Assembly: GCA_026391005.1 (NCBI GenBank)
Contig: JAPLEV010000049.1
Location: 1-64,000, forward strand
DNA: 64,000 bases
Direction of reading: 5' to 3'
Source: Flavobacteriia bacterium
GTDB taxonomy: Bacteria > Bacteroidota > Bacteroidia > Flavobacteriales_D > Crocinitomicaceae
Positions 1 through 64,000 of this stretch are shown here, in pieces. The notes under the pieces were generated by a model. The model worked only from the letters and a program-made list of their open reading frames with translations, did no database searches and was not told where the DNA came from. How positions within the stretch are numbered: the first letter of the stretch is position 1; each line of letters opens with the position of its first letter. A program made the translations under genes and the position numbers.

Positions 1-1
1 T

Positions 2-1375
2 TTTATCGTTAGCGCGGACATGTCCCGCATGGTAGGTTCTGCCGGATGGCTAATTATTTTATGGTTGTTAACGGGGTTTATTACCTTATTAGCAGCATTG
101 AGTTATGGTGAATTAGCGAGCATGATGCCGAAGGCCGGTGGGCAATTTGTCTACATTGAAAGAGCTTATGGTAAGTTTACTGCTTTTTTATATGGTTGGA
201 CTGTTTTTACGGTAATTCAAACGGGCGTAATTGCTGCTGTGGCAGTTGCATTCGCTAAATATACGGCTTTCTTTTTTCCTCAATTAGGACCGGATAACAT
301 CTTATTTAATCTATGTCCATTAAAGGTTTCGGCGGCTCAGGTATTTGCTATTTTTAGTATTTTCCTACTAACATTTATTAATACTCGTGGTATTCAAAGT
401 GGAAAAATTATTCAATTAATTTTTACTTCGGCTAAACTATTAGCGCTGCTCGCTCTCATTGTGTTGGGTTTGGCTATTGGTTTGAAAAGTGATGTCTTTT
501 CTCAGAATATGCAACACATGTGGGATACATCACATACATGGTCAAAAGGAGTAGGGGGGAACTGGACAGAATCAATTTCTCCCATTACAGGAATTGCTTT
601 AATTCTTGCGCTTGGAACGGCCATTATTGGATCAATATTTTCCAGTGATGCATGGAACAATGTTACCTTTATTGCTGGGGAAATTAAAAACCCTAAAAAA
701 AATATTCCACTAAGTTTATTAATAGGAACTTCGGTAGTAACTGTTTTATATGTGTTGGCTAATTTTGCCTATTTGGCGCTTATTCCCATACATGGCTCTC
801 CAGATGGCGCCGACGTCTTATCTCAAGGTATGCAATTTGCTGGAGGGGCGAATACTGATAGGGTAGGAACGGCCGCAGCGTCAATGATTTTTGGTGATTT
901 TGCTGCTGCTTTTATGGCGATTCTCATCATGGTTTCAACTTTCGGTTGTAACAACGGATTAATTCTTTCAGGAGCTAGAGTTTATTATGCGATGGCTAAA
1001 GACGGTTTGTTTTTTAAACGTGCTGGGAATCTAAATAAAAACGCTGTTCCTATGTTTGCCCTTGTATCTCAAGCAATTTGGGCAAGTATTCTGTGTTTAA
1101 GTGGCTCGTATGGCGATTTACTCGATTACGCCACATTTGCTTCCTTGTTATTTTACATCATTACGATTGCTGGTATTTTTATCCTTCGAAAAAAAGAACC
1201 GGCTGCCGATCGTCCTTATAAAGTAATTGCCTATCCATTAACACCTATTTTATACATTCTTATTGCCACGATAATTTGTACTATTCTACTCATTACAAAA
1301 ACACAATACAAAAACACAAAATACTTGTTTTGGACTACTTATTGTCGCTATAGGAATACCGGTTTATTATGGTAG
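2..1375 (+). CDS. APC family amino acid permease, truncated at left window edge and C-terminally frameshifted
   Basis: Reading frame is open to base 2 (FIVSADMSRMVGSAGW...), so the true start lies outside the window. APC-type motifs (AALSYGELASMMPKAGGQFVY). The C-terminal tail changes frame at a 13-bp tandem duplication. Confidence 0.9.
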   Translation, partial: FIVSADMSRMVGSAGWLIILWLLTGFITLLAALSYGELASMMPKAGGQFVYIERAYGKFTAFLYGWTVFTVIQTGVIAAVAVAFAKYTAFFFPQLGPDNILFNLCPLKVSAAQVFAIFSIFLLTFINTRGIQSGKIIQLIFTSAKLLALLALIVLGLAIGLKSDVFSQNMQHMWDTSHTWSKGVGGNWTESISPITGIALILALGTAIIGSIFSSDAWNNVTFIAGEIKNPKKNIPLSLLIGTSVVTVLYVLANFAYLALIPIHGSPDGADVLSQGMQFAGGANTDRVGTAAASMIFGDFAAAFMAILIMVSTFGCNNGLILSGARVYYAMAKDGLFFKRAGNLNKNAVPMFALVSQAIWASILCLSGSYGDLLDYATFASLLFYIITIAGIFILRKKEPAADRPYKVIAYPLTPILYILIATIICTILLITKTQYKNTKYLFWTTYCRYRNTGLLW

Positions 1376-1401
1376 AAAGTATTTTGCTAAATCTGAATGA
1401 T

Positions 1402-3039
1402 ATGAAGAAATTAGGATTGCTGATAGCTTACTTATTCCTTACTTTAGGAACGAAAGCACAAATCTATACACACCAAGATTCGTTAAGAGGAAGTATCACA
1501 AAAGAAAGGGCTTGGTGGGATTTGCAACATTATAGTTTACTTTTTGATGTTAATCCAACGACCAAAAGTATTTCGGGTTCAAATGTTATTCGGTATAAAG
1601 TCATTGCTGAAAATCAGTTATTGCAATTGGATTTACAAGCGCCAATGGCAATTCTTTCGGTTACCCAAGACGGCATTCCTCTCGTCATTAAACATGATGG
1701 CAAAGCCCATTTCGTTGAGTTAATAAAAAAACAAGTTGTTGGTGCACAAGAGGAAATAGTCGTTTTGTTTTCGGGTAAACCACTTGTTGCCAAAAATCCA
1801 CCTTGGGATGGCGGATTTACGTGGAAAAAGGACATCAATAATAACCCATTTATAGCCACTTCATGTCAGGAGATTGGAGCAAGTTTGTGGTGGCCATGTA
1901 AAGATCATATGTACGACGAGCCAGATCAAGGAATGTTGATTACCGTGACTGTCCCGAAAGGATTAGTTGCTGTTGCTAACGGTCGATTAAAGCAGGAAAA
2001 TCAAGATAATGCGCTTTCTTCCACGTATGTATGGGAAGTTAAAAACCCTATTAATAATTATGGCGTAAATATTAATATTGGTAATTATGTCCATTTTTCT
2101 GAAGTATATCCCGGCGAAAAAGGCCCTTTAGATATGGATTATTGGGTATTAAAAGAAAATTTGGAAAAAGCAAAAATTCAATTTAAAGATGCGACAAGGA
2201 TGATGAAAGCTTTCGAGCATTGGTTTGGCCCGTACCCATTTTATGAAGATAGTTACAAGTTAGTGGAAGTACCTTACCTTGGAATGGAACATCAAAGTTC
2301 GATAACCTATGGCAATAAATACAGCAATGGGTATTTAGGTTCCGATCTTAGTGGAACAGGTTGGGGAAAAAAGTTTGATTACATCATTATCCATGAATCT
2401 GGCCATGAATGGTTCGCTAATAATATCACAGCAAAAGATAACGCGGATTTGTACATACACGAATCTTTTACCACGTATTCGGAGGCGCTATTTGTGGAGT
2501 ATTTTTATGGAAAAACAGCTGGCTTTGAGTATGTACGAGGCTTACGTTCTGGCATCGCAAACAATAGCCCTTTAATTGGTAACTATGATGTGAATGACCC
2601 AAATAACTCGGACATTTATTCAAAAGGAAGTAATGTGTTGCATACTCTTCGGCAGTTAGTAGGTGATGATGATAAATGGCGTGAGATACTAAGGGGCTTG
2701 AATAAGCAGTTTTACCATCAAACGGTGAGTTCGAAGGACATTGAATTGTATATTGCAGCTTCATCGGGTTTAACATTAGCTACTTTTTTTGATCAGTATT
2801 TACGCGATGCCAGAATGCCGGTTTTTCAGTATAAAATTGAGGGAAAAAATCAGAAAAAACTGTCTTTTTGTTGGTCAGAATGTATCGATGGATTTGATAT
2901 GCGCTTGAAGATTAAGTATAACGATAAGGTCATTTATATATACCCCACTACAAAATGGTCAAGTATTCCTTTGGATAATAAATGTGAAGATATTATTATT
3001 TCTAAAGAATACTATGTTGGGGTAGAAAGGTTAAATTAA
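1402..3039 (+). CDS. M1 family metallopeptidase (aminopeptidase N-like), secreted
   Basis: HESGHEW (HExxH) plus downstream E in YIHESFTTYSEALF. The signal peptide MKKLGLLIAYLFLTLGTKAQ supports a start at 1402 rather than 1369. Confidence 0.93.
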   Translation: MKKLGLLIAYLFLTLGTKAQIYTHQDSLRGSITKERAWWDLQHYSLLFDVNPTTKSISGSNVIRYKVIAENQLLQLDLQAPMAILSVTQDGIPLVIKHDGKAHFVELIKKQVVGAQEEIVVLFSGKPLVAKNPPWDGGFTWKKDINNNPFIATSCQEIGASLWWPCKDHMYDEPDQGMLITVTVPKGLVAVANGRLKQENQDNALSSTYVWEVKNPINNYGVNINIGNYVHFSEVYPGEKGPLDMDYWVLKENLEKAKIQFKDATRMMKAFEHWFGPYPFYEDSYKLVEVPYLGMEHQSSITYGNKYSNGYLGSDLSGTGWGKKFDYIIIHESGHEWFANNITAKDNADLYIHESFTTYSEALFVEYFYGKTAGFEYVRGLRSGIANNSPLIGNYDVNDPNNSDIYSKGSNVLHTLRQLVGDDDKWREILRGLNKQFYHQTVSSKDIELYIAASSGLTLATFFDQYLRDARMPVFQYKIEGKNQKKLSFCWSECIDGFDMRLKIKYNDKVIYIYPTTKWSSIPLDNKCEDIIISKEYYVGVERLN

Positions 3040-3043
3040 TTCT

Positions 3044-4135
3044 TTAGCATAACGTTAAATCCCTTAGGAAAACAAGTAGCTCCCTCATCATTAGTTGATG
3101 CTGTTGAATCGTTGGGTGCTTCTTATAGCCAGCATTATAGGTTCCTGCATAGTTAAAAAAGAAGATTTTATTATCACCATTTTTTTGTCTATAATCAACC
3201 ACTTTTGCAATTGATTTTTTTAGTTGAACTTTGAACTTTGAAGAGGCCATAGGGCTTGTACAGCAAATGATAACACTATTTTTATAATGTTCTCTTAACA
3301 TTGCCAAAAACTCAAGGTATTTTTTTTCGTAAACGGATTCATTTTTTAAGGCATCATTTTGTCCTAGCGTAATAAAAATAAGAGCTGGTTTAGGTTGATT
3401 TTCAAAGTTCCATTTTTTATGATTTTCATGAAAGTCAATACAATCGTAAACATCAGACATTGTGTATTCAATTCCGCAGCAGCTTTCAGCAAGCCCTATG
3501 CCTGAAACTGCACTCAATATATACTCGGCATCTAGTTCTCTCGCTAATAATGCACCATAAGATAAATAGGCGTTATGGTAATCATACCAAGTTCCCTTTT
3601 TAAAAGGAATCTGAGAGTTGTCAGCGCCATTTCCACAAGTAATAGAATCGCCAATAAATTCAATGTATTTTTTCTTTGTTTTTTTTAAGGGTAGGAGTTT
3701 AGCGCATCTAACACCAATAAGCTTCAGATAACCGTTAGCACTTTCTGTATTTTTGTAAAGAATTACACGATGAATGCCATATGGCATGTTAACGGCAACT
3801 TTGAGGCGATTAAATTTATTAGCCAATTTTAGTCTTATTGGTTCGCCGCCATCTACGCTATACTCAATATAGTTATGATCAATTAAAAACCGAAGCTCGT
3901 CTTCTAGTTCAATTTCGCAAGATGATCCTTCAAAATCGAATGTTATATATGCGCCTGGCGCCCATACTTTTGGAGCATTAGGATTCGTTTTATCGAAACG
4001 ACCAACACAATGTATTCTTGCATCACCTCCATGATAAAATTGCAGAGGACTTTTAAGGTAATACCAAAAGATAAAAATGAACAAGACGGATACTCCAATT
4101 AATAGCTTGAATAAAATTATTCTTTTATACTTCAT
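3044..4135 (-). CDS. SGNH/GDSL hydrolase, CE2-like acetylesterase architecture
   Basis: EFIGDSITCGNGAD block, GQND block, N-terminal jelly-roll-like segment. Confidence 0.8.
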   Translation of the reverse strand: MKYKRIILFKLLIGVSVLFIFIFWYYLKSPLQFYHGGDARIHCVGRFDKTNPNAPKVWAPGAYITFDFEGSSCEIELEDELRFLIDHNYIEYSVDGGEPIRLKLANKFNRLKVAVNMPYGIHRVILYKNTESANGYLKLIGVRCAKLLPLKKTKKKYIEFIGDSITCGNGADNSQIPFKKGTWYDYHNAYLSYGALLARELDAEYILSAVSGIGLAESCCGIEYTMSDVYDCIDFHENHKKWNFENQPKPALIFITLGQNDALKNESVYEKKYLEFLAMLREHYKNSVIICCTSPMASSKFKVQLKKSIAKVVDYRQKNGDNKIFFFNYAGTYNAGYKKHPTIQQHQLMMRELLVFLRDLTLC

Positions 4136-5303
4136 GATGAATAATTTTTTTCTTGTCCCTCATTTTCATAAAGGGTAGCTCTATAGATTTATACACTAAA
4201 AAGGAGATGAATATAGTCAGTAACCAGAATAAAATATAATCAATTACCCAATAATCTCCTGGGACAAAATTCTTCTGTAAATAGTTACCATGAATAGTTT
4301 GCTCTATAATTGCGTAGGTTACCAAATTTAAATTCACAAGATACATGGAGTAAGAGATTACACTAAGAAAGGTAATCCAGGAAGTCCATTTGCCTAAACC
4401 TTTTCGTAGATTCGATAAAAATGGCAACATTAATAAAATCGCCAAGGAAATAAGGGAGGGGCACCAGATATTCGCAAAAGGACTGTATGATTTGCCAGCA
4501 TAAAACTTAGTATAATACAGAATATACAATCCGATTAATAGCAAAATAAAATTTAATTTGCTGTTCCATATTTTTGGGGTAAAATGAGCGAAAAAAGCAC
4601 CCAAAACGCCATACATAATGGAATCTAAACGGGGAATTACTTGATATCGAATCCCCAAATGCAATGAATCAGCAATTAATTTTAATTGACTAGGGCTAGG
4701 GTTGTTAGGAATGTCAAATGAATGATACAAATGGTAACGATACCAGGTAATAAGTAAAATCATTAGTATCGAAAAAAGAAGGATCATCCATTTTGTTGAG
4801 CTCTTAAAAATGTAGAGAAAACTAAATAAAATCAATGGTACCAATAAATAAAACCATTCCTCTACGCTTAAACTCCATGCTTCTGAAAAAAATTCTGGGC
4901 GGTAATAACCCAAAAAGTTTTGTGTAAAAAAGAAAAGTCGAAACCAATCTTTAGGGAAATAATTGGGCGAAAAAATTAGTGTATAAAAAATAAGAAGAAT
5001 TAAAATAAAGAAATATGCAGGTAGGGTTCGTAGCCACCTCCTTTTCCAAAATTCGATCAAGGTATAAAAATTTGGTTTTTCCTTGATTATAATTCTAATC
5101 AGAATGCCACCTATTAAAAAACCACTTAAAACAAAAAAAATCGCAACGCCGTCATAATGGAATCTGTAAAGGAAATTTTTTAAGTATTTTGGTACTAAAA
5201 GTGTACTATGGCCGAGTAATACCATAAAAATGGCAGCGAAGCGCAGTAGATCTAATCCAAAGACTCTATTTTTTGATATTTCTAAAGTTAAAAATTTGGT
5301 CAT
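4125..5303 (-). CDS. Acyltransferase 3 family (OafA/YrhL-like) membrane protein
   Basis: GLDLLRFAAIFMVLLGHS N-terminus, multi-TM, SLSVEEWFYLLVP motif. Confidence 0.9.
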   Translation of the reverse strand: MTKFLTLEISKNRVFGLDLLRFAAIFMVLLGHSTLLVPKYLKNFLYRFHYDGVAIFFVLSGFLIGGILIRIIIKEKPNFYTLIEFWKRRWLRTLPAYFFILILLIFYTLIFSPNYFPKDWFRLFFFTQNFLGYYRPEFFSEAWSLSVEEWFYLLVPLILFSFLYIFKSSTKWMILLFSILMILLITWYRYHLYHSFDIPNNPSPSQLKLIADSLHLGIRYQVIPRLDSIMYGVLGAFFAHFTPKIWNSKLNFILLLIGLYILYYTKFYAGKSYSPFANIWCPSLISLAILLMLPFLSNLRKGLGKWTSWITFLSVISYSMYLVNLNLVTYAIIEQTIHGNYLQKNFVPGDYWVIDYILFWLLTIFISFLVYKSIELPFMKMRDKKKIIHHEV

Positions 5304-5456
5304 TAAATCTAATAATCAATTACGGAATGTGTCCAAAGATAATGATTGTTTGTGTTTTCATATTTTTTAAATTTCTTTTCAAGAAATAAAATTATTTACG
5401 CACTAATTTCACTTACTCGCCTATTATTATCTAATTTCGAATGTAATTTTTAATCC

Positions 5457-6866
5457 ATGAAACTAATTCTCCTATTTTATCTTTTTCTTGCTTTTAACGC
5501 TTATTCAATCATCACACTGCCGGAAATTATCAATGATAATATGGTTATCCAACAAAAGACTACTATTAAACTTTGGGGTGAGGCAAAAATATATGCAAAT
5601 GTAAAGATTACAACATCTTGGTCAAGTCTTGCATTCTATTGTAAAGCAGATAAGAATGGTAAATGGCAACTTTTCATCCCTACAATTGCTGCCTCATTTC
5701 AAAAACACACCATCAACATTTCAGATGGCACATCGATTACTATTAAAAATGTATTAATAGGAGAGGTATGGCTTTGTTCGGGACAATCAAATATGGAAAT
5801 GCCCATTAAGGGATTTGAAAATCAACCAATCGAGGGGGCTGACTATTACATATCTTCAGCCAAAACGGAAAATGGTATTCGGATGTACAATGTTTTTAAG
5901 AATGCAGCGATTAAATCAACTAAAATTGGGAAGGGTAAATGGCTAGAATGCAACCAAAAAGATCTACCTGACTGTAGTGCTGCAGCTTATTTTTTCGCAT
6001 TGCGCTTACAGGCACTTTTGAATGTACCTATTGGGATCATCAATTCTAGTTATGGTGGATCTTCGATTGAAGGTTGGTTGAATCCTATAGCTGTTCAAAA
6101 GCATTACGATTTTAATTTTAATGAAAATTATAACGACGAAAATGCATGGAAGAGACCTTATGTTATGTATCAAAATATGCTAAAACCTTTTGGTAATTAT
6201 GTAATCAACGGATTTATTTGGTATCAAGGGGAAAGTAATGTTGGGCGTTATGCATCGTATGAACAAAAATTATCCGACTTAGTTTCTTTGTGGCGTGCTA
6301 CTTTTAATAACCCTGAATTACCTTTTTATGTAGTAGAAATCACTCCTTTTCTTTACGGGAATGGTGTTCAAGCTGCAAAGTTTAGGGAGGCGCAATTTAA
6401 AGGAATCAATGTATTAAAAAACACTGGTTTTGTTTGCACAAATGATTTGGTAAATGAATCGGAAGCAACAAATATTCATCCATCTCAAAAAAAACAGATT
6501 GGCGATCGATTGGCAAATTTAGTGCTTCATGATGCCTATCATGTAGATACCATTAAAGCAAATTCGCCATCGTTGGAACTCGTTACCATAACAAGTGATT
6601 CAATTGTTATGCAGTTTAAAAATAGTTATGAAGGATTGAAAAATCAGAACGAATTTTTAGGGTTTGAAGTGGCGGATTCGACACGAAATTTTAGAACAGC
6701 TAAACCTATTTTAGGGCGTAGTAGAAATACATTAATTATTAAGATAGATCCAGGATTCGAACCGATATCGGTTCGCTATTCTTTTAAAAATTTCCAGGTA
6801 GGTAATGTTAAAAACAGCGAGGGGCTTCCACTGGTGCCATTTAGAACAGATGAATGGGACAATTAA
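5457..6866 (+). CDS. Sialate O-acetylesterase family protein
   Basis: GEVWLCSGQSNMEMPI and GFIWYQGESNVG motifs; signal peptide. Confidence 0.9.
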   Translation: MKLILLFYLFLAFNAYSIITLPEIINDNMVIQQKTTIKLWGEAKIYANVKITTSWSSLAFYCKADKNGKWQLFIPTIAASFQKHTINISDGTSITIKNVLIGEVWLCSGQSNMEMPIKGFENQPIEGADYYISSAKTENGIRMYNVFKNAAIKSTKIGKGKWLECNQKDLPDCSAAAYFFALRLQALLNVPIGIINSSYGGSSIEGWLNPIAVQKHYDFNFNENYNDENAWKRPYVMYQNMLKPFGNYVINGFIWYQGESNVGRYASYEQKLSDLVSLWRATFNNPELPFYVVEITPFLYGNGVQAAKFREAQFKGINVLKNTGFVCTNDLVNESEATNIHPSQKKQIGDRLANLVLHDAYHVDTIKANSPSLELVTITSDSIVMQFKNSYEGLKNQNEFLGFEVADSTRNFRTAKPILGRSRNTLIIKIDPGFEPISVRYSFKNFQVGNVKNSEGLPLVPFRTDEWDN

Positions 6867-6883
6867 TTAGCTCATCATTAAGC

Positions 6884-7807
6884 TTATTTCAAAAAAGAGA
6901 TGTTGCGTTTTAACCCTTCAAATTTAGTTCTTTTAACAGCACTATTTTTAAAAAGTAACTGAAAGGTTTCCTTATCTAAATCTTCCCAGTCTTGTTGGTT
7001 CAAATCTAGTAATTGTGCACTTGGCTTAAAACGTTTTTCTTGGTTTATTTTTCCAAATTTATTCCATGGACAAACATCTTGGCAAACATCACATCCAAAC
7101 ATCCAATTATCCATTTTTCCTTTAAACTGATCAGGTAAAATAGCATCTTTTAATTCGATTGTTAGGTGTGAAATACATTTAGAACCATCTACTACGTAGG
7201 GAGCAATTATCGCTTCGGTCGGACAAGCATCGATACATTTTGTGCAGGTTCCACAATAATCTTTCATCGGGCCATCGGCCTCTATTTCTATATCTGTAAT
7301 AATTTCTGCAATAAAGAAAAAACTCCCTTCTTTGGGATGAATTAAATTGGTGCTTTTCCCCATCCATCCTACACCAGCTTTTTTTGCCCAAACTTTATCC
7401 ATTACTGGCGCTGAATCAACAAATACACGTCCCCCAATATCCCCAATTTCTTCTTTCATGAATGCTAGTAAATCATTGAGCTTATCTTTTATTACAAAAT
7501 GATAATCTTCTCCATAAGCATATTTAGAAAGTTTTGGTGCTTTGGGGTCTTTTTGTGTTTCTTCGGTATGGTAATTTAATAATAATGAAATAACGGTTCT
7601 CGCATTATCAACCAATAATTTTGGATTTAAGCGTTTATCAAAATAATTCTCCATGTAAGCCATTGAGCCATGATAATTATTGTTTAACCACGATTCTAAT
7701 CGGGGGGCCTCCTCTTCTAAAAAAGTTGCTTTCGAAAAACCACAATAAAAAAACCCAAGTTCCTGGGCCTTATCTTTTATCGCTTGCTTGTATTTTGTGG
7801 CATTCAT
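6884..7807 (-). CDS. queG: Epoxyqueuosine reductase
   Basis: Two ferredoxin-like 4Fe-4S motifs ([24 protein letters not shown]) and QueG family N-terminus. Confidence 0.95.
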
Positions 7808-7810
7808 GTA

Positions 7811-8830
7811 TTAGAATAATCCGCCTTGACTCCAGCCCATTTCTTTACCAAAAAGTTTGAATGCTTTTTCAGTCGCTTTTCTTCCGCGTTGCGTACGCAT
7901 TAAAAAGCCCTCCTGAATTAAAAATGGCTCGTATACTTCTTCCAAGGTACCTGCATTTTCGCCAATAGCAGTGGCAATGGTACCTAGGCCTACAGGACCT
8001 CCGGCAAATTTATCAATAATCGCTCGGAGAATTCGAATATCCATTTCATCTAATCCGTTTTCATCTACGTTTAACGCTTTTAATGCAATTTCAGTTATAC
8101 TGTCATCAATTTTCCCTGTACCCTTAATCTGTGCAAAATCACGCACGCGACGCAGCAATGCATTTGCAATCCTTGGAGTGCCCCGACTTCTGCTCGCAAT
8201 TTTATAGGCAGCATCTTCATCAATCGGGATTGAAAGTAAATTGGCTGAGCGCTCAACTATACTAGTTAATGTTTTTGAATCATAGTATTCTAAACGCGAA
8301 TTTATTCCAAATCGAGCGCGTAGGGGAGAGGTTAATAATCCGGATCGAGTAGTGGCTCCGATTAAAGTAAAAGGATTTAAATTTAATTGGATTGATCTGG
8401 CATTCGGGCCAGTATCTAATAATATATCAATCACATAATCTTCCATTGCAGAATACAAGTATTCTTCCACAACGGGACTTAATCGGTGTATTTCGTCAAT
8501 AAAGAGAACGTCCCCATCGCTAAGATTCGTCAGCAATCCTGCTAAATCACCAGGTTTATCAAGCACGGGCCCACTTGTTACCTTAAAACCAACGCCCATT
8601 TCATTAGCGATAATGTGGGCAAGTGTTGTTTTTCCCAAACCAGGAGGTCCGTGAAGTAAAACGTGGTCTAATGGTTCATTCCTTAGTTTTGCAGCTTGAA
8701 CAAAAATCGCTAAATTTTCAACTACAGCCGGCTGCCCAGCGAAATCAGCAAGTGATTTAGGCCGTAATACCTTATCAATTTCTTGATCCGGTTGATCAGC
8801 ATTTTCTCGGTAGTCAAAAGATTCTTCCAA
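7811..8830 (-). CDS. ruvB: Holliday junction branch migration helicase RuvB
   Basis: [37 protein letters not shown]. Confidence 0.98.
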
Positions 8831-8920
8831 AAGGATTGTTTTTACAAATTTACAAAAGCCATTGAATTGGCAGTCAAATTCTACTCTTATTCGTTAGGAT
8901 TAAAATTGCTTTTTGGGTTT

Positions 8921-9580
8921 TTATTGAATAGCTTTTAGAAAATCTCGCATGGTATCAAATTGATGATCGGCAAGTATTAACCTTGATTCTACAGCATGTG
9001 TTTTTTCCGGTATACAAACAGCGGTCATCTTTGCGGCCTTAGCAGAAATAACCCCCACCAATGAATCCTCTATTACCAAACATTTTTCTGGTAATACAGC
9101 TAATTTTTTGGCAACTGTTAAATAGACAGCAGGGTGCGGTTTCCCATATTGCTCCATTTCTGCTGAATGAACAAAAGTGAATAAGTGCCTTATCGTTAAG
9201 CAATCTAAAACAACCTTAATTAATCTACTGCTTGAAGACGTAGCTAAACCAACAGGAATTTTTTGCAACTTAAGGTAATTCAGCGTTTCAATTACTCCCT
9301 CTAAGGCAAGCGGATTTGAGGCAATGAGTGATTCCATTTTTAAAATTATGGCCTCTTCAACTTCTGATTCGTCAGTGACCCCCCATCCTTCTTTTTTGTT
9401 CCAAAAGTGAATTACTTCATCGATTCTTAAACCAACTGTTTTTTCAAAATCTTGTTTGGTTAGCGTGGCCCCCAACCCTGTAAAAACTTCTTCCATAGCA
9501 GTTTTCCATAAGGGCTCAGAGTCGATTAATACGCCATCCATATCGAATATAACAGCTTCAAAATCGTCTATTTGAATCAA
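8921..9580 (-). CDS. HAD superfamily hydrolase (beta-phosphoglucomutase/phosphatase-like)
   Basis: VIFDMDGVLIDSEPLW; LATSSSSR; IEDSLVGVISAKAAKM. Confidence 0.92.
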   Translation of the reverse strand: MIQIDDFEAVIFDMDGVLIDSEPLWKTAMEEVFTGLGATLTKQDFEKTVGLRIDEVIHFWNKKEGWGVTDESEVEEAIILKMESLIASNPLALEGVIETLNYLKLQKIPVGLATSSSSRLIKVVLDCLTIRHLFTFVHSAEMEQYGKPHPAVYLTVAKKLAVLPEKCLVIEDSLVGVISAKAAKMTAVCIPEKTHAVESRLILADHQFDTMRDFLKAIQ

Positions 9581-9587
9581 GGTGTGC

Positions 9588-10841
9588 TTAGTTTAAGATG
9601 GTCAATTTTACTAACTCAATCCTTCTTTCGCTAACTTCCTCAATTTCAATTCTGATGTTTCGGTAAGTTAGCTGCTCGCCTACCACAGGGATTGATTCTA
9701 GCTCATGGATAATTAAGCCACCTAGCGTATCGTATTCATCAGAGGCGATTATATCGAATTTAAAGGAGTTAATTAAATAATCTATTTCAACCCTTGCAGA
9801 AAATCTAAACTCGGAATCACTTATTCTTTCTTCTTTAAGAGCCTCCTTATCGTGTTCATCTTCAATTTCCCCAAAAATTTCTTCAATAACATCTTCAATT
9901 GTCACAATTCCTGCTGTTCCACCATATTCATCTGTAACAACGGCAATGTTCCCGGATTGCGTAGTAAACATTTCTAATAATTCTTTACCAGACATTACAG
10001 CTGGTACAAATTCGATAGATTTAAGAATTTCCTTGATGGATTTTGGCGATTTAAATAAATCAAATGAGTGAACACAGCCAATTATATTGTCAATAGATTT
10101 TCGGTAAACGATAATTTTAGATAGCCCTTTTTCAATAAAGAGTTCCTTCAGATGAGAAAGCTCATCATCGATTTCAATTGTTACCATTTCAGTTCGTGGA
10201 ATCATGCAATCTCTCGCTTTTACTTTTGAAAAGTCTAAAGCATTCGACAAAATAACCATTTCGTTGCTCATTGCTTGTTCATTATTAATCCGAGAAGATA
10301 TATCATCAACATAATGCGCTAAGTCAACTTTTGAAAAGACTTTCTCAGTTGTTTTCTTCTTCCCTCCTGTAAGTTTTAGTACAAAACCGCTCAGAAACAA
10401 AACACATTGAGTGGGTAAATACAAAATCAAGAAAACAATAAAAAGCGGTAAGGTTCCGATATTTAAAAATCGATTTGGGTTGATTTGAACGATGGCTTTG
10501 GGCAAAAACTCTGCTGTTATTAATACTAATAGGGTAGAAAGAATTGTTTGTGAAATCAAAAGCAAAGCTTCATTGGACATTCCAAAATCTTCTAAAATTG
10601 GATTTAATATATCAGCGGCCTTGATGCCATAAATAACCAATGCAAAATTATTACCCAATAAAAGTAGGGCGATCATGGTAGATTGATTTTTATAAAATAT
10701 ATTTTTCAATTTCCCTTGCCACGTTCCTTGTGATTTTTCAACTTCTATTTTTAGGCGATTTGATGACAAATAAGCTAATTCCATTCCGGAAAAAAAAGCG
10801 GAAAAAAATAAGGAGATTAAAATGATGATATATGCTTCCAT
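9588..10841 (-). CDS. CNNM/CBS-domain transporter-like protein (hemolysin C/CorC, GldE-like)
   Basis: N-terminal CNNM TM domain (FFSAFFSGMELAYLSSNRL), CBS pair, CorC_HlyC C-terminus. Confidence 0.88.
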   Translation of the reverse strand: MEAYIIILISLFFSAFFSGMELAYLSSNRLKIEVEKSQGTWQGKLKNIFYKNQSTMIALLLLGNNFALVIYGIKAADILNPILEDFGMSNEALLLISQTILSTLLVLITAEFLPKAIVQINPNRFLNIGTLPLFIVFLILYLPTQCVLFLSGFVLKLTGGKKKTTEKVFSKVDLAHYVDDISSRINNEQAMSNEMVILSNALDFSKVKARDCMIPRTEMVTIEIDDELSHLKELFIEKGLSKIIVYRKSIDNIIGCVHSFDLFKSPKSIKEILKSIEFVPAVMSGKELLEMFTTQSGNIAVVTDEYGGTAGIVTIEDVIEEIFGEIEDEHDKEALKEERISDSEFRFSARVEIDYLINSFKFDIIASDEYDTLGGLIIHELESIPVVGEQLTYRNIRIEIEEVSERRIELVKLTILN

Positions 10842-10845
10842 TTTC

Positions 10846-12123
10846 CTATTTGATTAAATCTCTGCCGATATCTTTACGATAATAGGCCTTTTCAAATGAA
10901 ATTTTCGTGATTGAGTCATAGCACTTATCAACGGCTGTCTCAATGTTTTTACCATAGGATGTTACACTTAAAACCCTTCCGCCATTTGTCAAAACTTGCG
11001 GGCCATCGGAGGATGTGCCAGCATGAAAAACGAGACTATCTACTACATTATTAATTCCGTATATCGGCAAGCCTTTTTCATAATTATTAGGATATCCGCC
11101 AGAAACCATCATTACTGTTGCAGTACTTTTATCAATAAATTGAATGTCTCTTTCGGATAAAGTATTACTAGCAATGCCCTCAAATAAGTCTAAAATATCT
11201 GATTTAAGTCGTGGGATAACCACCTCAGTTTCTGGATCGCCCATCCGACAATTGTACTCAATTACGTATGGGTCCCCTTTAACATTTATTAGTCCGAAAA
11301 AAATAAATCCTTTGTATTCAATTCCTTCACTTTTCAAACCTTTTACCGTGGGTACAATAATTTGATTGTGGACTTTATCCATAAAGCCGGCGTCTGCAAA
11401 AGGAACTGGGGAAACCGCTCCCATTCCACCTGTGTTCTCACCTTCATTACCATCAAAAATTCTTTTATAGTCTTTCGCCTCTGGAAGAAGCTTAAAGGAA
11501 TCTCCATCTGTCATAACAAAAACAGAAAGTTCTATCCCTTCTAGAAATTGCTCAATGACTACTTTTTCACTCGCTTTTCCAAATCTTGCGTTTTTCAACA
11601 TGGCAGTAAGTTCTTTTTCTGCAGTTTCCAGATCATGTATTATCAAAACACCTTTTCCAGCAGCTAAACCATCTGCCTTCAGAACATAGGGCGCTTTCAT
11701 ACCGCGCAAATAATTAATTCCTTCTGACAAGGTTTCAGGCTTAAAAGTGCCGTACTTAGCAGTAGGTATGCGGTGGCGCGCCATAAATTCCTTCGCATAA
11801 TTTTTACTACCCTCTAGTTTAGCCCCTTCTTTACTCGGTCCTATCACAGCACAATGACAAATAGTACTATCTGCTTGAAAAAAATCATAAATACCATTGA
11901 CTAGAGGTTCTTCTGGTCCAACCACTACCATGTCAATATTATTTTTTAAAACAAATTCTTTAATTCCCTCAAAATCAAGGGGTGATAAAACAATGTTTTT
12001 GCCGTATTGCTTTGTCCCCGCGTTTCCCGGAGCAATAAATAATTCGTCTAAAATCGAACTTTGTGAAATTTTCCAAGCCAAGGCATGTTCTCTGCCACCG
12101 GATCCAAGTAATAATATTTTCAT
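10846..12123 (-). CDS. purD: Phosphoribosylamine--glycine ligase
   Basis: MKILLLGSGGREHALAWK; ATP-grasp motifs. Confidence 0.98.
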   Translation of the reverse strand: MKILLLGSGGREHALAWKISQSSILDELFIAPGNAGTKQYGKNIVLSPLDFEGIKEFVLKNNIDMVVVGPEEPLVNGIYDFFQADSTICHCAVIGPSKEGAKLEGSKNYAKEFMARHRIPTAKYGTFKPETLSEGINYLRGMKAPYVLKADGLAAGKGVLIIHDLETAEKELTAMLKNARFGKASEKVVIEQFLEGIELSVFVMTDGDSFKLLPEAKDYKRIFDGNEGENTGGMGAVSPVPFADAGFMDKVHNQIIVPTVKGLKSEGIEYKGFIFFGLINVKGDPYVIEYNCRMGDPETEVVIPRLKSDILDLFEGIASNTLSERDIQFIDKSTATVMMVSGGYPNNYEKGLPIYGINNVVDSLVFHAGTSSDGPQVLTNGGRVLSVTSYGKNIETAVDKCYDSITKISFEKAYYRKDIGRDLIK

Positions 12124-12131
12124 ATACTATC

Positions 12132-12818
12132 TTAACAAAATGAAAGTATTGACTCAAAAATATTCTTTCCATCGGTATTTCCTAAAACATCGTCGGCAGC
12201 ACGCTCCGGGTGTGGCATCATACCAAAAATATTTTTTGTTTTATTTGTTATACCAGCAATATTATTTACAGATCCATTAGGGTTTGCACTTGTATTCTCG
12301 ATACCTGTTTGATGACAATAACGAAATAATACTTGGTCATTATCTTCTAGATTTTTTATCGTAGCTTCATTTGCATAGTAACGTCCCTCACCATGAGCAA
12401 TGGGAATTTTATATGTTTTATCCTGGTTTAATCCTCTGGTAATACCTGCTAATTGAGAAACAGGTTTAAGGTAAACATTTTTACAAATGAACTTTTGTTG
12501 ATCATTATGTAGTAATGCCCCATCAAGCAATCCTGCCTCTGTGAGTATTTGAAATCCATTACAAACTCCCAAAACATATCCGCCGCTCGAGGCATGTCGT
12601 ATGACCTCATTCATAATTGGAGAATACTTTGCAATAGCACCTGATCTTAAATAGTCGCCATAAGAAAATCCTCCCGGCAAGATAACCATATCTACATTTT
12701 TTATACTGGTATCTTTATGCCATAATGATTCTACTTTTTGTCCCAATAGATTTTGTAGCACGTAAACCATGTCTTGGTCACAATTAGACCCTGGAAATGT
12801 TACTACCCCGAACTTCAT
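12132..12818 (-). CDS. purQ: Phosphoribosylformylglycinamidine synthase subunit PurQ
   Basis: KFGVVTFPGSNCDQD; GVCNGFQ; MMPHPERA. Confidence 0.96.
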   Translation of the reverse strand: MKFGVVTFPGSNCDQDMVYVLQNLLGQKVESLWHKDTSIKNVDMVILPGGFSYGDYLRSGAIAKYSPIMNEVIRHASSGGYVLGVCNGFQILTEAGLLDGALLHNDQQKFICKNVYLKPVSQLAGITRGLNQDKTYKIPIAHGEGRYYANEATIKNLEDNDQVLFRYCHQTGIENTSANPNGSVNNIAGITNKTKNIFGMMPHPERAADDVLGNTDGKNIFESILSFC

Positions 12819-12887
12819 TTGTAAAACTTTTTAATTGTAGTTAATAAAATACTAACGTTTTACAAATGTAATTAAATAGATGCAATA

Positions 12888-13847
12888 CTACTTTAGATAA
12901 ATAAAAAACTTAGTAACAGCATACACTATGGTGAGATAAAATAGAACAGTTGAAAGTACACCAAATCGCTTGTTGAGAAATGAATACGATAATAAAATTG
13001 CTAATGGTATAATTAGTAAACTAAACCGTTCTATTTGTTTATAAAAAAACAAATCAATAGATCCCATTAAAATGCTCATAGCAATTAATAGCCAAAGAAT
13101 TTGAATCTGTTTTTTGAACTTATTAGAACTTTTTAAAATTCGGTTGCGAATGCCAATGGCACTTAGAATCAATAGTAACAATATAAAAATGAGAATTATA
13201 ATAAAGTCTTTATGAATTTGAATGCTTTCTTTTGCCAAAATTAATTGTGTGCTTAATGTTCTCCCGCTCCATTTTAAATAGGTTGCACCAAAAAGTAGAG
13301 GTGTTATAAAACCAGTAATATAGAGGATAAGTTCCTGGAGAATAAAAGGACGAATTACCAAGTACATAAAAATATAAAAAGGAAAGAAAATTATTAAGGG
13401 AGGGTGAAAAGAACTCGCGATACCTATGAAAAACGCCCCATTAAAAAGGGCTTCTTTTCCATTTTCATTTTGTTTTAACTTGAAATACTGAAATAAACCT
13501 AGGATGAAAAATGTATGTGAGAGTAAAATGCCATCTAGGCGGTAAAATGAGTAATAAAAGCTCATTAGTACAACATAAATTAACCCAATTATGTAGGTGT
13601 TTCTATCCTGAAAATCGTAATTATTATAGAGATAGTTTAAACAAACAGCATTAATCAGGACTAAGATGCTAGCCGAAATTTGAGAGAATAACAAGGGAAA
13701 CACGAATAGCCCGTTCCAAAATCCATATTCAATTTCGCTACTAATTTCATGATACTGAAATTTTATGTTTAATAAAAAAAAAGACAGAATAATAAAAGGC
13801 AATAAAAACAATGCAATTACATTGTTCCCTAAAAAAAATCGAATCAT
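12888..13847 (-). CDS. DUF6427-like multi-TM membrane protein
   Basis: Multiple TM helices; N-terminus resembles the conserved Flavobacteriia membrane family. Confidence 0.6.
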   Translation of the reverse strand: MIRFFLGNNVIALFLLPFIILSFFLLNIKFQYHEISSEIEYGFWNGLFVFPLLFSQISASILVLINAVCLNYLYNNYDFQDRNTYIIGLIYVVLMSFYYSFYRLDGILLSHTFFILGLFQYFKLKQNENGKEALFNGAFFIGIASSFHPPLIIFFPFYIFMYLVIRPFILQELILYITGFITPLLFGATYLKWSGRTLSTQLILAKESIQIHKDFIIILIFILLLLILSAIGIRNRILKSSNKFKKQIQILWLLIAMSILMGSIDLFFYKQIERFSLLIIPLAILLSYSFLNKRFGVLSTVLFYLTIVYAVTKFFIYLK

Positions 13848-13907
13848 ACGACGAAATTAGAGAAAAATCCTTTTTAATTTTTTTTTAGAACTAACTTTTA
13901 AAAAATG

Positions 13908-13915
13908 TATATTTG
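13908..13915 (+). promoter_or_regulatory. Bacteroidetes-type -7 element TATATTTG upstream of the DksA/TraR-family gene
   Basis: Exact TAnnTTTG match 24 bp before the ATG at 13939; no good -33 TTG. Confidence 0.5.
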
Positions 13916-13938
13916 TTTCCCTTTAAAATTTAAAACGA

Positions 13939-14322
13939 ATGGCACAAGAAAAATCAAGATTCTCAGATATAGAATTAGAAGAATTCAGGACGTTAATTAA
14001 TCAAAAGTTGGTTGATGCTAATATCGATTATAGCCTGCTCGTTGGCTCATTGTCACATAATGATGACCATGGAACTGACGATACCGGTCGTGCTTTTAAT
14101 ATGATGGAAGATGGCTCTGAAACACTATCTAGAGAGGAGGTCGCCCAACTCGCTGCTCGTCAAGAGAAATTTATTCAAAGTTTACAAGCCGCACTTATTC
14201 GCATTAAAAATAAAACCTACGGTATTTGTCGTGTTAAAGGTACTTTGATTCCAAAGGAAAGACTACGCCTTGTTCCGCACGCAACAATGAGTATTGACGC
14301 AAAGAATGAACAAAAAGGATAG
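13939..14322 (+). CDS. TraR/DksA family protein (degenerate C4 zinc finger)
   Basis: YGICRVKGTLIPKERLRLVPHATMSIDAK C-terminus. Confidence 0.9.
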   Translation: MAQEKSRFSDIELEEFRTLINQKLVDANIDYSLLVGSLSHNDDHGTDDTGRAFNMMEDGSETLSREEVAQLAARQEKFIQSLQAALIRIKNKTYGICRVKGTLIPKERLRLVPHATMSIDAKNEQKG

Positions 14323-15011
14323 TGAAGAAAAAATTACAAATTATCGGTTTAGTTGTTATTGCACTTTTAATACTAGACCAGGTTATAAAAATCTACATTA
14401 AAAGCACTTTTTCAGCCGAACAACACCAATACATTATCGGAAACTGGTTCGTGGTTCATTACATTGAAAACCAAGGAATGGCTTTTGGGACTACCTTTGG
14501 AGCTTCTTTATGGCATAAGCTAGCACTAAGCATTTTTAGGATAGTTGCCATAGGTTTTATTGCTTATTATATTATTAAAGAGGCAAAAAAAGGCGCCAAA
14601 TTATCGTTTTTAATTGCGATGTCATTTATTTGGGCAGGGGCAACAGGAAACTTAATTGATTCCATGTTTTATGACTTTATTTTTAATTTTAACCCGTGTG
14701 ACCGATTCAATCAATTGGAGGGTTCTGGGACAATGGCATCATGTAAAGATTTCGGCAGATCTTTTCCTGTTGAGATTAGGCATAAAGGTTTTTTGTTGGG
14801 TAATGTAGTAGATATGTTTCAGTTTGATATATTATGGCCAAAATGGATTCCATATTTGGGAGGTGGGCAAGTCTTCCCGGCTATTTTTAATGTTGCTGAT
14901 GCTTCCATTACTGTAGGCGTTGCAACAATTATAATTGGGCAAAGGTCTTTTTTTCCAAAGAATAAAAAGCCCAATCCTGAAAATGAAGAAGTTCTTGAGG
15001 ATAAAACTTAG
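14322..15011 (+). CDS. lspA: Lipoprotein signal peptidase (signal peptidase II), GTG start
   Basis: VVHYIENQGMAFGTTFG; GNLIDSMFYDF; FNVADASITVG. TAGTG stop/start overlap with the preceding gene. Confidence 0.95.
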   Translation: MKKKLQIIGLVVIALLILDQVIKIYIKSTFSAEQHQYIIGNWFVVHYIENQGMAFGTTFGASLWHKLALSIFRIVAIGFIAYYIIKEAKKGAKLSFLIAMSFIWAGATGNLIDSMFYDFIFNFNPCDRFNQLEGSGTMASCKDFGRSFPVEIRHKGFLLGNVVDMFQFDILWPKWIPYLGGGQVFPAIFNVADASITVGVATIIIGQRSFFPKNKKPNPENEEVLEDKT

Positions 15012-17458
15012 AAATTATACTTCATACTCCGGTCATTCAAAATCGCAAACGATACTTTCCATCCAATTTTAGGGTCTATTTTGTTTCCATCCGCCATGAA
15101 TCCATAAATACCAACGCGTAATCGCCTACGTGTTAATTTAAAGTTGCGCTCAAGTCCTGCGATTATCTCATAAAATTGAAAATCATTTTCCTTCACATAC
15201 ATCGCACCACCTCCAAAGACTAATCCAATGCGTGTCTTTTTCATAAATGGTATTTTATTAATTATCGAACCGTTATCGTGATGTATAAAATGCACTTCGA
15301 AAATATAATCTTTCGTAGGCATAGTTGAATCTAGGCCTTGAAATGAATACATTGGGTTTGAAAACCAAATAGGGTCACTTCTCCGTTGAAATTTGTAATC
15401 TACATCTTTTAAGGCACGAGAGCTCAAGAATTTTCCCCCAACAATTCGATAACTGGTGGTGCCTAAGGTGCTTATTTTTAAGGTTTGATTGATCGAAAGA
15501 TTCAGGTATTCATGGTCGACATCGCTTCCAAATAGTTTAGGTATACCACGTTCATAGTTAAGTGAAAAAGAGGGCCAGGCAGAACCTAGTAAAACTTTTC
15601 GATAGGGCTCTCGCATGTATTTTTGTTGTGGGGTGTAACTTAAACTAAGGTCGAAAATAAAGGCTTGATAGGGGTTGAAATCTATTGGATTATTATTTGG
15701 AATCACGTTGTCTAGTACCGTTGAGAAATTGTATCCTTTTAAAGATCTCCTCTCAGCAAACTCGACCTCGGTGCCTAAGTATAGGCCATTTATTAATTCG
15801 TATTCAAATGAGAAACTCATTTTAGTCGCTTCAATAAAGTTTTCGCGCTTGTATACTTGTGTGACAGCGTCATACGACCTTATCACATCGAAATCATGAT
15901 TTAAAGCTGCCCTCAGGTACCCAAAGTGAAATGGATCAAACTTATACTTCCACCAGGTATCTCCTTTAATATCATTGTTTAAAATTCCGTATGATATTCT
16001 AGTGTATGCATCCAAGGTGCGTTCGTCTTTCCATTTTTTAAAGTAATCAAAACTGGGGGTGATTCTCGGTCCAGCTATAAATACAGGCTGAATTAGTGTG
16101 GCAAGCGAACCAAGCGACCATTGCGTTCTTTTTACACGATTTCGATAGTCAACACCAAACCAAAGTACTTTTAAAACAGTGAGTTTATTAAAGACAGCGT
16201 CAACAGAATCTAAATACTCTACGCGATTTCGTGCATCTTTAATGCTATCTTTAATAATAATAAAGCGTTGTTCCTCGACAGTTAAATTTGAAGCTCTATT
16301 TTCTTTCCAAAAAAGGGAATCTTTTTCATATGCCTCTTTCGTTGTAATGGCTAGTTCAGTACTGAAAAATTTATTTCCAAAGTTTGGATTAAAATTATAG
16401 TTGCTAAAAATGGCCTCTGTTTTGTAATCTGAGGATTCAGATTTGTATTTAACGCCATAGGTTAGCACCTGATTGGTAAGTATGCATATACTATCTCCTG
16501 GATGCTCGTACTCCTGATATATTTTAAAATTATCATAAACTAAAAGGTTGCCTTTACTCATATTTAATTCAAGTTTCTGAATTAACCATAAAGAATCAAT
16601 TACCCAAATGTACCCCTCTAGCGTGGTGGTTGCGGTATTTCTCGGACTGATTTTAATTTTCGAGATTATTTGTCCATTTTCTTCAACTTTACTTTCCAAT
16701 TTATATCGATATGATAAGATACCGGGTGTTGATATGGGTGAACTAACGGGTGTCTGATGAAGGTCGTCTAGATGTAATAGGTTTTGGAAGAAATTGAAGT
16801 TTGATTTAACGGTAGTTGTATAGTATAAGGTTTTGGCACTACCTCTCAAGGTATAAGCGTTTCTTATTTCTTTAACTTTATTTCCTGGAGCATAATTGCG
16901 GGTTAGCTGAACTTCTACTAGGTTCATTTTATTTGCTAAATCATTTTCTTCTTTTTCTTCGAATGACGGTTCACGATTGTCATTTTCTTTTTTTTCACGT
17001 TCTTTAATCTCAATCTTTTCTGTCGCTTTTATATAAACATCAACACTGTGAGGATAATTCCACTGATTAATTTGATCTCTTTTATTCACCACTTTTAGCA
17101 TAATATCCCTTCCTGGATTTGCTTTTTTTGCGCTCACGTCTACTGTTTCAAAATCTTTAATTCGAGAAGAAAAAAGCTGAAAATTTCGGTTTAAATCAAT
17201 ATCAGAAATTGATATGTAGGCTTCACGCTCATCAAATCCTAATGCATTAAAAATTAAGAAGTATTCACCAGGCATTAAGGAAATTTCAAATGCTCCATTA
17301 AGATTTGCCAAGGTTCTCATTTCCGGGGCATTTTTCACATAAACTTTTACATTCGGAATTGGCGAATTATTTTCATCTGTCACAACACCGCGAACAAAGA
17401 GTTGTGCGCTAAATGAATGAATAGTCAGTAAAGTAATAATAATAAGAAAATACTTCAT
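15008..17458 (-). CDS. DUF5686 / carboxypeptidase-like regulatory domain outer membrane protein
   Basis: Signal peptide, N-terminal CarboxypepD_reg-like domain (GVVTDENNSPIPNVKVYV), long beta-rich C-terminus. Confidence 0.85.
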   Translation of the reverse strand: MKYFLIIITLLTIHSFSAQLFVRGVVTDENNSPIPNVKVYVKNAPEMRTLANLNGAFEISLMPGEYFLIFNALGFDEREAYISISDIDLNRNFQLFSSRIKDFETVDVSAKKANPGRDIMLKVVNKRDQINQWNYPHSVDVYIKATEKIEIKEREKKENDNREPSFEEKEENDLANKMNLVEVQLTRNYAPGNKVKEIRNAYTLRGSAKTLYYTTTVKSNFNFFQNLLHLDDLHQTPVSSPISTPGILSYRYKLESKVEENGQIISKIKISPRNTATTTLEGYIWVIDSLWLIQKLELNMSKGNLLVYDNFKIYQEYEHPGDSICILTNQVLTYGVKYKSESSDYKTEAIFSNYNFNPNFGNKFFSTELAITTKEAYEKDSLFWKENRASNLTVEEQRFIIIKDSIKDARNRVEYLDSVDAVFNKLTVLKVLWFGVDYRNRVKRTQWSLGSLATLIQPVFIAGPRITPSFDYFKKWKDERTLDAYTRISYGILNNDIKGDTWWKYKFDPFHFGYLRAALNHDFDVIRSYDAVTQVYKRENFIEATKMSFSFEYELINGLYLGTEVEFAERRSLKGYNFSTVLDNVIPNNNPIDFNPYQAFIFDLSLSYTPQQKYMREPYRKVLLGSAWPSFSLNYERGIPKLFGSDVDHEYLNLSINQTLKISTLGTTSYRIVGGKFLSSRALKDVDYKFQRRSDPIWFSNPMYSFQGLDSTMPTKDYIFEVHFIHHDNGSIINKIPFMKKTRIGLVFGGGAMYVKENDFQFYEIIAGLERNFKLTRRRLRVGIYGFMADGNKIDPKIGWKVSFAILNDRSMKYNF

Positions 17459-17491
17459 TTTTGGAGATTATAGGTCTAGTCGTATTAAAAA

Positions 17492-17719
17492 CTATGCCGT
17501 TTTGGAATTTTCTTGTTCTTTTAAAAAAGCAGCATGTTTTTCAAATCGTTTCATCATCCATCGCTTCATAAAAAACATTACAAATGCAAGCGCAACCATC
17601 CAATAATAGGAGGCCCAACGATCAGCTCCTTGGGTAATACAGTTGAAGGTAACGATGCAAAATAGAACGGTTCCTAATCCCAACCAAAAAAATTTCATTA
17701 CGGTATTGTATGTTCTCAT
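17492..17719 (-). CDS. Small two-TM hypothetical membrane protein
   Basis: 75-aa ORF with two hydrophobic helices between lptC-like and DUF5686 genes. Confidence 0.65.
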   Translation of the reverse strand: MRTYNTVMKFFWLGLGTVLFCIVTFNCITQGADRWASYYWMVALAFVMFFMKRWMMKRFEKHAAFLKEQENSKTA

Positions 17720-17724
17720 AATTA

Positions 17725-18279
17725 TTAATTTATTTCTTCTTTTTTTTCTATTTTTATTTTGCCTCTAGGTTTTAGTATTTCGTACCGACTAAAATCTTGC
17801 TTTGTTTTTAATCCCTCGCCAATAAATACTCCGTCTGGCGATTTTACAAAAACTTGTGCAGAAGTAAAGATACTACTGTCTTTTTGATTCCAATATAAAA
17901 CCTCTGTTTCTAAGGTTTGTTTTTTTTTATAATTGTAAAGTCGTACCGAATCTTTAACCATTAATAAGTCCGTGGAAAAATTTATCTCGCCGTATAAAGC
18001 GGTAAGGGTTGAAATAATTTCTCCTGAAGCTGAGAAAAAATTAACACGAAGACTATCCAATAATTTTGTTATTTTTTCAGGCGCATGCATCGTTTCAGCG
18101 TAAGTCGCATTTAATTCTATACGAGCATAACCAGAATCCGAGTAAACCATTTTGAAATCATAAATAGTTTCGTCGGGTGATTTTGGATTATAGGTGACTT
18201 TTTCGATTGTTGACAAATCGTTTTCACAGGAAAATAAGGATAGCATTAAAATCGCAATACTAAATGGTAGTAGGTTCAA
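17725..18279 (-). CDS. lptC: LPS export ABC transporter periplasmic protein LptC
   Basis: Lipoprotein signal (MLSLFSCEN) and LptC-like repeat (YNYKKKQTLETEVLYWNQKDSSIFTSAQVFVKSPDG). Confidence 0.85.
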   Translation of the reverse strand: MNLLPFSIAILMLSLFSCENDLSTIEKVTYNPKSPDETIYDFKMVYSDSGYARIELNATYAETMHAPEKITKLLDSLRVNFFSASGEIISTLTALYGEINFSTDLLMVKDSVRLYNYKKKQTLETEVLYWNQKDSSIFTSAQVFVKSPDGVFIGEGLKTKQDFSRYEILKPRGKIKIEKKEEIN

Positions 18280-18289
18280 GTCTTTTTTT

Positions 18290-19633
18290 TTAATCTAATT
18301 TACGCTTTCTAAACCAACGCTCAAAACTAGCCGGCGACAATATTATACCCGCATTAATTCCGATATAATTTTCATTTAAGTCTCCTGATACGAAATTAGA
18401 TCGTTGCCCTACGCTAAAACTAAAATTAACACTTGATAGGGATTGTTGTGCCAAAATTGGTATGCCCAAGCCAAGCGAAACTCCACGGTCAGTGTATTGG
18501 TTGCCATTCTGAAAATAAGGAAGCATATCGTAATATCCTCCCATACGATAGGTCAGTTTATCAAGTAATTTGAGCGAAGCGATATTTTCATACAGTTTTG
18601 TCTCAGGCGAATATTGAATCCCAAAACCGAGGTGACTGCCCTTTTTCGAATTCCATATTGGTACAAGAGAATCAAAATCACTCGATAAACTATTTGTTAT
18701 GCGATAAGACGCTGTTAGTAATAAGTTGGGGTGTAACGTTTTGTTTTTCTTTTTCTTATCTTTTAAAAATATAAGTTGACTGAGCCCAAGGCTATAATTG
18801 AATTTAGAGGTGATATGACCGCGTGAATTATTTGAGCTTAAGGTATCGTAACTTGAGGGGTTAAAAATATTATTTGAGGTATATAATGATGATTTGTAAC
18901 TAGCGTTGTATCGCTGGTCAGGCTCAAGGGTACCCGCTAAAATAATATGATAATTTTTACTTATAATCTGTTTATAGGTTATTCCAAGATTATAGTGAAA
19001 TGCTTTGATGCCGATTGACGTTCTGCTGAGTCCTCCGGATGTTGAATTATTATCAATTAAGAGACTCATTCGGTCCGTGTTGAGTGTGCCAAATAGATAT
19101 GCAATATTGAAACCTGTTGAAAGCTTAATTTTTTTAGTATTTATTGGGGAGTAAGAAAATCCTAGGAATAAATTATTAACCGTGCCACTTCCAGAATATA
19201 TGTATTTCAAAGAATCTACCCCGGTGTAAATACGTTCGCTTATTTCATAGCCTTTTTTTGAAAAGGGTGTAAGCCCAAAAGCCAATCCCATACGCTTCAT
19301 AATTTTGAATCCTAAAGCAAAATGATCCACCATGGCAACGGGCAAGACAGTACTTTCTTGGCCTTGGGTGTAGTTAGATATCCTTGAATTTATTCCCAAT
19401 GACAAAAGGGTATTACCAGAACTTAAGCTGCTATAGCTTGATGGATTAAAATAGTTTAGCTGACTAGAATCGTAATAGGCATCATACCCTCGGCCTAAGC
19501 AATCATAAATTGAGTGTGAGTTCTGACCAACCTCACCTATTCCAATGTTTGAAAGAGGATGGTTCGTGAGATTTTGACTAATGACATTTGAGAGGCATAA
19601 ACAACAAAATAATGTTTTAAGGATGAAGCGCAT
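18290..19633 (-). CDS. Hypothetical outer membrane beta-barrel protein
   Basis: Signal peptide, alternating beta-barrel-like sequence, between coaX and lptC. Confidence 0.7.
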   Translation of the reverse strand: MRFILKTLFCCLCLSNVISQNLTNHPLSNIGIGEVGQNSHSIYDCLGRGYDAYYDSSQLNYFNPSSYSSLSSGNTLLSLGINSRISNYTQGQESTVLPVAMVDHFALGFKIMKRMGLAFGLTPFSKKGYEISERIYTGVDSLKYIYSGSGTVNNLFLGFSYSPINTKKIKLSTGFNIAYLFGTLNTDRMSLLIDNNSTSGGLSRTSIGIKAFHYNLGITYKQIISKNYHIILAGTLEPDQRYNASYKSSLYTSNNIFNPSSYDTLSSNNSRGHITSKFNYSLGLSQLIFLKDKKKKNKTLHPNLLLTASYRITNSLSSDFDSLVPIWNSKKGSHLGFGIQYSPETKLYENIASLKLLDKLTYRMGGYYDMLPYFQNGNQYTDRGVSLGLGIPILAQQSLSSVNFSFSVGQRSNFVSGDLNENYIGINAGIILSPASFERWFRKRKLD

Positions 19634-20345
19634 TGAATAAATAGATTTCGTGGATACCTTTTAATGTCAAATTTTCGTCTACAAAGATGCCCTTTTTTTG
19701 TTCGAAATCAAAATAATGGGCATCACCACCAGTTATAAAAATAGCCATATCAGCATTCAATTTTCGAAATTCGTTAATTCGAGCTTCGATTTCACCTTGT
19801 ATTCCCCCCATTACGCCTGAATAAATCGAGCTTGATGTGTTATTCCCATAAAGGGAAGATATATGATCTGGGATATTTAATAAGGGTAGGCGAGCAGTGT
19901 AGTCGTTTAAAGATTTTAACCGCAACGAAATTCCTGGCGAAATAGAACCCCCTAAATAACTAAACGCTTCGTCTAAGTAATCAAATTTTACGCAGGTTCC
20001 AATGTCTACAGCAACTCCTCCACTAATTTCTTTCTTTACCTGTAGATTAGCGAACATAGCCGCGACATTGCATAAACGGTCCGCACCTAAATTTTTTTGA
20101 TACTTATTTATAAAAGGCACTTTTGATAGAGCTGTCACCTCAAAAACAGGGAACTTTTCTTTAATTTGTTGGGTAAAATCATCTTCTCTAACGGATGCTA
20201 GTGCTATCGGATGATTTGGGGAAAGCGCAAAACACAGCGATGCTAAAGAGTCAAACCGATGCACTTCCCGAAGTTCATTCTTCACAAAAATTGCGAGCTT
20301 AATCGCCGTATTTCCAGCATCAATACATTGGATTATTTCTTGCAT
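19617..20345 (-). CDS. coaX: Type III pantothenate kinase
   Basis: IDAGNTAIKLAIF; GADRLCNVAAMF; AVDIGTCVKFD; GGSISPGISLRLKSL. Confidence 0.96.
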   Translation of the reverse strand: MQEIIQCIDAGNTAIKLAIFVKNELREVHRFDSLASLCFALSPNHPIALASVREDDFTQQIKEKFPVFEVTALSKVPFINKYQKNLGADRLCNVAAMFANLQVKKEISGGVAVDIGTCVKFDYLDEAFSYLGGSISPGISLRLKSLNDYTARLPLLNIPDHISSLYGNNTSSSIYSGVMGGIQGEIEARINEFRKLNADMAIFITGGDAHYFDFEQKKGIFVDENLTLKGIHEIYLFNALHP

Positions 20346-20412
20346 AGCAAAACAAAGATAAGTTCAATTTTAGTCCTTTTCCCTAGAAAATCAAACAATA
20401 TCCCTATTTTGG

Positions 20413-20443
20413 TTTGATAAAATATAAAAAAGTAGTAAATTTG
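20413..20443 (+). promoter_or_regulatory. Sigma-ABfr-type promoter of tRNA-Phe: TTTG-N19-TAAATTTG
   Basis: Exact TTTG (20413-20416), 19-bp spacer, TAAATTTG (20436-20443), 16 bp before the tRNA. Confidence 0.85.
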
Positions 20444-20459
20444 CACCCACAATTAGGCT

Positions 20460-20532
20460 GGTACCTTAGCTCAGTTGGTAGAGCAAAGGACTGAAAATCC
20501 TTGTGTCCCTGGTTCGATTCCTGGAGGTACCA
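20460..20532 (+). tRNA. tRNA-Phe (GAA), CCA not encoded
   Basis: Acceptor GGTACCT/AGGTACC, D-arm TTAGCTCAGTTGGTAGAGCA, anticodon loop CTGAAAA, TPsiC arm GGTTCGATTCC. Confidence 0.97.
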
Positions 20533-20533
20533 C

Positions 20534-20570
20534 AAAAATCCCCATTATATTGATGGGGATTTTTTTATTT
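20534..20570 (+). terminator. Rho-independent terminator after tRNA-Phe
   Basis: AAAATCCCCA-N9-TGGGGATTTT stem followed by a T-rich tract. Confidence 0.85.
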
Positions 20571-20576
20571 TTGGAG

Positions 20577-20723
20577 ATGTTTACAACGTATGTTTTATAT
20601 TCTTCAAAAGTTCAAAAAAAGTATTCGGGACATACCAATGATTTGGATCGAAGAATTAAAGAGCATCATTCTCGTTTTTGTTTTACATCATTTTCATTTT
20701 CATTCTTTTCAAGGATTTTCTAG
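20577..20723 (+). pseudogene. Decayed GIY-YIG endonuclease N-terminal fragment (copy 1)
   Basis: MFTTYVLYSSKVQKKYSGHTNDLDRRIKEHHS matches the GIY-YIG N-terminal pattern, then degenerates and stops early. Confidence 0.75.
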
Positions 20724-20780
20724 TTGTAAATCTCATTAAGATTCTTCTTTCAAATCAGTCTTTAAGTTCGATAATTTAAA

Positions 20781-20830
20781 GACGTTTACAACCTATGTTT
20801 TATATTCTGCCAATTTTATCATAAAACTTT
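20781..20830 (+). pseudogene. Decayed GIY-YIG endonuclease N-terminal fragment (copy 2)
   Basis: 28-bp segment 26/28 identical to copy 1 (FTTYVLYS...) with ACG in place of ATG and an early stop. Confidence 0.6.
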
Positions 20831-20959
20831 AAATTCTTAAAAAAAGACAACAGGAAAATTATATCCTTTTTTTTTGAGGACAAATAAAAATATAATTAAA
20901 AGTTGTAACAAAGTTTTAATTATTGGATTTATATAAAGTAAGCCCTAAATCCAATTAAA

Positions 20960-21487
20960 ATGAAAAATCAAATTTTAATCTTCTTTTGTTTAATAGCTAT
21001 TACAAGTCAAGCACAATTTTCAGAAGAAAAAGAATTAGAAGACGGATCTAATTATATTGTTTATACCCCCCGAAAATTTTCGGCGGAAGAACATGCGAAC
21101 TGGAAGCCACGCAGAATACCAACGACTGCTGAATTACAAAAAAATCCACTTATTCCTTTGAGTAATATATTCATGAGAAATCTTCAATCAACATTAAAAA
21201 TTAATGTTTCGGAGGACAGTTCCTTAGTAACAGCATGTGACATGCATTTTTTTAATCATATAGGAATAAATGACGTCAATAGTGAAGCACTTCCAGTTAG
21301 GTATCATCAAATTTGGGAGATGAAAGAATCGGTAGTGAACTATAATTTTACTAATTTTTCAGAAAGCTTAACTAAGATGATTACCGAACATCAAATAGAT
21401 AAAAGTTTAAAAAAATCGGTTCAATTTTATTGTAAAGAATATTTCTATAATGGCAAGTATTTTCTGGTAGCGATTGTCAACGATTGA
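20960..21487 (+). CDS. Hypothetical secreted protein
   Basis: Signal peptide MKNQILIFFCLIAITSQAQ; no recognised domain. Confidence 0.7.
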   Translation: MKNQILIFFCLIAITSQAQFSEEKELEDGSNYIVYTPRKFSAEEHANWKPRRIPTTAELQKNPLIPLSNIFMRNLQSTLKINVSEDSSLVTACDMHFFNHIGINDVNSEALPVRYHQIWEMKESVVNYNFTNFSESLTKMITEHQIDKSLKKSVQFYCKEYFYNGKYFLVAIVND

Positions 21488-21527
21488 AATTTAATTTTTT
21501 ATTAATGAAAACTAAAGCTGATATGCT

Positions 21528-21550
21528 ATTCCTTTAGGAATGGATTTTTT
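21528..21550 (+). terminator. Possible weak terminator after the 175-aa secreted protein
   Basis: ATTCC-TTTA-GGAAT short stem followed by GGATTTTTT. Confidence 0.35.
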
Positions 21551-21591
21551 AATCCGATAATCGTTTTTCATCAGTTGAAATCCAAACGGTC

Positions 21592-23403
21592 TTAATTCTT
21601 TACGAATGGGATGGATTTTAATCCACAAGTTTTTTGATTTTCGTTATTAATGCGTAAAAAATAATTCCCCGCCTTCAAGGTGCTGATGTCAATGGATGTA
21701 ATGGTCATTCCATTGCTCCAAGGGTTGATCGAATAAGGCGTTTTGATGATTTCACCATTGGAGCCATAAACTGTTACGGATTCAATGGACAAGTCATAGC
21801 TTTGGATTTTTATTAGTTGATTGGCCGGGTTCGGGTAAACGCCCACTATAATTCCCAAATCGGGTGAATTTATCCCTGCAAAGCGACTGCAAGGGTCTGC
21901 TAAAGATTGTAAGAAAGGACCATGGCCAATAGATGGTGAATTGGCTAACGTTAAACTGTTACTGCCGTTGTTAGTAATGTATGATTTTACACAGCTATTT
22001 GTTGGATCCATTTGGTCGAGTGTACTGATGTTATACCAATCTCCCTGCACACGGTTGGCATCGATATCTACCAAAACGAATCCTTTTTTGGTTAATTCCA
22101 CATATTTAATGTGGGGATTTTGTGCTGTTATCAAAGCAGATAGGTTGATTGGAGCACCAGGTGATGTTACACTTGGACTTACGAATTCAACGCCTACTGG
22201 GGTGTTTCCGTTTTGTAAATTCAATGCCCAGCTGGTGTGAATATCGCCGGTAACTACCACGGTATTGTCAATGTTTTGGCTGCTTAAATGATTAAAAAGC
22301 CGTTGTCTTTCTGCAGGATAGCCATCCCAACTGTCAGTGTTCACAGGACTCCCAAGTAAATTTACGGCTCCTACCATTACTTGATTCCCAAGGATTTTCC
22401 ATGGTTGTGTGGTGCTGCTAAGTTCGTTTTTTAACCAGGTCATTTGGGTATTCCCTAAAAGTGTCCTTGAGGTATCGCTGAAGTTGGCGTCGTTCGCATT
22501 TAACTGAACTTCTCGTCCTTCTAATCGTGTGTCTAGCATGATTATTTTTGCTAAATTACCTAATTCAAAAGTTCGATATATTTGTTGATTCCCAGGGGCT
22601 TTTGGTCGGATTGGAATCCATTCGAAATAGGCGCGTTTTCCGTTGTCTTTTCGCACATTCCAAGGTCCTTCATTGACTTGATGGTTTTCTGCTCCATCTT
22701 TGTAGGCATCGTTGGCTGTTTCATGGTCATCCCAAATGCAAATCCAAGGGAAGTTTTGGTGAAGTTTTCTCAGGGCGTAATCCATGCGATAGGAGCTGTA
22801 GCGCAAACGATACTCATTCAAGTCGACTATTTCAACCGCAGGGTCCCATATTCTGTCTATGTTTCCATTTGGGCCGAATCCTCCAGTTTCATATTCATAG
22901 ATGTAATCACCTAGCATTAAGACCGCATCGACATCGTTGCGATTTGCAATTGCATCGTAGACGTTGAAATAACCGGATTCTAAATTTGCACAAGAAACGC
23001 ATGCCAAGCGCATGTTTTCTACATCTCCAATGGGAAGCGTTTTTGTTCTCCCAACCAAACTATAGGCTCCATTATATTCAAATTCATAGTAATAAAACGT
23101 GTTGGGCTGCAATCCAATAACATCAATTTTTACGGTGAAATCTACTGTGGAATCTGTTGTATAGGTTCCTGTCGCTACAATGTTTTGGAATTGATCGTCC
23201 GTTGCCATGTGATAGTTACCTACGAGCGTTTGTCCAAAATCTTGTGGTGTAATGCGTGTCCAAATAATTACGCGGTCGCTTAATGGATCACCAGAAGCAA
23301 CACCATGGTAGAATGGCGCAATGCATTCGACAGGTGAAACACTCGTTTGAGAATAAATAGTTGCAAAATAGCTGATTGCGAACAGGAATAAAATGCTTTT
23401 CAT
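21592..23403 (-). CDS. PhoD-like alkaline phosphatase with T9SS type A C-terminal sorting domain
   Basis: YHGVASGDPLSDRVIIWTRITP; MLGDYIYE; WDDHETAND; C-terminal VGVYPNPANQLIKI...LKAGNYFLRI. Confidence 0.93.
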   Translation of the reverse strand: MKSILFLFAISYFATIYSQTSVSPVECIAPFYHGVASGDPLSDRVIIWTRITPQDFGQTLVGNYHMATDDQFQNIVATGTYTTDSTVDFTVKIDVIGLQPNTFYYYEFEYNGAYSLVGRTKTLPIGDVENMRLACVSCANLESGYFNVYDAIANRNDVDAVLMLGDYIYEYETGGFGPNGNIDRIWDPAVEIVDLNEYRLRYSSYRMDYALRKLHQNFPWICIWDDHETANDAYKDGAENHQVNEGPWNVRKDNGKRAYFEWIPIRPKAPGNQQIYRTFELGNLAKIIMLDTRLEGREVQLNANDANFSDTSRTLLGNTQMTWLKNELSSTTQPWKILGNQVMVGAVNLLGSPVNTDSWDGYPAERQRLFNHLSSQNIDNTVVVTGDIHTSWALNLQNGNTPVGVEFVSPSVTSPGAPINLSALITAQNPHIKYVELTKKGFVLVDIDANRVQGDWYNISTLDQMDPTNSCVKSYITNNGSNSLTLANSPSIGHGPFLQSLADPCSRFAGINSPDLGIIVGVYPNPANQLIKIQSYDLSIESVTVYGSNGEIIKTPYSINPWSNGMTITSIDISTLKAGNYFLRINNENQKTCGLKSIPFVKN

Positions 23404-23623
23404 GCCAAGGAATTTTAGGCAATATTAGCTTCTTTATTTATCTAAGATGTAAACGGAATATTAATTTACCGTAGGATTTGAGAAATAGACTTTGATGATC
23501 TTACTGTTGCCCGAAAAAACAATTTTATGAAGAAAATTATTGGGTATTGTTTGCTTATAATAGAGGATTTAAGCTTGATATATCTTCAGTTTTTTAATGA
23601 GGCCTAACCACTGATGGAAAATA

Positions 23624-23668
23624 TTAGTAAGAAGGTAGCTTATATTTAACAAACTACCTTCTACTAAT
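23624..23668 (-). terminator. Hairpin downstream of the peroxiredoxin/thioredoxin operon
   Basis: ATTAGTaAGAAGGTAG-N15-CTACCTTCTACTAAT stem (single bulge) just past the stop at 23672; weak U-tract. Confidence 0.6.
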
Positions 23669-23671
23669 CGT

Positions 23672-23926
23672 TTAATTAATCGAGCCTGTAACGCGCTTCA
23701 TAAATTGGTTAAGTGCATCCTTTTGTGCTACGCCATTTTTCATTTCCTTGTGGACTTCAATCGCCCCAGAAAAATTAGAAAGCAATTCTCCTATAACATC
23801 GAGTTCTTCGTCCTTTAAACCTGGCGCATCTATTAGATTTTCCAATGTCTCCATTGTTTCTACTACGTAGTCCTCATCGTTTTCTTCGATAAATGAAACT
23901 ATATGTTTAATTAGTGGTAATCGCAT
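23672..23926 (-). CDS. Small conserved protein in the thioredoxin/peroxiredoxin operon (DUF6952-like)
   Basis: 84-aa acidic ORF overlapping the thioredoxin gene; assignment from remembered family context. Confidence 0.6.
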   Translation of the reverse strand: MRLPLIKHIVSFIEENDEDYVVETMETLENLIDAPGLKDEELDVIGELLSNFSGAIEVHKEMKNGVAQKDALNQFMKRVTGSIN

Positions 23927-24221
23927 CTAGTACTTCTTGAATGGTTTCAATTTTATTTCCTTGCGCCTCTGATACGAGTGTTCCATTAACAAAAGCAGCA
24001 AAAGTGGGTAGATTACTCACGTTGGCAAATTTCCTTGAATTTGGTAATTTCTCTGCATCAACATAATAAAAAGCAATTTCTTCATTACTTTCCGCCAAGC
24101 GCTTAAATTTAGGCTTCACTATTTTACAGTTCCCACACCAGGATGCGCCATACTGCACCATGACCTTGTTGTTTTCCGCTAGCAACTGTCCCAGGTTGTC
24201 TTCTGTAATTTCTTGAAACAT
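23907..24221 (-). CDS. Thioredoxin family protein
   Basis: VQYGASWCGNCKIVKPKF (CGNC active site), cis-Pro NLPTFAAF. Confidence 0.93.
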   Translation of the reverse strand: MFQEITEDNLGQLLAENNKVMVQYGASWCGNCKIVKPKFKRLAESNEEIAFYYVDAEKLPNSRKFANVSNLPTFAAFVNGTLVSEAQGNKIETIQEVLDAITTN

Positions 24222-24222
24222 C

Positions 24223-24849
24223 TTAGTTGTTTTTTAAGTAATCAGCAACTCCATCGCGAGATGCTTTCATTGCTTCTTTGCCTTCTTCCCAGTTCGCTGG
24301 ACAAACTTCGCCATGTTTTTGAACGTGAGTAAAGGCATCGATCATACGGATGTATTCTTGCACGTTTCTACCGATGGGAAAATGATTTACAGACTCGTGA
24401 AAAACTTGACCTTCCTCGTCAATTAAATAAGTTGCTCGGTAAGGAACATTATCCCCATCTGATTCATCTTCTTCGTCGAACATATCATAATCTAAAATAC
24501 CTAGCTCATAAGCTAAAACACGAGTAGAATCAGCAATTAATGGAAATTTAACTCCTTCAATTCCTCCGTTGTCTTTTGTTGTATTTAACCAAGCAAAGTG
24601 CACCTCTGCTGTATCGCAAGAAGCACCAATTAATATGGTATTTCGTTTTTCTAATTCTCCAGCAATTTCTTGAAAGGCATGTATTTCTGTTGGGCAAACA
24701 AATGTAAAATCCTTTGGATACCAAAAAAGAAGGACTTTCTTCTTGTTTTCAAGCGCTTGATCCAATACATTGATCATAAATGAATCGCCCATTTCGTCAA
24801 TTGCCTTAACAGTGATGTCTGGGAATGTTTTTCCTACTAATGTTGCCAT
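24223..24849 (-). CDS. Peroxiredoxin (AhpC/Prx family)
   Basis: FWYPKDFTFVCPTEIHAF; C-terminal EVCPANW. Confidence 0.96.
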   Translation of the reverse strand: MATLVGKTFPDITVKAIDEMGDSFMINVLDQALENKKKVLLFWYPKDFTFVCPTEIHAFQEIAGELEKRNTILIGASCDTAEVHFAWLNTTKDNGGIEGVKFPLIADSTRVLAYELGILDYDMFDEEDESDGDNVPYRATYLIDEEGQVFHESVNHFPIGRNVQEYIRMIDAFTHVQKHGEVCPANWEEGKEAMKASRDGVADYLKNN

Positions 24850-24885
24850 GTTTAATTTTTATAAGTGAATACTATCTTACAAAAT

Positions 24886-24903
24886 TAATACAATAACGTA
24901 TTA
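24886..24903. promoter_or_regulatory. Candidate LysR-type (OxyR) binding site TAATAC-N6-GTATTA
   Basis: Perfect dyad in the divergent oxyR/peroxiredoxin intergenic region, overlapping a minus-strand -7-like TAATTTTG (plus 24880-24887). Confidence 0.5.
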
Positions 24904-24945
24904 GATTTTATCAATAATATTTATATTTACATAAATTTAATCTAT

Positions 24946-25869
24946 ATGATTTCTATTCAACAAATGCATTATATTTTAGTGCTCAGTGAGGAGTTGCAAT
25001 TTCAAAGAGCTAGTGAGCGCTGTTATGTTACTCAACCCACATTATCTATGCAAATCAAAAAAGCAGAGGATGTTTTGGGCAATCTGATATTTGACAGGAG
25101 TTTTAATCCTATAACACTAACTACTTTTGGAAAGGACGTTGTTGATGTTATAAGGGAGATTTTGATTGAGAATGATCGCTTGAAACTTTTAAAAAACCGT
25201 TATCAAGATAACTACAAAGAAGAAATACGATTAGGTATAATTCCAACGGTAGCGGCTTATCTTATTCCAACAATGTTTCAAGTATGGAAAAGAAATATGG
25301 GCCAGGTTAATTTGGCTATAGAGGAGGTAACCACTGAATTGCTATTGGATAAACTTGAAAAAAATGAAATTGATATTGCCATTTTTGCGGGTCCGCATGC
25401 AGCTCTTAAGTTTAGAACAATTCCCTTGTACACAGAAGAAATTTTAATATATTGTCCTAATCTAAAAGGGAAGAAAGTCAGTATTGACGTGCTACAGCAA
25501 AATGATCCTTGGTTACTTTCTAAAGGTAATTGCCTCCGTACCCAAATGATTGAATTTTGCCAATTAACGGATAATTTACCCCATGGTAAATGGAATTACC
25601 AAGGTGGGAACTTGAAGTTATTAATGGAGATGGTTGATAAGGAGGGTGGGTATACATTAATACCAGAAAATTTATCAATCTCAGATAAGAGAAAGAAGTC
25701 CCTCGTTCAAATAACCACCAAATTTGGTTCTCCAGCGAGAGAAATTATTGCTGTTTTTTCAAAAAGGACATTAAAAATAAAGGGAGTAGAACGACTCATA
25801 CGCGATGTTCAACACGAATTTAATCAAAAAGAAAAGTCTAAAAAGATAAATATATTGGGTTGGAAATGA
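24946..25869 (+). CDS. oxyR: LysR-type hydrogen peroxide sensor/regulator OxyR
   Basis: LysR HTH N-terminus; divergent from the peroxiredoxin gene. Confidence 0.88.
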   Translation: MISIQQMHYILVLSEELQFQRASERCYVTQPTLSMQIKKAEDVLGNLIFDRSFNPITLTTFGKDVVDVIREILIENDRLKLLKNRYQDNYKEEIRLGIIPTVAAYLIPTMFQVWKRNMGQVNLAIEEVTTELLLDKLEKNEIDIAIFAGPHAALKFRTIPLYTEEILIYCPNLKGKKVSIDVLQQNDPWLLSKGNCLRTQMIEFCQLTDNLPHGKWNYQGGNLKLLMEMVDKEGGYTLIPENLSISDKRKKSLVQITTKFGSPAREIIAVFSKRTLKIKGVERLIRDVQHEFNQKEKSKKINILGWK

Positions 25870-25890
25870 GGAAACTCCGTTTATTAGAAA

Positions 25891-27243
25891 TTATTTACCC
25901 GCAATTTCAACAAATTCATCATAGCTAACTGGTTTAGCCACTAAACTCACCATTGACTTAAAGAAATCAGTTAGTTTTTGTTCCGCTAACTGATCATAAA
26001 TCCCATTAGCTTGTTCCTTATTTTGAAGAAGTCGAATGGCAGTCTCTGCTAATTCTTTATCATCTGGCGCGGGCATTCCATATTGCGCATAATTTCCAAT
26101 AAGTAGGTTTTTAGTATACTCAATTACCTCTTCTTGGTCCAGTTTTATATTATTGTCTTTAAAGATTTTTGTTTGAATTAATTGCCACTTTAATGATTTT
26201 AAGTAAGCATCAAATTCCGCATTAATGTCCTCCTCTGTTAAGGGCTTCTCATTTGTCATTCGAATCCATCGTTTCAAGAAATCAGATGGGAATTCAACAT
26301 TTGTTTGTTCCATAATGGAATTAAAAACGGAACGAGTCAATAATTTATCTGAATCTTTGGAAAACATTTGTTCCATATCCTTTTTAACACGGGCTTTTAA
26401 TGATTCTTCAGAATCAACCTCTCCTTCTTGAAATAGCTTGGCATATAAATCTGAGTTCAAATCAGCCATTACCATTTTTTTAATTTCGGTGATAGTGAAA
26501 CTAAAAAGACGAGTTACACCGCTTGCAATTTCTTCCGAAACACCTAATATACTTGATAAGTCTTTGTTGTCTTTGGCTACTAAGGATGGATCTAATTCGA
26601 ATGTTTCATCAATTTTTTTTCCAATAAATAATTGACATACAGCAGCATCTTTTAAAAATTCCAATGAAATTGTGGTGGCATTTGAAATACCATCTGTTTT
26701 GATTGATTTATCATCATTTAACTCCTGAAATTTCCCTAGCACCATATCTTTTTCACCCGCGATCTCAGTCGAAATTAATTTTCCATAACGTCGCCTAAGA
26801 TCCTCAACTTGCTGATTAATTAGTTTCTCATCCACTTTAATCGTTGTGTAGTCGTACTTGCCATTCATCGCTTTGCTCATGTCAATGGTTGGAGAAAGCC
26901 CAATTTCGAAGGTGAATTCAAATTCGTCGGGTGCGCTAAAATCGCCTTTAACTTGTGTATTTTCTTTTGGTATTGGATTACCTAGGATTTCTAATTTATT
27001 TTCTCTTATAAAATTGTAGATGCCATCGTTCGCTAATTTATTTAACTCTTCAGCCAACAAAGATTTACCATATTGCTTTTCTATCATACCCATTGGGACA
27101 TTTCCCGGTCTGAATCCAGGTATTTTAGCGGTCTTACGGTACTTTTCTAGTGATGCCTTTACTTTGGAGGCATAGTCTTCTCTATTGATTTTAACGATTA
27201 GATCAGCATTTAAATTATCAACATTTTCTTTAAGAACGATCAT
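25891..27243 (-). CDS. tig: Trigger factor
   Basis: IPGFRPGNVPMGMIEKQYGKSLLAEELN; trigger factor domain layout. Confidence 0.93.
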   Translation of the reverse strand: MIVLKENVDNLNADLIVKINREDYASKVKASLEKYRKTAKIPGFRPGNVPMGMIEKQYGKSLLAEELNKLANDGIYNFIRENKLEILGNPIPKENTQVKGDFSAPDEFEFTFEIGLSPTIDMSKAMNGKYDYTTIKVDEKLINQQVEDLRRRYGKLISTEIAGEKDMVLGKFQELNDDKSIKTDGISNATTISLEFLKDAAVCQLFIGKKIDETFELDPSLVAKDNKDLSSILGVSEEIASGVTRLFSFTITEIKKMVMADLNSDLYAKLFQEGEVDSEESLKARVKKDMEQMFSKDSDKLLTRSVFNSIMEQTNVEFPSDFLKRWIRMTNEKPLTEEDINAEFDAYLKSLKWQLIQTKIFKDNNIKLDQEEVIEYTKNLLIGNYAQYGMPAPDDKELAETAIRLLQNKEQANGIYDQLAEQKLTDFFKSMVSLVAKPVSYDEFVEIAGK

Positions 27244-27261
27244 TTTTTAAGCTTATTTACA

Positions 27262-27296
27262 ATAAATAAAAAAGGTCTCCATCGAAACAGAGACCT
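27262..27296 (-). terminator. Rho-independent terminator after tRNA-Leu
   Basis: Minus strand AGGTCTC-TGTTTCGATG-GAGACCT followed by TTTTTTATT. Confidence 0.8.
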
Positions 27297-27304
27297 AAAA
27301 ATAG

Positions 27305-27386
27305 TGCGGATGGAGGGACTCGAACCCGCATACCTCTCGGCACCAGATCCTAAGTCTGGCGTGTCTACCAATTTCACCACATCCGC
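27305..27386 (-). tRNA. tRNA-Leu (TAG), CCA not encoded
   Basis: Minus strand GCGGATGTGGTGAAATTGGTAGACACGCCAGACTTAGGATCTGG...GGTTCGAGTCCCTCCATCCGCA; anticodon TAG with a variable arm. Confidence 0.97.
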
Positions 27387-27443
27387 ATTAATAATTGGTT
27401 TAAGATAAATTTCGTTTAATCTATCATTTATTTCATTGGTTGG

Positions 27444-27473
27444 CAAAGATAGCGCTATTTTTAAAAATCGCAA
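27444..27473 (-). promoter_or_regulatory. Sigma-ABfr-type promoter of tRNA-Leu: TTG-N19-TATCTTTG
   Basis: Minus strand TTG (plus CAA 27471-27473), 19-bp spacer, TATCTTTG (plus 27444-27451). Confidence 0.8.
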
Positions 27474-27490
27474 GAAACTTTGTTGTAATC

Positions 27491-28255
27491 CTATTTTTTA
27501 GCTTGCATGTTTCCCTTTATTTCTTTCATAAAGTCTGAGGCGTAAACAAAATTATTGATTTCGGGATTATCAGTTGTTAGGATTGTTTTATTATCTCCTT
27601 CCCACCAATTTTTGCCTTTATAAATAAAGAGTATATGATCGCCAACTTCAATAACGCTATTCATATCATGCGTAATTACAATGGTTGTAATTCCTAAATC
27701 ATAGGTAATGTCTTTAATTAAGGCATCAATACGGATGGCTGTTATTGGATCTAATCCTGAGTTAGGCTCATCGCAAAATAGGTACTTTGGGTTCATTGAT
27801 ATAGCTCGGGCTATGCCAATTCTTTTCTGCATACCACCAGAACATTCTGATGGAAAAAGTTTGTTTTTATCATGAAGATTTACGCGATCAAGGCAAAAAT
27901 CTGCACGTATTTTCATTTCTTTTTTTGTCATGTTAGTGAACATGGTAAGCGGAAACATCACATTTTCTTCAACAGTTAATGAATCGAAAAGGGCTGCACC
28001 TTGAAAAAGCATGCCGATTTGTTGCCTTATTGCCGTTTTATCATCCCCATTCATCGAAGTAAAGTCATTCCCATCGAATAATATCTGACCACCATCTATT
28101 TCATGTAATCCAACGATACACTTTGCTAAAACAGATTTGCCTTGTCCCGATTGACCAATGATTAGGTTTACTTTTCCTTTTTCGAATTTGGAAGAAATAT
28201 CGAAAAGAACTTGCTCCCCTTTGAATGATTTATTTATGTTTTTTACTTCAATCAT
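27491..28255 (-). CDS. MlaF-like ABC transporter ATP-binding protein
   Basis: Walker A GQSGQGKSV, signature SGGMQKRIGIARA. Confidence 0.93.
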   Translation of the reverse strand: MIEVKNINKSFKGEQVLFDISSKFEKGKVNLIIGQSGQGKSVLAKCIVGLHEIDGGQILFDGNDFTSMNGDDKTAIRQQIGMLFQGAALFDSLTVEENVMFPLTMFTNMTKKEMKIRADFCLDRVNLHDKNKLFPSECSGGMQKRIGIARAISMNPKYLFCDEPNSGLDPITAIRIDALIKDITYDLGITTIVITHDMNSVIEVGDHILFIYKGKNWWEGDNKTILTTDNPEINNFVYASDFMKEIKGNMQAKK

Positions 28256-28995
28256 TACAATAGTATCATTTGCGTTAACAAGAAATTCGCAATTAAAATT
28301 GAAATGCTACTCGCAACCACTGCTTTTGTCGAAGAACGGCCTACATCTAAAGCACCACCTTTAACATAGTAGCCAAAAAAGGACGAAATGGACACAATCA
28401 AAAACCCAAAAACAATTGTTTTTGTTAAAGCATAATAAACATTACCGACTTCAAAAAATGAACGTATGCCCATAACATAAATTTCAGTGCTTGTTAAATC
28501 GGATACGATTAGCGTAATATAACCTCCAATTAAGCTCATGAACATGGAAAAAATCACCAAAACGGGAAAAAAGGCAAAGGCCGCAATAATTTTAGGGAGT
28601 ATTAAGTGGTTTAGGGAATTTACACCCATTATTTCAAGTGCATCAATTTGCTCTGTGATTCGCATCGATCCAATTTCAGAGGCGATATTAGAACCGATCT
28701 TACCAGCAAGTATTAAGGAAATAATGGTTGGGGAAAACTCTAAAATTGTGCTGGATTGTGTGATATATCCTACTGTATATGATGGTAAAAGAGGGCTATC
28801 CATATTAGAGGCCGTTTGTAAAGCAATAACACCACCCATAAAAGAAGACATCAAAATTACAATGGGAATTGAATTTATACCAATTAATTGAATTTCATTA
28901 ATAAAACTTCGCCAGAAAATAGACCACTTTTTAGGGCGTCTAAAAACCATTTGAAGCATTATAAAATATTTTCCTATTGCAGCTAATGATTTCAT
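28255..28995 (-). CDS. MlaE family lipid ABC transporter permease
   Basis: MlaE core (VGYITQSSTILEFSPTIISLILAGKIGSNIASEIGSMRITEQIDALEIMGVN). Confidence 0.95.
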   Translation of the reverse strand: MKSLAAIGKYFIMLQMVFRRPKKWSIFWRSFINEIQLIGINSIPIVILMSSFMGGVIALQTASNMDSPLLPSYTVGYITQSSTILEFSPTIISLILAGKIGSNIASEIGSMRITEQIDALEIMGVNSLNHLILPKIIAAFAFFPVLVIFSMFMSLIGGYITLIVSDLTSTEIYVMGIRSFFEVGNVYYALTKTIVFGFLIVSISSFFGYYVKGGALDVGRSSTKAVVASSISILIANFLLTQMILL

Positions 28996-29074
28996 TTTGC
29001 TAAATTAAGGATAAATTTACATCATTATCATTACAGTATAAAGATGTATTATACTTTTGACTTATAATTTTCAA

Positions 29075-29701
29075 ATGACGAAACGCGAAAAATACATCAA
29101 GGTATTCAATAAATATGTTCCAGAAGTCTTTTCGCCTATGCTTGCAGATCTTCTTTATGGCTCAAATGTTAGCTTTAAGGTGGTCAAAGCAAGAACAAGT
29201 AAATTGGGTGATTTTCGCACCGGGGTTGCAATAAAACAGCCAATTATTACAATTAATTCTGATTTAAATGAGTACGCATTTTTAATCACTTCTTTACACG
29301 AATTTGCCCATTATCATACCTTTAAAAAGTTTGGAAATAAGGTATTGCCCCATGGGAAAGAATGGAAGGATGCTTTTCGTCTTTTGTTGTTACCGGTTAT
29401 TAATAGTGGTTTTTTACCTAAAGATATTGAGACGGCATTAGTTTCTTCCTTAATTAATACAAAGGCATCTTCCTGTTCAGATATTAATTTAAGTAGGACC
29501 TTGCATAGGTATAATAAACCATCAATAGGTTTTCGCTTAGAAGAAATACCTAAAAACACTACCTTTGCATTAAATAATAGGCAGTTTATTAAATTAACAA
29601 AAAGACGCACAAGGTATGAATGTAAGGAGCTTTCAAGCGGAAAAATCTATCTTGTTCACGCTATGGCAATGGTAACTAAAAAAGAAGAACATGGAGAATA
29701 A
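29075..29701 (+). CDS. SprT-like zinc metalloprotease domain protein
   Basis: HEFAH motif with PHGKEWKDAF; ATG at 29075 preferred over TTG at 29057. Confidence 0.88.
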   Translation: MTKREKYIKVFNKYVPEVFSPMLADLLYGSNVSFKVVKARTSKLGDFRTGVAIKQPIITINSDLNEYAFLITSLHEFAHYHTFKKFGNKVLPHGKEWKDAFRLLLLPVINSGFLPKDIETALVSSLINTKASSCSDINLSRTLHRYNKPSIGFRLEEIPKNTTFALNNRQFIKLTKRRTRYECKELSSGKIYLVHAMAMVTKKEEHGE

Positions 29702-30776
29702 CTATTCTTTAATCATGGCGGGGGGAGTTGGCAGTCGCTTTTGGCCCAAATCAACACCGCAAAATCCTAAACAATTTTTGGATGTTTTAGGTATTGGAAA
29801 ATCATTATTAAGACTTACGTTCGAGCGAATGCAAAAAATTTCATCGAATGATAAAATATATATTCTGACGAATGAAAGTTATCTTGATTTAGTGCTAGCT
29901 CAACTCCCTGAAATAGTTGCTAGTCAAGTGATCTGTGAGCCGCAAAGAAAAAATACCGCACCATGTATTGCTTATGCCTCAGCGAAAATATTTGCGCAAA
30001 ATAAAGATGCTATTTTAGTAATAACGCCTTCTGACCATCTAATTCTGGATGTATCGCGTTTTAAAGAATTAATTCAAATTTCAATTCATACTGCTGTTCA
30101 ATACAGTAGAATCGTAACACTAGGTATTTTACCTACTCGCCCTGATACAGGGTTTGGCTATATTGAATTTGATCGCAATGCTGATAGAGCACCAGGGAGC
30201 GTCAATAATGTCATTAAATTTCAAGAAAAACCCTCTGCCGATTTAGCTTTGTCATTTTTAAATTCTGGCAATTATTATTGGAATGCAGGTATTTTTGTTT
30301 GGAAAGCGTCTGTAATTCTTGACGCATTTAGCCAATATCGTCCGGATTTATTTCAACTTTTTGCTTCTGATCTTGAAATTTATGGAACCGAAAAGGAGAA
30401 AATGACCATTGAAAAAGCATTTGATCTATGTGAAGATATTTCTGTTGATTTTGCTATTCTCGAGCAGTCAAAAAACATTTCAGTGGTCCTATCTGACTTT
30501 GACTGGAGTGATTTGGGTACATGGGGTAGTCTGACAGAACACCTAGTAAAAGATGATAAAGCAAATGCAGTGGTTGGTCAAAACGTTTTCTTATATAACT
30601 CAACAAATTGTTTAGTTCATATGCCAAATGATAAATTGGTATTACTAGATGGACTTAATGATATGATCGTTGTGGAATCCAATAATATGTTGTTGGTGTT
30701 AAAAAAGGAAAATGAACCGTCTTTAAAGAACTATTTGAAAGAAATAGAAGATTTTTCAGCTAATTTAATTAAGTAG
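29691..30776 (+). CDS. Mannose-1-phosphate guanylyltransferase
   Basis: MAGGVGSRFWPKSTPQNPKQFL; TPSDHLI; FQEKPSADLA. Confidence 0.95.
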   Translation: MENNYSLIMAGGVGSRFWPKSTPQNPKQFLDVLGIGKSLLRLTFERMQKISSNDKIYILTNESYLDLVLAQLPEIVASQVICEPQRKNTAPCIAYASAKIFAQNKDAILVITPSDHLILDVSRFKELIQISIHTAVQYSRIVTLGILPTRPDTGFGYIEFDRNADRAPGSVNNVIKFQEKPSADLALSFLNSGNYYWNAGIFVWKASVILDAFSQYRPDLFQLFASDLEIYGTEKEKMTIEKAFDLCEDISVDFAILEQSKNISVVLSDFDWSDLGTWGSLTEHLVKDDKANAVVGQNVFLYNSTNCLVHMPNDKLVLLDGLNDMIVVESNNMLLVLKKENEPSLKNYLKEIEDFSANLIK

Positions 30777-30779
30777 TTA

Positions 30780-31781
30780 ATGGTAAAAATTAGGAACATA
30801 GAATTAGGCGACTTTCCGCTTTTATTGGCACCCATGGAGGATGTCAGTGACCCTCCTTTTCGAGCGTTATGTAAAAAGCATGGTGCAGATTTAATGTATA
30901 CTGAATTTATTTCCTCTGAAGGATTAATCCGAGATGCTGCCAAAAGTGTGCAGAAAATGGATATTTATGAATATGAACGCCCTGTGGGAATTCAGATTTT
31001 TGGCTATGATATTGATAGCATGCGCGAGGCAACTAAAATCATTGAAAAAACAAACCCAGACATTATAGATATTAATTTTGGATGTCCTGTCAAAAAAGTT
31101 ACTTGCAAAGGAGCTGGTGCTGGTATGCTTCAAGATATCCCCAAGTTGATACGAATGACAGATGAAATTGTAAAAGCGACCAACTTACCCGTAACGGTTA
31201 AAACTCGCTTGGGCTGGGACGATAAAAGTAAGTTTGTCGTGAGTACGGCTGAAAAATTACAAGATGTAGGAGTCGAAGCCATTTCAATTCACGGTAGAAC
31301 TAGGGTGCAGTTATACAAAGGTGACGCCGATTGGACCTTGATTGGTGAGGTCAAAAATAACCCTCGCATGCATATTCCAATTTTTGGAAATGGAGATGTT
31401 AATTCTCCTGAAAAAGTAGTGGAATATAAAAATCGTTATGGTGTTGATGGTATCATGATTGGTCGGGCAAGTATTGGAAATCCTTGGTTCTTCAATGAAG
31501 TTAAGCATTTTATGGCTCACGGTAGCCATTTAGCCCCCCCAAGCATTAGCGAAAGAGTAGCGGCAACTAAAGACCATTTAAGAATGAGTGTGGAATGGAA
31601 GGGTGCCAACCTTGCAATTGCTGAAATGAAAAGACACTATACTAACTATTTTCGTGGGATTAGCCACTTCAAGGAATATCGAACCAAGTTAGTTACTTCA
31701 AATGATTTACTTGAAGTGAATGAATTATTAGACTGGATAGCAGAACATGAAGATCAATTTTTATTTATGCAAATTGAATAA
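30780..31781 (+). CDS. dusB: tRNA-dihydrouridine synthase
   Basis: LAPMEDVSDPPFRALC; INFGCPVKKVTCKGAGAGML; GRTRVQLYKG. Confidence 0.95.
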   Translation: MVKIRNIELGDFPLLLAPMEDVSDPPFRALCKKHGADLMYTEFISSEGLIRDAAKSVQKMDIYEYERPVGIQIFGYDIDSMREATKIIEKTNPDIIDINFGCPVKKVTCKGAGAGMLQDIPKLIRMTDEIVKATNLPVTVKTRLGWDDKSKFVVSTAEKLQDVGVEAISIHGRTRVQLYKGDADWTLIGEVKNNPRMHIPIFGNGDVNSPEKVVEYKNRYGVDGIMIGRASIGNPWFFNEVKHFMAHGSHLAPPSISERVAATKDHLRMSVEWKGANLAIAEMKRHYTNYFRGISHFKEYRTKLVTSNDLLEVNELLDWIAEHEDQFLFMQIE

Positions 31782-31785
31782 GCAT

Positions 31786-33126
31786 TTATTTTACTCTGGA
31801 TTTTCTTATTAATTCCTTTACCATTTTTTTTGCGGAAAAATCTATTGTACCCGCTATTTCAACGCTATTAATAGAATCCAATTTAAAGAAATAATTAGTC
31901 CCATTAATTGGAAAGTACGCTTCATTTTTACTGCTTTCAGTAACTTTAGGAATCCTTTCACCAGAATAGAATAGGTAATAGTTATCTTTTTTAGTCATAT
32001 TTAAAGGGGGCGAAAAAAGCACCCTATATTTCTTACCATCTTTACTTAGAATACCTTTGCTAAAGAGTTTTTCAATAAATTCAGGACCTTTTTCGTTGGT
32101 ATTAAAAAGGAGTGAATAGCCCGGAACAGATACAGTTCTATATTTTACTTTTTGTGTTAAATTAAAATTTTCGTCAATATCAGAGGCGATATATCGTTCT
32201 TTTATTTCTTGTGCACCACCCTCGAAAAACGAAATAATGCCTCCCCATGATTCAATAAATGAAGCTGTTGGGAAACTTATTTTTTTGCCTTTCGCAATGA
32301 GTAAATTCTTTAAAGGATTGTCTTTTGACGCTCTAAATTTTTCTGGATTTAGATGTAACTCGAATGAACGTTTGGGCAGTTCATAATTTGAAAAACTTAA
32401 ACCGTTTTCTTTTGCAGAAAAGGATTCATTTTTTAGCTTGTGAAAATAACACTTTATCTTGACATTCGAAGAGTCACTATCATGCGCAAGCATCGCATAA
32501 TCAATATCATATTTTTTTAATTCCTGCCATTTTGAAAAAATAACGGTGGTTTCATTCTTGAAAGTTGACTTAGAAAAAAAATCTTGCCATAAGTTTGAAA
32601 TTCCTTTATATTTTGCATTTTTTACATGCGAAATAATAGTTTTAATTTTCTTCCCAGAATACACAAGTAAATAATTATTACTGAAGTGAAGATGAAGGTT
32701 TAATTTAGGAATAAAGTAAAGAAATGTTTTATTAGTACTTAGATCTTTAATGCCGATATTTTGTTTTAATTTTTCGATGCCTTGTTTCGCTTTTTCAGCA
32801 TCATTTATTAATATCATTGCACCCCATTCGCCATCTTTATTAAAAAATAAATAGACAGGCTTTTGTAAATCTAAGCCAAATGTTTTTCCCTGGCCAAGGA
32901 TATAATCTGCACTGGTTAAGTCCCTAAATGGTGTTTTGTAGAAATAAAGTAGGTCAGTGGTTTCCTTTGTTAAGTCAAGTATATTTACGCGGCCAATAAA
33001 GTCGGCATCCGGCAATCGATCAATAATTCTCGCATTAGGGGTTTTGCTAAAGATAAATGGCTGTAGATAGAGAAAGATGCCAAGAATAATAGCAAGTATA
33101 ATTATTACAAGCAATTTTTTCAGCAT
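31786..33126 (-). CDS. Hypothetical protein, DUF4836-like features
   Basis: N-terminal TM; RLPDADFIGRVNILDL and GLDLQKPVYLFF resemble the 33131-35056 paralog. Confidence 0.6.
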   Translation of the reverse strand: MLKKLLVIIILAIILGIFLYLQPFIFSKTPNARIIDRLPDADFIGRVNILDLTKETTDLLYFYKTPFRDLTSADYILGQGKTFGLDLQKPVYLFFNKDGEWGAMILINDAEKAKQGIEKLKQNIGIKDLSTNKTFLYFIPKLNLHLHFSNNYLLVYSGKKIKTIISHVKNAKYKGISNLWQDFFSKSTFKNETTVIFSKWQELKKYDIDYAMLAHDSDSSNVKIKCYFHKLKNESFSAKENGLSFSNYELPKRSFELHLNPEKFRASKDNPLKNLLIAKGKKISFPTASFIESWGGIISFFEGGAQEIKERYIASDIDENFNLTQKVKYRTVSVPGYSLLFNTNEKGPEFIEKLFSKGILSKDGKKYRVLFSPPLNMTKKDNYYLFYSGERIPKVTESSKNEAYFPINGTNYFFKLDSINSVEIAGTIDFSAKKMVKELIRKSRVK

Positions 33127-33130
33127 GATT

Positions 33131-35056
33131 TTACTTTGAGAAAATATAAAGCGTATTAATTACATCTAATAAATGTTTTCCCGAATTTTCCTCCCCATTG
33201 AATTTATAACTCATTTCAAATTTTGTAATTTTAGTGGTGGTCTTTGCGGATTTTAAATACATTTTACCCGACTTTCCCTTTAAGGAATTGATTAATTCAG
33301 ATCTTCGCTCACTTAATAGGTCGCTCGGAAAGCGATTAAGAGTCCCGGAAATATCTAAGTAGCCGTTCATAAATCCATTTCTTTTTATTTCCTTTCTTAC
33401 CTTTCTCCCTAACTGATCTGAGCCATAGCCATCTGAGTGGTTTATTGCTAAATCTTCATCATTCGTTAAAATAAAGAGATTGTTTTTGTTAATCATATAG
33501 AGCGGTGCTGCATCAAGAATAGCATTATTGAAAACCCAGTAATTATCGTGTTTTTCAAATTTACTGGTTAATCGACTAAAGTTTTTCAAAATTATTTCAG
33601 GTATGTCATGTCTATCTATAGAAAACCCTAGTGAGAATATTGGCATATCCTCTATTGCATCAACTTCCGTTTCATTGTATTCAAAGGTTATGTCATCATA
33701 TTTATAATCAATTTTTTTCGTTTTTATTTTTTTTATCCCATTAAATGTACCAAACATGCTCCCTTTGTAGGTGTCAAATAATGCATCCTTATTTATTAAT
33801 TCATTCATCAATTCAAGTGCAAGCACATTCATCGCTATATCAGCATTCTTTTCTGCTGAAATGATTGGCATAATTACTTCATATGCTTTGTCATATGCTT
33901 TTCGCAAATTCACATTGTAAGTAAAATAAGCTGGGCTATTTTTGTGAATATATTTAGTAATATTTTTATCGAATTTTGAATCATTCATTTCTTGATATAT
34001 CGAGCCTAATTTTTCGCCATATCTAGCTTCCACTAAAAATTCAAGCGATTTATCGTTTAAAATTAAGTCGCCTAAAATTACATTTCCGGTATAAAGTTCT
34101 TTAATGTCATTGTATAGAGATGGCATGATCGTCTGAAAATACCAAAGACCATTGGCTTGTTGGAAGCTTCTTGAGTTATCTAGATAAAAGGTGCCAGCAC
34201 ACTGATGTGTTAATTGTTCTGAAAAACGAGGGTCAATTGACAGCAATGTTAAATTATTGATGAATAAATCATTTAAAAGTTGCGTTAACAAGTATTGCTG
34301 AAGTTCTAATTGAACACTATCCCTAAGTTCATAATAATTTTTTTCATTCAGATCCTCGCTTGCCTCAGGAAAATCTTCAATCGAGATCTCTGTAGAATCA
34401 AAATAGAAAGGCGGATCTTCATTTAATTCTTCTTCTTCTTCTTCTTCTTCTTCTTCTACTTCTGCTTCCGCTTCATTTTGCTCGAAGTCGAAATCACCCT
34501 CATCAAATCCCTCGTCAAATAGAATCTCCTCCTCATACATTCCCCCATAAGGATATTCGTTTCCTCTTGAGTACCAGATTGAATCTGTTTTTCTGTCTAT
34601 AGACTCGGCAGTAGGTTCAATTCTAATAAGTAAAGCAGAATTATTTTTAAGGATTAGGTTATTGAAAAATGAGCCATATTCCTTAACGTCCTTATAATTG
34701 CTTTTAAGTTCTGTAAAGTCGTCAAAGACCTCGAATAATAAACTTGAATTATTAACGCCAAACGTAAAACCAGACACTTCGTAATCATCAGTTTTACCGT
34801 AAAAAACATTTAATCGTTGGTTAAAATCAATACCGGCATCTTTTAGTGTTTTTCCTGAGGTAGAACCGTCAAATAACTCCTGATGAACTTCCTCCATAAA
34901 GTCATATTTAACAAGGTCATCCATGGAAATCTTTTGCAAAAGATTTAAATTGTTTATACTAAAAACAGTTATGGCATTTTGGGGAATTAATTGTTCTGAT
35001 TGCGAAAAGCAGATAGAAAAATTAAATAATAATGATAAGAGTATGAGGTTTTTCAT
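33131..35056 (-). CDS. Hypothetical secreted DUF4836-like protein with a poly-Glu tract
   Basis: Signal peptide; LIPQNAITVFSINNLNLLQKISM; poly-Glu (10 residues) encoded by a GAA repeat. Confidence 0.65.
   Translation of the reverse strand: MKNLILLSLLFNFSICFSQSEQLIPQNAITVFSINNLNLLQKISMDDLVKYDFMEEVHQELFDGSTSGKTLKDAGIDFNQRLNVFYGKTDDYEVSGFTFGVNNSSLLFEVFDDFTELKSNYKDVKEYGSFFNNLILKNNSALLIRIEPTAESIDRKTDSIWYSRGNEYPYGGMYEEEILFDEGFDEGDFDFEQNEAEAEVEEEEEEEEEELNEDPPFYFDSTEISIEDFPEASEDLNEKNYYELRDSVQLELQQYLLTQLLNDLFINNLTLLSIDPRFSEQLTHQCAGTFYLDNSRSFQQANGLWYFQTIMPSLYNDIKELYTGNVILGDLILNDKSLEFLVEARYGEKLGSIYQEMNDSKFDKNITKYIHKNSPAYFTYNVNLRKAYDKAYEVIMPIISAEKNADIAMNVLALELMNELINKDALFDTYKGSMFGTFNGIKKIKTKKIDYKYDDITFEYNETEVDAIEDMPIFSLGFSIDRHDIPEIILKNFSRLTSKFEKHDNYWVFNNAILDAAPLYMINKNNLFILTNDEDLAINHSDGYGSDQLGRKVRKEIKRNGFMNGYLDISGTLNRFPSDLLSERRSELINSLKGKSGKMYLKSAKTTTKITKFEMSYKFNGEENSGKHLLDVINTLYIFSK
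34427..34457 (-). repeat. GAA/TTC trinucleotide microsatellite (about 10 units) encoding poly-Glu
   Basis: Uninterrupted TTC repeat on plus strand, in frame in the minus-strand CDS. Confidence 0.95.
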
Positions 35057-35066
35057 TTTCGAAAAG

Positions 35067-35747
35067 TTACTTGATTTTAATAGGTGTTAAATAAATAGTA
35101 TTTTCTATTAATAAATGGTTTTTTTGTAATTCAAATGTATTTACTCTTAACATTGATGCTGTTTTTGCGGGATTCAATTTAGTTTCTAATTTTTCAGCTT
35201 TTTCAATTGGACGGTCAAAGCGATTAATTGAGGTATAGCTTCCTGTTTTTAATAGGTCTAATTCACCTTCTTTAAAACCTTCTAATATTTGTAAGGATAG
35301 AATTGGTATATTTCTCTTTAGCACTCTTCCATCCCAACTTACCCAGCTTTCATTAAGCGCTTCAATTTTTTCATCTTTATTTATTAAAGTGATAGCTGAC
35401 TTAAAGCCCGATTGAAATTCACCAATAGTTTTGAAATCACACGAAAAATTAACAATTAAATCAAAATCATTAATCTGCATAGATACGTTGCTAATCCCTG
35501 GTTGAGTTTTTAAATTGGCAGCAAAACTCATAAGTTTTGTTTTTATTTCAGCCATTGAAGGCACCTTTTTGCCGTCAATACTATCTAGTGCTAAAATTGA
35601 ATTTACTTTAATTTTACTAGAACTTAAATTCATTATGTATTTGAAGGTCCCACTTCCGTCATTGTGAATAGTTAAATCATCAATAAGTTCAATACAAGAG
35701 GAGAGAAAAAAAACGATTAATATAAATAAGTAAAAAACTCGATTCAT
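35067..35747 (-). CDS. Hypothetical lipoprotein
   Basis: Lipobox LFILIVFFLSSC; LTIHNDGSGTFKYIMNLS. Confidence 0.7.
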   Translation of the reverse strand: MNRVFYLFILIVFFLSSCIELIDDLTIHNDGSGTFKYIMNLSSSKIKVNSILALDSIDGKKVPSMAEIKTKLMSFAANLKTQPGISNVSMQINDFDLIVNFSCDFKTIGEFQSGFKSAITLINKDEKIEALNESWVSWDGRVLKRNIPILSLQILEGFKEGELDLLKTGSYTSINRFDRPIEKAEKLETKLNPAKTASMLRVNTFELQKNHLLIENTIYLTPIKIK

Positions 35748-35869
35748 GGCTAAAGTCTAAAACAAAAATAGTGCTCTATTTTTCACAGCACAATTTATTT
35801 AACTAATGTTATTAACACAATATGTTTGTTAATGAATTCTAAGTACAATAAATAATGATTACTTTGAAG

Positions 35870-37303
35870 CTATTGTAACGTTAATTTTTTTTCTAAATCT
35901 TCTAAGTAGGCCTTAAATTGTTTATCTGTTTCTGAAAGATTTACAACGGTTCTACAAGCATGCAAAACAGTTGCATGGTCTTTTCCACCGCAATGAGCAC
36001 CAATATTAGCCAAAGATGACTTTGTCATTTTCTTTGAAAAATACATTGAAATCTGACGGGCTTGAACAACTTCTCTTTTTCGAGTTTTTGACTTTAGCAT
36101 TTCAATGGGTAGGTCAAAATAATCACAAACTACTTTTTGAATGTATTCAATAGAAACTTCGCGCGCTGTATTTTTCACGAATTTGTCTACCATTTGTTTT
36201 GCTAATTCTAACGTAATGGCCTTCTTGTTTAACGATGCTTGCGCTAATAAGGTGTTAAGTGCACCTTCGATTTCGCGAATATTAGTATTAATAGAATAGG
36301 CGAGATATTCAACAACATCTTTTGGTAGTTCAATACCACTTCCGTGCATTTTTTTGTGCAACACTGCAATTCTGGTCTCTAAATCTGGAACCGACAAATC
36401 AGCGGAAAGGCCCCATTTAAAACGAGATAGTAAGCGTTGTTCCATTCCTTGTAATTCTACAGGAGCTTTATCAGAGGTTAAGACTATTTGCTTTCCATTT
36501 TGATGAAGGTGGTTAAAAATACTAAAGAAAACGTCCTGTGTTTTTTCTTTTCCAGCAAAGAATTGTACATCATCAATGATTAAAACATCGATCATTTGAT
36601 AAAAATGAACAAAGTCATTTGTTGTTTGATTTTTTATTGCGTCAATGAATTGATGTGCAAATTTTTCAGATTGAACGTATAAAACTATTTTATTAGGTTG
36701 TTTTTCTTTAATTGCGATACCAATTGCATTTGCTAAGTGCGTTTTTCCTAGGCCGACAGCACCATAAATTAATAGTGGGTTAAATGCCGTGCCTCCCGGC
36801 TTGTTCGCTATTGCATATCCAGATGCTCTCGCCAAACGGTTACATTCTCCTTCAATAAAATTATCAAGTGTAAATTGAGGCATTAAATTCGATTCAATGT
36901 TTATCTTTTTTAGACCGGGAATGATAAACGGATTTCGAATTTGCTTCTCATCATGATTTAGAGGAATTGAAACGGGTACATTACGTATTGAATTATTGTT
37001 TTGAGTAGGAAGTTTTACAGTATAGGGTACAGCATTTTTATGGTTGCTTTCCATTAAAATAGAATATTCTAAACTGCCTTCTGAACCGATTTCTTTTTTA
37101 ACAACACGGCTAAGTAAATTAATATAGTTTTCTTCGAGCCACTCATAAAAAAAATGAGATGGAACTTGTATTGTCAGGATATTATTTTCAATTTTTACAG
37201 GAACAATCGGTGCAAACCATGTTTTAAAAGCCTGAGCTGAAATATTATCTTTAATTACTTCTAGACAAGATTGCCATATCCCATCGTGATCTTTATTAAT
37301 CAT
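35870..37303 (-). CDS. dnaA: Chromosomal replication initiator DnaA
   Basis: Walker A YGAVGLGKTHLANAIG; C-terminal GGKDHATVLHACR. Confidence 0.98.
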   Translation of the reverse strand: MINKDHDGIWQSCLEVIKDNISAQAFKTWFAPIVPVKIENNILTIQVPSHFFYEWLEENYINLLSRVVKKEIGSEGSLEYSILMESNHKNAVPYTVKLPTQNNNSIRNVPVSIPLNHDEKQIRNPFIIPGLKKINIESNLMPQFTLDNFIEGECNRLARASGYAIANKPGGTAFNPLLIYGAVGLGKTHLANAIGIAIKEKQPNKIVLYVQSEKFAHQFIDAIKNQTTNDFVHFYQMIDVLIIDDVQFFAGKEKTQDVFFSIFNHLHQNGKQIVLTSDKAPVELQGMEQRLLSRFKWGLSADLSVPDLETRIAVLHKKMHGSGIELPKDVVEYLAYSINTNIREIEGALNTLLAQASLNKKAITLELAKQMVDKFVKNTAREVSIEYIQKVVCDYFDLPIEMLKSKTRKREVVQARQISMYFSKKMTKSSLANIGAHCGGKDHATVLHACRTVVNLSETDKQFKAYLEDLEKKLTLQ

Positions 37304-37560
37304 ATTCTTAACTTATTTCAATATATATATGCCGATTATTACCAGCTGGATTTTATTTAAATTTAATTTGCCTACTATTAATTTAATATAAACAAAGGTC
37401 AGTATAAAAAAGTTAAAAAAAAATCAAAAGGGTCTTGATTTTAAACTAATTTTTACAAGTAACTAAAATAATTAATAAGCAGTTGAAATAATTAAAGAGA
37501 TGTAAATATAAGTAATAAAAAAATGATTTTAGCACATTAAAAGTGTATTTTTGAATAAAC

Positions 37561-37986
37561 ATGAAAATTAATTATACTCATAAGCATTATGTTCGAGTTC
37601 GGTACTCGGAAACGGATAAAATGGGCTACTGTTATTATGGTAATTACGCTTCTTTTCTAGAAATCGGGAGGGTTGAGTCTTTACGTTCATTGGGAATTTC
37701 ATATAAATCATTAGAAGACAATGGCATTATGTTACCGGTGTCTGAATTTCAGATAAAATATTTTTCGCCTGCCTATTATGATGATATGCTTTTGATTGAA
37801 ACAAAGATTTCGGCCTTAGATGGCGTTCGTATCTATTTTAATTATTCTGTCTATAATGAAAATCAGCTTCTTTTGGCTACAGCGATGACAAGTTTAGTTT
37901 TTATTGATGCTCATTCAAAAAAACCGATAGCCCCTCCGAAAGAATTACTTTCTATTATTCAATCGTATGCGATCCAAGAACAATAA
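37561..37986 (+). CDS. Acyl-CoA thioesterase (4HBT hotdog, YbgC-like)
   Basis: VRYSETDKMGYCYYGNYASFLEIGRVE. Confidence 0.92.
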   Translation: MKINYTHKHYVRVRYSETDKMGYCYYGNYASFLEIGRVESLRSLGISYKSLEDNGIMLPVSEFQIKYFSPAYYDDMLLIETKISALDGVRIYFNYSVYNENQLLLATAMTSLVFIDAHSKKPIAPPKELLSIIQSYAIQEQ

Positions 37987-38923
37987 TTTTTGCTTCAATG
38001 CTTTTTCACAGAGCGAGCTTTCAATTTATCATACAACCCGTGAAGGGGAAAAACGCATTGGCGATACTATATTGTCAATGTCTGATGCATCAAATGCTAA
38101 GTTTATTATTCTGGGTATTTCTGAATCAATAGGACCTTTAGCAAATAGGGGCAACGAAGGCGCAGAAAATGCTTTTGAATCTTTTCTTCCTTCCTTTTTA
38201 TCGATGCAAGATTTTAATCATGGTTGCGCTTGTATCGGCAATGTGACATGGATAGGGGCTGATAAGGAACTTATTTTACTGAGGGATTATGTAAGCGAAT
38301 TGGATGAGTTTGTTTTGACGATTTTAGTCAAGTATGTTCACCTCCAACAAATACCTATTGTAATTGGTGGAGGCCATAATAATGCTCTTCCTTTAATTAG
38401 ATGGGCTAATTTAAAGAATGGAAAAATAGATGTTTTAAATTTTGATGCGCACGCTGATTGTCGTGAAATGGAGGGAAGACATAGCGGAAATTCATTTTCT
38501 TATGCAATTTCAGAGATGTTAATAGATAAATACCATGTTTTTGGATTGCATAAAGCCTATTTAAATTCATTTAGCCATCAGTTCTTGATTGATAATGCTG
38601 CAGTAGTTACATTTTATGAAAATTATTTAGACGGCAAAGGCACCTTGTCTTCCGATATAGATGATTTAATTAGCAAAAGGAGGAAAGATAGTGTTTTTGG
38701 AATTGAAATTGATTTGGACTGCATAGCAGATATGCCTAGCTCAGCGATTTCACCATCTGGTTGGGATTTCGATGAAATAAGAAGGTCCTTAAGAAAATTA
38801 GCTCATTCCAATTTGAAAATAGCTTACCTTAACCTTACCGAAGCAGCACCAATAAGCGATCTCGAAAAGAAAAAAGTAGGTAAGGCCCTTGCATATTTAG
38901 TAAGGGATTTTATCGAAATGTAG
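37967..38923 (+). CDS. Arginase/agmatinase family, formimidoylglutamase-like
   Basis: GGGHNNALPL; NFDAHADCREMEGRHSGNSFSYA; GIEIDLDCIADMPSSAISPSG. Confidence 0.88.
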   Translation: MRSKNNNFCFNAFSQSELSIYHTTREGEKRIGDTILSMSDASNAKFIILGISESIGPLANRGNEGAENAFESFLPSFLSMQDFNHGCACIGNVTWIGADKELILLRDYVSELDEFVLTILVKYVHLQQIPIVIGGGHNNALPLIRWANLKNGKIDVLNFDAHADCREMEGRHSGNSFSYAISEMLIDKYHVFGLHKAYLNSFSHQFLIDNAAVVTFYENYLDGKGTLSSDIDDLISKRRKDSVFGIEIDLDCIADMPSSAISPSGWDFDEIRRSLRKLAHSNLKIAYLNLTEAAPISDLEKKKVGKALAYLVRDFIEM

Positions 38924-38925
38924 CA

Positions 38926-39243
38926 TTAATCAATAGCTTTAACGCTATCTAGTGCAACAACAAGGTCAATCGGACAATTTTCTGGGCTCATCGCTTTACT
39001 GTAGGTAAATGAAAAGGATAGTTTCAAACCCTTCTTCTTAAATTTATCATCAAGATTAATAGGATACACTTTTTTATTTATTAGCTCCGCATCTCCCTTG
39101 TTTATTAAAATATAATAAGGACAATTATCTTCGGCTAAATGAACTGTACCGATGGTACTATTTGCATCTTTATTTTTTATTTTACACGCTGACTTACACG
39201 AAAGTAGGAATAAGGTTATAAGAATTATATATGATAGTTTCAT
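38926..39243 (-). CDS. Small hypothetical lipoprotein
   Basis: Lipobox LITLFLLSC; 105 aa. Confidence 0.65.
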   Translation of the reverse strand: MKLSYIILITLFLLSCKSACKIKNKDANSTIGTVHLAEDNCPYYILINKGDAELINKKVYPINLDDKFKKKGLKLSFSFTYSKAMSPENCPIDLVVALDSVKAID

Positions 39244-39255
39244 TTTTCAAATATA

Positions 39256-39283
39256 TAAAAAAAAAAGAGGCCCGAAGGCCTCT
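39256..39283 (-). terminator. Strong minus-strand terminator with UUCG loop, upstream of the 105-aa lipoprotein
   Basis: Minus strand AGAGGCC-TTCG-GGCCTCT followed by a run of Ts. Confidence 0.85.
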
Positions 39284-39432
39284 CTATCAAACAACCTGTA
39301 GCAAAGTTTATTTGAAACTAGGGTTTTTTAACGATTAGATTTCTTATTTGTTACAGCGGAATTAACATTTTAACATTGATAAAGAATATTTTTCTTTAAA
39401 ATGGCTATTGTATCTCTTTATAAATTTGCATT

Positions 39433-40308
39433 GTGGATAGTAAAATAAATAAGATAAATGCCTTAATTCGTCTAATCGAAGACCCCGACAATATTGTTTT
39501 TGATCAGGTTAAGAAGGAATTATTAAAAATAGGTGATGAAGCATTATCGTATTTGGAGCGCGCAGCTAAAATAAATAGTTTTGGATGTCAATTTAATGAG
39601 CGTGTTAGCTTATTAATTGATGAAATTCATCGTAATGCACTAAAGATTGAATTAATTCAGTGGGTAAATTCGGAAGAAAAAGATTTGCTTTTGGGATCGA
39701 TTATCGTTTCAAAGCAACACGATACCTATCTTGAGGATTCCCTAGTACATGAGTCTATTCAATCCCTTCGTCGCGATATTTGGCTTGAATTGAATGATTA
39801 TCAAACGAGTTTTGAGCAAATTAAAATATTTAATAGAATATTTTTTGGCGTATCTCAATTTAAGTGTCTTAATAAAGATCGCTATAACCCTGATGAAATT
39901 GATATTTCAAAGGTTTTAGAAACCAAACAAGGGGCACCTTTGGCAATAGGATTAATTTATAGTATTATCGCTCAATCATTAGATATACCTGTATATGGGG
40001 TGAATTTACCAAATAGTTTCGTTCTTGCGTTTATGGATTACAATCAATCCAATTTTGTAATTAATCAGCAGAATGACTTTGGGGTATTGTTTTATATCAA
40101 TCCTAGATCTTTTGGTGAAATACTTGATGCTAGTGAAATAGATGCCTTTTTAACAGCCCGAAATCTTGATCCTAATAGATCACATTTTGAACCATGTTCA
40201 AATTCAAGGTTAATAAAAAGAATGCTTGAAGATTTGATGCTATCTTTTTATCATATCGGGGAAGCGCAAAAGGCATCTGATTTAAATGAATTAATTAATT
40301 CAATTTAA
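39433..40308 (+). CDS. Transglutaminase-like / SirB1-type protein
   Basis: KQGAPLAIGLIYSIIAQSLDIPVYGVNLPNSFVLAF. GTG start 5 bp after a TAAATTTG element (39421-39428). Confidence 0.82.
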   Translation: MDSKINKINALIRLIEDPDNIVFDQVKKELLKIGDEALSYLERAAKINSFGCQFNERVSLLIDEIHRNALKIELIQWVNSEEKDLLLGSIIVSKQHDTYLEDSLVHESIQSLRRDIWLELNDYQTSFEQIKIFNRIFFGVSQFKCLNKDRYNPDEIDISKVLETKQGAPLAIGLIYSIIAQSLDIPVYGVNLPNSFVLAFMDYNQSNFVINQQNDFGVLFYINPRSFGEILDASEIDAFLTARNLDPNRSHFEPCSNSRLIKRMLEDLMLSFYHIGEAQKASDLNELINSI

Positions 40309-40326
40309 TCTTTTCGGTTTTTGTTG

Positions 40327-41403
40327 TTAGTTTTTGAATACCCTCGCTTCTTTCTCAACAGCTTTGTTCTTATTGGCTAACTGGCCACAAGCGGCATCAA
40401 TGTCTTTACCTCTACTTTTACGAATATTAACAATAATGTTCTTGGCCTCTAAATAGTTAGCAAAAGCGCTTACTTTTTCTGCGTCAGCTTGTTCAAATTC
40501 ACCACCATCTATTGGGTTGTATTCAATAATATTGATTTTGCAGGGGATGGATTTCGCAAAAATCGCCAATTCTCTTGCGTCCTCAATTGAATCGTTAAAA
40601 TTCTTAAAAATAATGTACTCAAAGGTAACGCGAGTGCCCGTCGCTTCATGGAAATAAATCAGTGACTCACTGAGTGCCGCTAGATTATTACTATCATTTA
40701 TTTCCATAATCTTGCTGCGTTTCTCGTCATTTGCGGCGTGTAAAGAAAGGGCTAAGTTAAATTTGACCTTATCATCGCCCAATTTTTTAATCATTTTCGC
40801 AATTCCAGCGGTAGAAACAGTAATTCTTCTAGGCGATATTCCTAAACCCTCTTCCGTCGTAAGTAAGTCAATAGATCGAAGTACATTATTATAATTAAGT
40901 AAGGGTTCGCCCATACCCATGTATACGATATTACTAAGTGACTTTCCGTATAATGACATTGCCTGGTCTCTTAAATACGCAACTTGATCAACCATTTCTC
41001 CTGCTGATAAATTGCGCATGAGTTTCAAGCGACCGGTTGCGCAAAATTTACAGGCAAGACTGCAGCCAATTTGTGACGATATACAGGCGGTCGTTCTCTT
41101 TGATGTTGGGATTAATACGCCTTCAACAATTTTATTTTCGTCAGTAGAAAAAGCACACTTTATTGTTTTATCCTTACTTACTTGTTGGTCCTTTACGTGC
41201 AAAGCATCAATATAAAAGGTCTTTTCTAAATAGGGAATAATTTCCTTCCCAAGATTTCCCATTTGATTAAAGGATACCACATTTTTTTTCCAAAGCCATT
41301 CAAATATTTGTTTGGCTCTGAAGCTTGGGAATTTAGCATCAATAAGTAGGGTAGTAATTTCCTTTAAGGATAAATTTCGGATGTTAATTTTATCCTCAAG
41401 CAT
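40327..41403 (-). CDS. rlmN: 23S rRNA (adenine2503-C2)-methyltransferase
   Basis: Radical SAM CSLACKFCATG; MGMGEPLLNY; SRGKDIDAACGQL. Confidence 0.97.
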   Translation of the reverse strand: MLEDKINIRNLSLKEITTLLIDAKFPSFRAKQIFEWLWKKNVVSFNQMGNLGKEIIPYLEKTFYIDALHVKDQQVSKDKTIKCAFSTDENKIVEGVLIPTSKRTTACISSQIGCSLACKFCATGRLKLMRNLSAGEMVDQVAYLRDQAMSLYGKSLSNIVYMGMGEPLLNYNNVLRSIDLLTTEEGLGISPRRITVSTAGIAKMIKKLGDDKVKFNLALSLHAANDEKRSKIMEINDSNNLAALSESLIYFHEATGTRVTFEYIIFKNFNDSIEDARELAIFAKSIPCKINIIEYNPIDGGEFEQADAEKVSAFANYLEAKNIIVNIRKSRGKDIDAACGQLANKNKAVEKEARVFKN

Positions 41404-41416
41404 CTTGTTTATTCAA

Positions 41417-42535
41417 CTATCTGTTAATCATGACTGGCATGACCAGCATTAATATGTCTTCTTTATCATTTTCACCATCCGCAGGCATTAGTAATCCAGG
41501 TTTAGTTGGTTCACTCATGGCCAATTTTACAATTTCGGTGTCTATGCTCGCGAGCATTTCAACTAAAAACCGGGAATTAAAACCAATTTCTATATCGTCA
41601 CCATCATAATTACACGTTAAACGTTCGCTTGCTTCATTAGAAAAGTCAATATCCTCAGCGAACAAAGATAGTTCTGACCCGGCTATTTTTAATTTAACTT
41701 GATGAGTAGTTTTATTTGAAAAGATAGCAACGCGTTTTAAGGATCCCAAAAATTGAACACGGTCAATCGTCAGTAAATTAGGACTTTCTTTTGGAATTAC
41801 GGCTTCATAATTAGGATATTTACCATCAATTAACCGGCATACTAATATAATATCCCCAAATGTAAAAGTGGCATTCGACTCATTATATTGCAAGCTAACC
41901 TTTTCATCACCTCTTAGGTTTGATTTTAATAAATTTAGAGGTTTCTTTGGCAAAATAAAGGAAGCACTACTCGTGGTTGATGCATCACTTCGTCTGTAGC
42001 GAACCAATTTATGCGCATCAGTAGCAACGAAGGTGATGTCCTCGGGAGAAAAATGACAGTAAACGCCACTTAATACAGGCCGCATATCATCGACCCCGGT
42101 TGCAAAAATTGTTTTATTTATTGCCCTAGAAAGCAGTTCTCCAGTAAGTTCTATTGCGCTATTATATTCGGTTTTAGGTAGCTTTGGGAATTCTTCACCG
42201 CTAAAGCCAGGCATTTTTGATTTACCGTTATCATAAACTATTTCAATTGCAAAATTTGATTGATTTATCTTGATGGTACACGGCTGATCAGGCATGCTTT
42301 TTAGCACTTCTAAGATTAATTTTGCCGGGATTGCTATTTTACCATCTTCTTCAGATTGTACATCAAGCTTGGTTATCATGGTTGTTTCTAAATCAGAAGC
42401 ACTAATAGTTAAATCTTTTCCCACGATAGAAAAAAGGAAATTATCCAAAATGGGTAAGGTGCTATTGGTACTTAAAACACCTGAGATACTTTGTAAGTGC
42501 TTTAATAATGTACTACTTGAGGTAATAAAGTTCAT
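41417..42535 (-). CDS. dnaN: DNA polymerase III subunit beta
   Basis: Three-domain clamp sequence; C-terminal MLVMPVMI. Confidence 0.97.
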   Translation of the reverse strand: MNFITSSSTLLKHLQSISGVLSTNSTLPILDNFLFSIVGKDLTISASDLETTMITKLDVQSEEDGKIAIPAKLILEVLKSMPDQPCTIKINQSNFAIEIVYDNGKSKMPGFSGEEFPKLPKTEYNSAIELTGELLSRAINKTIFATGVDDMRPVLSGVYCHFSPEDITFVATDAHKLVRYRRSDASTTSSASFILPKKPLNLLKSNLRGDEKVSLQYNESNATFTFGDIILVCRLIDGKYPNYEAVIPKESPNLLTIDRVQFLGSLKRVAIFSNKTTHQVKLKIAGSELSLFAEDIDFSNEASERLTCNYDGDDIEIGFNSRFLVEMLASIDTEIVKLAMSEPTKPGLLMPADGENDKEDILMLVMPVMINR

Positions 42536-42592
42536 GAAAAAGAATTTTAATTACAAAAATAGCATTTCACTTGATATTTTTGATAGTATTTT

Positions 42593-43633
42593 TCATTTTG
42601 TTATGGGCTTTTTTTTGTATTCCATTGCAGGAAAATAGACATGCCCTAATAATAAAGGGTTAAAAACAAAATATTGACATTTTACAAGTTGTCCATTTGG
42701 TAAAACACACCAAAAATTATTCATATCCATATTAACCATTTCCCCAAATTCATTTCGTTCTTCTTCTTTCGCTTTTATGCGGTATAATTTCAGCAGTGTT
42801 GATTTTCCATTCGTTTGTTTTACTTGCAATTTGCAAAAAGGCATAGATTTCTTTAAACTATCGCATTGAGAAGGTGTCAATTCATAATTCGGCAAAGCAA
42901 AATGAATTTTTTTAAAGGCTTGCAGATAGCGATATATATTCGACGTGTCAACATAATTGAGTGAGTTCAGGCCTTGCTTGACAATAAAATCCTGCTTGTT
43001 TTTCTGAACGCTAAAACTTCTTGCAGGCTCGTCTAAGAATTGAACAGAAACATTTTTTATTTCATCAACACTTAATGCAAAAATATTTGTACACATCCAT
43101 TTTCTTTTATCGGCAAAAAAACGAGGTTCAATAATTCCTTTTAGCCCCTTAATACGCATCATGACTGGGCGGGTGCTTTTTCCTTCTTCATCGCTATCTA
43201 ACAACATAATCTGCCCATAATGGTCTTGGGAAGAAGGTCCAATGTACCATGTTTTATTCCATTCTCCACTAACAAAAAATTCTACTTTAGTATGTTGGCT
43301 TGCCATCAGTTCAGTAAATTTTTGGCAAGAGCTTTCCGGGAGATATCCCTTGAATTCAATATTTTTTGCCGCCTCGAGAATAAAACTTACATTTTGGACA
43401 CTTATGCAACCTCCTTTATCGTCCGTCCATGTTCCATTTTTATTAACTAAACTAATTTTATTAGAAGCGGGGTCAGTAATGATGATTTGAGTTATTTTCG
43501 ACGTGTCTGCTATCGAAAAATCGATTAATTCCAAATCAGATTTTCCTTTATTATTTAATAATTTAAAACTTAACCAACTTAGGAGAATTAAGAAACAAAT
43601 AGCACTCAAAAATTTTATTGTAGTTTTTGTCAT
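42593..43633 (-). CDS. DUF4340-like protein downstream of gldG
   Basis: N-terminal TM, then IIITDPASNKISLVNKNGTWTDDKGGC; ATGA overlap with gldG. Confidence 0.7.
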   Translation of the reverse strand: MTKTTIKFLSAICFLILLSWLSFKLLNNKGKSDLELIDFSIADTSKITQIIITDPASNKISLVNKNGTWTDDKGGCISVQNVSFILEAAKNIEFKGYLPESSCQKFTELMASQHTKVEFFVSGEWNKTWYIGPSSQDHYGQIMLLDSDEEGKSTRPVMMRIKGLKGIIEPRFFADKRKWMCTNIFALSVDEIKNVSVQFLDEPARSFSVQKNKQDFIVKQGLNSLNYVDTSNIYRYLQAFKKIHFALPNYELTPSQCDSLKKSMPFCKLQVKQTNGKSTLLKLYRIKAKEEERNEFGEMVNMDMNNFWCVLPNGQLVKCQYFVFNPLLLGHVYFPAMEYKKKPITK

Positions 43634-45435
43634 TTATGAAGGTTTGATCCAGTATACTTTTTTGCCCGTTGGGTGTTCCAAATGAATGCAAAAATTAAAA
43701 TAATTATTATGGGTGTTAAAAAATTAATTGCCTTTAATATACCGGCCATTTTGGATAATTTTTCTTTGTTTATATTTTTGATTTCGATTTGTCTACTTCT
43801 TATATCTAATACAGATATTTCGCCCATCATATAATCAACTAGATTTTGAAAAAAATCTTGATTCCCATAATACATTCCTTGTCCTCTTTCAGCAAGTATA
43901 TCATTTAGCTTCAATTCATTAAATTTTTTGGGGCGGTAAATAACTTGACCGGTTTTTTCATTAATTAAGGAATCATAAGCATTCTCGATAAAGGTTCCAT
44001 TACCTACTAATAGAACTTTACCCTCTCTAATACTCTTTGCTTTGTATTTTGAATTTTTATTATCTGAAAATTCTTTAGCAATTCTATTTTTGAAATGTGA
44101 AGTAAAATTACCTTCTACCATTCCTGCAAGACATAATTTATTATTTTCCAATGTTGTATTATCGATGAGTTTTGGATTTTTTCCCAATGACATTGGCATT
44201 TCTAAGCTAACTAGTGGCGCTAATCCTGTTCTATTTGAATTTGTAGAGGAAGTAAGTAATGCTGTTATTTTGGTAGTTGCTGAAGGAATAAAATTAATTT
44301 CATTTACATATTTTAGTGATACTGGATCGATATTACGTGTTATGATATGCGAACTTGGGGTAGCTAAAACATGAAAAAACCAAGGAATTAATGTTTGTTC
44401 AGCGTATGGAACAATTTTAGGAGCACACTGCACATCTACCACAAGATTTTCGTTGAGTTTCAAGCCATAATCAAATAGCATTGTTTCTAGTTTTAAGTTT
44501 TTTCTGATTGTGTGGGCAAGTCCCCTTGACATTAATGAGTCCTCCTCTAAATGCAGTGTATTCATGAAACACATTAGCTTGCCTCCACCCATTACAAATT
44601 GATCAATTATATAGAGGTCTTTATTAGTAAATGGTAATTGGGGGTCTGCAATAATAAGTCCGTCAACATCATTTAATGCAGCCAAAGAGTCGTTAAGATT
44701 AATTTCGGTTAAAGCGAAGTAGGGCGATATCAGCAATCTGGCACGAGCAGTTTTATTGAAACTAAGTTCATCATGGCCTTGGAGAAAGGCAATTCTTGGT
44801 TTACTTGTCTGGGTTATATTACGAAGAGATGATAGCAAGTTGTATTCTAAATTATTCAGGGCATCTTCTAGAAGCGAACTCACATTTTCTAAACCTACAG
44901 GCTTACCCGGATTTGTGCCAGGAAGAAGTTGTAAACTTGCTTCTTTAATAATGCCATTAACTGAAAATGTGATTTCTGCCCCAGGCCATAAAAGTATTTG
45001 GGTTTGTGCCCCATCTTTTACGTAGGAGATATCCAATGGTTTTATACCGTTTCCTTTCTTATATAAGTTTTGAAAGAGCTCGTTTTTTTCATTTTCTGAA
45101 CCAACATTTGGATCAATAAAAACGTATTCGATTCTATTATTACTTATTTTTTTGAAGGCATTTAGTTTGTCCTCGACAGCATTCCTATAATGTTTTATTT
45201 CTGCTGGTAAATTGCCTTCCAAGTATACTTTAATAGAGATTCGGCTATTGAAATTTGATGTGTCTGAAAGAAATAACTTAGTTCCATCTGTTAGGGTATA
45301 ACGCTGGTCATCGGTCATATCAATTTGTTGATAAACCAAAGAAGCAATAATATTAATAAGAATAACCGCGAAAAGAGTAATTACGAAGAACCCCCAACTA
45401 AAAAAGCTTTTTATAAAGCGCCTATTTTTTTTCAC
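43630..45435 (-). CDS. gldG: Gliding motility-associated ABC transporter protein GldG
   Basis: IDMTDDQRYTLTDGTKLFL; ABC-type uncharacterised domain, C-terminal TM. Confidence 0.92.
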   Translation of the reverse strand: MKKNRRFIKSFFSWGFFVITLFAVILINIIASLVYQQIDMTDDQRYTLTDGTKLFLSDTSNFNSRISIKVYLEGNLPAEIKHYRNAVEDKLNAFKKISNNRIEYVFIDPNVGSENEKNELFQNLYKKGNGIKPLDISYVKDGAQTQILLWPGAEITFSVNGIIKEASLQLLPGTNPGKPVGLENVSSLLEDALNNLEYNLLSSLRNITQTSKPRIAFLQGHDELSFNKTARARLLISPYFALTEINLNDSLAALNDVDGLIIADPQLPFTNKDLYIIDQFVMGGGKLMCFMNTLHLEEDSLMSRGLAHTIRKNLKLETMLFDYGLKLNENLVVDVQCAPKIVPYAEQTLIPWFFHVLATPSSHIITRNIDPVSLKYVNEINFIPSATTKITALLTSSTNSNRTGLAPLVSLEMPMSLGKNPKLIDNTTLENNKLCLAGMVEGNFTSHFKNRIAKEFSDNKNSKYKAKSIREGKVLLVGNGTFIENAYDSLINEKTGQVIYRPKKFNELKLNDILAERGQGMYYGNQDFFQNLVDYMMGEISVLDIRSRQIEIKNINKEKLSKMAGILKAINFLTPIIIILIFAFIWNTQRAKKYTGSNLHK

Positions 45436-45438
45436 TGC

Positions 45439-46170
45439 TTATTTTTTTAAAGATTTAACGCTGGTTAGGGCAGCATAAAGAAATAGGAATATTGCGGAGA
45501 TAAAATAGATGATATCACTGGTATCTATAATGCCCTTTTTTATTGAATTATAATGAAAAGAAATGCCAAAATAGCGAATTATGGTATCTATTTCGCCTAC
45601 CTGAGAAAACGCGCCTAATAGTTCTAATCCGTCGTACATAAACCAGCATAGAAACATGGCCAAAATAAAAGATACGATTTGACTATTGGTCAAAGAAGAT
45701 GTAAATATACCAATTGAAACAAATACAGCCCCTAGCAAAATTAGTCCTAAATAAGAGGTTATCGTTGCACCTAAATCAATTATACCCACAGGATCACCCA
45801 AATAATACATTGAGAAATAATAAATAATAGTGGGAATAATGGCGATAATCATTAGGGTAAGCCCGGCAAAATACTTTGCTAAAATAATACCCAAATCCGA
45901 AATTGGCTTTGTAAATAATAACTCAATAGTTCCGGTTCGTCGCTCCTCTGCAATGGATCGCATGGTGATCGCTGGAATCAAGATTAGAAGAATAACAGGC
46001 GATAGATTGAAAAAAGGAATTAGATCTGCCTCTACGCCCTCTAATAGGTTTGTATTGTAGGATAGAATCCAATGAAATAAACCACATGCGACTAAATAAA
46101 TCAATATGAAAACATAGCCGATTATGGAACTTAAAAAACTTCTGACCTCTTTTAAATATAATGATAACAT
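45439..46170 (-). CDS. gldF: Gliding motility-associated ABC transporter permease GldF
   Basis: ABC-2 permease; RSIAEERRTGTIELLFTKPISD; adjacent to gldG. Confidence 0.92.
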   Translation of the reverse strand: MLSLYLKEVRSFLSSIIGYVFILIYLVACGLFHWILSYNTNLLEGVEADLIPFFNLSPVILLILIPAITMRSIAEERRTGTIELLFTKPISDLGIILAKYFAGLTLMIIAIIPTIIYYFSMYYLGDPVGIIDLGATITSYLGLILLGAVFVSIGIFTSSLTNSQIVSFILAMFLCWFMYDGLELLGAFSQVGEIDTIIRYFGISFHYNSIKKGIIDTSDIIYFISAIFLFLYAALTSVKSLKK

Positions 46171-46257
46171 AAAATAATTTCGTTCTCCAAAATTAGAATT
46201 TTCAAGCTAATATTGAATAAATATTTTTTATTTATGTGATTTTAAAATAGGCATAAA

Positions 46258-46280
46258 TAAAAAAAGTCCCAAAAGGGACT
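46258..46280 (-). terminator. Terminator after the cold shock gene
   Basis: Minus strand AGTCCC-TTTT-GGGACT followed by a T-run. Confidence 0.85.
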
Positions 46281-46306
46281 TAGTTTTTTTAAGGTGATGA
46301 ATATGA

Positions 46307-46498
46307 TTATGCTTTTTTAACATTAATTGCATTCAAACCTCTTCGACCTTCTTCAAGTTCGAATTCAACTTGGTCATTTTCTTTAACCTTGTCAATTAGT
46401 CCTGTTACATGAACAAAATATTCTTTGCTCGTGTCTTCGTCAACTATGAAACCAAAACCTTTAGTTTCATTGAAGAATTTTACTGTTCCTTTACTCAT
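46307..46498 (-). CDS. Cold shock domain protein
   Basis: GTVKFFNETKGFGFI; FVHVTGL. Confidence 0.96.
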   Translation of the reverse strand: MSKGTVKFFNETKGFGFIVDEDTSKEYFVHVTGLIDKVKENDQVEFELEEGRRGLNAINVKKA

Positions 46499-46526
46499 TC
46501 TTATTCTAAATTAATTTATTTATATG

Positions 46527-46566
46527 TGTAAAATTAGCACATTTTTTTTAAAAATCTAATTTTACA
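46527..46566. promoter_or_regulatory. Perfect 11-bp inverted repeat upstream of the cold shock gene
   Basis: TGTAAAATTAG-N18-CTAATTTTACA. Confidence 0.6.
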
Positions 46567-46578
46567 TTCTTTTTATTT

Positions 46579-46884
46579 CTAATTAAGTATAAAACTATCA
46601 AAATAAACGACTGTGCTACAAGCTTCTGCGGGTAATTCGAACAATGGTTTTATAGATATCCAAACCATGTTAAAGATCGTTGATTTTCGATAATTATTTA
46701 GTGCATCTTCGCTTTCCCATTGACTGTAAGTGTAAAATACACAAGGGTTTTGTATGTCTTTCAATAAACGCATACCCAGACAACCATTGAAATTTGAAAC
46801 ATTTAATTTATTCTCGTCAAAAATGCGAATAAATGTTGCTATTTCGGTTTGCCTAAATTGTAATTTCACAATTCTTGTTATCAA
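46579..46884 (-). CDS. Antibiotic biosynthesis monooxygenase (ABM)-domain protein
   Basis: CLGMRLLKDIQNPCVFYTYSQWESEDALNNYRKS. Confidence 0.85.
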   Translation of the reverse strand: MITRIVKLQFRQTEIATFIRIFDENKLNVSNFNGCLGMRLLKDIQNPCVFYTYSQWESEDALNNYRKSTIFNMVWISIKPLFELPAEACSTVVYFDSFILN

Positions 46885-47762
46885 AACTCAAGCGAATTTA
46901 TGGTTTTGTGTGAGCCTGCTGGTTCAAAAACAACTTTTATAATATCGCCTTTTCGTACCCCAAAAAGACGATCAGCGCCACCATTTCCTCGATTAGCACC
47001 TTGGTTAATCGCAATCTCTAATAGCCCCGCATTGTTAAATATAGCCACTTTTTCGCCTAAAACAACACTATTATAGGTTGGCGATATTTTATCCAAATGG
47101 TATGTTTTATTATGGTAGTAAATGCTAAAAGGAAGATTATCCCCAAATCGGTTGAAATCCTCTATTGTGATGTTGGAGATTAAATTTCCATAAGAATCAA
47201 TATGAATGACATGCCCTTGAATTGACAAGGATTCGATAGTAGGGTTTTGTAATAAGGACTTTTTAAAATTTTCCTCCGCTTGGCAAAATTGAGCTATATT
47301 TTCTCCATTAATAATTCTAATTGCTAATGGGACAAGACAATTTTTTGTCGTAAACTTAAGCATCTCGAGGTGTTTGTTAACATCGAGATAATTGAAAAAT
47401 GCTGTTGGTTTTTTATCGCCCAAAAATGCCCCAAAAAATCCGTTGTCTGTAGCGATAAAGTACTGATTTTCGAAAATTAAAATCGAGGGGTAATTGGGTG
47501 AAAAATTAGAGTGATTAGTTTCAAAAGCAGCCCCCATAATTTTTGGTTCGCTATCAACACCAATAATATGTACTGTTCCATCCGGAAAATCTTTGTAACA
47601 ACTGCGCAATTGAAAAGCGGCTTCTGATGTATCGAAAGGACGAATATCATGCGAGATATCTATTAAGTTAATAGACCCCAATTGTCGGCATAAACTTGCT
47701 TTTATTGAAGCAACATAATAATCTTTTAAACCGGCATCAGTTGTAAGGGTAATGATTTGCAT
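46881..47762 (-). CDS. SAM hydroxide adenosyltransferase (DUF62 family)
   Basis: ITLTTDAGLKDYYVASIKASL; ISHDIRPFDTSEAAFQLR. Confidence 0.92.
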   Translation of the reverse strand: MQIITLTTDAGLKDYYVASIKASLCRQLGSINLIDISHDIRPFDTSEAAFQLRSCYKDFPDGTVHIIGVDSEPKIMGAAFETNHSNFSPNYPSILIFENQYFIATDNGFFGAFLGDKKPTAFFNYLDVNKHLEMLKFTTKNCLVPLAIRIINGENIAQFCQAEENFKKSLLQNPTIESLSIQGHVIHIDSYGNLISNITIEDFNRFGDNLPFSIYYHNKTYHLDKISPTYNSVVLGEKVAIFNNAGLLEIAINQGANRGNGGADRLFGVRKGDIIKVVFEPAGSHKTINSLEF

Positions 47763-47852
47763 GATGATTTATCGCTCAGTATTGCATTAATTTTTAATTT
47801 TACCAAAAGTAAGATATTTCTTAATGATAGTAATAAGTAAAGTGCAATTTAA

Positions 47853-48818
47853 TTGAAGGTAGATAGTAGAGAAATTGTTATTGAAGGAATTAATCCTCAA
47901 GATTTATTTGGGATTAACAATGTTAATTTAAAGCATATAAAAAGCTTTTTCCCTAAATTGTCTGTTCTATCTAGGGGAAATAGTCTTACTGTGCAAGGGG
48001 ATCAAGAACTTGTAGAGGAATTTAATCGAAAATTTGATTTGATTCAGCAGCATTATAATACCTACAATGTGCTATCAATTAACAATATTGATAATCTGAT
48101 GCTTGAGAACGGAAGTATTCTTTTTAACAATGGGCATGATGATGAAACTCTGGTTCACGGAACTGGAGGAAATAAAATTAAGGCTAGAACGGTTAATCAA
48201 AAAAAGTTAGTCAAAGCGATTGATGAATATGATATGGTTTTTGCTGTTGGTCCTGCAGGAACAGGTAAAACATATACCGCAGTTGCCTTGGCTGTTCGAG
48301 CATTAAAAGCAAAGGAGGTAAAACGAATCGTGCTGACACGACCTGCCGTTGAAGCAGGAGAAAACTTAGGATTCCTGCCTGGCGATCTCAAAGAAAAATT
48401 AGATCCTTACTTAATGCCATTGTATGATGCCCTTAGGGATATGATTCCGCCTGATAAATTAGCCAATATGATTGAGATGGGAATTATTGAAATTGCACCG
48501 CTTGCATTCATGAGGGGTAGAACACTGGATAAAGCTTTTGTGATTTTAGATGAGGCACAAAATACTACAACACTCCAAATGAAAATGTTTTTAACGCGCA
48601 TGGGAATGACGGCTAAATTCCTCATTACAGGTGATATGACCCAAGTTGATTTACCTCATCGACAAAAATCTGGACTTAGTTTTGCTTTAGAAATTTTAGA
48701 TGGTATTGATGAAATTGGCATCATTCGATTGGAAAAAAGTGATATCATAAGACATAAATTAATAACGAAAATTATTGATGCCTTTGAAAAAGCAGAGTCT
48801 AAAACTAAAATCGATTAA
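47853..48818 (+). CDS. phoH: PhoH family ATPase
   Basis: AVGPAGTGKTYTAVALAV; LDEAQNTTTLQMKMFLTRMG. TTG start. Confidence 0.95.
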   Translation: MKVDSREIVIEGINPQDLFGINNVNLKHIKSFFPKLSVLSRGNSLTVQGDQELVEEFNRKFDLIQQHYNTYNVLSINNIDNLMLENGSILFNNGHDDETLVHGTGGNKIKARTVNQKKLVKAIDEYDMVFAVGPAGTGKTYTAVALAVRALKAKEVKRIVLTRPAVEAGENLGFLPGDLKEKLDPYLMPLYDALRDMIPPDKLANMIEMGIIEIAPLAFMRGRTLDKAFVILDEAQNTTTLQMKMFLTRMGMTAKFLITGDMTQVDLPHRQKSGLSFALEILDGIDEIGIIRLEKSDIIRHKLITKIIDAFEKAESKTKID

Positions 48819-48828
48819 CTAATTTAAG

Positions 48829-49779
48829 ATGGAAATAAATTCTACTGTTGCGTTTAATTTTGATGGGCAAATTGGCGTTTACCATGGAAAAGTTCGCGAT
48901 GTTTACACGCTCTCTGAAAATCGTTTGGTCATGGTCGCCTCCGACCGAATATCGGCCTTTGACCATATACTGCCGAAAGGAATCCCACACAAAGGTCAGG
49001 TGCTTAATCAGGTTGCAACTTATTTTTTAGATGCCACCAAAGATATTGTTCCAAATTGGTTAGTTGCAACGCCTGATCCGTGCGTTGCCGTTGGTTATGC
49101 CTGCGAGCCGATTCGTGTTGAAATGGTTATTCGTGGTTATTTAGCGGGACATGCGGCTAGGGAATATAAAGCAGGCAAACGTGTTTTGTGTGGCGTTGTC
49201 TTGCCAGAGGGACTTACAGAAAATGATCGATTTCCTAAGCCTATTATTACGCCTGCTGTTAAGGCAGAGGAGGGGCATGACGAAGATATTTCTAGAGAAG
49301 ATATTTTGTTGCACGGACATGTTAGCCAAGAAGTATATGAAAAAATGGAATTGTATACTAGGAAACTATTTCAAAGGGGAACTGAAATGGCATTTAAGCA
49401 AGGCTTAATATTGGTCGATACAAAATATGAGTTCGGTTTACTAAATGGGGAGGTAGTCTTAATAGATGAAATTCATACCCCGGATTCTTCGCGTTATTTT
49501 TATGCTGAAGGTTACGAGGAACGTCAGGTATTAGGGTTGGAACAAAAGCAATTATCAAAGGAATTTGTGCGGCAATGGCTAATCGAGAATGGTTTTCAAG
49601 GCCTTGAAGGCCAAGAAATTCCTCATATGCCAGATGAATTTGTGCAAATTATTTCCGAACGATATATTGAGTTGTATGAAAAAATAACGGGAAATCAGTT
49701 TGTTAAATCAGATACCACGAATAGCAATGATCGCATTTTTAATAATGTTCAGGCGTATCTTCAAAAAGAAATAAAATAG
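48829..49779 (+). CDS. purC: Phosphoribosylaminoimidazole-succinocarboxamide synthase
   Basis: [36 protein letters not shown]. Confidence 0.97.
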
Positions 49780-49780
49780 T

Positions 49781-51430
49781 TTATTTTTTCTCTAAAACTT
49801 CCAAAATAGGCAAGCCTGTCATAGCTCCTGATCGCTGTAAATAGAGCAAGTGGGTTAGAGTAGCTGAAATGTCAGTAATTTCTATTGGCCGAAATACATC
49901 GTTAGGCTTTAATCCACCACCATACCAAAGCAATGGAACATGGGTATCGTAGTTAAAGGCTGAGCCATGAGAAGTGCCTTTAAAATCGGTGTCGTCTTCT
50001 ACAGGTAAAAATCCAGGATTTAACAAATACAATACATCCCCACTTCTATTAAAGTCGTATCCTAAAAACAACATTTTTCTCCAGGTATCGTCGTTTGCAC
50101 TACCCTCGGTTAGTTGTTTGGCGGTAAAAACAGCTTTAACTTCTGCCCATTTTCGAATTTCTTGACTTATAAAGTCACAAATTGCATTGAAATCAAGCTG
50201 CAATGAATCAATCTCTTTCCGATTTAGGTATATGTTTTGATTTATTTCGTTCAGCGTAATGGGCATTTTGAATTTTTTAAGAATAGCTAATCTTAATTCT
50301 TCCATTTTTAATTTACTGGCGTGGTAGCCTCCGGGAAGACGCATGTCCATTAGCATTTGAGGAATGGGAACAACGGCATGATCAGCAGTTAGAAAAAGGG
50401 TGAAGTTATCCTTTCCAAGTTTCTTCGTTAATTCCTTCAATAGTTTTTCTATTTCTAAGTCCATCCGAGCATACATATCCTCTATTTCCAATGAATAAGG
50501 CCCAAAGCTATGACCTGCGATGTCTGGGGTAGAATAACTAATGCAAAGTAAATCGGTCTGTGCATCTTCCCCTAACTTTTCATTTTTTATTGCCGATATA
50601 GCTAAATCGGTAAGTAAGCTATTGCATGCTGGAGAAATGGTAAATCCAATAAAATCTGTGGCAGGAAAGGAGGTGAAATTATATGGAAAAACGGCGTCTG
50701 TTTTACCAGGGATAATCGCCTCGTATTTGCTTTCGTCTTTATCGACAGCTAGATATTTTTCCTTTGGGTATAAAAGCGTCCAATCTGTCAAGTAGGTTTT
50801 TGCATTTTTACTCGCGTTAAAGTTTTCTAGCCAATCGGGTAATTTATCCTTAAAGTAGGTACTTGTGGTAAAAGTGCCACTGAGTGGGTCAAACCAATAG
50901 CTTCCATCGCTTAAATGTCCACCGGGAAGGATGGCACTTCGGTTTTTAATTGAAAGAGAGATCACTTTTGCGCTTGGGTAGCTTAGTTTTAATTGATCGC
51001 TAATCGTATATGTTTTTAGATTTTTTGGCGAAGCTTTACCATATGCTGAAATGGTTCCAATTCCCGTAACAGACAAATCTTCTACACAGTTTACATTAGC
51101 CGAAGTAGTTCGATCATACCAACTGTTGCCAATAATTCCATGATTGTTTGGGCTCGTTCCGGTATAAATTGAGGCATGGCCTGGTCCAGTGTAGGTGGGG
51201 ACATAATTGTAATTCACGTTTCGACAATTCACACCATTATTCATTAGGGCATTAAAGCCACCTTTCGTAAAATGATGCTGATAGCGGTATAAATACTCGT
51301 AGCACATTTGATCAATGACGATTCCAACAATAAGTTTGTTTTTCTTTTGTGCTATTAGATTTCCTTTGAAAAAGAAGAGAAGAACAAATAATAAAAGAAA
51401 GGATAATTTATCCTTTGCCGGGTTTTCCAT
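49781..51430 (-). CDS. PafA-like alkaline phosphatase (alkaline phosphatase superfamily), secreted
   Basis: IVGIVIDQMCYEYLYRY; PTYTGPGHASIYTG (Thr nucleophile); TADHAVVP; GTSHGSAFNYDTHVPLLWYG. Confidence 0.9.
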   Translation of the reverse strand: MENPAKDKLSFLLLFVLLFFFKGNLIAQKKNKLIVGIVIDQMCYEYLYRYQHHFTKGGFNALMNNGVNCRNVNYNYVPTYTGPGHASIYTGTSPNNHGIIGNSWYDRTTSANVNCVEDLSVTGIGTISAYGKASPKNLKTYTISDQLKLSYPSAKVISLSIKNRSAILPGGHLSDGSYWFDPLSGTFTTSTYFKDKLPDWLENFNASKNAKTYLTDWTLLYPKEKYLAVDKDESKYEAIIPGKTDAVFPYNFTSFPATDFIGFTISPACNSLLTDLAISAIKNEKLGEDAQTDLLCISYSTPDIAGHSFGPYSLEIEDMYARMDLEIEKLLKELTKKLGKDNFTLFLTADHAVVPIPQMLMDMRLPGGYHASKLKMEELRLAILKKFKMPITLNEINQNIYLNRKEIDSLQLDFNAICDFISQEIRKWAEVKAVFTAKQLTEGSANDDTWRKMLFLGYDFNRSGDVLYLLNPGFLPVEDDTDFKGTSHGSAFNYDTHVPLLWYGGGLKPNDVFRPIEITDISATLTHLLYLQRSGAMTGLPILEVLEKK

Positions 51431-52952
51431 TTTTGCCTGGTATTACGGGTGATGTATTGCTTGGCTTGTTTGTATTAGTAGGAGTAGTAGTAGGTTTGTT
51501 AATTATGTTTGGCACCTTGATTTGGATCGGTTGGCTTGGATTTATAATTGTATTGTTATTACCATTTGTTTTAACATCAGTTTTTTCTGGTTTTTCTTCA
51601 AGGGGATTTTCACTTGGTGGTTTTGGTTGCGCTACTCCGCTTGGATTTTTAGGATCTAAAATTTGATGTGTATTGGTATTTAATAATGGTCTTTCTAATT
51701 TATTAAGAACCACTCCTTCCGTTGCTAACGATGGCGAAGGAACAGGATTCGGAGCAATATTTAAATACCCTTGATCAAAAATGCATCCTCCCATTTCATC
51801 GGGGACTACACCCATTGCTTCGCATCTTTGTCTCGCATTTGATTGCTGGTTAGCATTTAGGTCTGCTACTGTTAGATGAACTTTTGGGAATCTTCGGTCT
51901 GTAAAAGTAGCTGTATTTGTCCCACTTGAATAATCAAATAATGTAGTCATGTCTGTCACTCTCCAATCATCTGCAAAACTTTGTGATAGGTAGCTTAAGT
52001 ATTCTTTTTCAGCAATAATTGATGCTTGCTGCATTAATGGATTCCCAAATGTCGAGAATGCTTGGTAGACAGGGGGAGATTGATTGTTGTTTCTGCCATT
52101 AAAATCATCATTGATGTTTTTATTCGCATTCCCGAGTAAGCCACTGTATGCTTGAGTACTACACTCAAAAATAGTAACAGTTACATTAATGAAATTCGTC
52201 CCGCCACTTACTCTATTATTAAGAATCAGTATTTCTCCTGTGGGCCAGGTTATAATGTAATTACTTCCATTTAACCTGATTGTTCCCCCATGCGGTAAAA
52301 AATAAGTCCTGCCATGTAATTGGATTGGCGCACCATCTAAAAATAATGGTGTAACATTTCGCGAAGGTGCGTCTTCGGCATAAAATCCTACTCGGTCACC
52401 AAAAACATTCATGGCTATTGCCGAGTTCAAGGAGAAATTATCACTTTGTGCTTTTTGCCTCGCTTGAATCTCAAAATTTTTATCGGAAGATTTTGACAAT
52501 TCGAATTCACCTACTGTTTGAAATGAATACGTAGCATTGTCAAATGATTTTAAGTGCGGGTCGCCATAACTGCGGCCTTGAATAGTTCTGCAAAAAGTGT
52601 TGTTAATTAGCGCCAAGAGTAAAGTGGTAAATGCGTTATTTGTTGGTTGTGCATCCGTGTTGTTCGCCTCAATATAATTTTTCAAGTCTTCCCTTTTTTC
52701 TTTAGGCATCAAACTCAATAGTTCATAAGGCGTCAATTCTTCAGCAAACGTTCTATCTGGAATGGCTTGATTAGTTGACATCGCCATTATGCTTTCGGAT
52801 AACCAAAGACCTCGAATAGCATCCCAATCTTTTAGCTCGATCAAAATATTATCAGTTACACTTGGTTTATCGGTTGAAGGAATAACCATGTTTTCTTGTG
52901 AAAACGATTCTTGAAGTATTCCTAGGAAAAAAAACAAAATTATTATTTTCAT
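51408..52952 (-). CDS. VWD-domain secreted protein with low-complexity Pro/Asn/Thr tail
   Basis: YGDPHLKSFDNATYSFQTVGEFELSKS; GLLGNANKNINDDF; overlaps the downstream phosphatase by 23 bp. Confidence 0.8.
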   Translation of the reverse strand: MKIIILFFFLGILQESFSQENMVIPSTDKPSVTDNILIELKDWDAIRGLWLSESIMAMSTNQAIPDRTFAEELTPYELLSLMPKEKREDLKNYIEANNTDAQPTNNAFTTLLLALINNTFCRTIQGRSYGDPHLKSFDNATYSFQTVGEFELSKSSDKNFEIQARQKAQSDNFSLNSAIAMNVFGDRVGFYAEDAPSRNVTPLFLDGAPIQLHGRTYFLPHGGTIRLNGSNYIITWPTGEILILNNRVSGGTNFINVTVTIFECSTQAYSGLLGNANKNINDDFNGRNNNQSPPVYQAFSTFGNPLMQQASIIAEKEYLSYLSQSFADDWRVTDMTTLFDYSSGTNTATFTDRRFPKVHLTVADLNANQQSNARQRCEAMGVVPDEMGGCIFDQGYLNIAPNPVPSPSLATEGVVLNKLERPLLNTNTHQILDPKNPSGVAQPKPPSENPLEEKPEKTDVKTNGNNNTIINPSQPIQIKVPNIINKPTTTPTNTNKPSNTSPVIPGKNGKPGKG

Positions 52953-53023
52953 TTTTTTGATATTAAAAGTTGGATTTATAGCTTTTTTATGCTGTTTTTA
53001 AAGTTTGAGGTTCTTTTTTTTCG

Positions 53024-53701
53024 TTAAATTTCTTCCGCATTATCATGAAACTTATAGCCGACTCCTTTTACGGTAGAAATCATATGATCACCAATTTTCT
53101 CTCGGATTTTTCGAATGTGTACATCAATGGTGCGGTCGCCTACAATGATATCTGATCCCCAAACGCTATTTAGAATAAATTCCCGCTTAAAAACAGTATT
53201 CGGTTTGGAAGCCAAAAGTGCTAACAATTCAAATTCTTTTCGGGGTAAATGAATTTCCACATTGTTTTTTAAAATTAGGTAACGTTCTCGATCTATCGCA
53301 AAATTAATAAGATCTACTTTTTGCTCAGTTTTAAAGTTACGCCGTAATAAGGCATTTATACGACTTAATAATACTTTTGGTTTAATCGGTTTGGTTACGT
53401 AATCATCACCACCCGATTCTAAGCCTGCTATTTGACTGTAATCCTCGCCGCGAGCTGTTAGGAAACAAATGATAATATGTTGAGTCTTTGGGTCGGCCTT
53501 TATTCGTTCACAAAATTCAATACCATCCATCTGGGGCATCATCACATCTAAAATAATTAAATTGGGAACGGATATTCCAATCTGAGTTAAGGCTGCCATA
53601 CCATTTTCAGCGCTGCTTACTTCATGTCCTTCTCGTTTGAGAATATACATGAGTAAATCTCTTATGTCTTCTTCGTCATCGACGATTAATATCTTTGCCA
53701 T
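53024..53701 (-). CDS. OmpR/PhoB-family response regulator
   Basis: Receiver DDEEDIRDLL...LDVMMPQMDG plus winged-helix VDVHIRKIREKIG. Confidence 0.94.
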   Translation of the reverse strand: MAKILIVDDEEDIRDLLMYILKREGHEVSSAENGMAALTQIGISVPNLIILDVMMPQMDGIEFCERIKADPKTQHIIICFLTARGEDYSQIAGLESGGDDYVTKPIKPKVLLSRINALLRRNFKTEQKVDLINFAIDRERYLILKNNVEIHLPRKEFELLALLASKPNTVFKREFILNSVWGSDIIVGDRTIDVHIRKIREKIGDHMISTVKGVGYKFHDNAEEI

Positions 53702-53895
53702 AACTAGTACGAAATTACGAAGTTTTTGTATTAAAATTAAAAATAGAAAAAAGATAACTAAGTAGATTTTTTCACAGTATCATTTGGTCAGGGTTATTTA
53801 TGATTAAATTAGTTACTTTTATTAATTGATACTAGCTTAGATTAATTTAAACTAATTGCTTCACGAGTTGGCGGAGTATAAAAAAGTTATTAAAA

Positions 53896-54585
53896 ATGGA
53901 CATAAATATACTCTTAGCAGAAGACGACTTCAGTTTGGGTTTTGTTATTGTAGACCAACTAAAATTAGATGGTTATAAGGTAACTCTTGCTACAGACGGA
54001 ACAGATGCATTAAAGCGGTTTAATGAAAAGCAATTTCATCTCTGCATATTTGATGTGATGATGCCAAAGAAAGATGGCTTTACCTTGGCAAAAGATATTC
54101 GAAATATTAATAGCGATATTCCAATTTTGTTTTTAACAGCAAAATCAATGACGGAGGATAAACTTCAAGGCTTTAATTCTGGCGGTGATGATTATTTAAC
54201 TAAGCCCTTTAGCGTCGAAGAATTACAATTGCGTATAAAAGCTCTTTTACGTCGTGTCAATATCAAAGTAGATAAGCCCGAAGATAAAATAATCTCCATA
54301 GGTCATTTTCTTTTCGACACCGAAAATATTTGTTTAACCATTAATAAAACAACCAAAACCTTAACCAAAAAAGAAGCTCAAATCTTAAAATTACTTTTTA
54401 AATTTAATGGACAAGTATTACCAAGGGAGGTAATATTGAATGCCGTTTGGGGTCAAGATGATTATTTTGTTGGGAGAAGTTTAGATGTATTTATCACTAA
54501 ACTGAGGAAATATTTGAGGGATGATGATCGGATTGTCTTATCGAATATTCATGGGGTAGGGTTTAAATTAGAAGTTAAGAAATGA
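53896..54585 (+). CDS. OmpR-family response regulator
   Basis: Receiver AEDDFSLGFVIVDQL...FDVMMPKKDGF plus winged helix SLDVFITKLRKYLRDD. Confidence 0.94.
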   Translation: MDINILLAEDDFSLGFVIVDQLKLDGYKVTLATDGTDALKRFNEKQFHLCIFDVMMPKKDGFTLAKDIRNINSDIPILFLTAKSMTEDKLQGFNSGGDDYLTKPFSVEELQLRIKALLRRVNIKVDKPEDKIISIGHFLFDTENICLTINKTTKTLTKKEAQILKLLFKFNGQVLPREVILNAVWGQDDYFVGRSLDVFITKLRKYLRDDDRIVLSNIHGVGFKLEVKK

Positions 54586-55241
54586 ATTCTTACATTTTAC
54601 ATCTTGAAACCGCTACGAAGGTTTGTTCTGTGGCTTTGTCATTAAACGGGGTGCAAATTGCTTGTAAGGAATCTACAAGTGATGAATACATTCACGGTGA
54701 ACAGTTAACTAACTTCGTATCGGATGTGCTTTTAATGGCTAAAATAAGCATCAAAAATTTATCCGCTGTATCCGTTTCTTCTGGTCCAGGTTCATATACA
54801 GGATTAAGAATTGGCGTGTCAACGGCAAAAGGAATGTGCTTTGGTTTATCAATACCACTCATTGCTGTACCATCGCTTGTGTCATTGATTTCAATAGCAG
54901 AAAAAAAGTATCCGGGGATTACGATTTGCGCTTTATTTGATGCACGCCGGATGGAGGTGTTTAGCCAAATAATCGATAAAAACAAGGATGAATTAAAAAT
55001 AGTGGGTCCAGAAATAATCGATGCGGATACTTATTCTCAGTTCGATCCTTTTCTTGCGGTTGGCGATGGAACTCAAAAGGTCAAAGAATTGTGGGCACAT
55101 AGACACATTCAATTTGACGATTTATTACAGCCATCTGCGATTGGTCAAATTGATATAGCGTATCAAAAATATATTTTAAAGGAATTTGAAGACGTTGCTT
55201 ATTTTGTGCCGGATTATGGAAAAGAATTTTATACTAATTGA
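54582..55241 (+). CDS. tsaB: tRNA t6A biosynthesis protein TsaB
   Basis: ILHLETATKVCSVAL; VSSGPGSYTGLRIGVSTAKGMCF. Confidence 0.95.
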   Translation: MNSYILHLETATKVCSVALSLNGVQIACKESTSDEYIHGEQLTNFVSDVLLMAKISIKNLSAVSVSSGPGSYTGLRIGVSTAKGMCFGLSIPLIAVPSLVSLISIAEKKYPGITICALFDARRMEVFSQIIDKNKDELKIVGPEIIDADTYSQFDPFLAVGDGTQKVKELWAHRHIQFDDLLQPSAIGQIDIAYQKYILKEFEDVAYFVPDYGKEFYTN

Positions 55242-55405
55242 TTAAATTCAACTCTTTTTTTTATTTTAAATGGATCGGTTTTAACTACCGTCTTTTGAGA
55301 TTAACTGAAATCGCATAAGATAACTTGTTAAACGTTTATTGAATGATTTTGATAAGCTAAAAAAATGCTACTATTCATGCCTATCATAGTTCCAGTTGTT
55401 TTTTC

Positions 55406-55435
55406 TTGATAAGCTAATAGCAAAGGATAACTTTG
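55406..55435 (+). promoter_or_regulatory. Promoter P1 TTG-N19-TAACTTTG upstream of the coiled-coil/zapA/rny operon
   Basis: TTG 55406-55408, TAACTTTG 55428-55435. Confidence 0.65.
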
Positions 55436-55485
55436 TTTGTTCCGCACTGAAAACAGATAGTCAAAAAAAATCCCTGCTAATTATA

Positions 55486-55514
55486 TTGTTATCAGCTAAT
55501 GTATATTAACTTTG
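55486..55514 (+). promoter_or_regulatory. Promoter P2 TTG-N18-TAACTTTG upstream of the coiled-coil/zapA/rny operon
   Basis: TTG 55486-55488, TAACTTTG 55507-55514, 16 bp before the ATG at 55531. Confidence 0.65.
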
Positions 55515-55530
55515 TTGAAAGTTGCAGAAA

Positions 55531-55842
55531 ATGACAGATCAAATTCAAAATAGCATTTCTCTTTTGCGATCTAAGTTTATGGGAATCCATCAAAACTTAA
55601 GCATGGCTAAAAAAGAAATTGATGCTTTGAATTTGGAAATAAAACAACTTCAATCGGATTTATTTGAGTCGAAAGACCGGAATGAATTGTTGGAAGTAAA
55701 GTTGCAAAAAGCAACATCTGACATGAAAGCAACCAATAAACAAGTTGATAACGGTTCGGCGCTATCTCAAGGGAGAAGCAATGAACAAATTGACGAATTG
55801 GTTAAGGAAATAGAAAATTGTATAGCAGCGCTAAAAAAATAA
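55531..55842 (+). CDS. Small coiled-coil protein upstream of zapA
   Basis: Heptad-rich; ATG at 55531 preferred over TTG at 55522. Confidence 0.75.
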   Translation: MTDQIQNSISLLRSKFMGIHQNLSMAKKEIDALNLEIKQLQSDLFESKDRNELLEVKLQKATSDMKATNKQVDNGSALSQGRSNEQIDELVKEIENCIAALKK

Positions 55843-55845
55843 GAA

Positions 55846-56139
55846 ATGGGTAAAATTTCTTTAAAAGTGGAAATAGCTGGACGTACTTATCCACTCACGG
55901 TTCAAGAAGGTGAGGAGAAAAAAGTACTGAATGCCGCAGAAGATATTAATAAGGCAATAAGTCTCCTAAAATCGAATTACGCAGTAAGTGATTCGCAAGA
56001 TTTATTGGCAATGTCTTCCCTTCAATTTATGTTGAAAGGGGCTTCCAACAAAATTGAAAAGGAAATTTTACCAGCTGATTATTCCTCAATTGAACGAGCT
56101 TTACATGATTTCACAGAAGAGTTGAATCAACTCGACTAA
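55846..56139 (+). CDS. zapA: Cell division protein ZapA
   Basis: [32 protein letters not shown]. Confidence 0.88.
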
Positions 56140-56195
56140 AATACCTTACCAGCGTCCAACTTGTAGTATTAACGATTAAATTAACATTAGTTGAA

Positions 56196-57725
56196 ATGGA
56201 AGTGCTATGGATTGTATTGGGTTTAGTCGGTGGTGGCGCAGCAACTTTTTTCGTTCAAAAGGTTTTGGTTAAATCCAAAAGTGAAGGGCTGATCAAAGAG
56301 GCAGAGCTGCAAGCTGAAAACATTAAAAAGGAAAAAATGCTTCAGGCTAAAGAGAATTTCTTGCGCCTTAAAGAAGAACATGAGGTGGCGATCAAAGACC
56401 GCGAAAGAAAGCTGCAGTCAAATGAAGACCGTGCGCGTGCTAAAGAGAAAAACATTGATCAAAAATTAGAGGACCTTGGCCGTAAAGAAAAAGTCACGGA
56501 AGGCCTACAACAGGATTTTGATGCTAAATTCCAGGGCTTAAACATCCGTATGCAGGAGCTTGATAAAATTCAAAGCAAGCGCGTTGCTGAACTTTCAAAA
56601 ATTAGCGGTATGCAACCGGAGGATGCTAAAAAAATGTTAATGGAGGCATTGACAGATGAAGCTAGAACGGGAGCCATGGCTCAAATAAAAGAAATTACGG
56701 AAGAAGCGAAGCTTAATGCTAATCGCGAAGCTAGAAAAATAGTCATTCAAACTATTCAACGTGTAGCAACGGAACAAGCCGTTGAGAATGCGGTTTCCGT
56801 TTTTAATATTGAATCGGATGAGGTGAAAGGTCGAATTATTGGTCGTGAAGGTAGAAATATCCGTGCCTTGGAAGCCGCAACTGGAGTGGAAATTATCGTG
56901 GATGATACGCCGGAAGCAATTATTCTTTCTTGTTTCGATCCAGTTCGAAGAGAAATTGCAAGGCTTGCACTCCATCAGTTGGTTTCTGATGGTCGTATTC
57001 ACCCTGCTAGAATTGAAGAGGTGGTCGCAAAAACACGCAAACAATTGGATGAAGAAATCGCAGAAACAGGAAGAAGAACTTGTATAGATTTAGGTATTCA
57101 TGGATTACATCCTGAGTTAATGCGCATGGTGGGAAGAATGAAATTCAGGTCTTCTTATGGGCAGAATTTGTTGCAACACTCTCGCGAAGTAGCGAACCTT
57201 TGTGCTATAATGGCTGCAGAGCTTGGATTAAACGTTAAACTCGCCAAACGAGCAGGACTTTTACATGATATTGGTAAAGTGCCTGATGAAGAGCCGGAAT
57301 TACCGCACGCTATTCTTGGGATGAAAGTCGCTGAGAAATTCGGAGAGAAAGGTGAGGTGCTTAATGCTATTGGTGCGCATCACGATGAAATCGAAATGAC
57401 TTCCTTAATTTCTCCCATTGTGCAAGTTTGTGATGCTATTTCGGGAGCTAGACCGGGAGCTAGACGTGAAATAGTTGAGACGTACATTAAGCGAATTAAA
57501 GAACTGGAGAATTTAGCGCTTTCGTACGATGGTGTAAGCAGTGCTTATGCTATTCAAGCTGGTAGGGAATTACGCGTGTTGGTGGAAGCAGAAAAAGTAA
57601 GTGACCAAAAATCGGAAGAACTATCTTTTAACATTTCGCAGCGTATTCAAACCGAAATGACGTATCCTGGACAAGTTAAAGTAACAGTTATCCGTGAAAA
57701 ACGATCCGTGAATTACGCTAAATAA
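56196..57725 (+). CDS. rny: Ribonuclease Y
   Basis: N-terminal TM and coiled coil, KH domain ([20 protein letters not shown]), HD domain (LLHDIGK). Confidence 0.97.
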
Positions 57726-57777
57726 TTGGTGAAAACTTAAGTTACGCTTCTTTGTTTTTAAGCTAAAGGTATTCAGT

Positions 57778-58699
57778 ATGAATTCAAAATGGCAATTAAT
57801 TGCAGGTCCTTGCAGTGCTGAAACACGTGAGCAAGTTATGGAAACGGCAAAAGGATTAGTGTCGCTTCAGCCAAGCTATTTTCGGGCAGGTATTTGGAAG
57901 CCACGTACCAGACCAGGCGAGTTTGAAGGTGTGGATCGGGGCCCGTACCACCACAAATCCTTTTTCTGTTCAAGAGATTGCGGATGCACTAAAAGGGGTA
58001 GATATGCCCATCATGGTGAAAAATCCGATTAATCCCGATTTGAAATTATGGATCGGCGCTATTGAGCGACTTTATAACGTTGGGGTTGTTGATGTTACCG
58101 CCATTCACCGCGGCTTTTCTGTATATGAAATTGCAAAATACCGAAATAATCCTAATTGGCAAATCCCGATTGATCTCAAACAAGAATTGCCTCAACTACC
58201 ACTTCTGTGCGATCCCTCTCATATCACAGGTGATGCATCCATGTTGTTGGAAGTTGCCCAGAAAGCAATTGATTTGAAATATGATGGCTTAATGCTTGAA
58301 ACGCATTGTAATCCAAGGGAAGCGTGGACAGATGCTAAACAACAAGTTTCGCCGGCAGAGCTAGCGGAGCTTCTAGCAAAATTGCATTTTAGGGATAGAA
58401 GGGAAATTGAGGAGGCAGAATTATTGGAGTTTAGAGCGAAAATTAATGCAATGGATGAGGCTATTATTCATTTGTTGACAGAAAGAATGTTTACTTCTGG
58501 ATTGATTGGTAAATTTAAAAAAGAACATAATTTAGCGATCTTGCAGAAAGCACGCTGGGAAGAGCTGCTTGTAAGTAATGTCGATAAAGCAGTTAAGCTT
58601 AATCTCTCCAAAGAATTCTCAACGCAATTGTTTAAGCTTATTCATCAGGAATCAATTCATATTCAGTCGCAAATTTTGAATGACAATAATAATGAATAA
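57778..58699 (+). pseudogene. Bifunctional DAHP synthase / chorismate mutase, disrupted by an internal out-of-frame deletion
   Basis: Frame 1 GPCSAETREQVMETAK...FRAGIWKPRTRPGEFEGV joins at about 57931 to frame 2 WIGARTTTNPFSVQEIADALKG...VKNPINPDLKLWIGAIERL plus C-terminal chorismate mutase domain. The expected middle segment is absent. Confidence 0.88.
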
Positions 58700-59936
58700 A
58701 ACAATTCTTCCCTTCAAGTATCAAGGAAGTATAGTGGCTAATCCATCCAAAAGTTACCTGCAAAGGGCTGTTGTCTGCGCCGTTCTTGCAAAAGAAAATA
58801 CGGATCTTTTAGTGGAGATGCCTTCCGATGATGTAGCTGCTGCACTTCGTCTCTTGCCTGTTTTGGGTGCATCCTTTCAAAATGGAATTGTCACCCCAAC
58901 TTCTTCTGAGAATAGACAGGTTGAATTGATTCTGAATGTGGGCGAGTCCGGCTTGTTGCTGCGCTTAATGTCAACTATTGGAATGGGCTTTGCCAAACGA
59001 TTGATTCTTCATGGTGAGGGCACTTTGCTTCTCCGATCGATTGTTTCATTAGTAGATCAATTGCGAGCAATAGGCTTGCAAGTTGAATCCAATAATGGTT
59101 TTCTTCCTATCATAATCGAGGGAGAAATTACGAATTCTTCCTTGTCGGTGAATGCATCGGACAGTTCTCAATTCCTTTCTGGTTTACTGATTTCGCTTTC
59201 GCAAAGACCTTTTGATAGTGTGGTGAATGTGTCCGCATTAAGCAGTGAGCCTTACATTGATTTAACCATGGCTATTTTGAACGATTTTGGGGTACGTATT
59301 CGCCATGAAGATTACAAGACATTTTATATCAAGGGGAATCAAATGATGTCTCTTCAAAAAATTAATATAGAAGGTGATTGGAGCGGGGCATCGAATCATT
59401 TGGTAGGCGCGGCTATTTCAGGTGAAATTACAATGAAAGGATTGTCGATTAATTCTAATCAAGCAGATAAAAAAATATTGAAGGCCTTAGAGGTCTTTGG
59501 TGCAATGGTGGAAGTTCATGAAGATAAAATTACGGTGAAGCAAAATGAAAAACGACCATTTGTATTTGATGCCACCCACTGCCCAGATTTGTTTCCTCCT
59601 CTTGCAATTTTGGCATGCGCTGCAGTGGGTACGAGTGAAATTAAAGGACTTCATCGTTTGGTGAATAAAGAATCAAATCGTCAACTTAGTATTGTAAAGA
59701 TGCTGAACGTTCTTGGGGTGAACTATCGAATTGTTGCGGACAGCATCTTTATTGAAGGCAAAGGAAAGGTTCATGGAGGAACCATCGCTACCTATAATGA
59801 TCATCGCATTTCAATGGCGGGCGCAATTGCCGCTTGTATCGCTTCTTCAGAAATTATCATCGATAATATTGCTTGCGTGGCTAAATCATACCCCAATTTT
59901 TTTAACGATCTGGAGGCTTTAGGTCTTATTGATTAG
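58692..59936 (+). CDS. aroA: 3-phosphoshikimate 1-carboxyvinyltransferase (EPSP synthase)
   Basis: NPSKSYLQRAVVCAVLA; GDWSGASNHLVGAAISG; YNDHRISMAGAIAA. ATG at 58692 preferred over 58680. Confidence 0.93.
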   Translation: MNKTILPFKYQGSIVANPSKSYLQRAVVCAVLAKENTDLLVEMPSDDVAAALRLLPVLGASFQNGIVTPTSSENRQVELILNVGESGLLLRLMSTIGMGFAKRLILHGEGTLLLRSIVSLVDQLRAIGLQVESNNGFLPIIIEGEITNSSLSVNASDSSQFLSGLLISLSQRPFDSVVNVSALSSEPYIDLTMAILNDFGVRIRHEDYKTFYIKGNQMMSLQKINIEGDWSGASNHLVGAAISGEITMKGLSINSNQADKKILKALEVFGAMVEVHEDKITVKQNEKRPFVFDATHCPDLFPPLAILACAAVGTSEIKGLHRLVNKESNRQLSIVKMLNVLGVNYRIVADSIFIEGKGKVHGGTIATYNDHRISMAGAIAACIASSEIIIDNIACVAKSYPNFFNDLEALGLID

Positions 59937-59954
59937 ATCGTTTTTTTTTCTCCA

Positions 59955-60219
59955 TCTCGATTGGTAAAAAGCGGATCGAGTCGTAAGCGATACCGAAAAG
60001 TACCGAGGTTTCGATATGTCGTTTCGGTGTGGCGTTTGATAGAAAAGTGTCTCTCGGCTCCGCTCGATTCACTTAAAGGGCATCGAGCGGAGCCGAGAAG
60101 CACGACTTCAATCGAGAATTGATTTTTTCGTTCTTTTGTACTTGTGCTGAGCTTGCCGTAGTATCAAGACAAAAGGACGAAGAAAATAAAGTCCGGTTTT
60201 TTCCGCCTGGGCGGTGGAC
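59955..60219. repeat. Cluster of REP-like palindromes
   Basis: Includes TCTCGGCTCCGCTCGAT-N13-ATCGAGCGGAGCCGAGA (17-bp perfect arms, 60052-60098), ACCGAAA/TTTCGGT, TTCGTTCTTTTGT/ACAAAAGGACGAA and CCGCC-TG-GGCGG. Confidence 0.85.
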
Positions 60220-60359
60220 AATAGTGAATTATAATAACCTTCAAGAAAACTTTTTGTAAAAAAATATTCGACCTTAAAAATAATGATTATTTTAACGCTT
60301 TAATTTATATAATTTTCCAAAAAGTTTGGAAACAAAGTTTCAACTTATCAAAAAAAAAA

Positions 60360-61019
60360 ATGATGAAAAAACTACTTTTAATTGCTGGATTTTCAATTGG
60401 TCTAGTTGCTATGAATGCTCAAATCATGCAAGGTAATTTTATTATTGATCCATACATTGGGATTCCTAATTGGGCGAACAGTTTATTTTATGGTCAATAT
60501 GATGGATCTAGTACTTCAGTGTCAAATTATAAAACGGTCGGTGGTGCATTATCCTATGGGGGAAGATTTGAATATATGATCGCTGATAAAGTAGGTGTTG
60601 GAGCAGATGTTAATTATGAAGTTTCAGGCTTTTCTTTTGATTATACTGATTATCAATACGATGCTTCTGGAGCTGTTATTTATGTAAATGGAGACCCGCA
60701 ATTTAGATCATACACTGATAAATATACAGCAAAAAAATTACGTGCCATGTTTCGTCTAAATTATCATTTTTTCCAAAGTGATAAAGTGGATGTTTATACT
60801 GGTTTTGCCGCTGGGTATAAAAGTGCTAAACGAGAATATACTACAGAACCATCTAATCCAATGAGCACAAATGAAAGTGCTGATAAGGCATTGGTTCCTA
60901 TATCCACAAGGTTGGCGATTGGGACGAAAATATATTTCACTCAGAATATTGGTGCCCATGTAGAATTAGGTGTTTTTGGTGGAGGGTTAATCCAATTTGG
61001 ACTTTCAGCTAAATTCTAA
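60360..61019 (+). CDS. Outer membrane beta-barrel protein
   Basis: Signal peptide MMKKLLLIAGFSIGLVAMNAQ; barrel-like repeats, C-terminal aromatic F. Confidence 0.85.
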   Translation: MMKKLLLIAGFSIGLVAMNAQIMQGNFIIDPYIGIPNWANSLFYGQYDGSSTSVSNYKTVGGALSYGGRFEYMIADKVGVGADVNYEVSGFSFDYTDYQYDASGAVIYVNGDPQFRSYTDKYTAKKLRAMFRLNYHFFQSDKVDVYTGFAAGYKSAKREYTTEPSNPMSTNESADKALVPISTRLAIGTKIYFTQNIGAHVELGVFGGGLIQFGLSAKF

Positions 61020-61040
61020 GTTAAGAATTAAATGAAAAAT

Positions 61041-61070
61041 CCATCCGTCAAGCAACGGATGGCTTTTTTT
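61041..61070 (+). terminator. Rho-independent terminator after the OM beta-barrel gene
   Basis: CCATCCGT-CAAGCA-ACGGATGG followed by CTTTTTTT. Confidence 0.9.
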
Positions 61071-61145
61071 ATGCGCTAAAAGTAAAGAGCTTGTTTTCTA
61101 ATGATCCTTTGTGGATAGAAAGAAGAGTTCCAGTTAATGTAGGAA

Positions 61146-62465
61146 CTACAGCTTAACTATTCTTTTTGTCATCTTCTGCTCAGCTTGCTCGCTTTGTAGA
61201 AGATAACATCCTGCCGGAAAGTTAGAAAGGTCTATGATCGTTTCTGAAGAGGTAGGAATAATCTCCATTAGGCTTTGGCCAAAGCAATCAACCAGTAAAA
61301 TTCGAGCGGTTTCCTCTGAATGTCGAATGATCAATTCATCGCGTGTTGGGTTGGGAAAGACTTCCATTTCGATGTTGTTATTTTCTCCCAAACCAATATT
61401 ATTGTCATTTCTGAATAATACATTATCAATATAGACAACGCCCGAGGCCGCTGGAGCACCAGAAATAATAAGCTGCGCGATGTGTTGGGTGCTGTTCAAG
61501 GAAGTAAAATTATTCAATGGAATGTCGTAAGTGTTCCACTGTTCTAAGATAGGTACAAAGGATAATTCGTGTTCGCTGTCATCGCCCCCTGCATAGGCCA
61601 TATCAGCCCCAAAATCAACCAGTTTAATTTTTAAATTAGTGATATTGGCAGTCCAAGCATCTATTCTGAGGTGGGTCATTGTGCTTACATTTAGAATATT
61701 AGCGCCTAATGTTTCGATGCCGATGAAATTCAAGTTAGTATATTTCTTAGTGTCGTTTCCAGCAATTTGTAAATTATTTAGTGTGCCTTGCGACCAGGGA
61801 GCTTGCCAGGTGTCAACGCTTACGTTCGTGTAAGGATTACTGAACATAGAAATAACATTTGTAGCATTGTAAGTTGGTGTTGGTGCCGCTACCATCGGTT
61901 CCGCTAATGGAGGCCCCTGATTGCTAAATTTGATATTGTCGAAATAGCAGATGTTGTCTTGGTTGCGTTGTTGAAAATCTGGAAAAATAATTATTTGATC
62001 GATACCAGTAGAGGAGGGAGCGCCAATGATACCGGTGAAATCAAAAGTAAGTTCCTCCCACTGATTGACGAGTGTATTGCTGACTAATATTTCACCTGTA
62101 GAAGCTCCTGCAGGAGTTGCAAACTTTATCCCAACAGGACTAATAATAGGCTTGTAGACCATTATTTTCACAATACAATTACTCGCTGTTAAGGTGAAAG
62201 TTCCTATGCCTGCACCATGCTGTGATTCGCATCCCGCCCAAGGCATTCCATTTTGTTTAGCAGTAAATTTCGCGACCTGCGCTGAAAGATTTATCCCAGC
62301 AACTGATGGATTTGCCACTATTTCTAAAGGTGGTTGATTGTCATTTTCAAATACGGTCCAGGTCCAAAGTGTTCCGTAACCACCGGTTTCAAATGATATG
62401 GGGCCATTCTGTGCAAAACAGGTATTAACAGCAATCAATACAAAAAGGAGTAGCGCTTTTTTCAT
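61146..62465 (-). CDS. Secreted protein with T9SS type A sorting domain, carbohydrate-binding-like
   Basis: Signal peptide; repeated beta-sandwich-like segments; C-terminal MEVFPNPTRDELIIRH...FPAGCYLLQ...KRIVKL. Confidence 0.85.
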   Translation of the reverse strand: MKKALLLFVLIAVNTCFAQNGPISFETGGYGTLWTWTVFENDNQPPLEIVANPSVAGINLSAQVAKFTAKQNGMPWAGCESQHGAGIGTFTLTASNCIVKIMVYKPIISPVGIKFATPAGASTGEILVSNTLVNQWEELTFDFTGIIGAPSSTGIDQIIIFPDFQQRNQDNICYFDNIKFSNQGPPLAEPMVAAPTPTYNATNVISMFSNPYTNVSVDTWQAPWSQGTLNNLQIAGNDTKKYTNLNFIGIETLGANILNVSTMTHLRIDAWTANITNLKIKLVDFGADMAYAGGDDSEHELSFVPILEQWNTYDIPLNNFTSLNSTQHIAQLIISGAPAASGVVYIDNVLFRNDNNIGLGENNNIEMEVFPNPTRDELIIRHSEETARILLVDCFGQSLMEIIPTSSETIIDLSNFPAGCYLLQSEQAEQKMTKRIVKL

Positions 62466-62561
62466 GGTAGTTGGTTTAACTTTTTGTTAAAAGTACAATA
62501 TTGTTTTGTGAATACTTGTTTTAAATTACTTTTTTGGCAAACAGCAATTAAAGTTACTTCA

Positions 62562-63860
62562 TCATAGTTTCTCTAACTCACATTTATTTATGCGTACATA
62601 ATGGTTGGTCCCGTTGGGATAATCTTGCGCATATCCATTAAGTAAAAGAATATCTATGTAGTTTGATTTTATGGAACTGCCACTAGACTCATTACTCAAG
62701 TACATATAGTTTCCTGAAACAAAAGAGGGTAATTTGATTTCTTTTAGACTTCCATCGATTCCTTTCTTAATAAATAAACCATTGTACTTGATACACAGGT
62801 AATAGATGGTTCCTTGGTGTTCAATCAGTCGAATCCGATTGATATCATCCATATCTAATGGAATTGGAGTTTCGGTCGTTTGCCCGCTAGCATCAACGTC
62901 TAGTTGGAAGTAGCTCGATTTCCATTCCTCCGAGGGATCGAGGAGTTTTTGATAAATACCAATAACTTTGTTCGAAGAACTCAGAAATAATTCGCAATTG
63001 TCTACTAATTTGCTCCGTGTCGCTGCCAAGGGATGGGTGCTTAAATCACAAATAGTTTGGTTGTCCCATGTGCCACTAAAACGGTGGAAGAATTTATTTT
63101 TATAATAAATAGCGGGTAATCCGGGACCAACATAATCGTCTTGTACAGCCAACACACAAGGTCCATTAGGCGTTCCTAATACGAAAGGGTAGTAGTAGGA
63201 ATTACCCAAATTTTGGCCAGCCATTTCTTCTGTCCAATTGGGTGCATCGACCTGCTTATAATAGAGTTTAAGGTCTTGGTACAATCCAAATGAAACGTAC
63301 AGTATATCGTCAGCGCCGATAGATGCTCCAATGCGTATGTTGACCGTTTCTGAGGTTCCAGGCGTATGATCTACGATTAATTCTATCGTGTGGTTAAATA
63401 TGTCACCACTTTTAGCATTTGGAAAAGCGTAGTGTTTTAGTTTTCCAAGCGACCCATTTTCTGATGGATCAGTTTCTGTGGGTTCAAAAACGATTAAGTG
63501 AATACCGCCTTTAGAATCGACCAAGATATTTGCAGGTCGTGAAGTAGGAATGCCTGCACCCTTCACCCAAGGTCCATTTTCTGTTTTACAATACAGGTAA
63601 ACGGTAGAGGGATTGCTTGCGTTGGGAAAGCCGTTCGTTAAATTATCATTATCGACAACAGTCATGAAGACCTTGTTTTCAAATCGAACAATTTTTTGCT
63701 GGTTGTATCCCCACCATGTCCCATTTTGTTCGTGGAACTTACTCCCAGGAATACTTTCAATGTGTACGTTAATATTACTCGAATCGTTTTTTTTACAGCA
63801 AAAAAGTATAATCGTTAAGAACAGTAAGATGGTAAAATTATATTTACTCAAATTGGTCAT
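62562..63860 (-). CDS. Hypothetical lipoprotein with BNR/sialidase-like beta-propeller character
   Basis: Lipobox-like FLTIILFCCKK; repeated beta-rich segments. Confidence 0.6.
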   Translation of the reverse strand: MTNLSKYNFTILLFLTIILFCCKKNDSSNINVHIESIPGSKFHEQNGTWWGYNQQKIVRFENKVFMTVVDNDNLTNGFPNASNPSTVYLYCKTENGPWVKGAGIPTSRPANILVDSKGGIHLIVFEPTETDPSENGSLGKLKHYAFPNAKSGDIFNHTIELIVDHTPGTSETVNIRIGASIGADDILYVSFGLYQDLKLYYKQVDAPNWTEEMAGQNLGNSYYYPFVLGTPNGPCVLAVQDDYVGPGLPAIYYKNKFFHRFSGTWDNQTICDLSTHPLAATRSKLVDNCELFLSSSNKVIGIYQKLLDPSEEWKSSYFQLDVDASGQTTETPIPLDMDDINRIRLIEHQGTIYYLCIKYNGLFIKKGIDGSLKEIKLPSFVSGNYMYLSNESSGSSIKSNYIDILLLNGYAQDYPNGTNHYVRINKCELEKL

Positions 63861-63913
63861 AAAAAAGACTTAGATTTATGCCAAATTAACTATTAATACT
63901 TCAAATTCAGATT

Positions 63914-64000
63914 ATGTCTATAAAAAAAATAATTTTCATTTGTTTTCTTGTGAACTCCCTTTGTGTTAATTCACAAGTGCTTAGAGGAGATATTCTAGTT
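63914..64000 (+). CDS. Start of a secreted protein, truncated by the right window edge
   Basis: ATG at 63914: MSIKKIIFICFLVNSLCVNSQVLRGDILV, signal peptide. Confidence 0.6.
   Translation, partial: MSIKKIIFICFLVNSLCVNSQVLRGDILV

Follow-up and report, generated by a model that had tools for sequence, protein, structure and literature searches.

We find that the amino-acid permease gene at the start of the window (the whole stretch of 64,000 nucleotides that was analysed) carries a perfect 13-bp tandem duplication, that its relatives lack this duplication, and that with it the conserved last transmembrane helix (TM12) is lost from the protein. The best supported explanation, and one that we regard as probable, is a recent and private allele with lost or reduced function. 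The duplication would have arisen recently and in a single lineage, close to the 3′-end of a permease gene that is present once in the genome of an uncultured Crocinitomicaceae-related bacterium. Among named genomes, it is closest to metagenome-assembled genomes of Crocinitomicaceae and Flavobacteriales, and isolate names alone point to a probable freshwater origin.

Results

The unit TACAAAAACACAA is present on the plus strand as a perfect head-to-tail pair, with copy 1 at 1294–1306 and copy 2 directly adjoining it at 1307–1319; copies and coordinates agree exactly with those given in the first-pass annotation. When the sequence is compared with itself at an offset of 13, the match extends over exactly 13 bases, which corresponds to two copies with no partial third. 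No other perfect tandem repeat within the 64 kb has so long a unit, and in second-order Markov shuffles of the window (n = 40) units of at least 13 bp never occurred, and units of at least 10 bp occurred 0.2 times on average. No flanking microhomology was found beyond the duplicated unit at the 13-bp site, and slippage is therefore only a default explanation. The next longest perfect tandem unit (12 bp, 57442–57465) lies inside the RNase Y gene, in frame, and encodes GARPGAR, presumably a normal motif of the RNase Y family. It is most likely such a motif rather than a recent duplication, so a tandem repeat alone does not equal a mutation. A TTC trinucleotide tract (14 copies, 89% match, 34427–34468) was also observed inside a minus-strand ORF at 33131–35056 that has no Pfam match.

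The affected gene (2–1375, plus strand) encodes a LAT/SLC7-like permease of the APC superfamily; its 5′-end is cut by the contig edge, where the ORF is open, and its 3′-end is frameshifted. The ORF matches Pfam AA_permease_2 with an E-value of 1e-53 and 183 bits (cutoff 27). The best NCBIfam match is TIGR00911 (L-type amino acid transporter) at 169 bits, below the curated cutoff of 702, so the LAT/SLC7 subfamily is assigned by nearest relative only. When the intact relative L034 was used for a PDB sequence search, the closest solved structures were xCT, BasC and LAT2, and its predicted fold matched BasC (9h76) with an E-value of 3.4e-23 and TM-scores of 0.77/0.87. The first base of the window is also the first base of contig C19, and the permease consequently lacks about 30 N-terminal residues in the assembly; the upstream part of L034, used as a query, gave no match past the contig edge, and no other contig supplies the missing part. 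The permease gene of the relative G006 is also split, with one contig ending inside it and a second containing an overlapping N-terminal piece. A search for a second intact permease copy elsewhere in the genome returned only distant APC paralogues with 22–27% identity.

Thirteen bases do not make a whole number of codons, so translation departs from the ancestral frame after TM11, and TM12 is replaced. The frame as assembled ends in ...KTQYKNTKYLFWTTYCRYRNTGLLW*, with the stop codon at 1373–1375, and the out-of-register tail that replaces TM12 (1307–1375, plus strand) reads YKNTKYLFWTTYCRYRNTGLLW*. The coding remnant of TM12 persists out of frame at 1320–1400 on the same strand, where reading from 1320 gives NTCFGLLIVAIGIPVYYGRKYFAKSE* with TGA at 1398–1400, equal to the in-frame tail of L034. 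This bears out the earlier claim that one copy fewer would restore a tail ending at 1400, just before an ATG at 1402. The maximal 15-residue hydropathy is −0.12 in the window tail versus 2.15 in the frame used by the relatives, and a hydrophobic C-terminal segment is kept in all 78 homologues examined, with corresponding maxima of 1.2 to 3.3. AlphaFold predicts a confident last helix for L034 (residues 464–489, block pLDDT about 79–89), and for the window protein the final blocks have pLDDT values of 61, 48 and 40 over the last ~30 residues. The model still draws a helix in the new tail, at low confidence; the predicted body outside the tail is otherwise confident. Programmed frameshifting that would rescue the frame was considered and rejected: it would require a +1 shift, and a canonical signal was not seen by eye.

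The extra 13 bases are absent in eight of eight distinct close relatives (G006, G098, G076/L034, G104/L035, G105, G087/L036, G021/L037 and L038), which hold one copy and no counterpart of the other. Each pair joined by a slash was counted as one genome, since features such as identical alignments suggest that the two are the same. Those of them that were translated remain open through a TM12 tail such as NTCFGLLIVAIGIPVYYGRKYFAKSE. Their single copy and predicted tail agree with the proposal in the first-pass annotation that the last helix has been frameshifted in a recent loss-of-function allele. Homologues with the two-copy sequence, which would have spoken against that proposal, were looked for; all the relatives have one copy, and among the fetched loci the two-copy sequence occurred only in those from the window's own contig. 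An ancestral two-copy state was rejected on account of the single copy in every relative. The two-copy allele itself rests on one assembly, and the relatives with which it was compared are other species. No match to the permease was found in three same-genus genomes (G003, G026 and G033, 97–100% complete), which indicates that loss of the permease is tolerable.

Several observations bear on the age of the event. Over 9.3 kb of alignment to L035 and 5.3 kb to L034, coding sequence contains no uncompensated frame-changing indel other than the 13-bp insertion, as judged by reading the gap list against the ORF map, with "uncompensated" meaning that no nearby indel offsets it. Three base differences distinguish the out-of-frame tail (1320–1400) from L034 (AAT/AAC, CTA/CTG and TGA/TAA), and each would be silent if read in the ancestral frame; decay is thus not apparent, and the event appears recent and the allele young. 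Upstream of the tail, the window and L034 differ by 91 synonymous and 16 non-synonymous codons among 432, a pattern as would be expected for a gene constrained until recently. The gene shows what is looked for in a young pseudogene: a single disruption, private to one lineage and without further decay.

Downstream lies a gene for an M1-family peptidase (1402–3039, plus strand; Pfam Peptidase_M1, E-value 1.2e-18, and Peptidase_M1_N, E-value 1e-06) with its probable start at ATG 1402. The new permease stop (1375) is 27 bases before this ATG; in G006, L034, L035, L036 and G105 the permease stop and the next ATG are no more than a few bases apart. An upstream ATG in frame with the peptidase, at 1369, overlaps the new permease stop (ATGGTAG), and it is possible that this serves as a re-initiation site in the frameshifted allele. 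Given the proximity of the new stop to ATG 1402 and the overlapping ATG at 1369, the frameshift probably leaves translation of the peptidase in place.

Discussion

We suggest that replication slippage is the simplest reading of how the duplication originated. With the duplication, TM12 is replaced by a polar or aromatic tail of 20-odd residues that would end on the opposite side of the membrane, and most likely the product folds or assembles poorly, so that transport is lost or reduced. The start codon of the downstream peptidase gene is unaffected, its translation probably continues, and little effect on the peptidase would be expected.

The main rival to this explanation is an assembly artefact, in which a 13-bp overlap of contig pieces was joined without being collapsed, or mixed strains were wrongly merged, and the living cells have one copy. 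Such a mis-join would yield exactly the picture seen here; all relatives have one copy, and the permease gene otherwise looks intact. The contig furthermore begins within the permease gene, with the site 1.3 kb from its start, and the source appears to be a metagenome-assembled genome. The region is also a fine-scale mosaic of alleles of the relatives, as a mixture of strains could produce: between 1200 and 1420 the window resembles G006 and L035 to about 1246 and L034 from about 1254, which suggests either that related species have recombined or that strains were mixed in the assembly. On the other hand, the switch in nearest relative, at about 1247–1254, lies away from the junction, and L034 is close on both sides of the junction. 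De Bruijn assemblers use k-mers longer than 13 bp and would not create a 13-bp tandem copy from reads without one, and a search of the genome found a single version of the stretch. We consider an artefact unlikely, though less so than the two remaining alternatives.

Another reading is that the altered tail is tolerated or functional, and that the permease, with its ten-helix core retained, works despite ending in a new C-terminus. The ten-helix core of the LeuT fold does not include TM11 or TM12, so that some activity could survive, and the expected outcome is loss or reduction of function. The confidently predicted body of the window protein also speaks for a working permease. Against it, TM12 is kept throughout the 78 homologues, and the new tail is rich in polar residues, is modelled with low confidence and shows no sign of being conserved anywhere, and we regard a functional tail as very improbable.

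Least credible of all is a phase-variable switch, in which slippage would toggle between one copy (ON) and two copies (OFF) so that TM12 and transport vary reversibly: when its unit length is not divisible by 3, a perfect two-copy repeat could in principle drop a copy and restore the frame, but any such duplication can lose a copy by slippage, and the gene is a nutrient permease without a signature of recurrent switching. We would give as little credence to a reversible one-copy/two-copy switch of the last helix in natural freshwater populations. Literature searches yielded no usable precedent of a bacterial 13-bp tandem duplication with a measured reversion rate.

We thus favor a recent, private allele with lost or reduced function, which represents a clean case of a tandem duplication that disrupts the frame of a dispensable permease gene. 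Its significance is modest; alleles of this kind that are found in a single assembled genome need to be confirmed by reads before they are called switches.

Comparison with known systems

The permease is a broken member of the LAT/SLC7-type family (APC superfamily, TC 2.A.3.8), of which bacterial BasC (6f2g, 9h76) is an example. It shares the AA_permease_2 domain with this family, and by sequence and fold the best solved relatives are structures of xCT, LAT, y+LAT and BasC. The twelve-helix architecture of the family is present in relatives, including the intact L034, but fails in the window, where the permease has no in-frame TM12 and is truncated at the N-terminus by the contig edge.

The site resembles the contingency loci of simple-sequence-repeat phase variation in that the reading frame would depend on the number of copies. 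It differs from them in having only two copies of a 13-bp unit, in one state per genome, and in that the relatives never have more than one copy and no repeat tract at the site; each of the eight close relatives has a single copy, and two are found only in the window. To count as phase variation, a single locus must by the accepted definition switch reversibly and at a rate that can be detected without selection, and the review that gives this definition cautions against counting chance short tracts (PMC11868660, section 6). No sign of switching in either direction was seen at the site, and the idea in the first-pass annotation that the allele might be phase-variable therefore finds no support. 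The frameshift appears to be an ordinary mutation and gives no hint that a genetic switch has evolved, and nothing distinguishes it from the small tandem-duplication frameshifts of the slippage class, with which it shares a perfect head-to-tail copy, a unit that is not a multiple of 3 and restriction to one genome.
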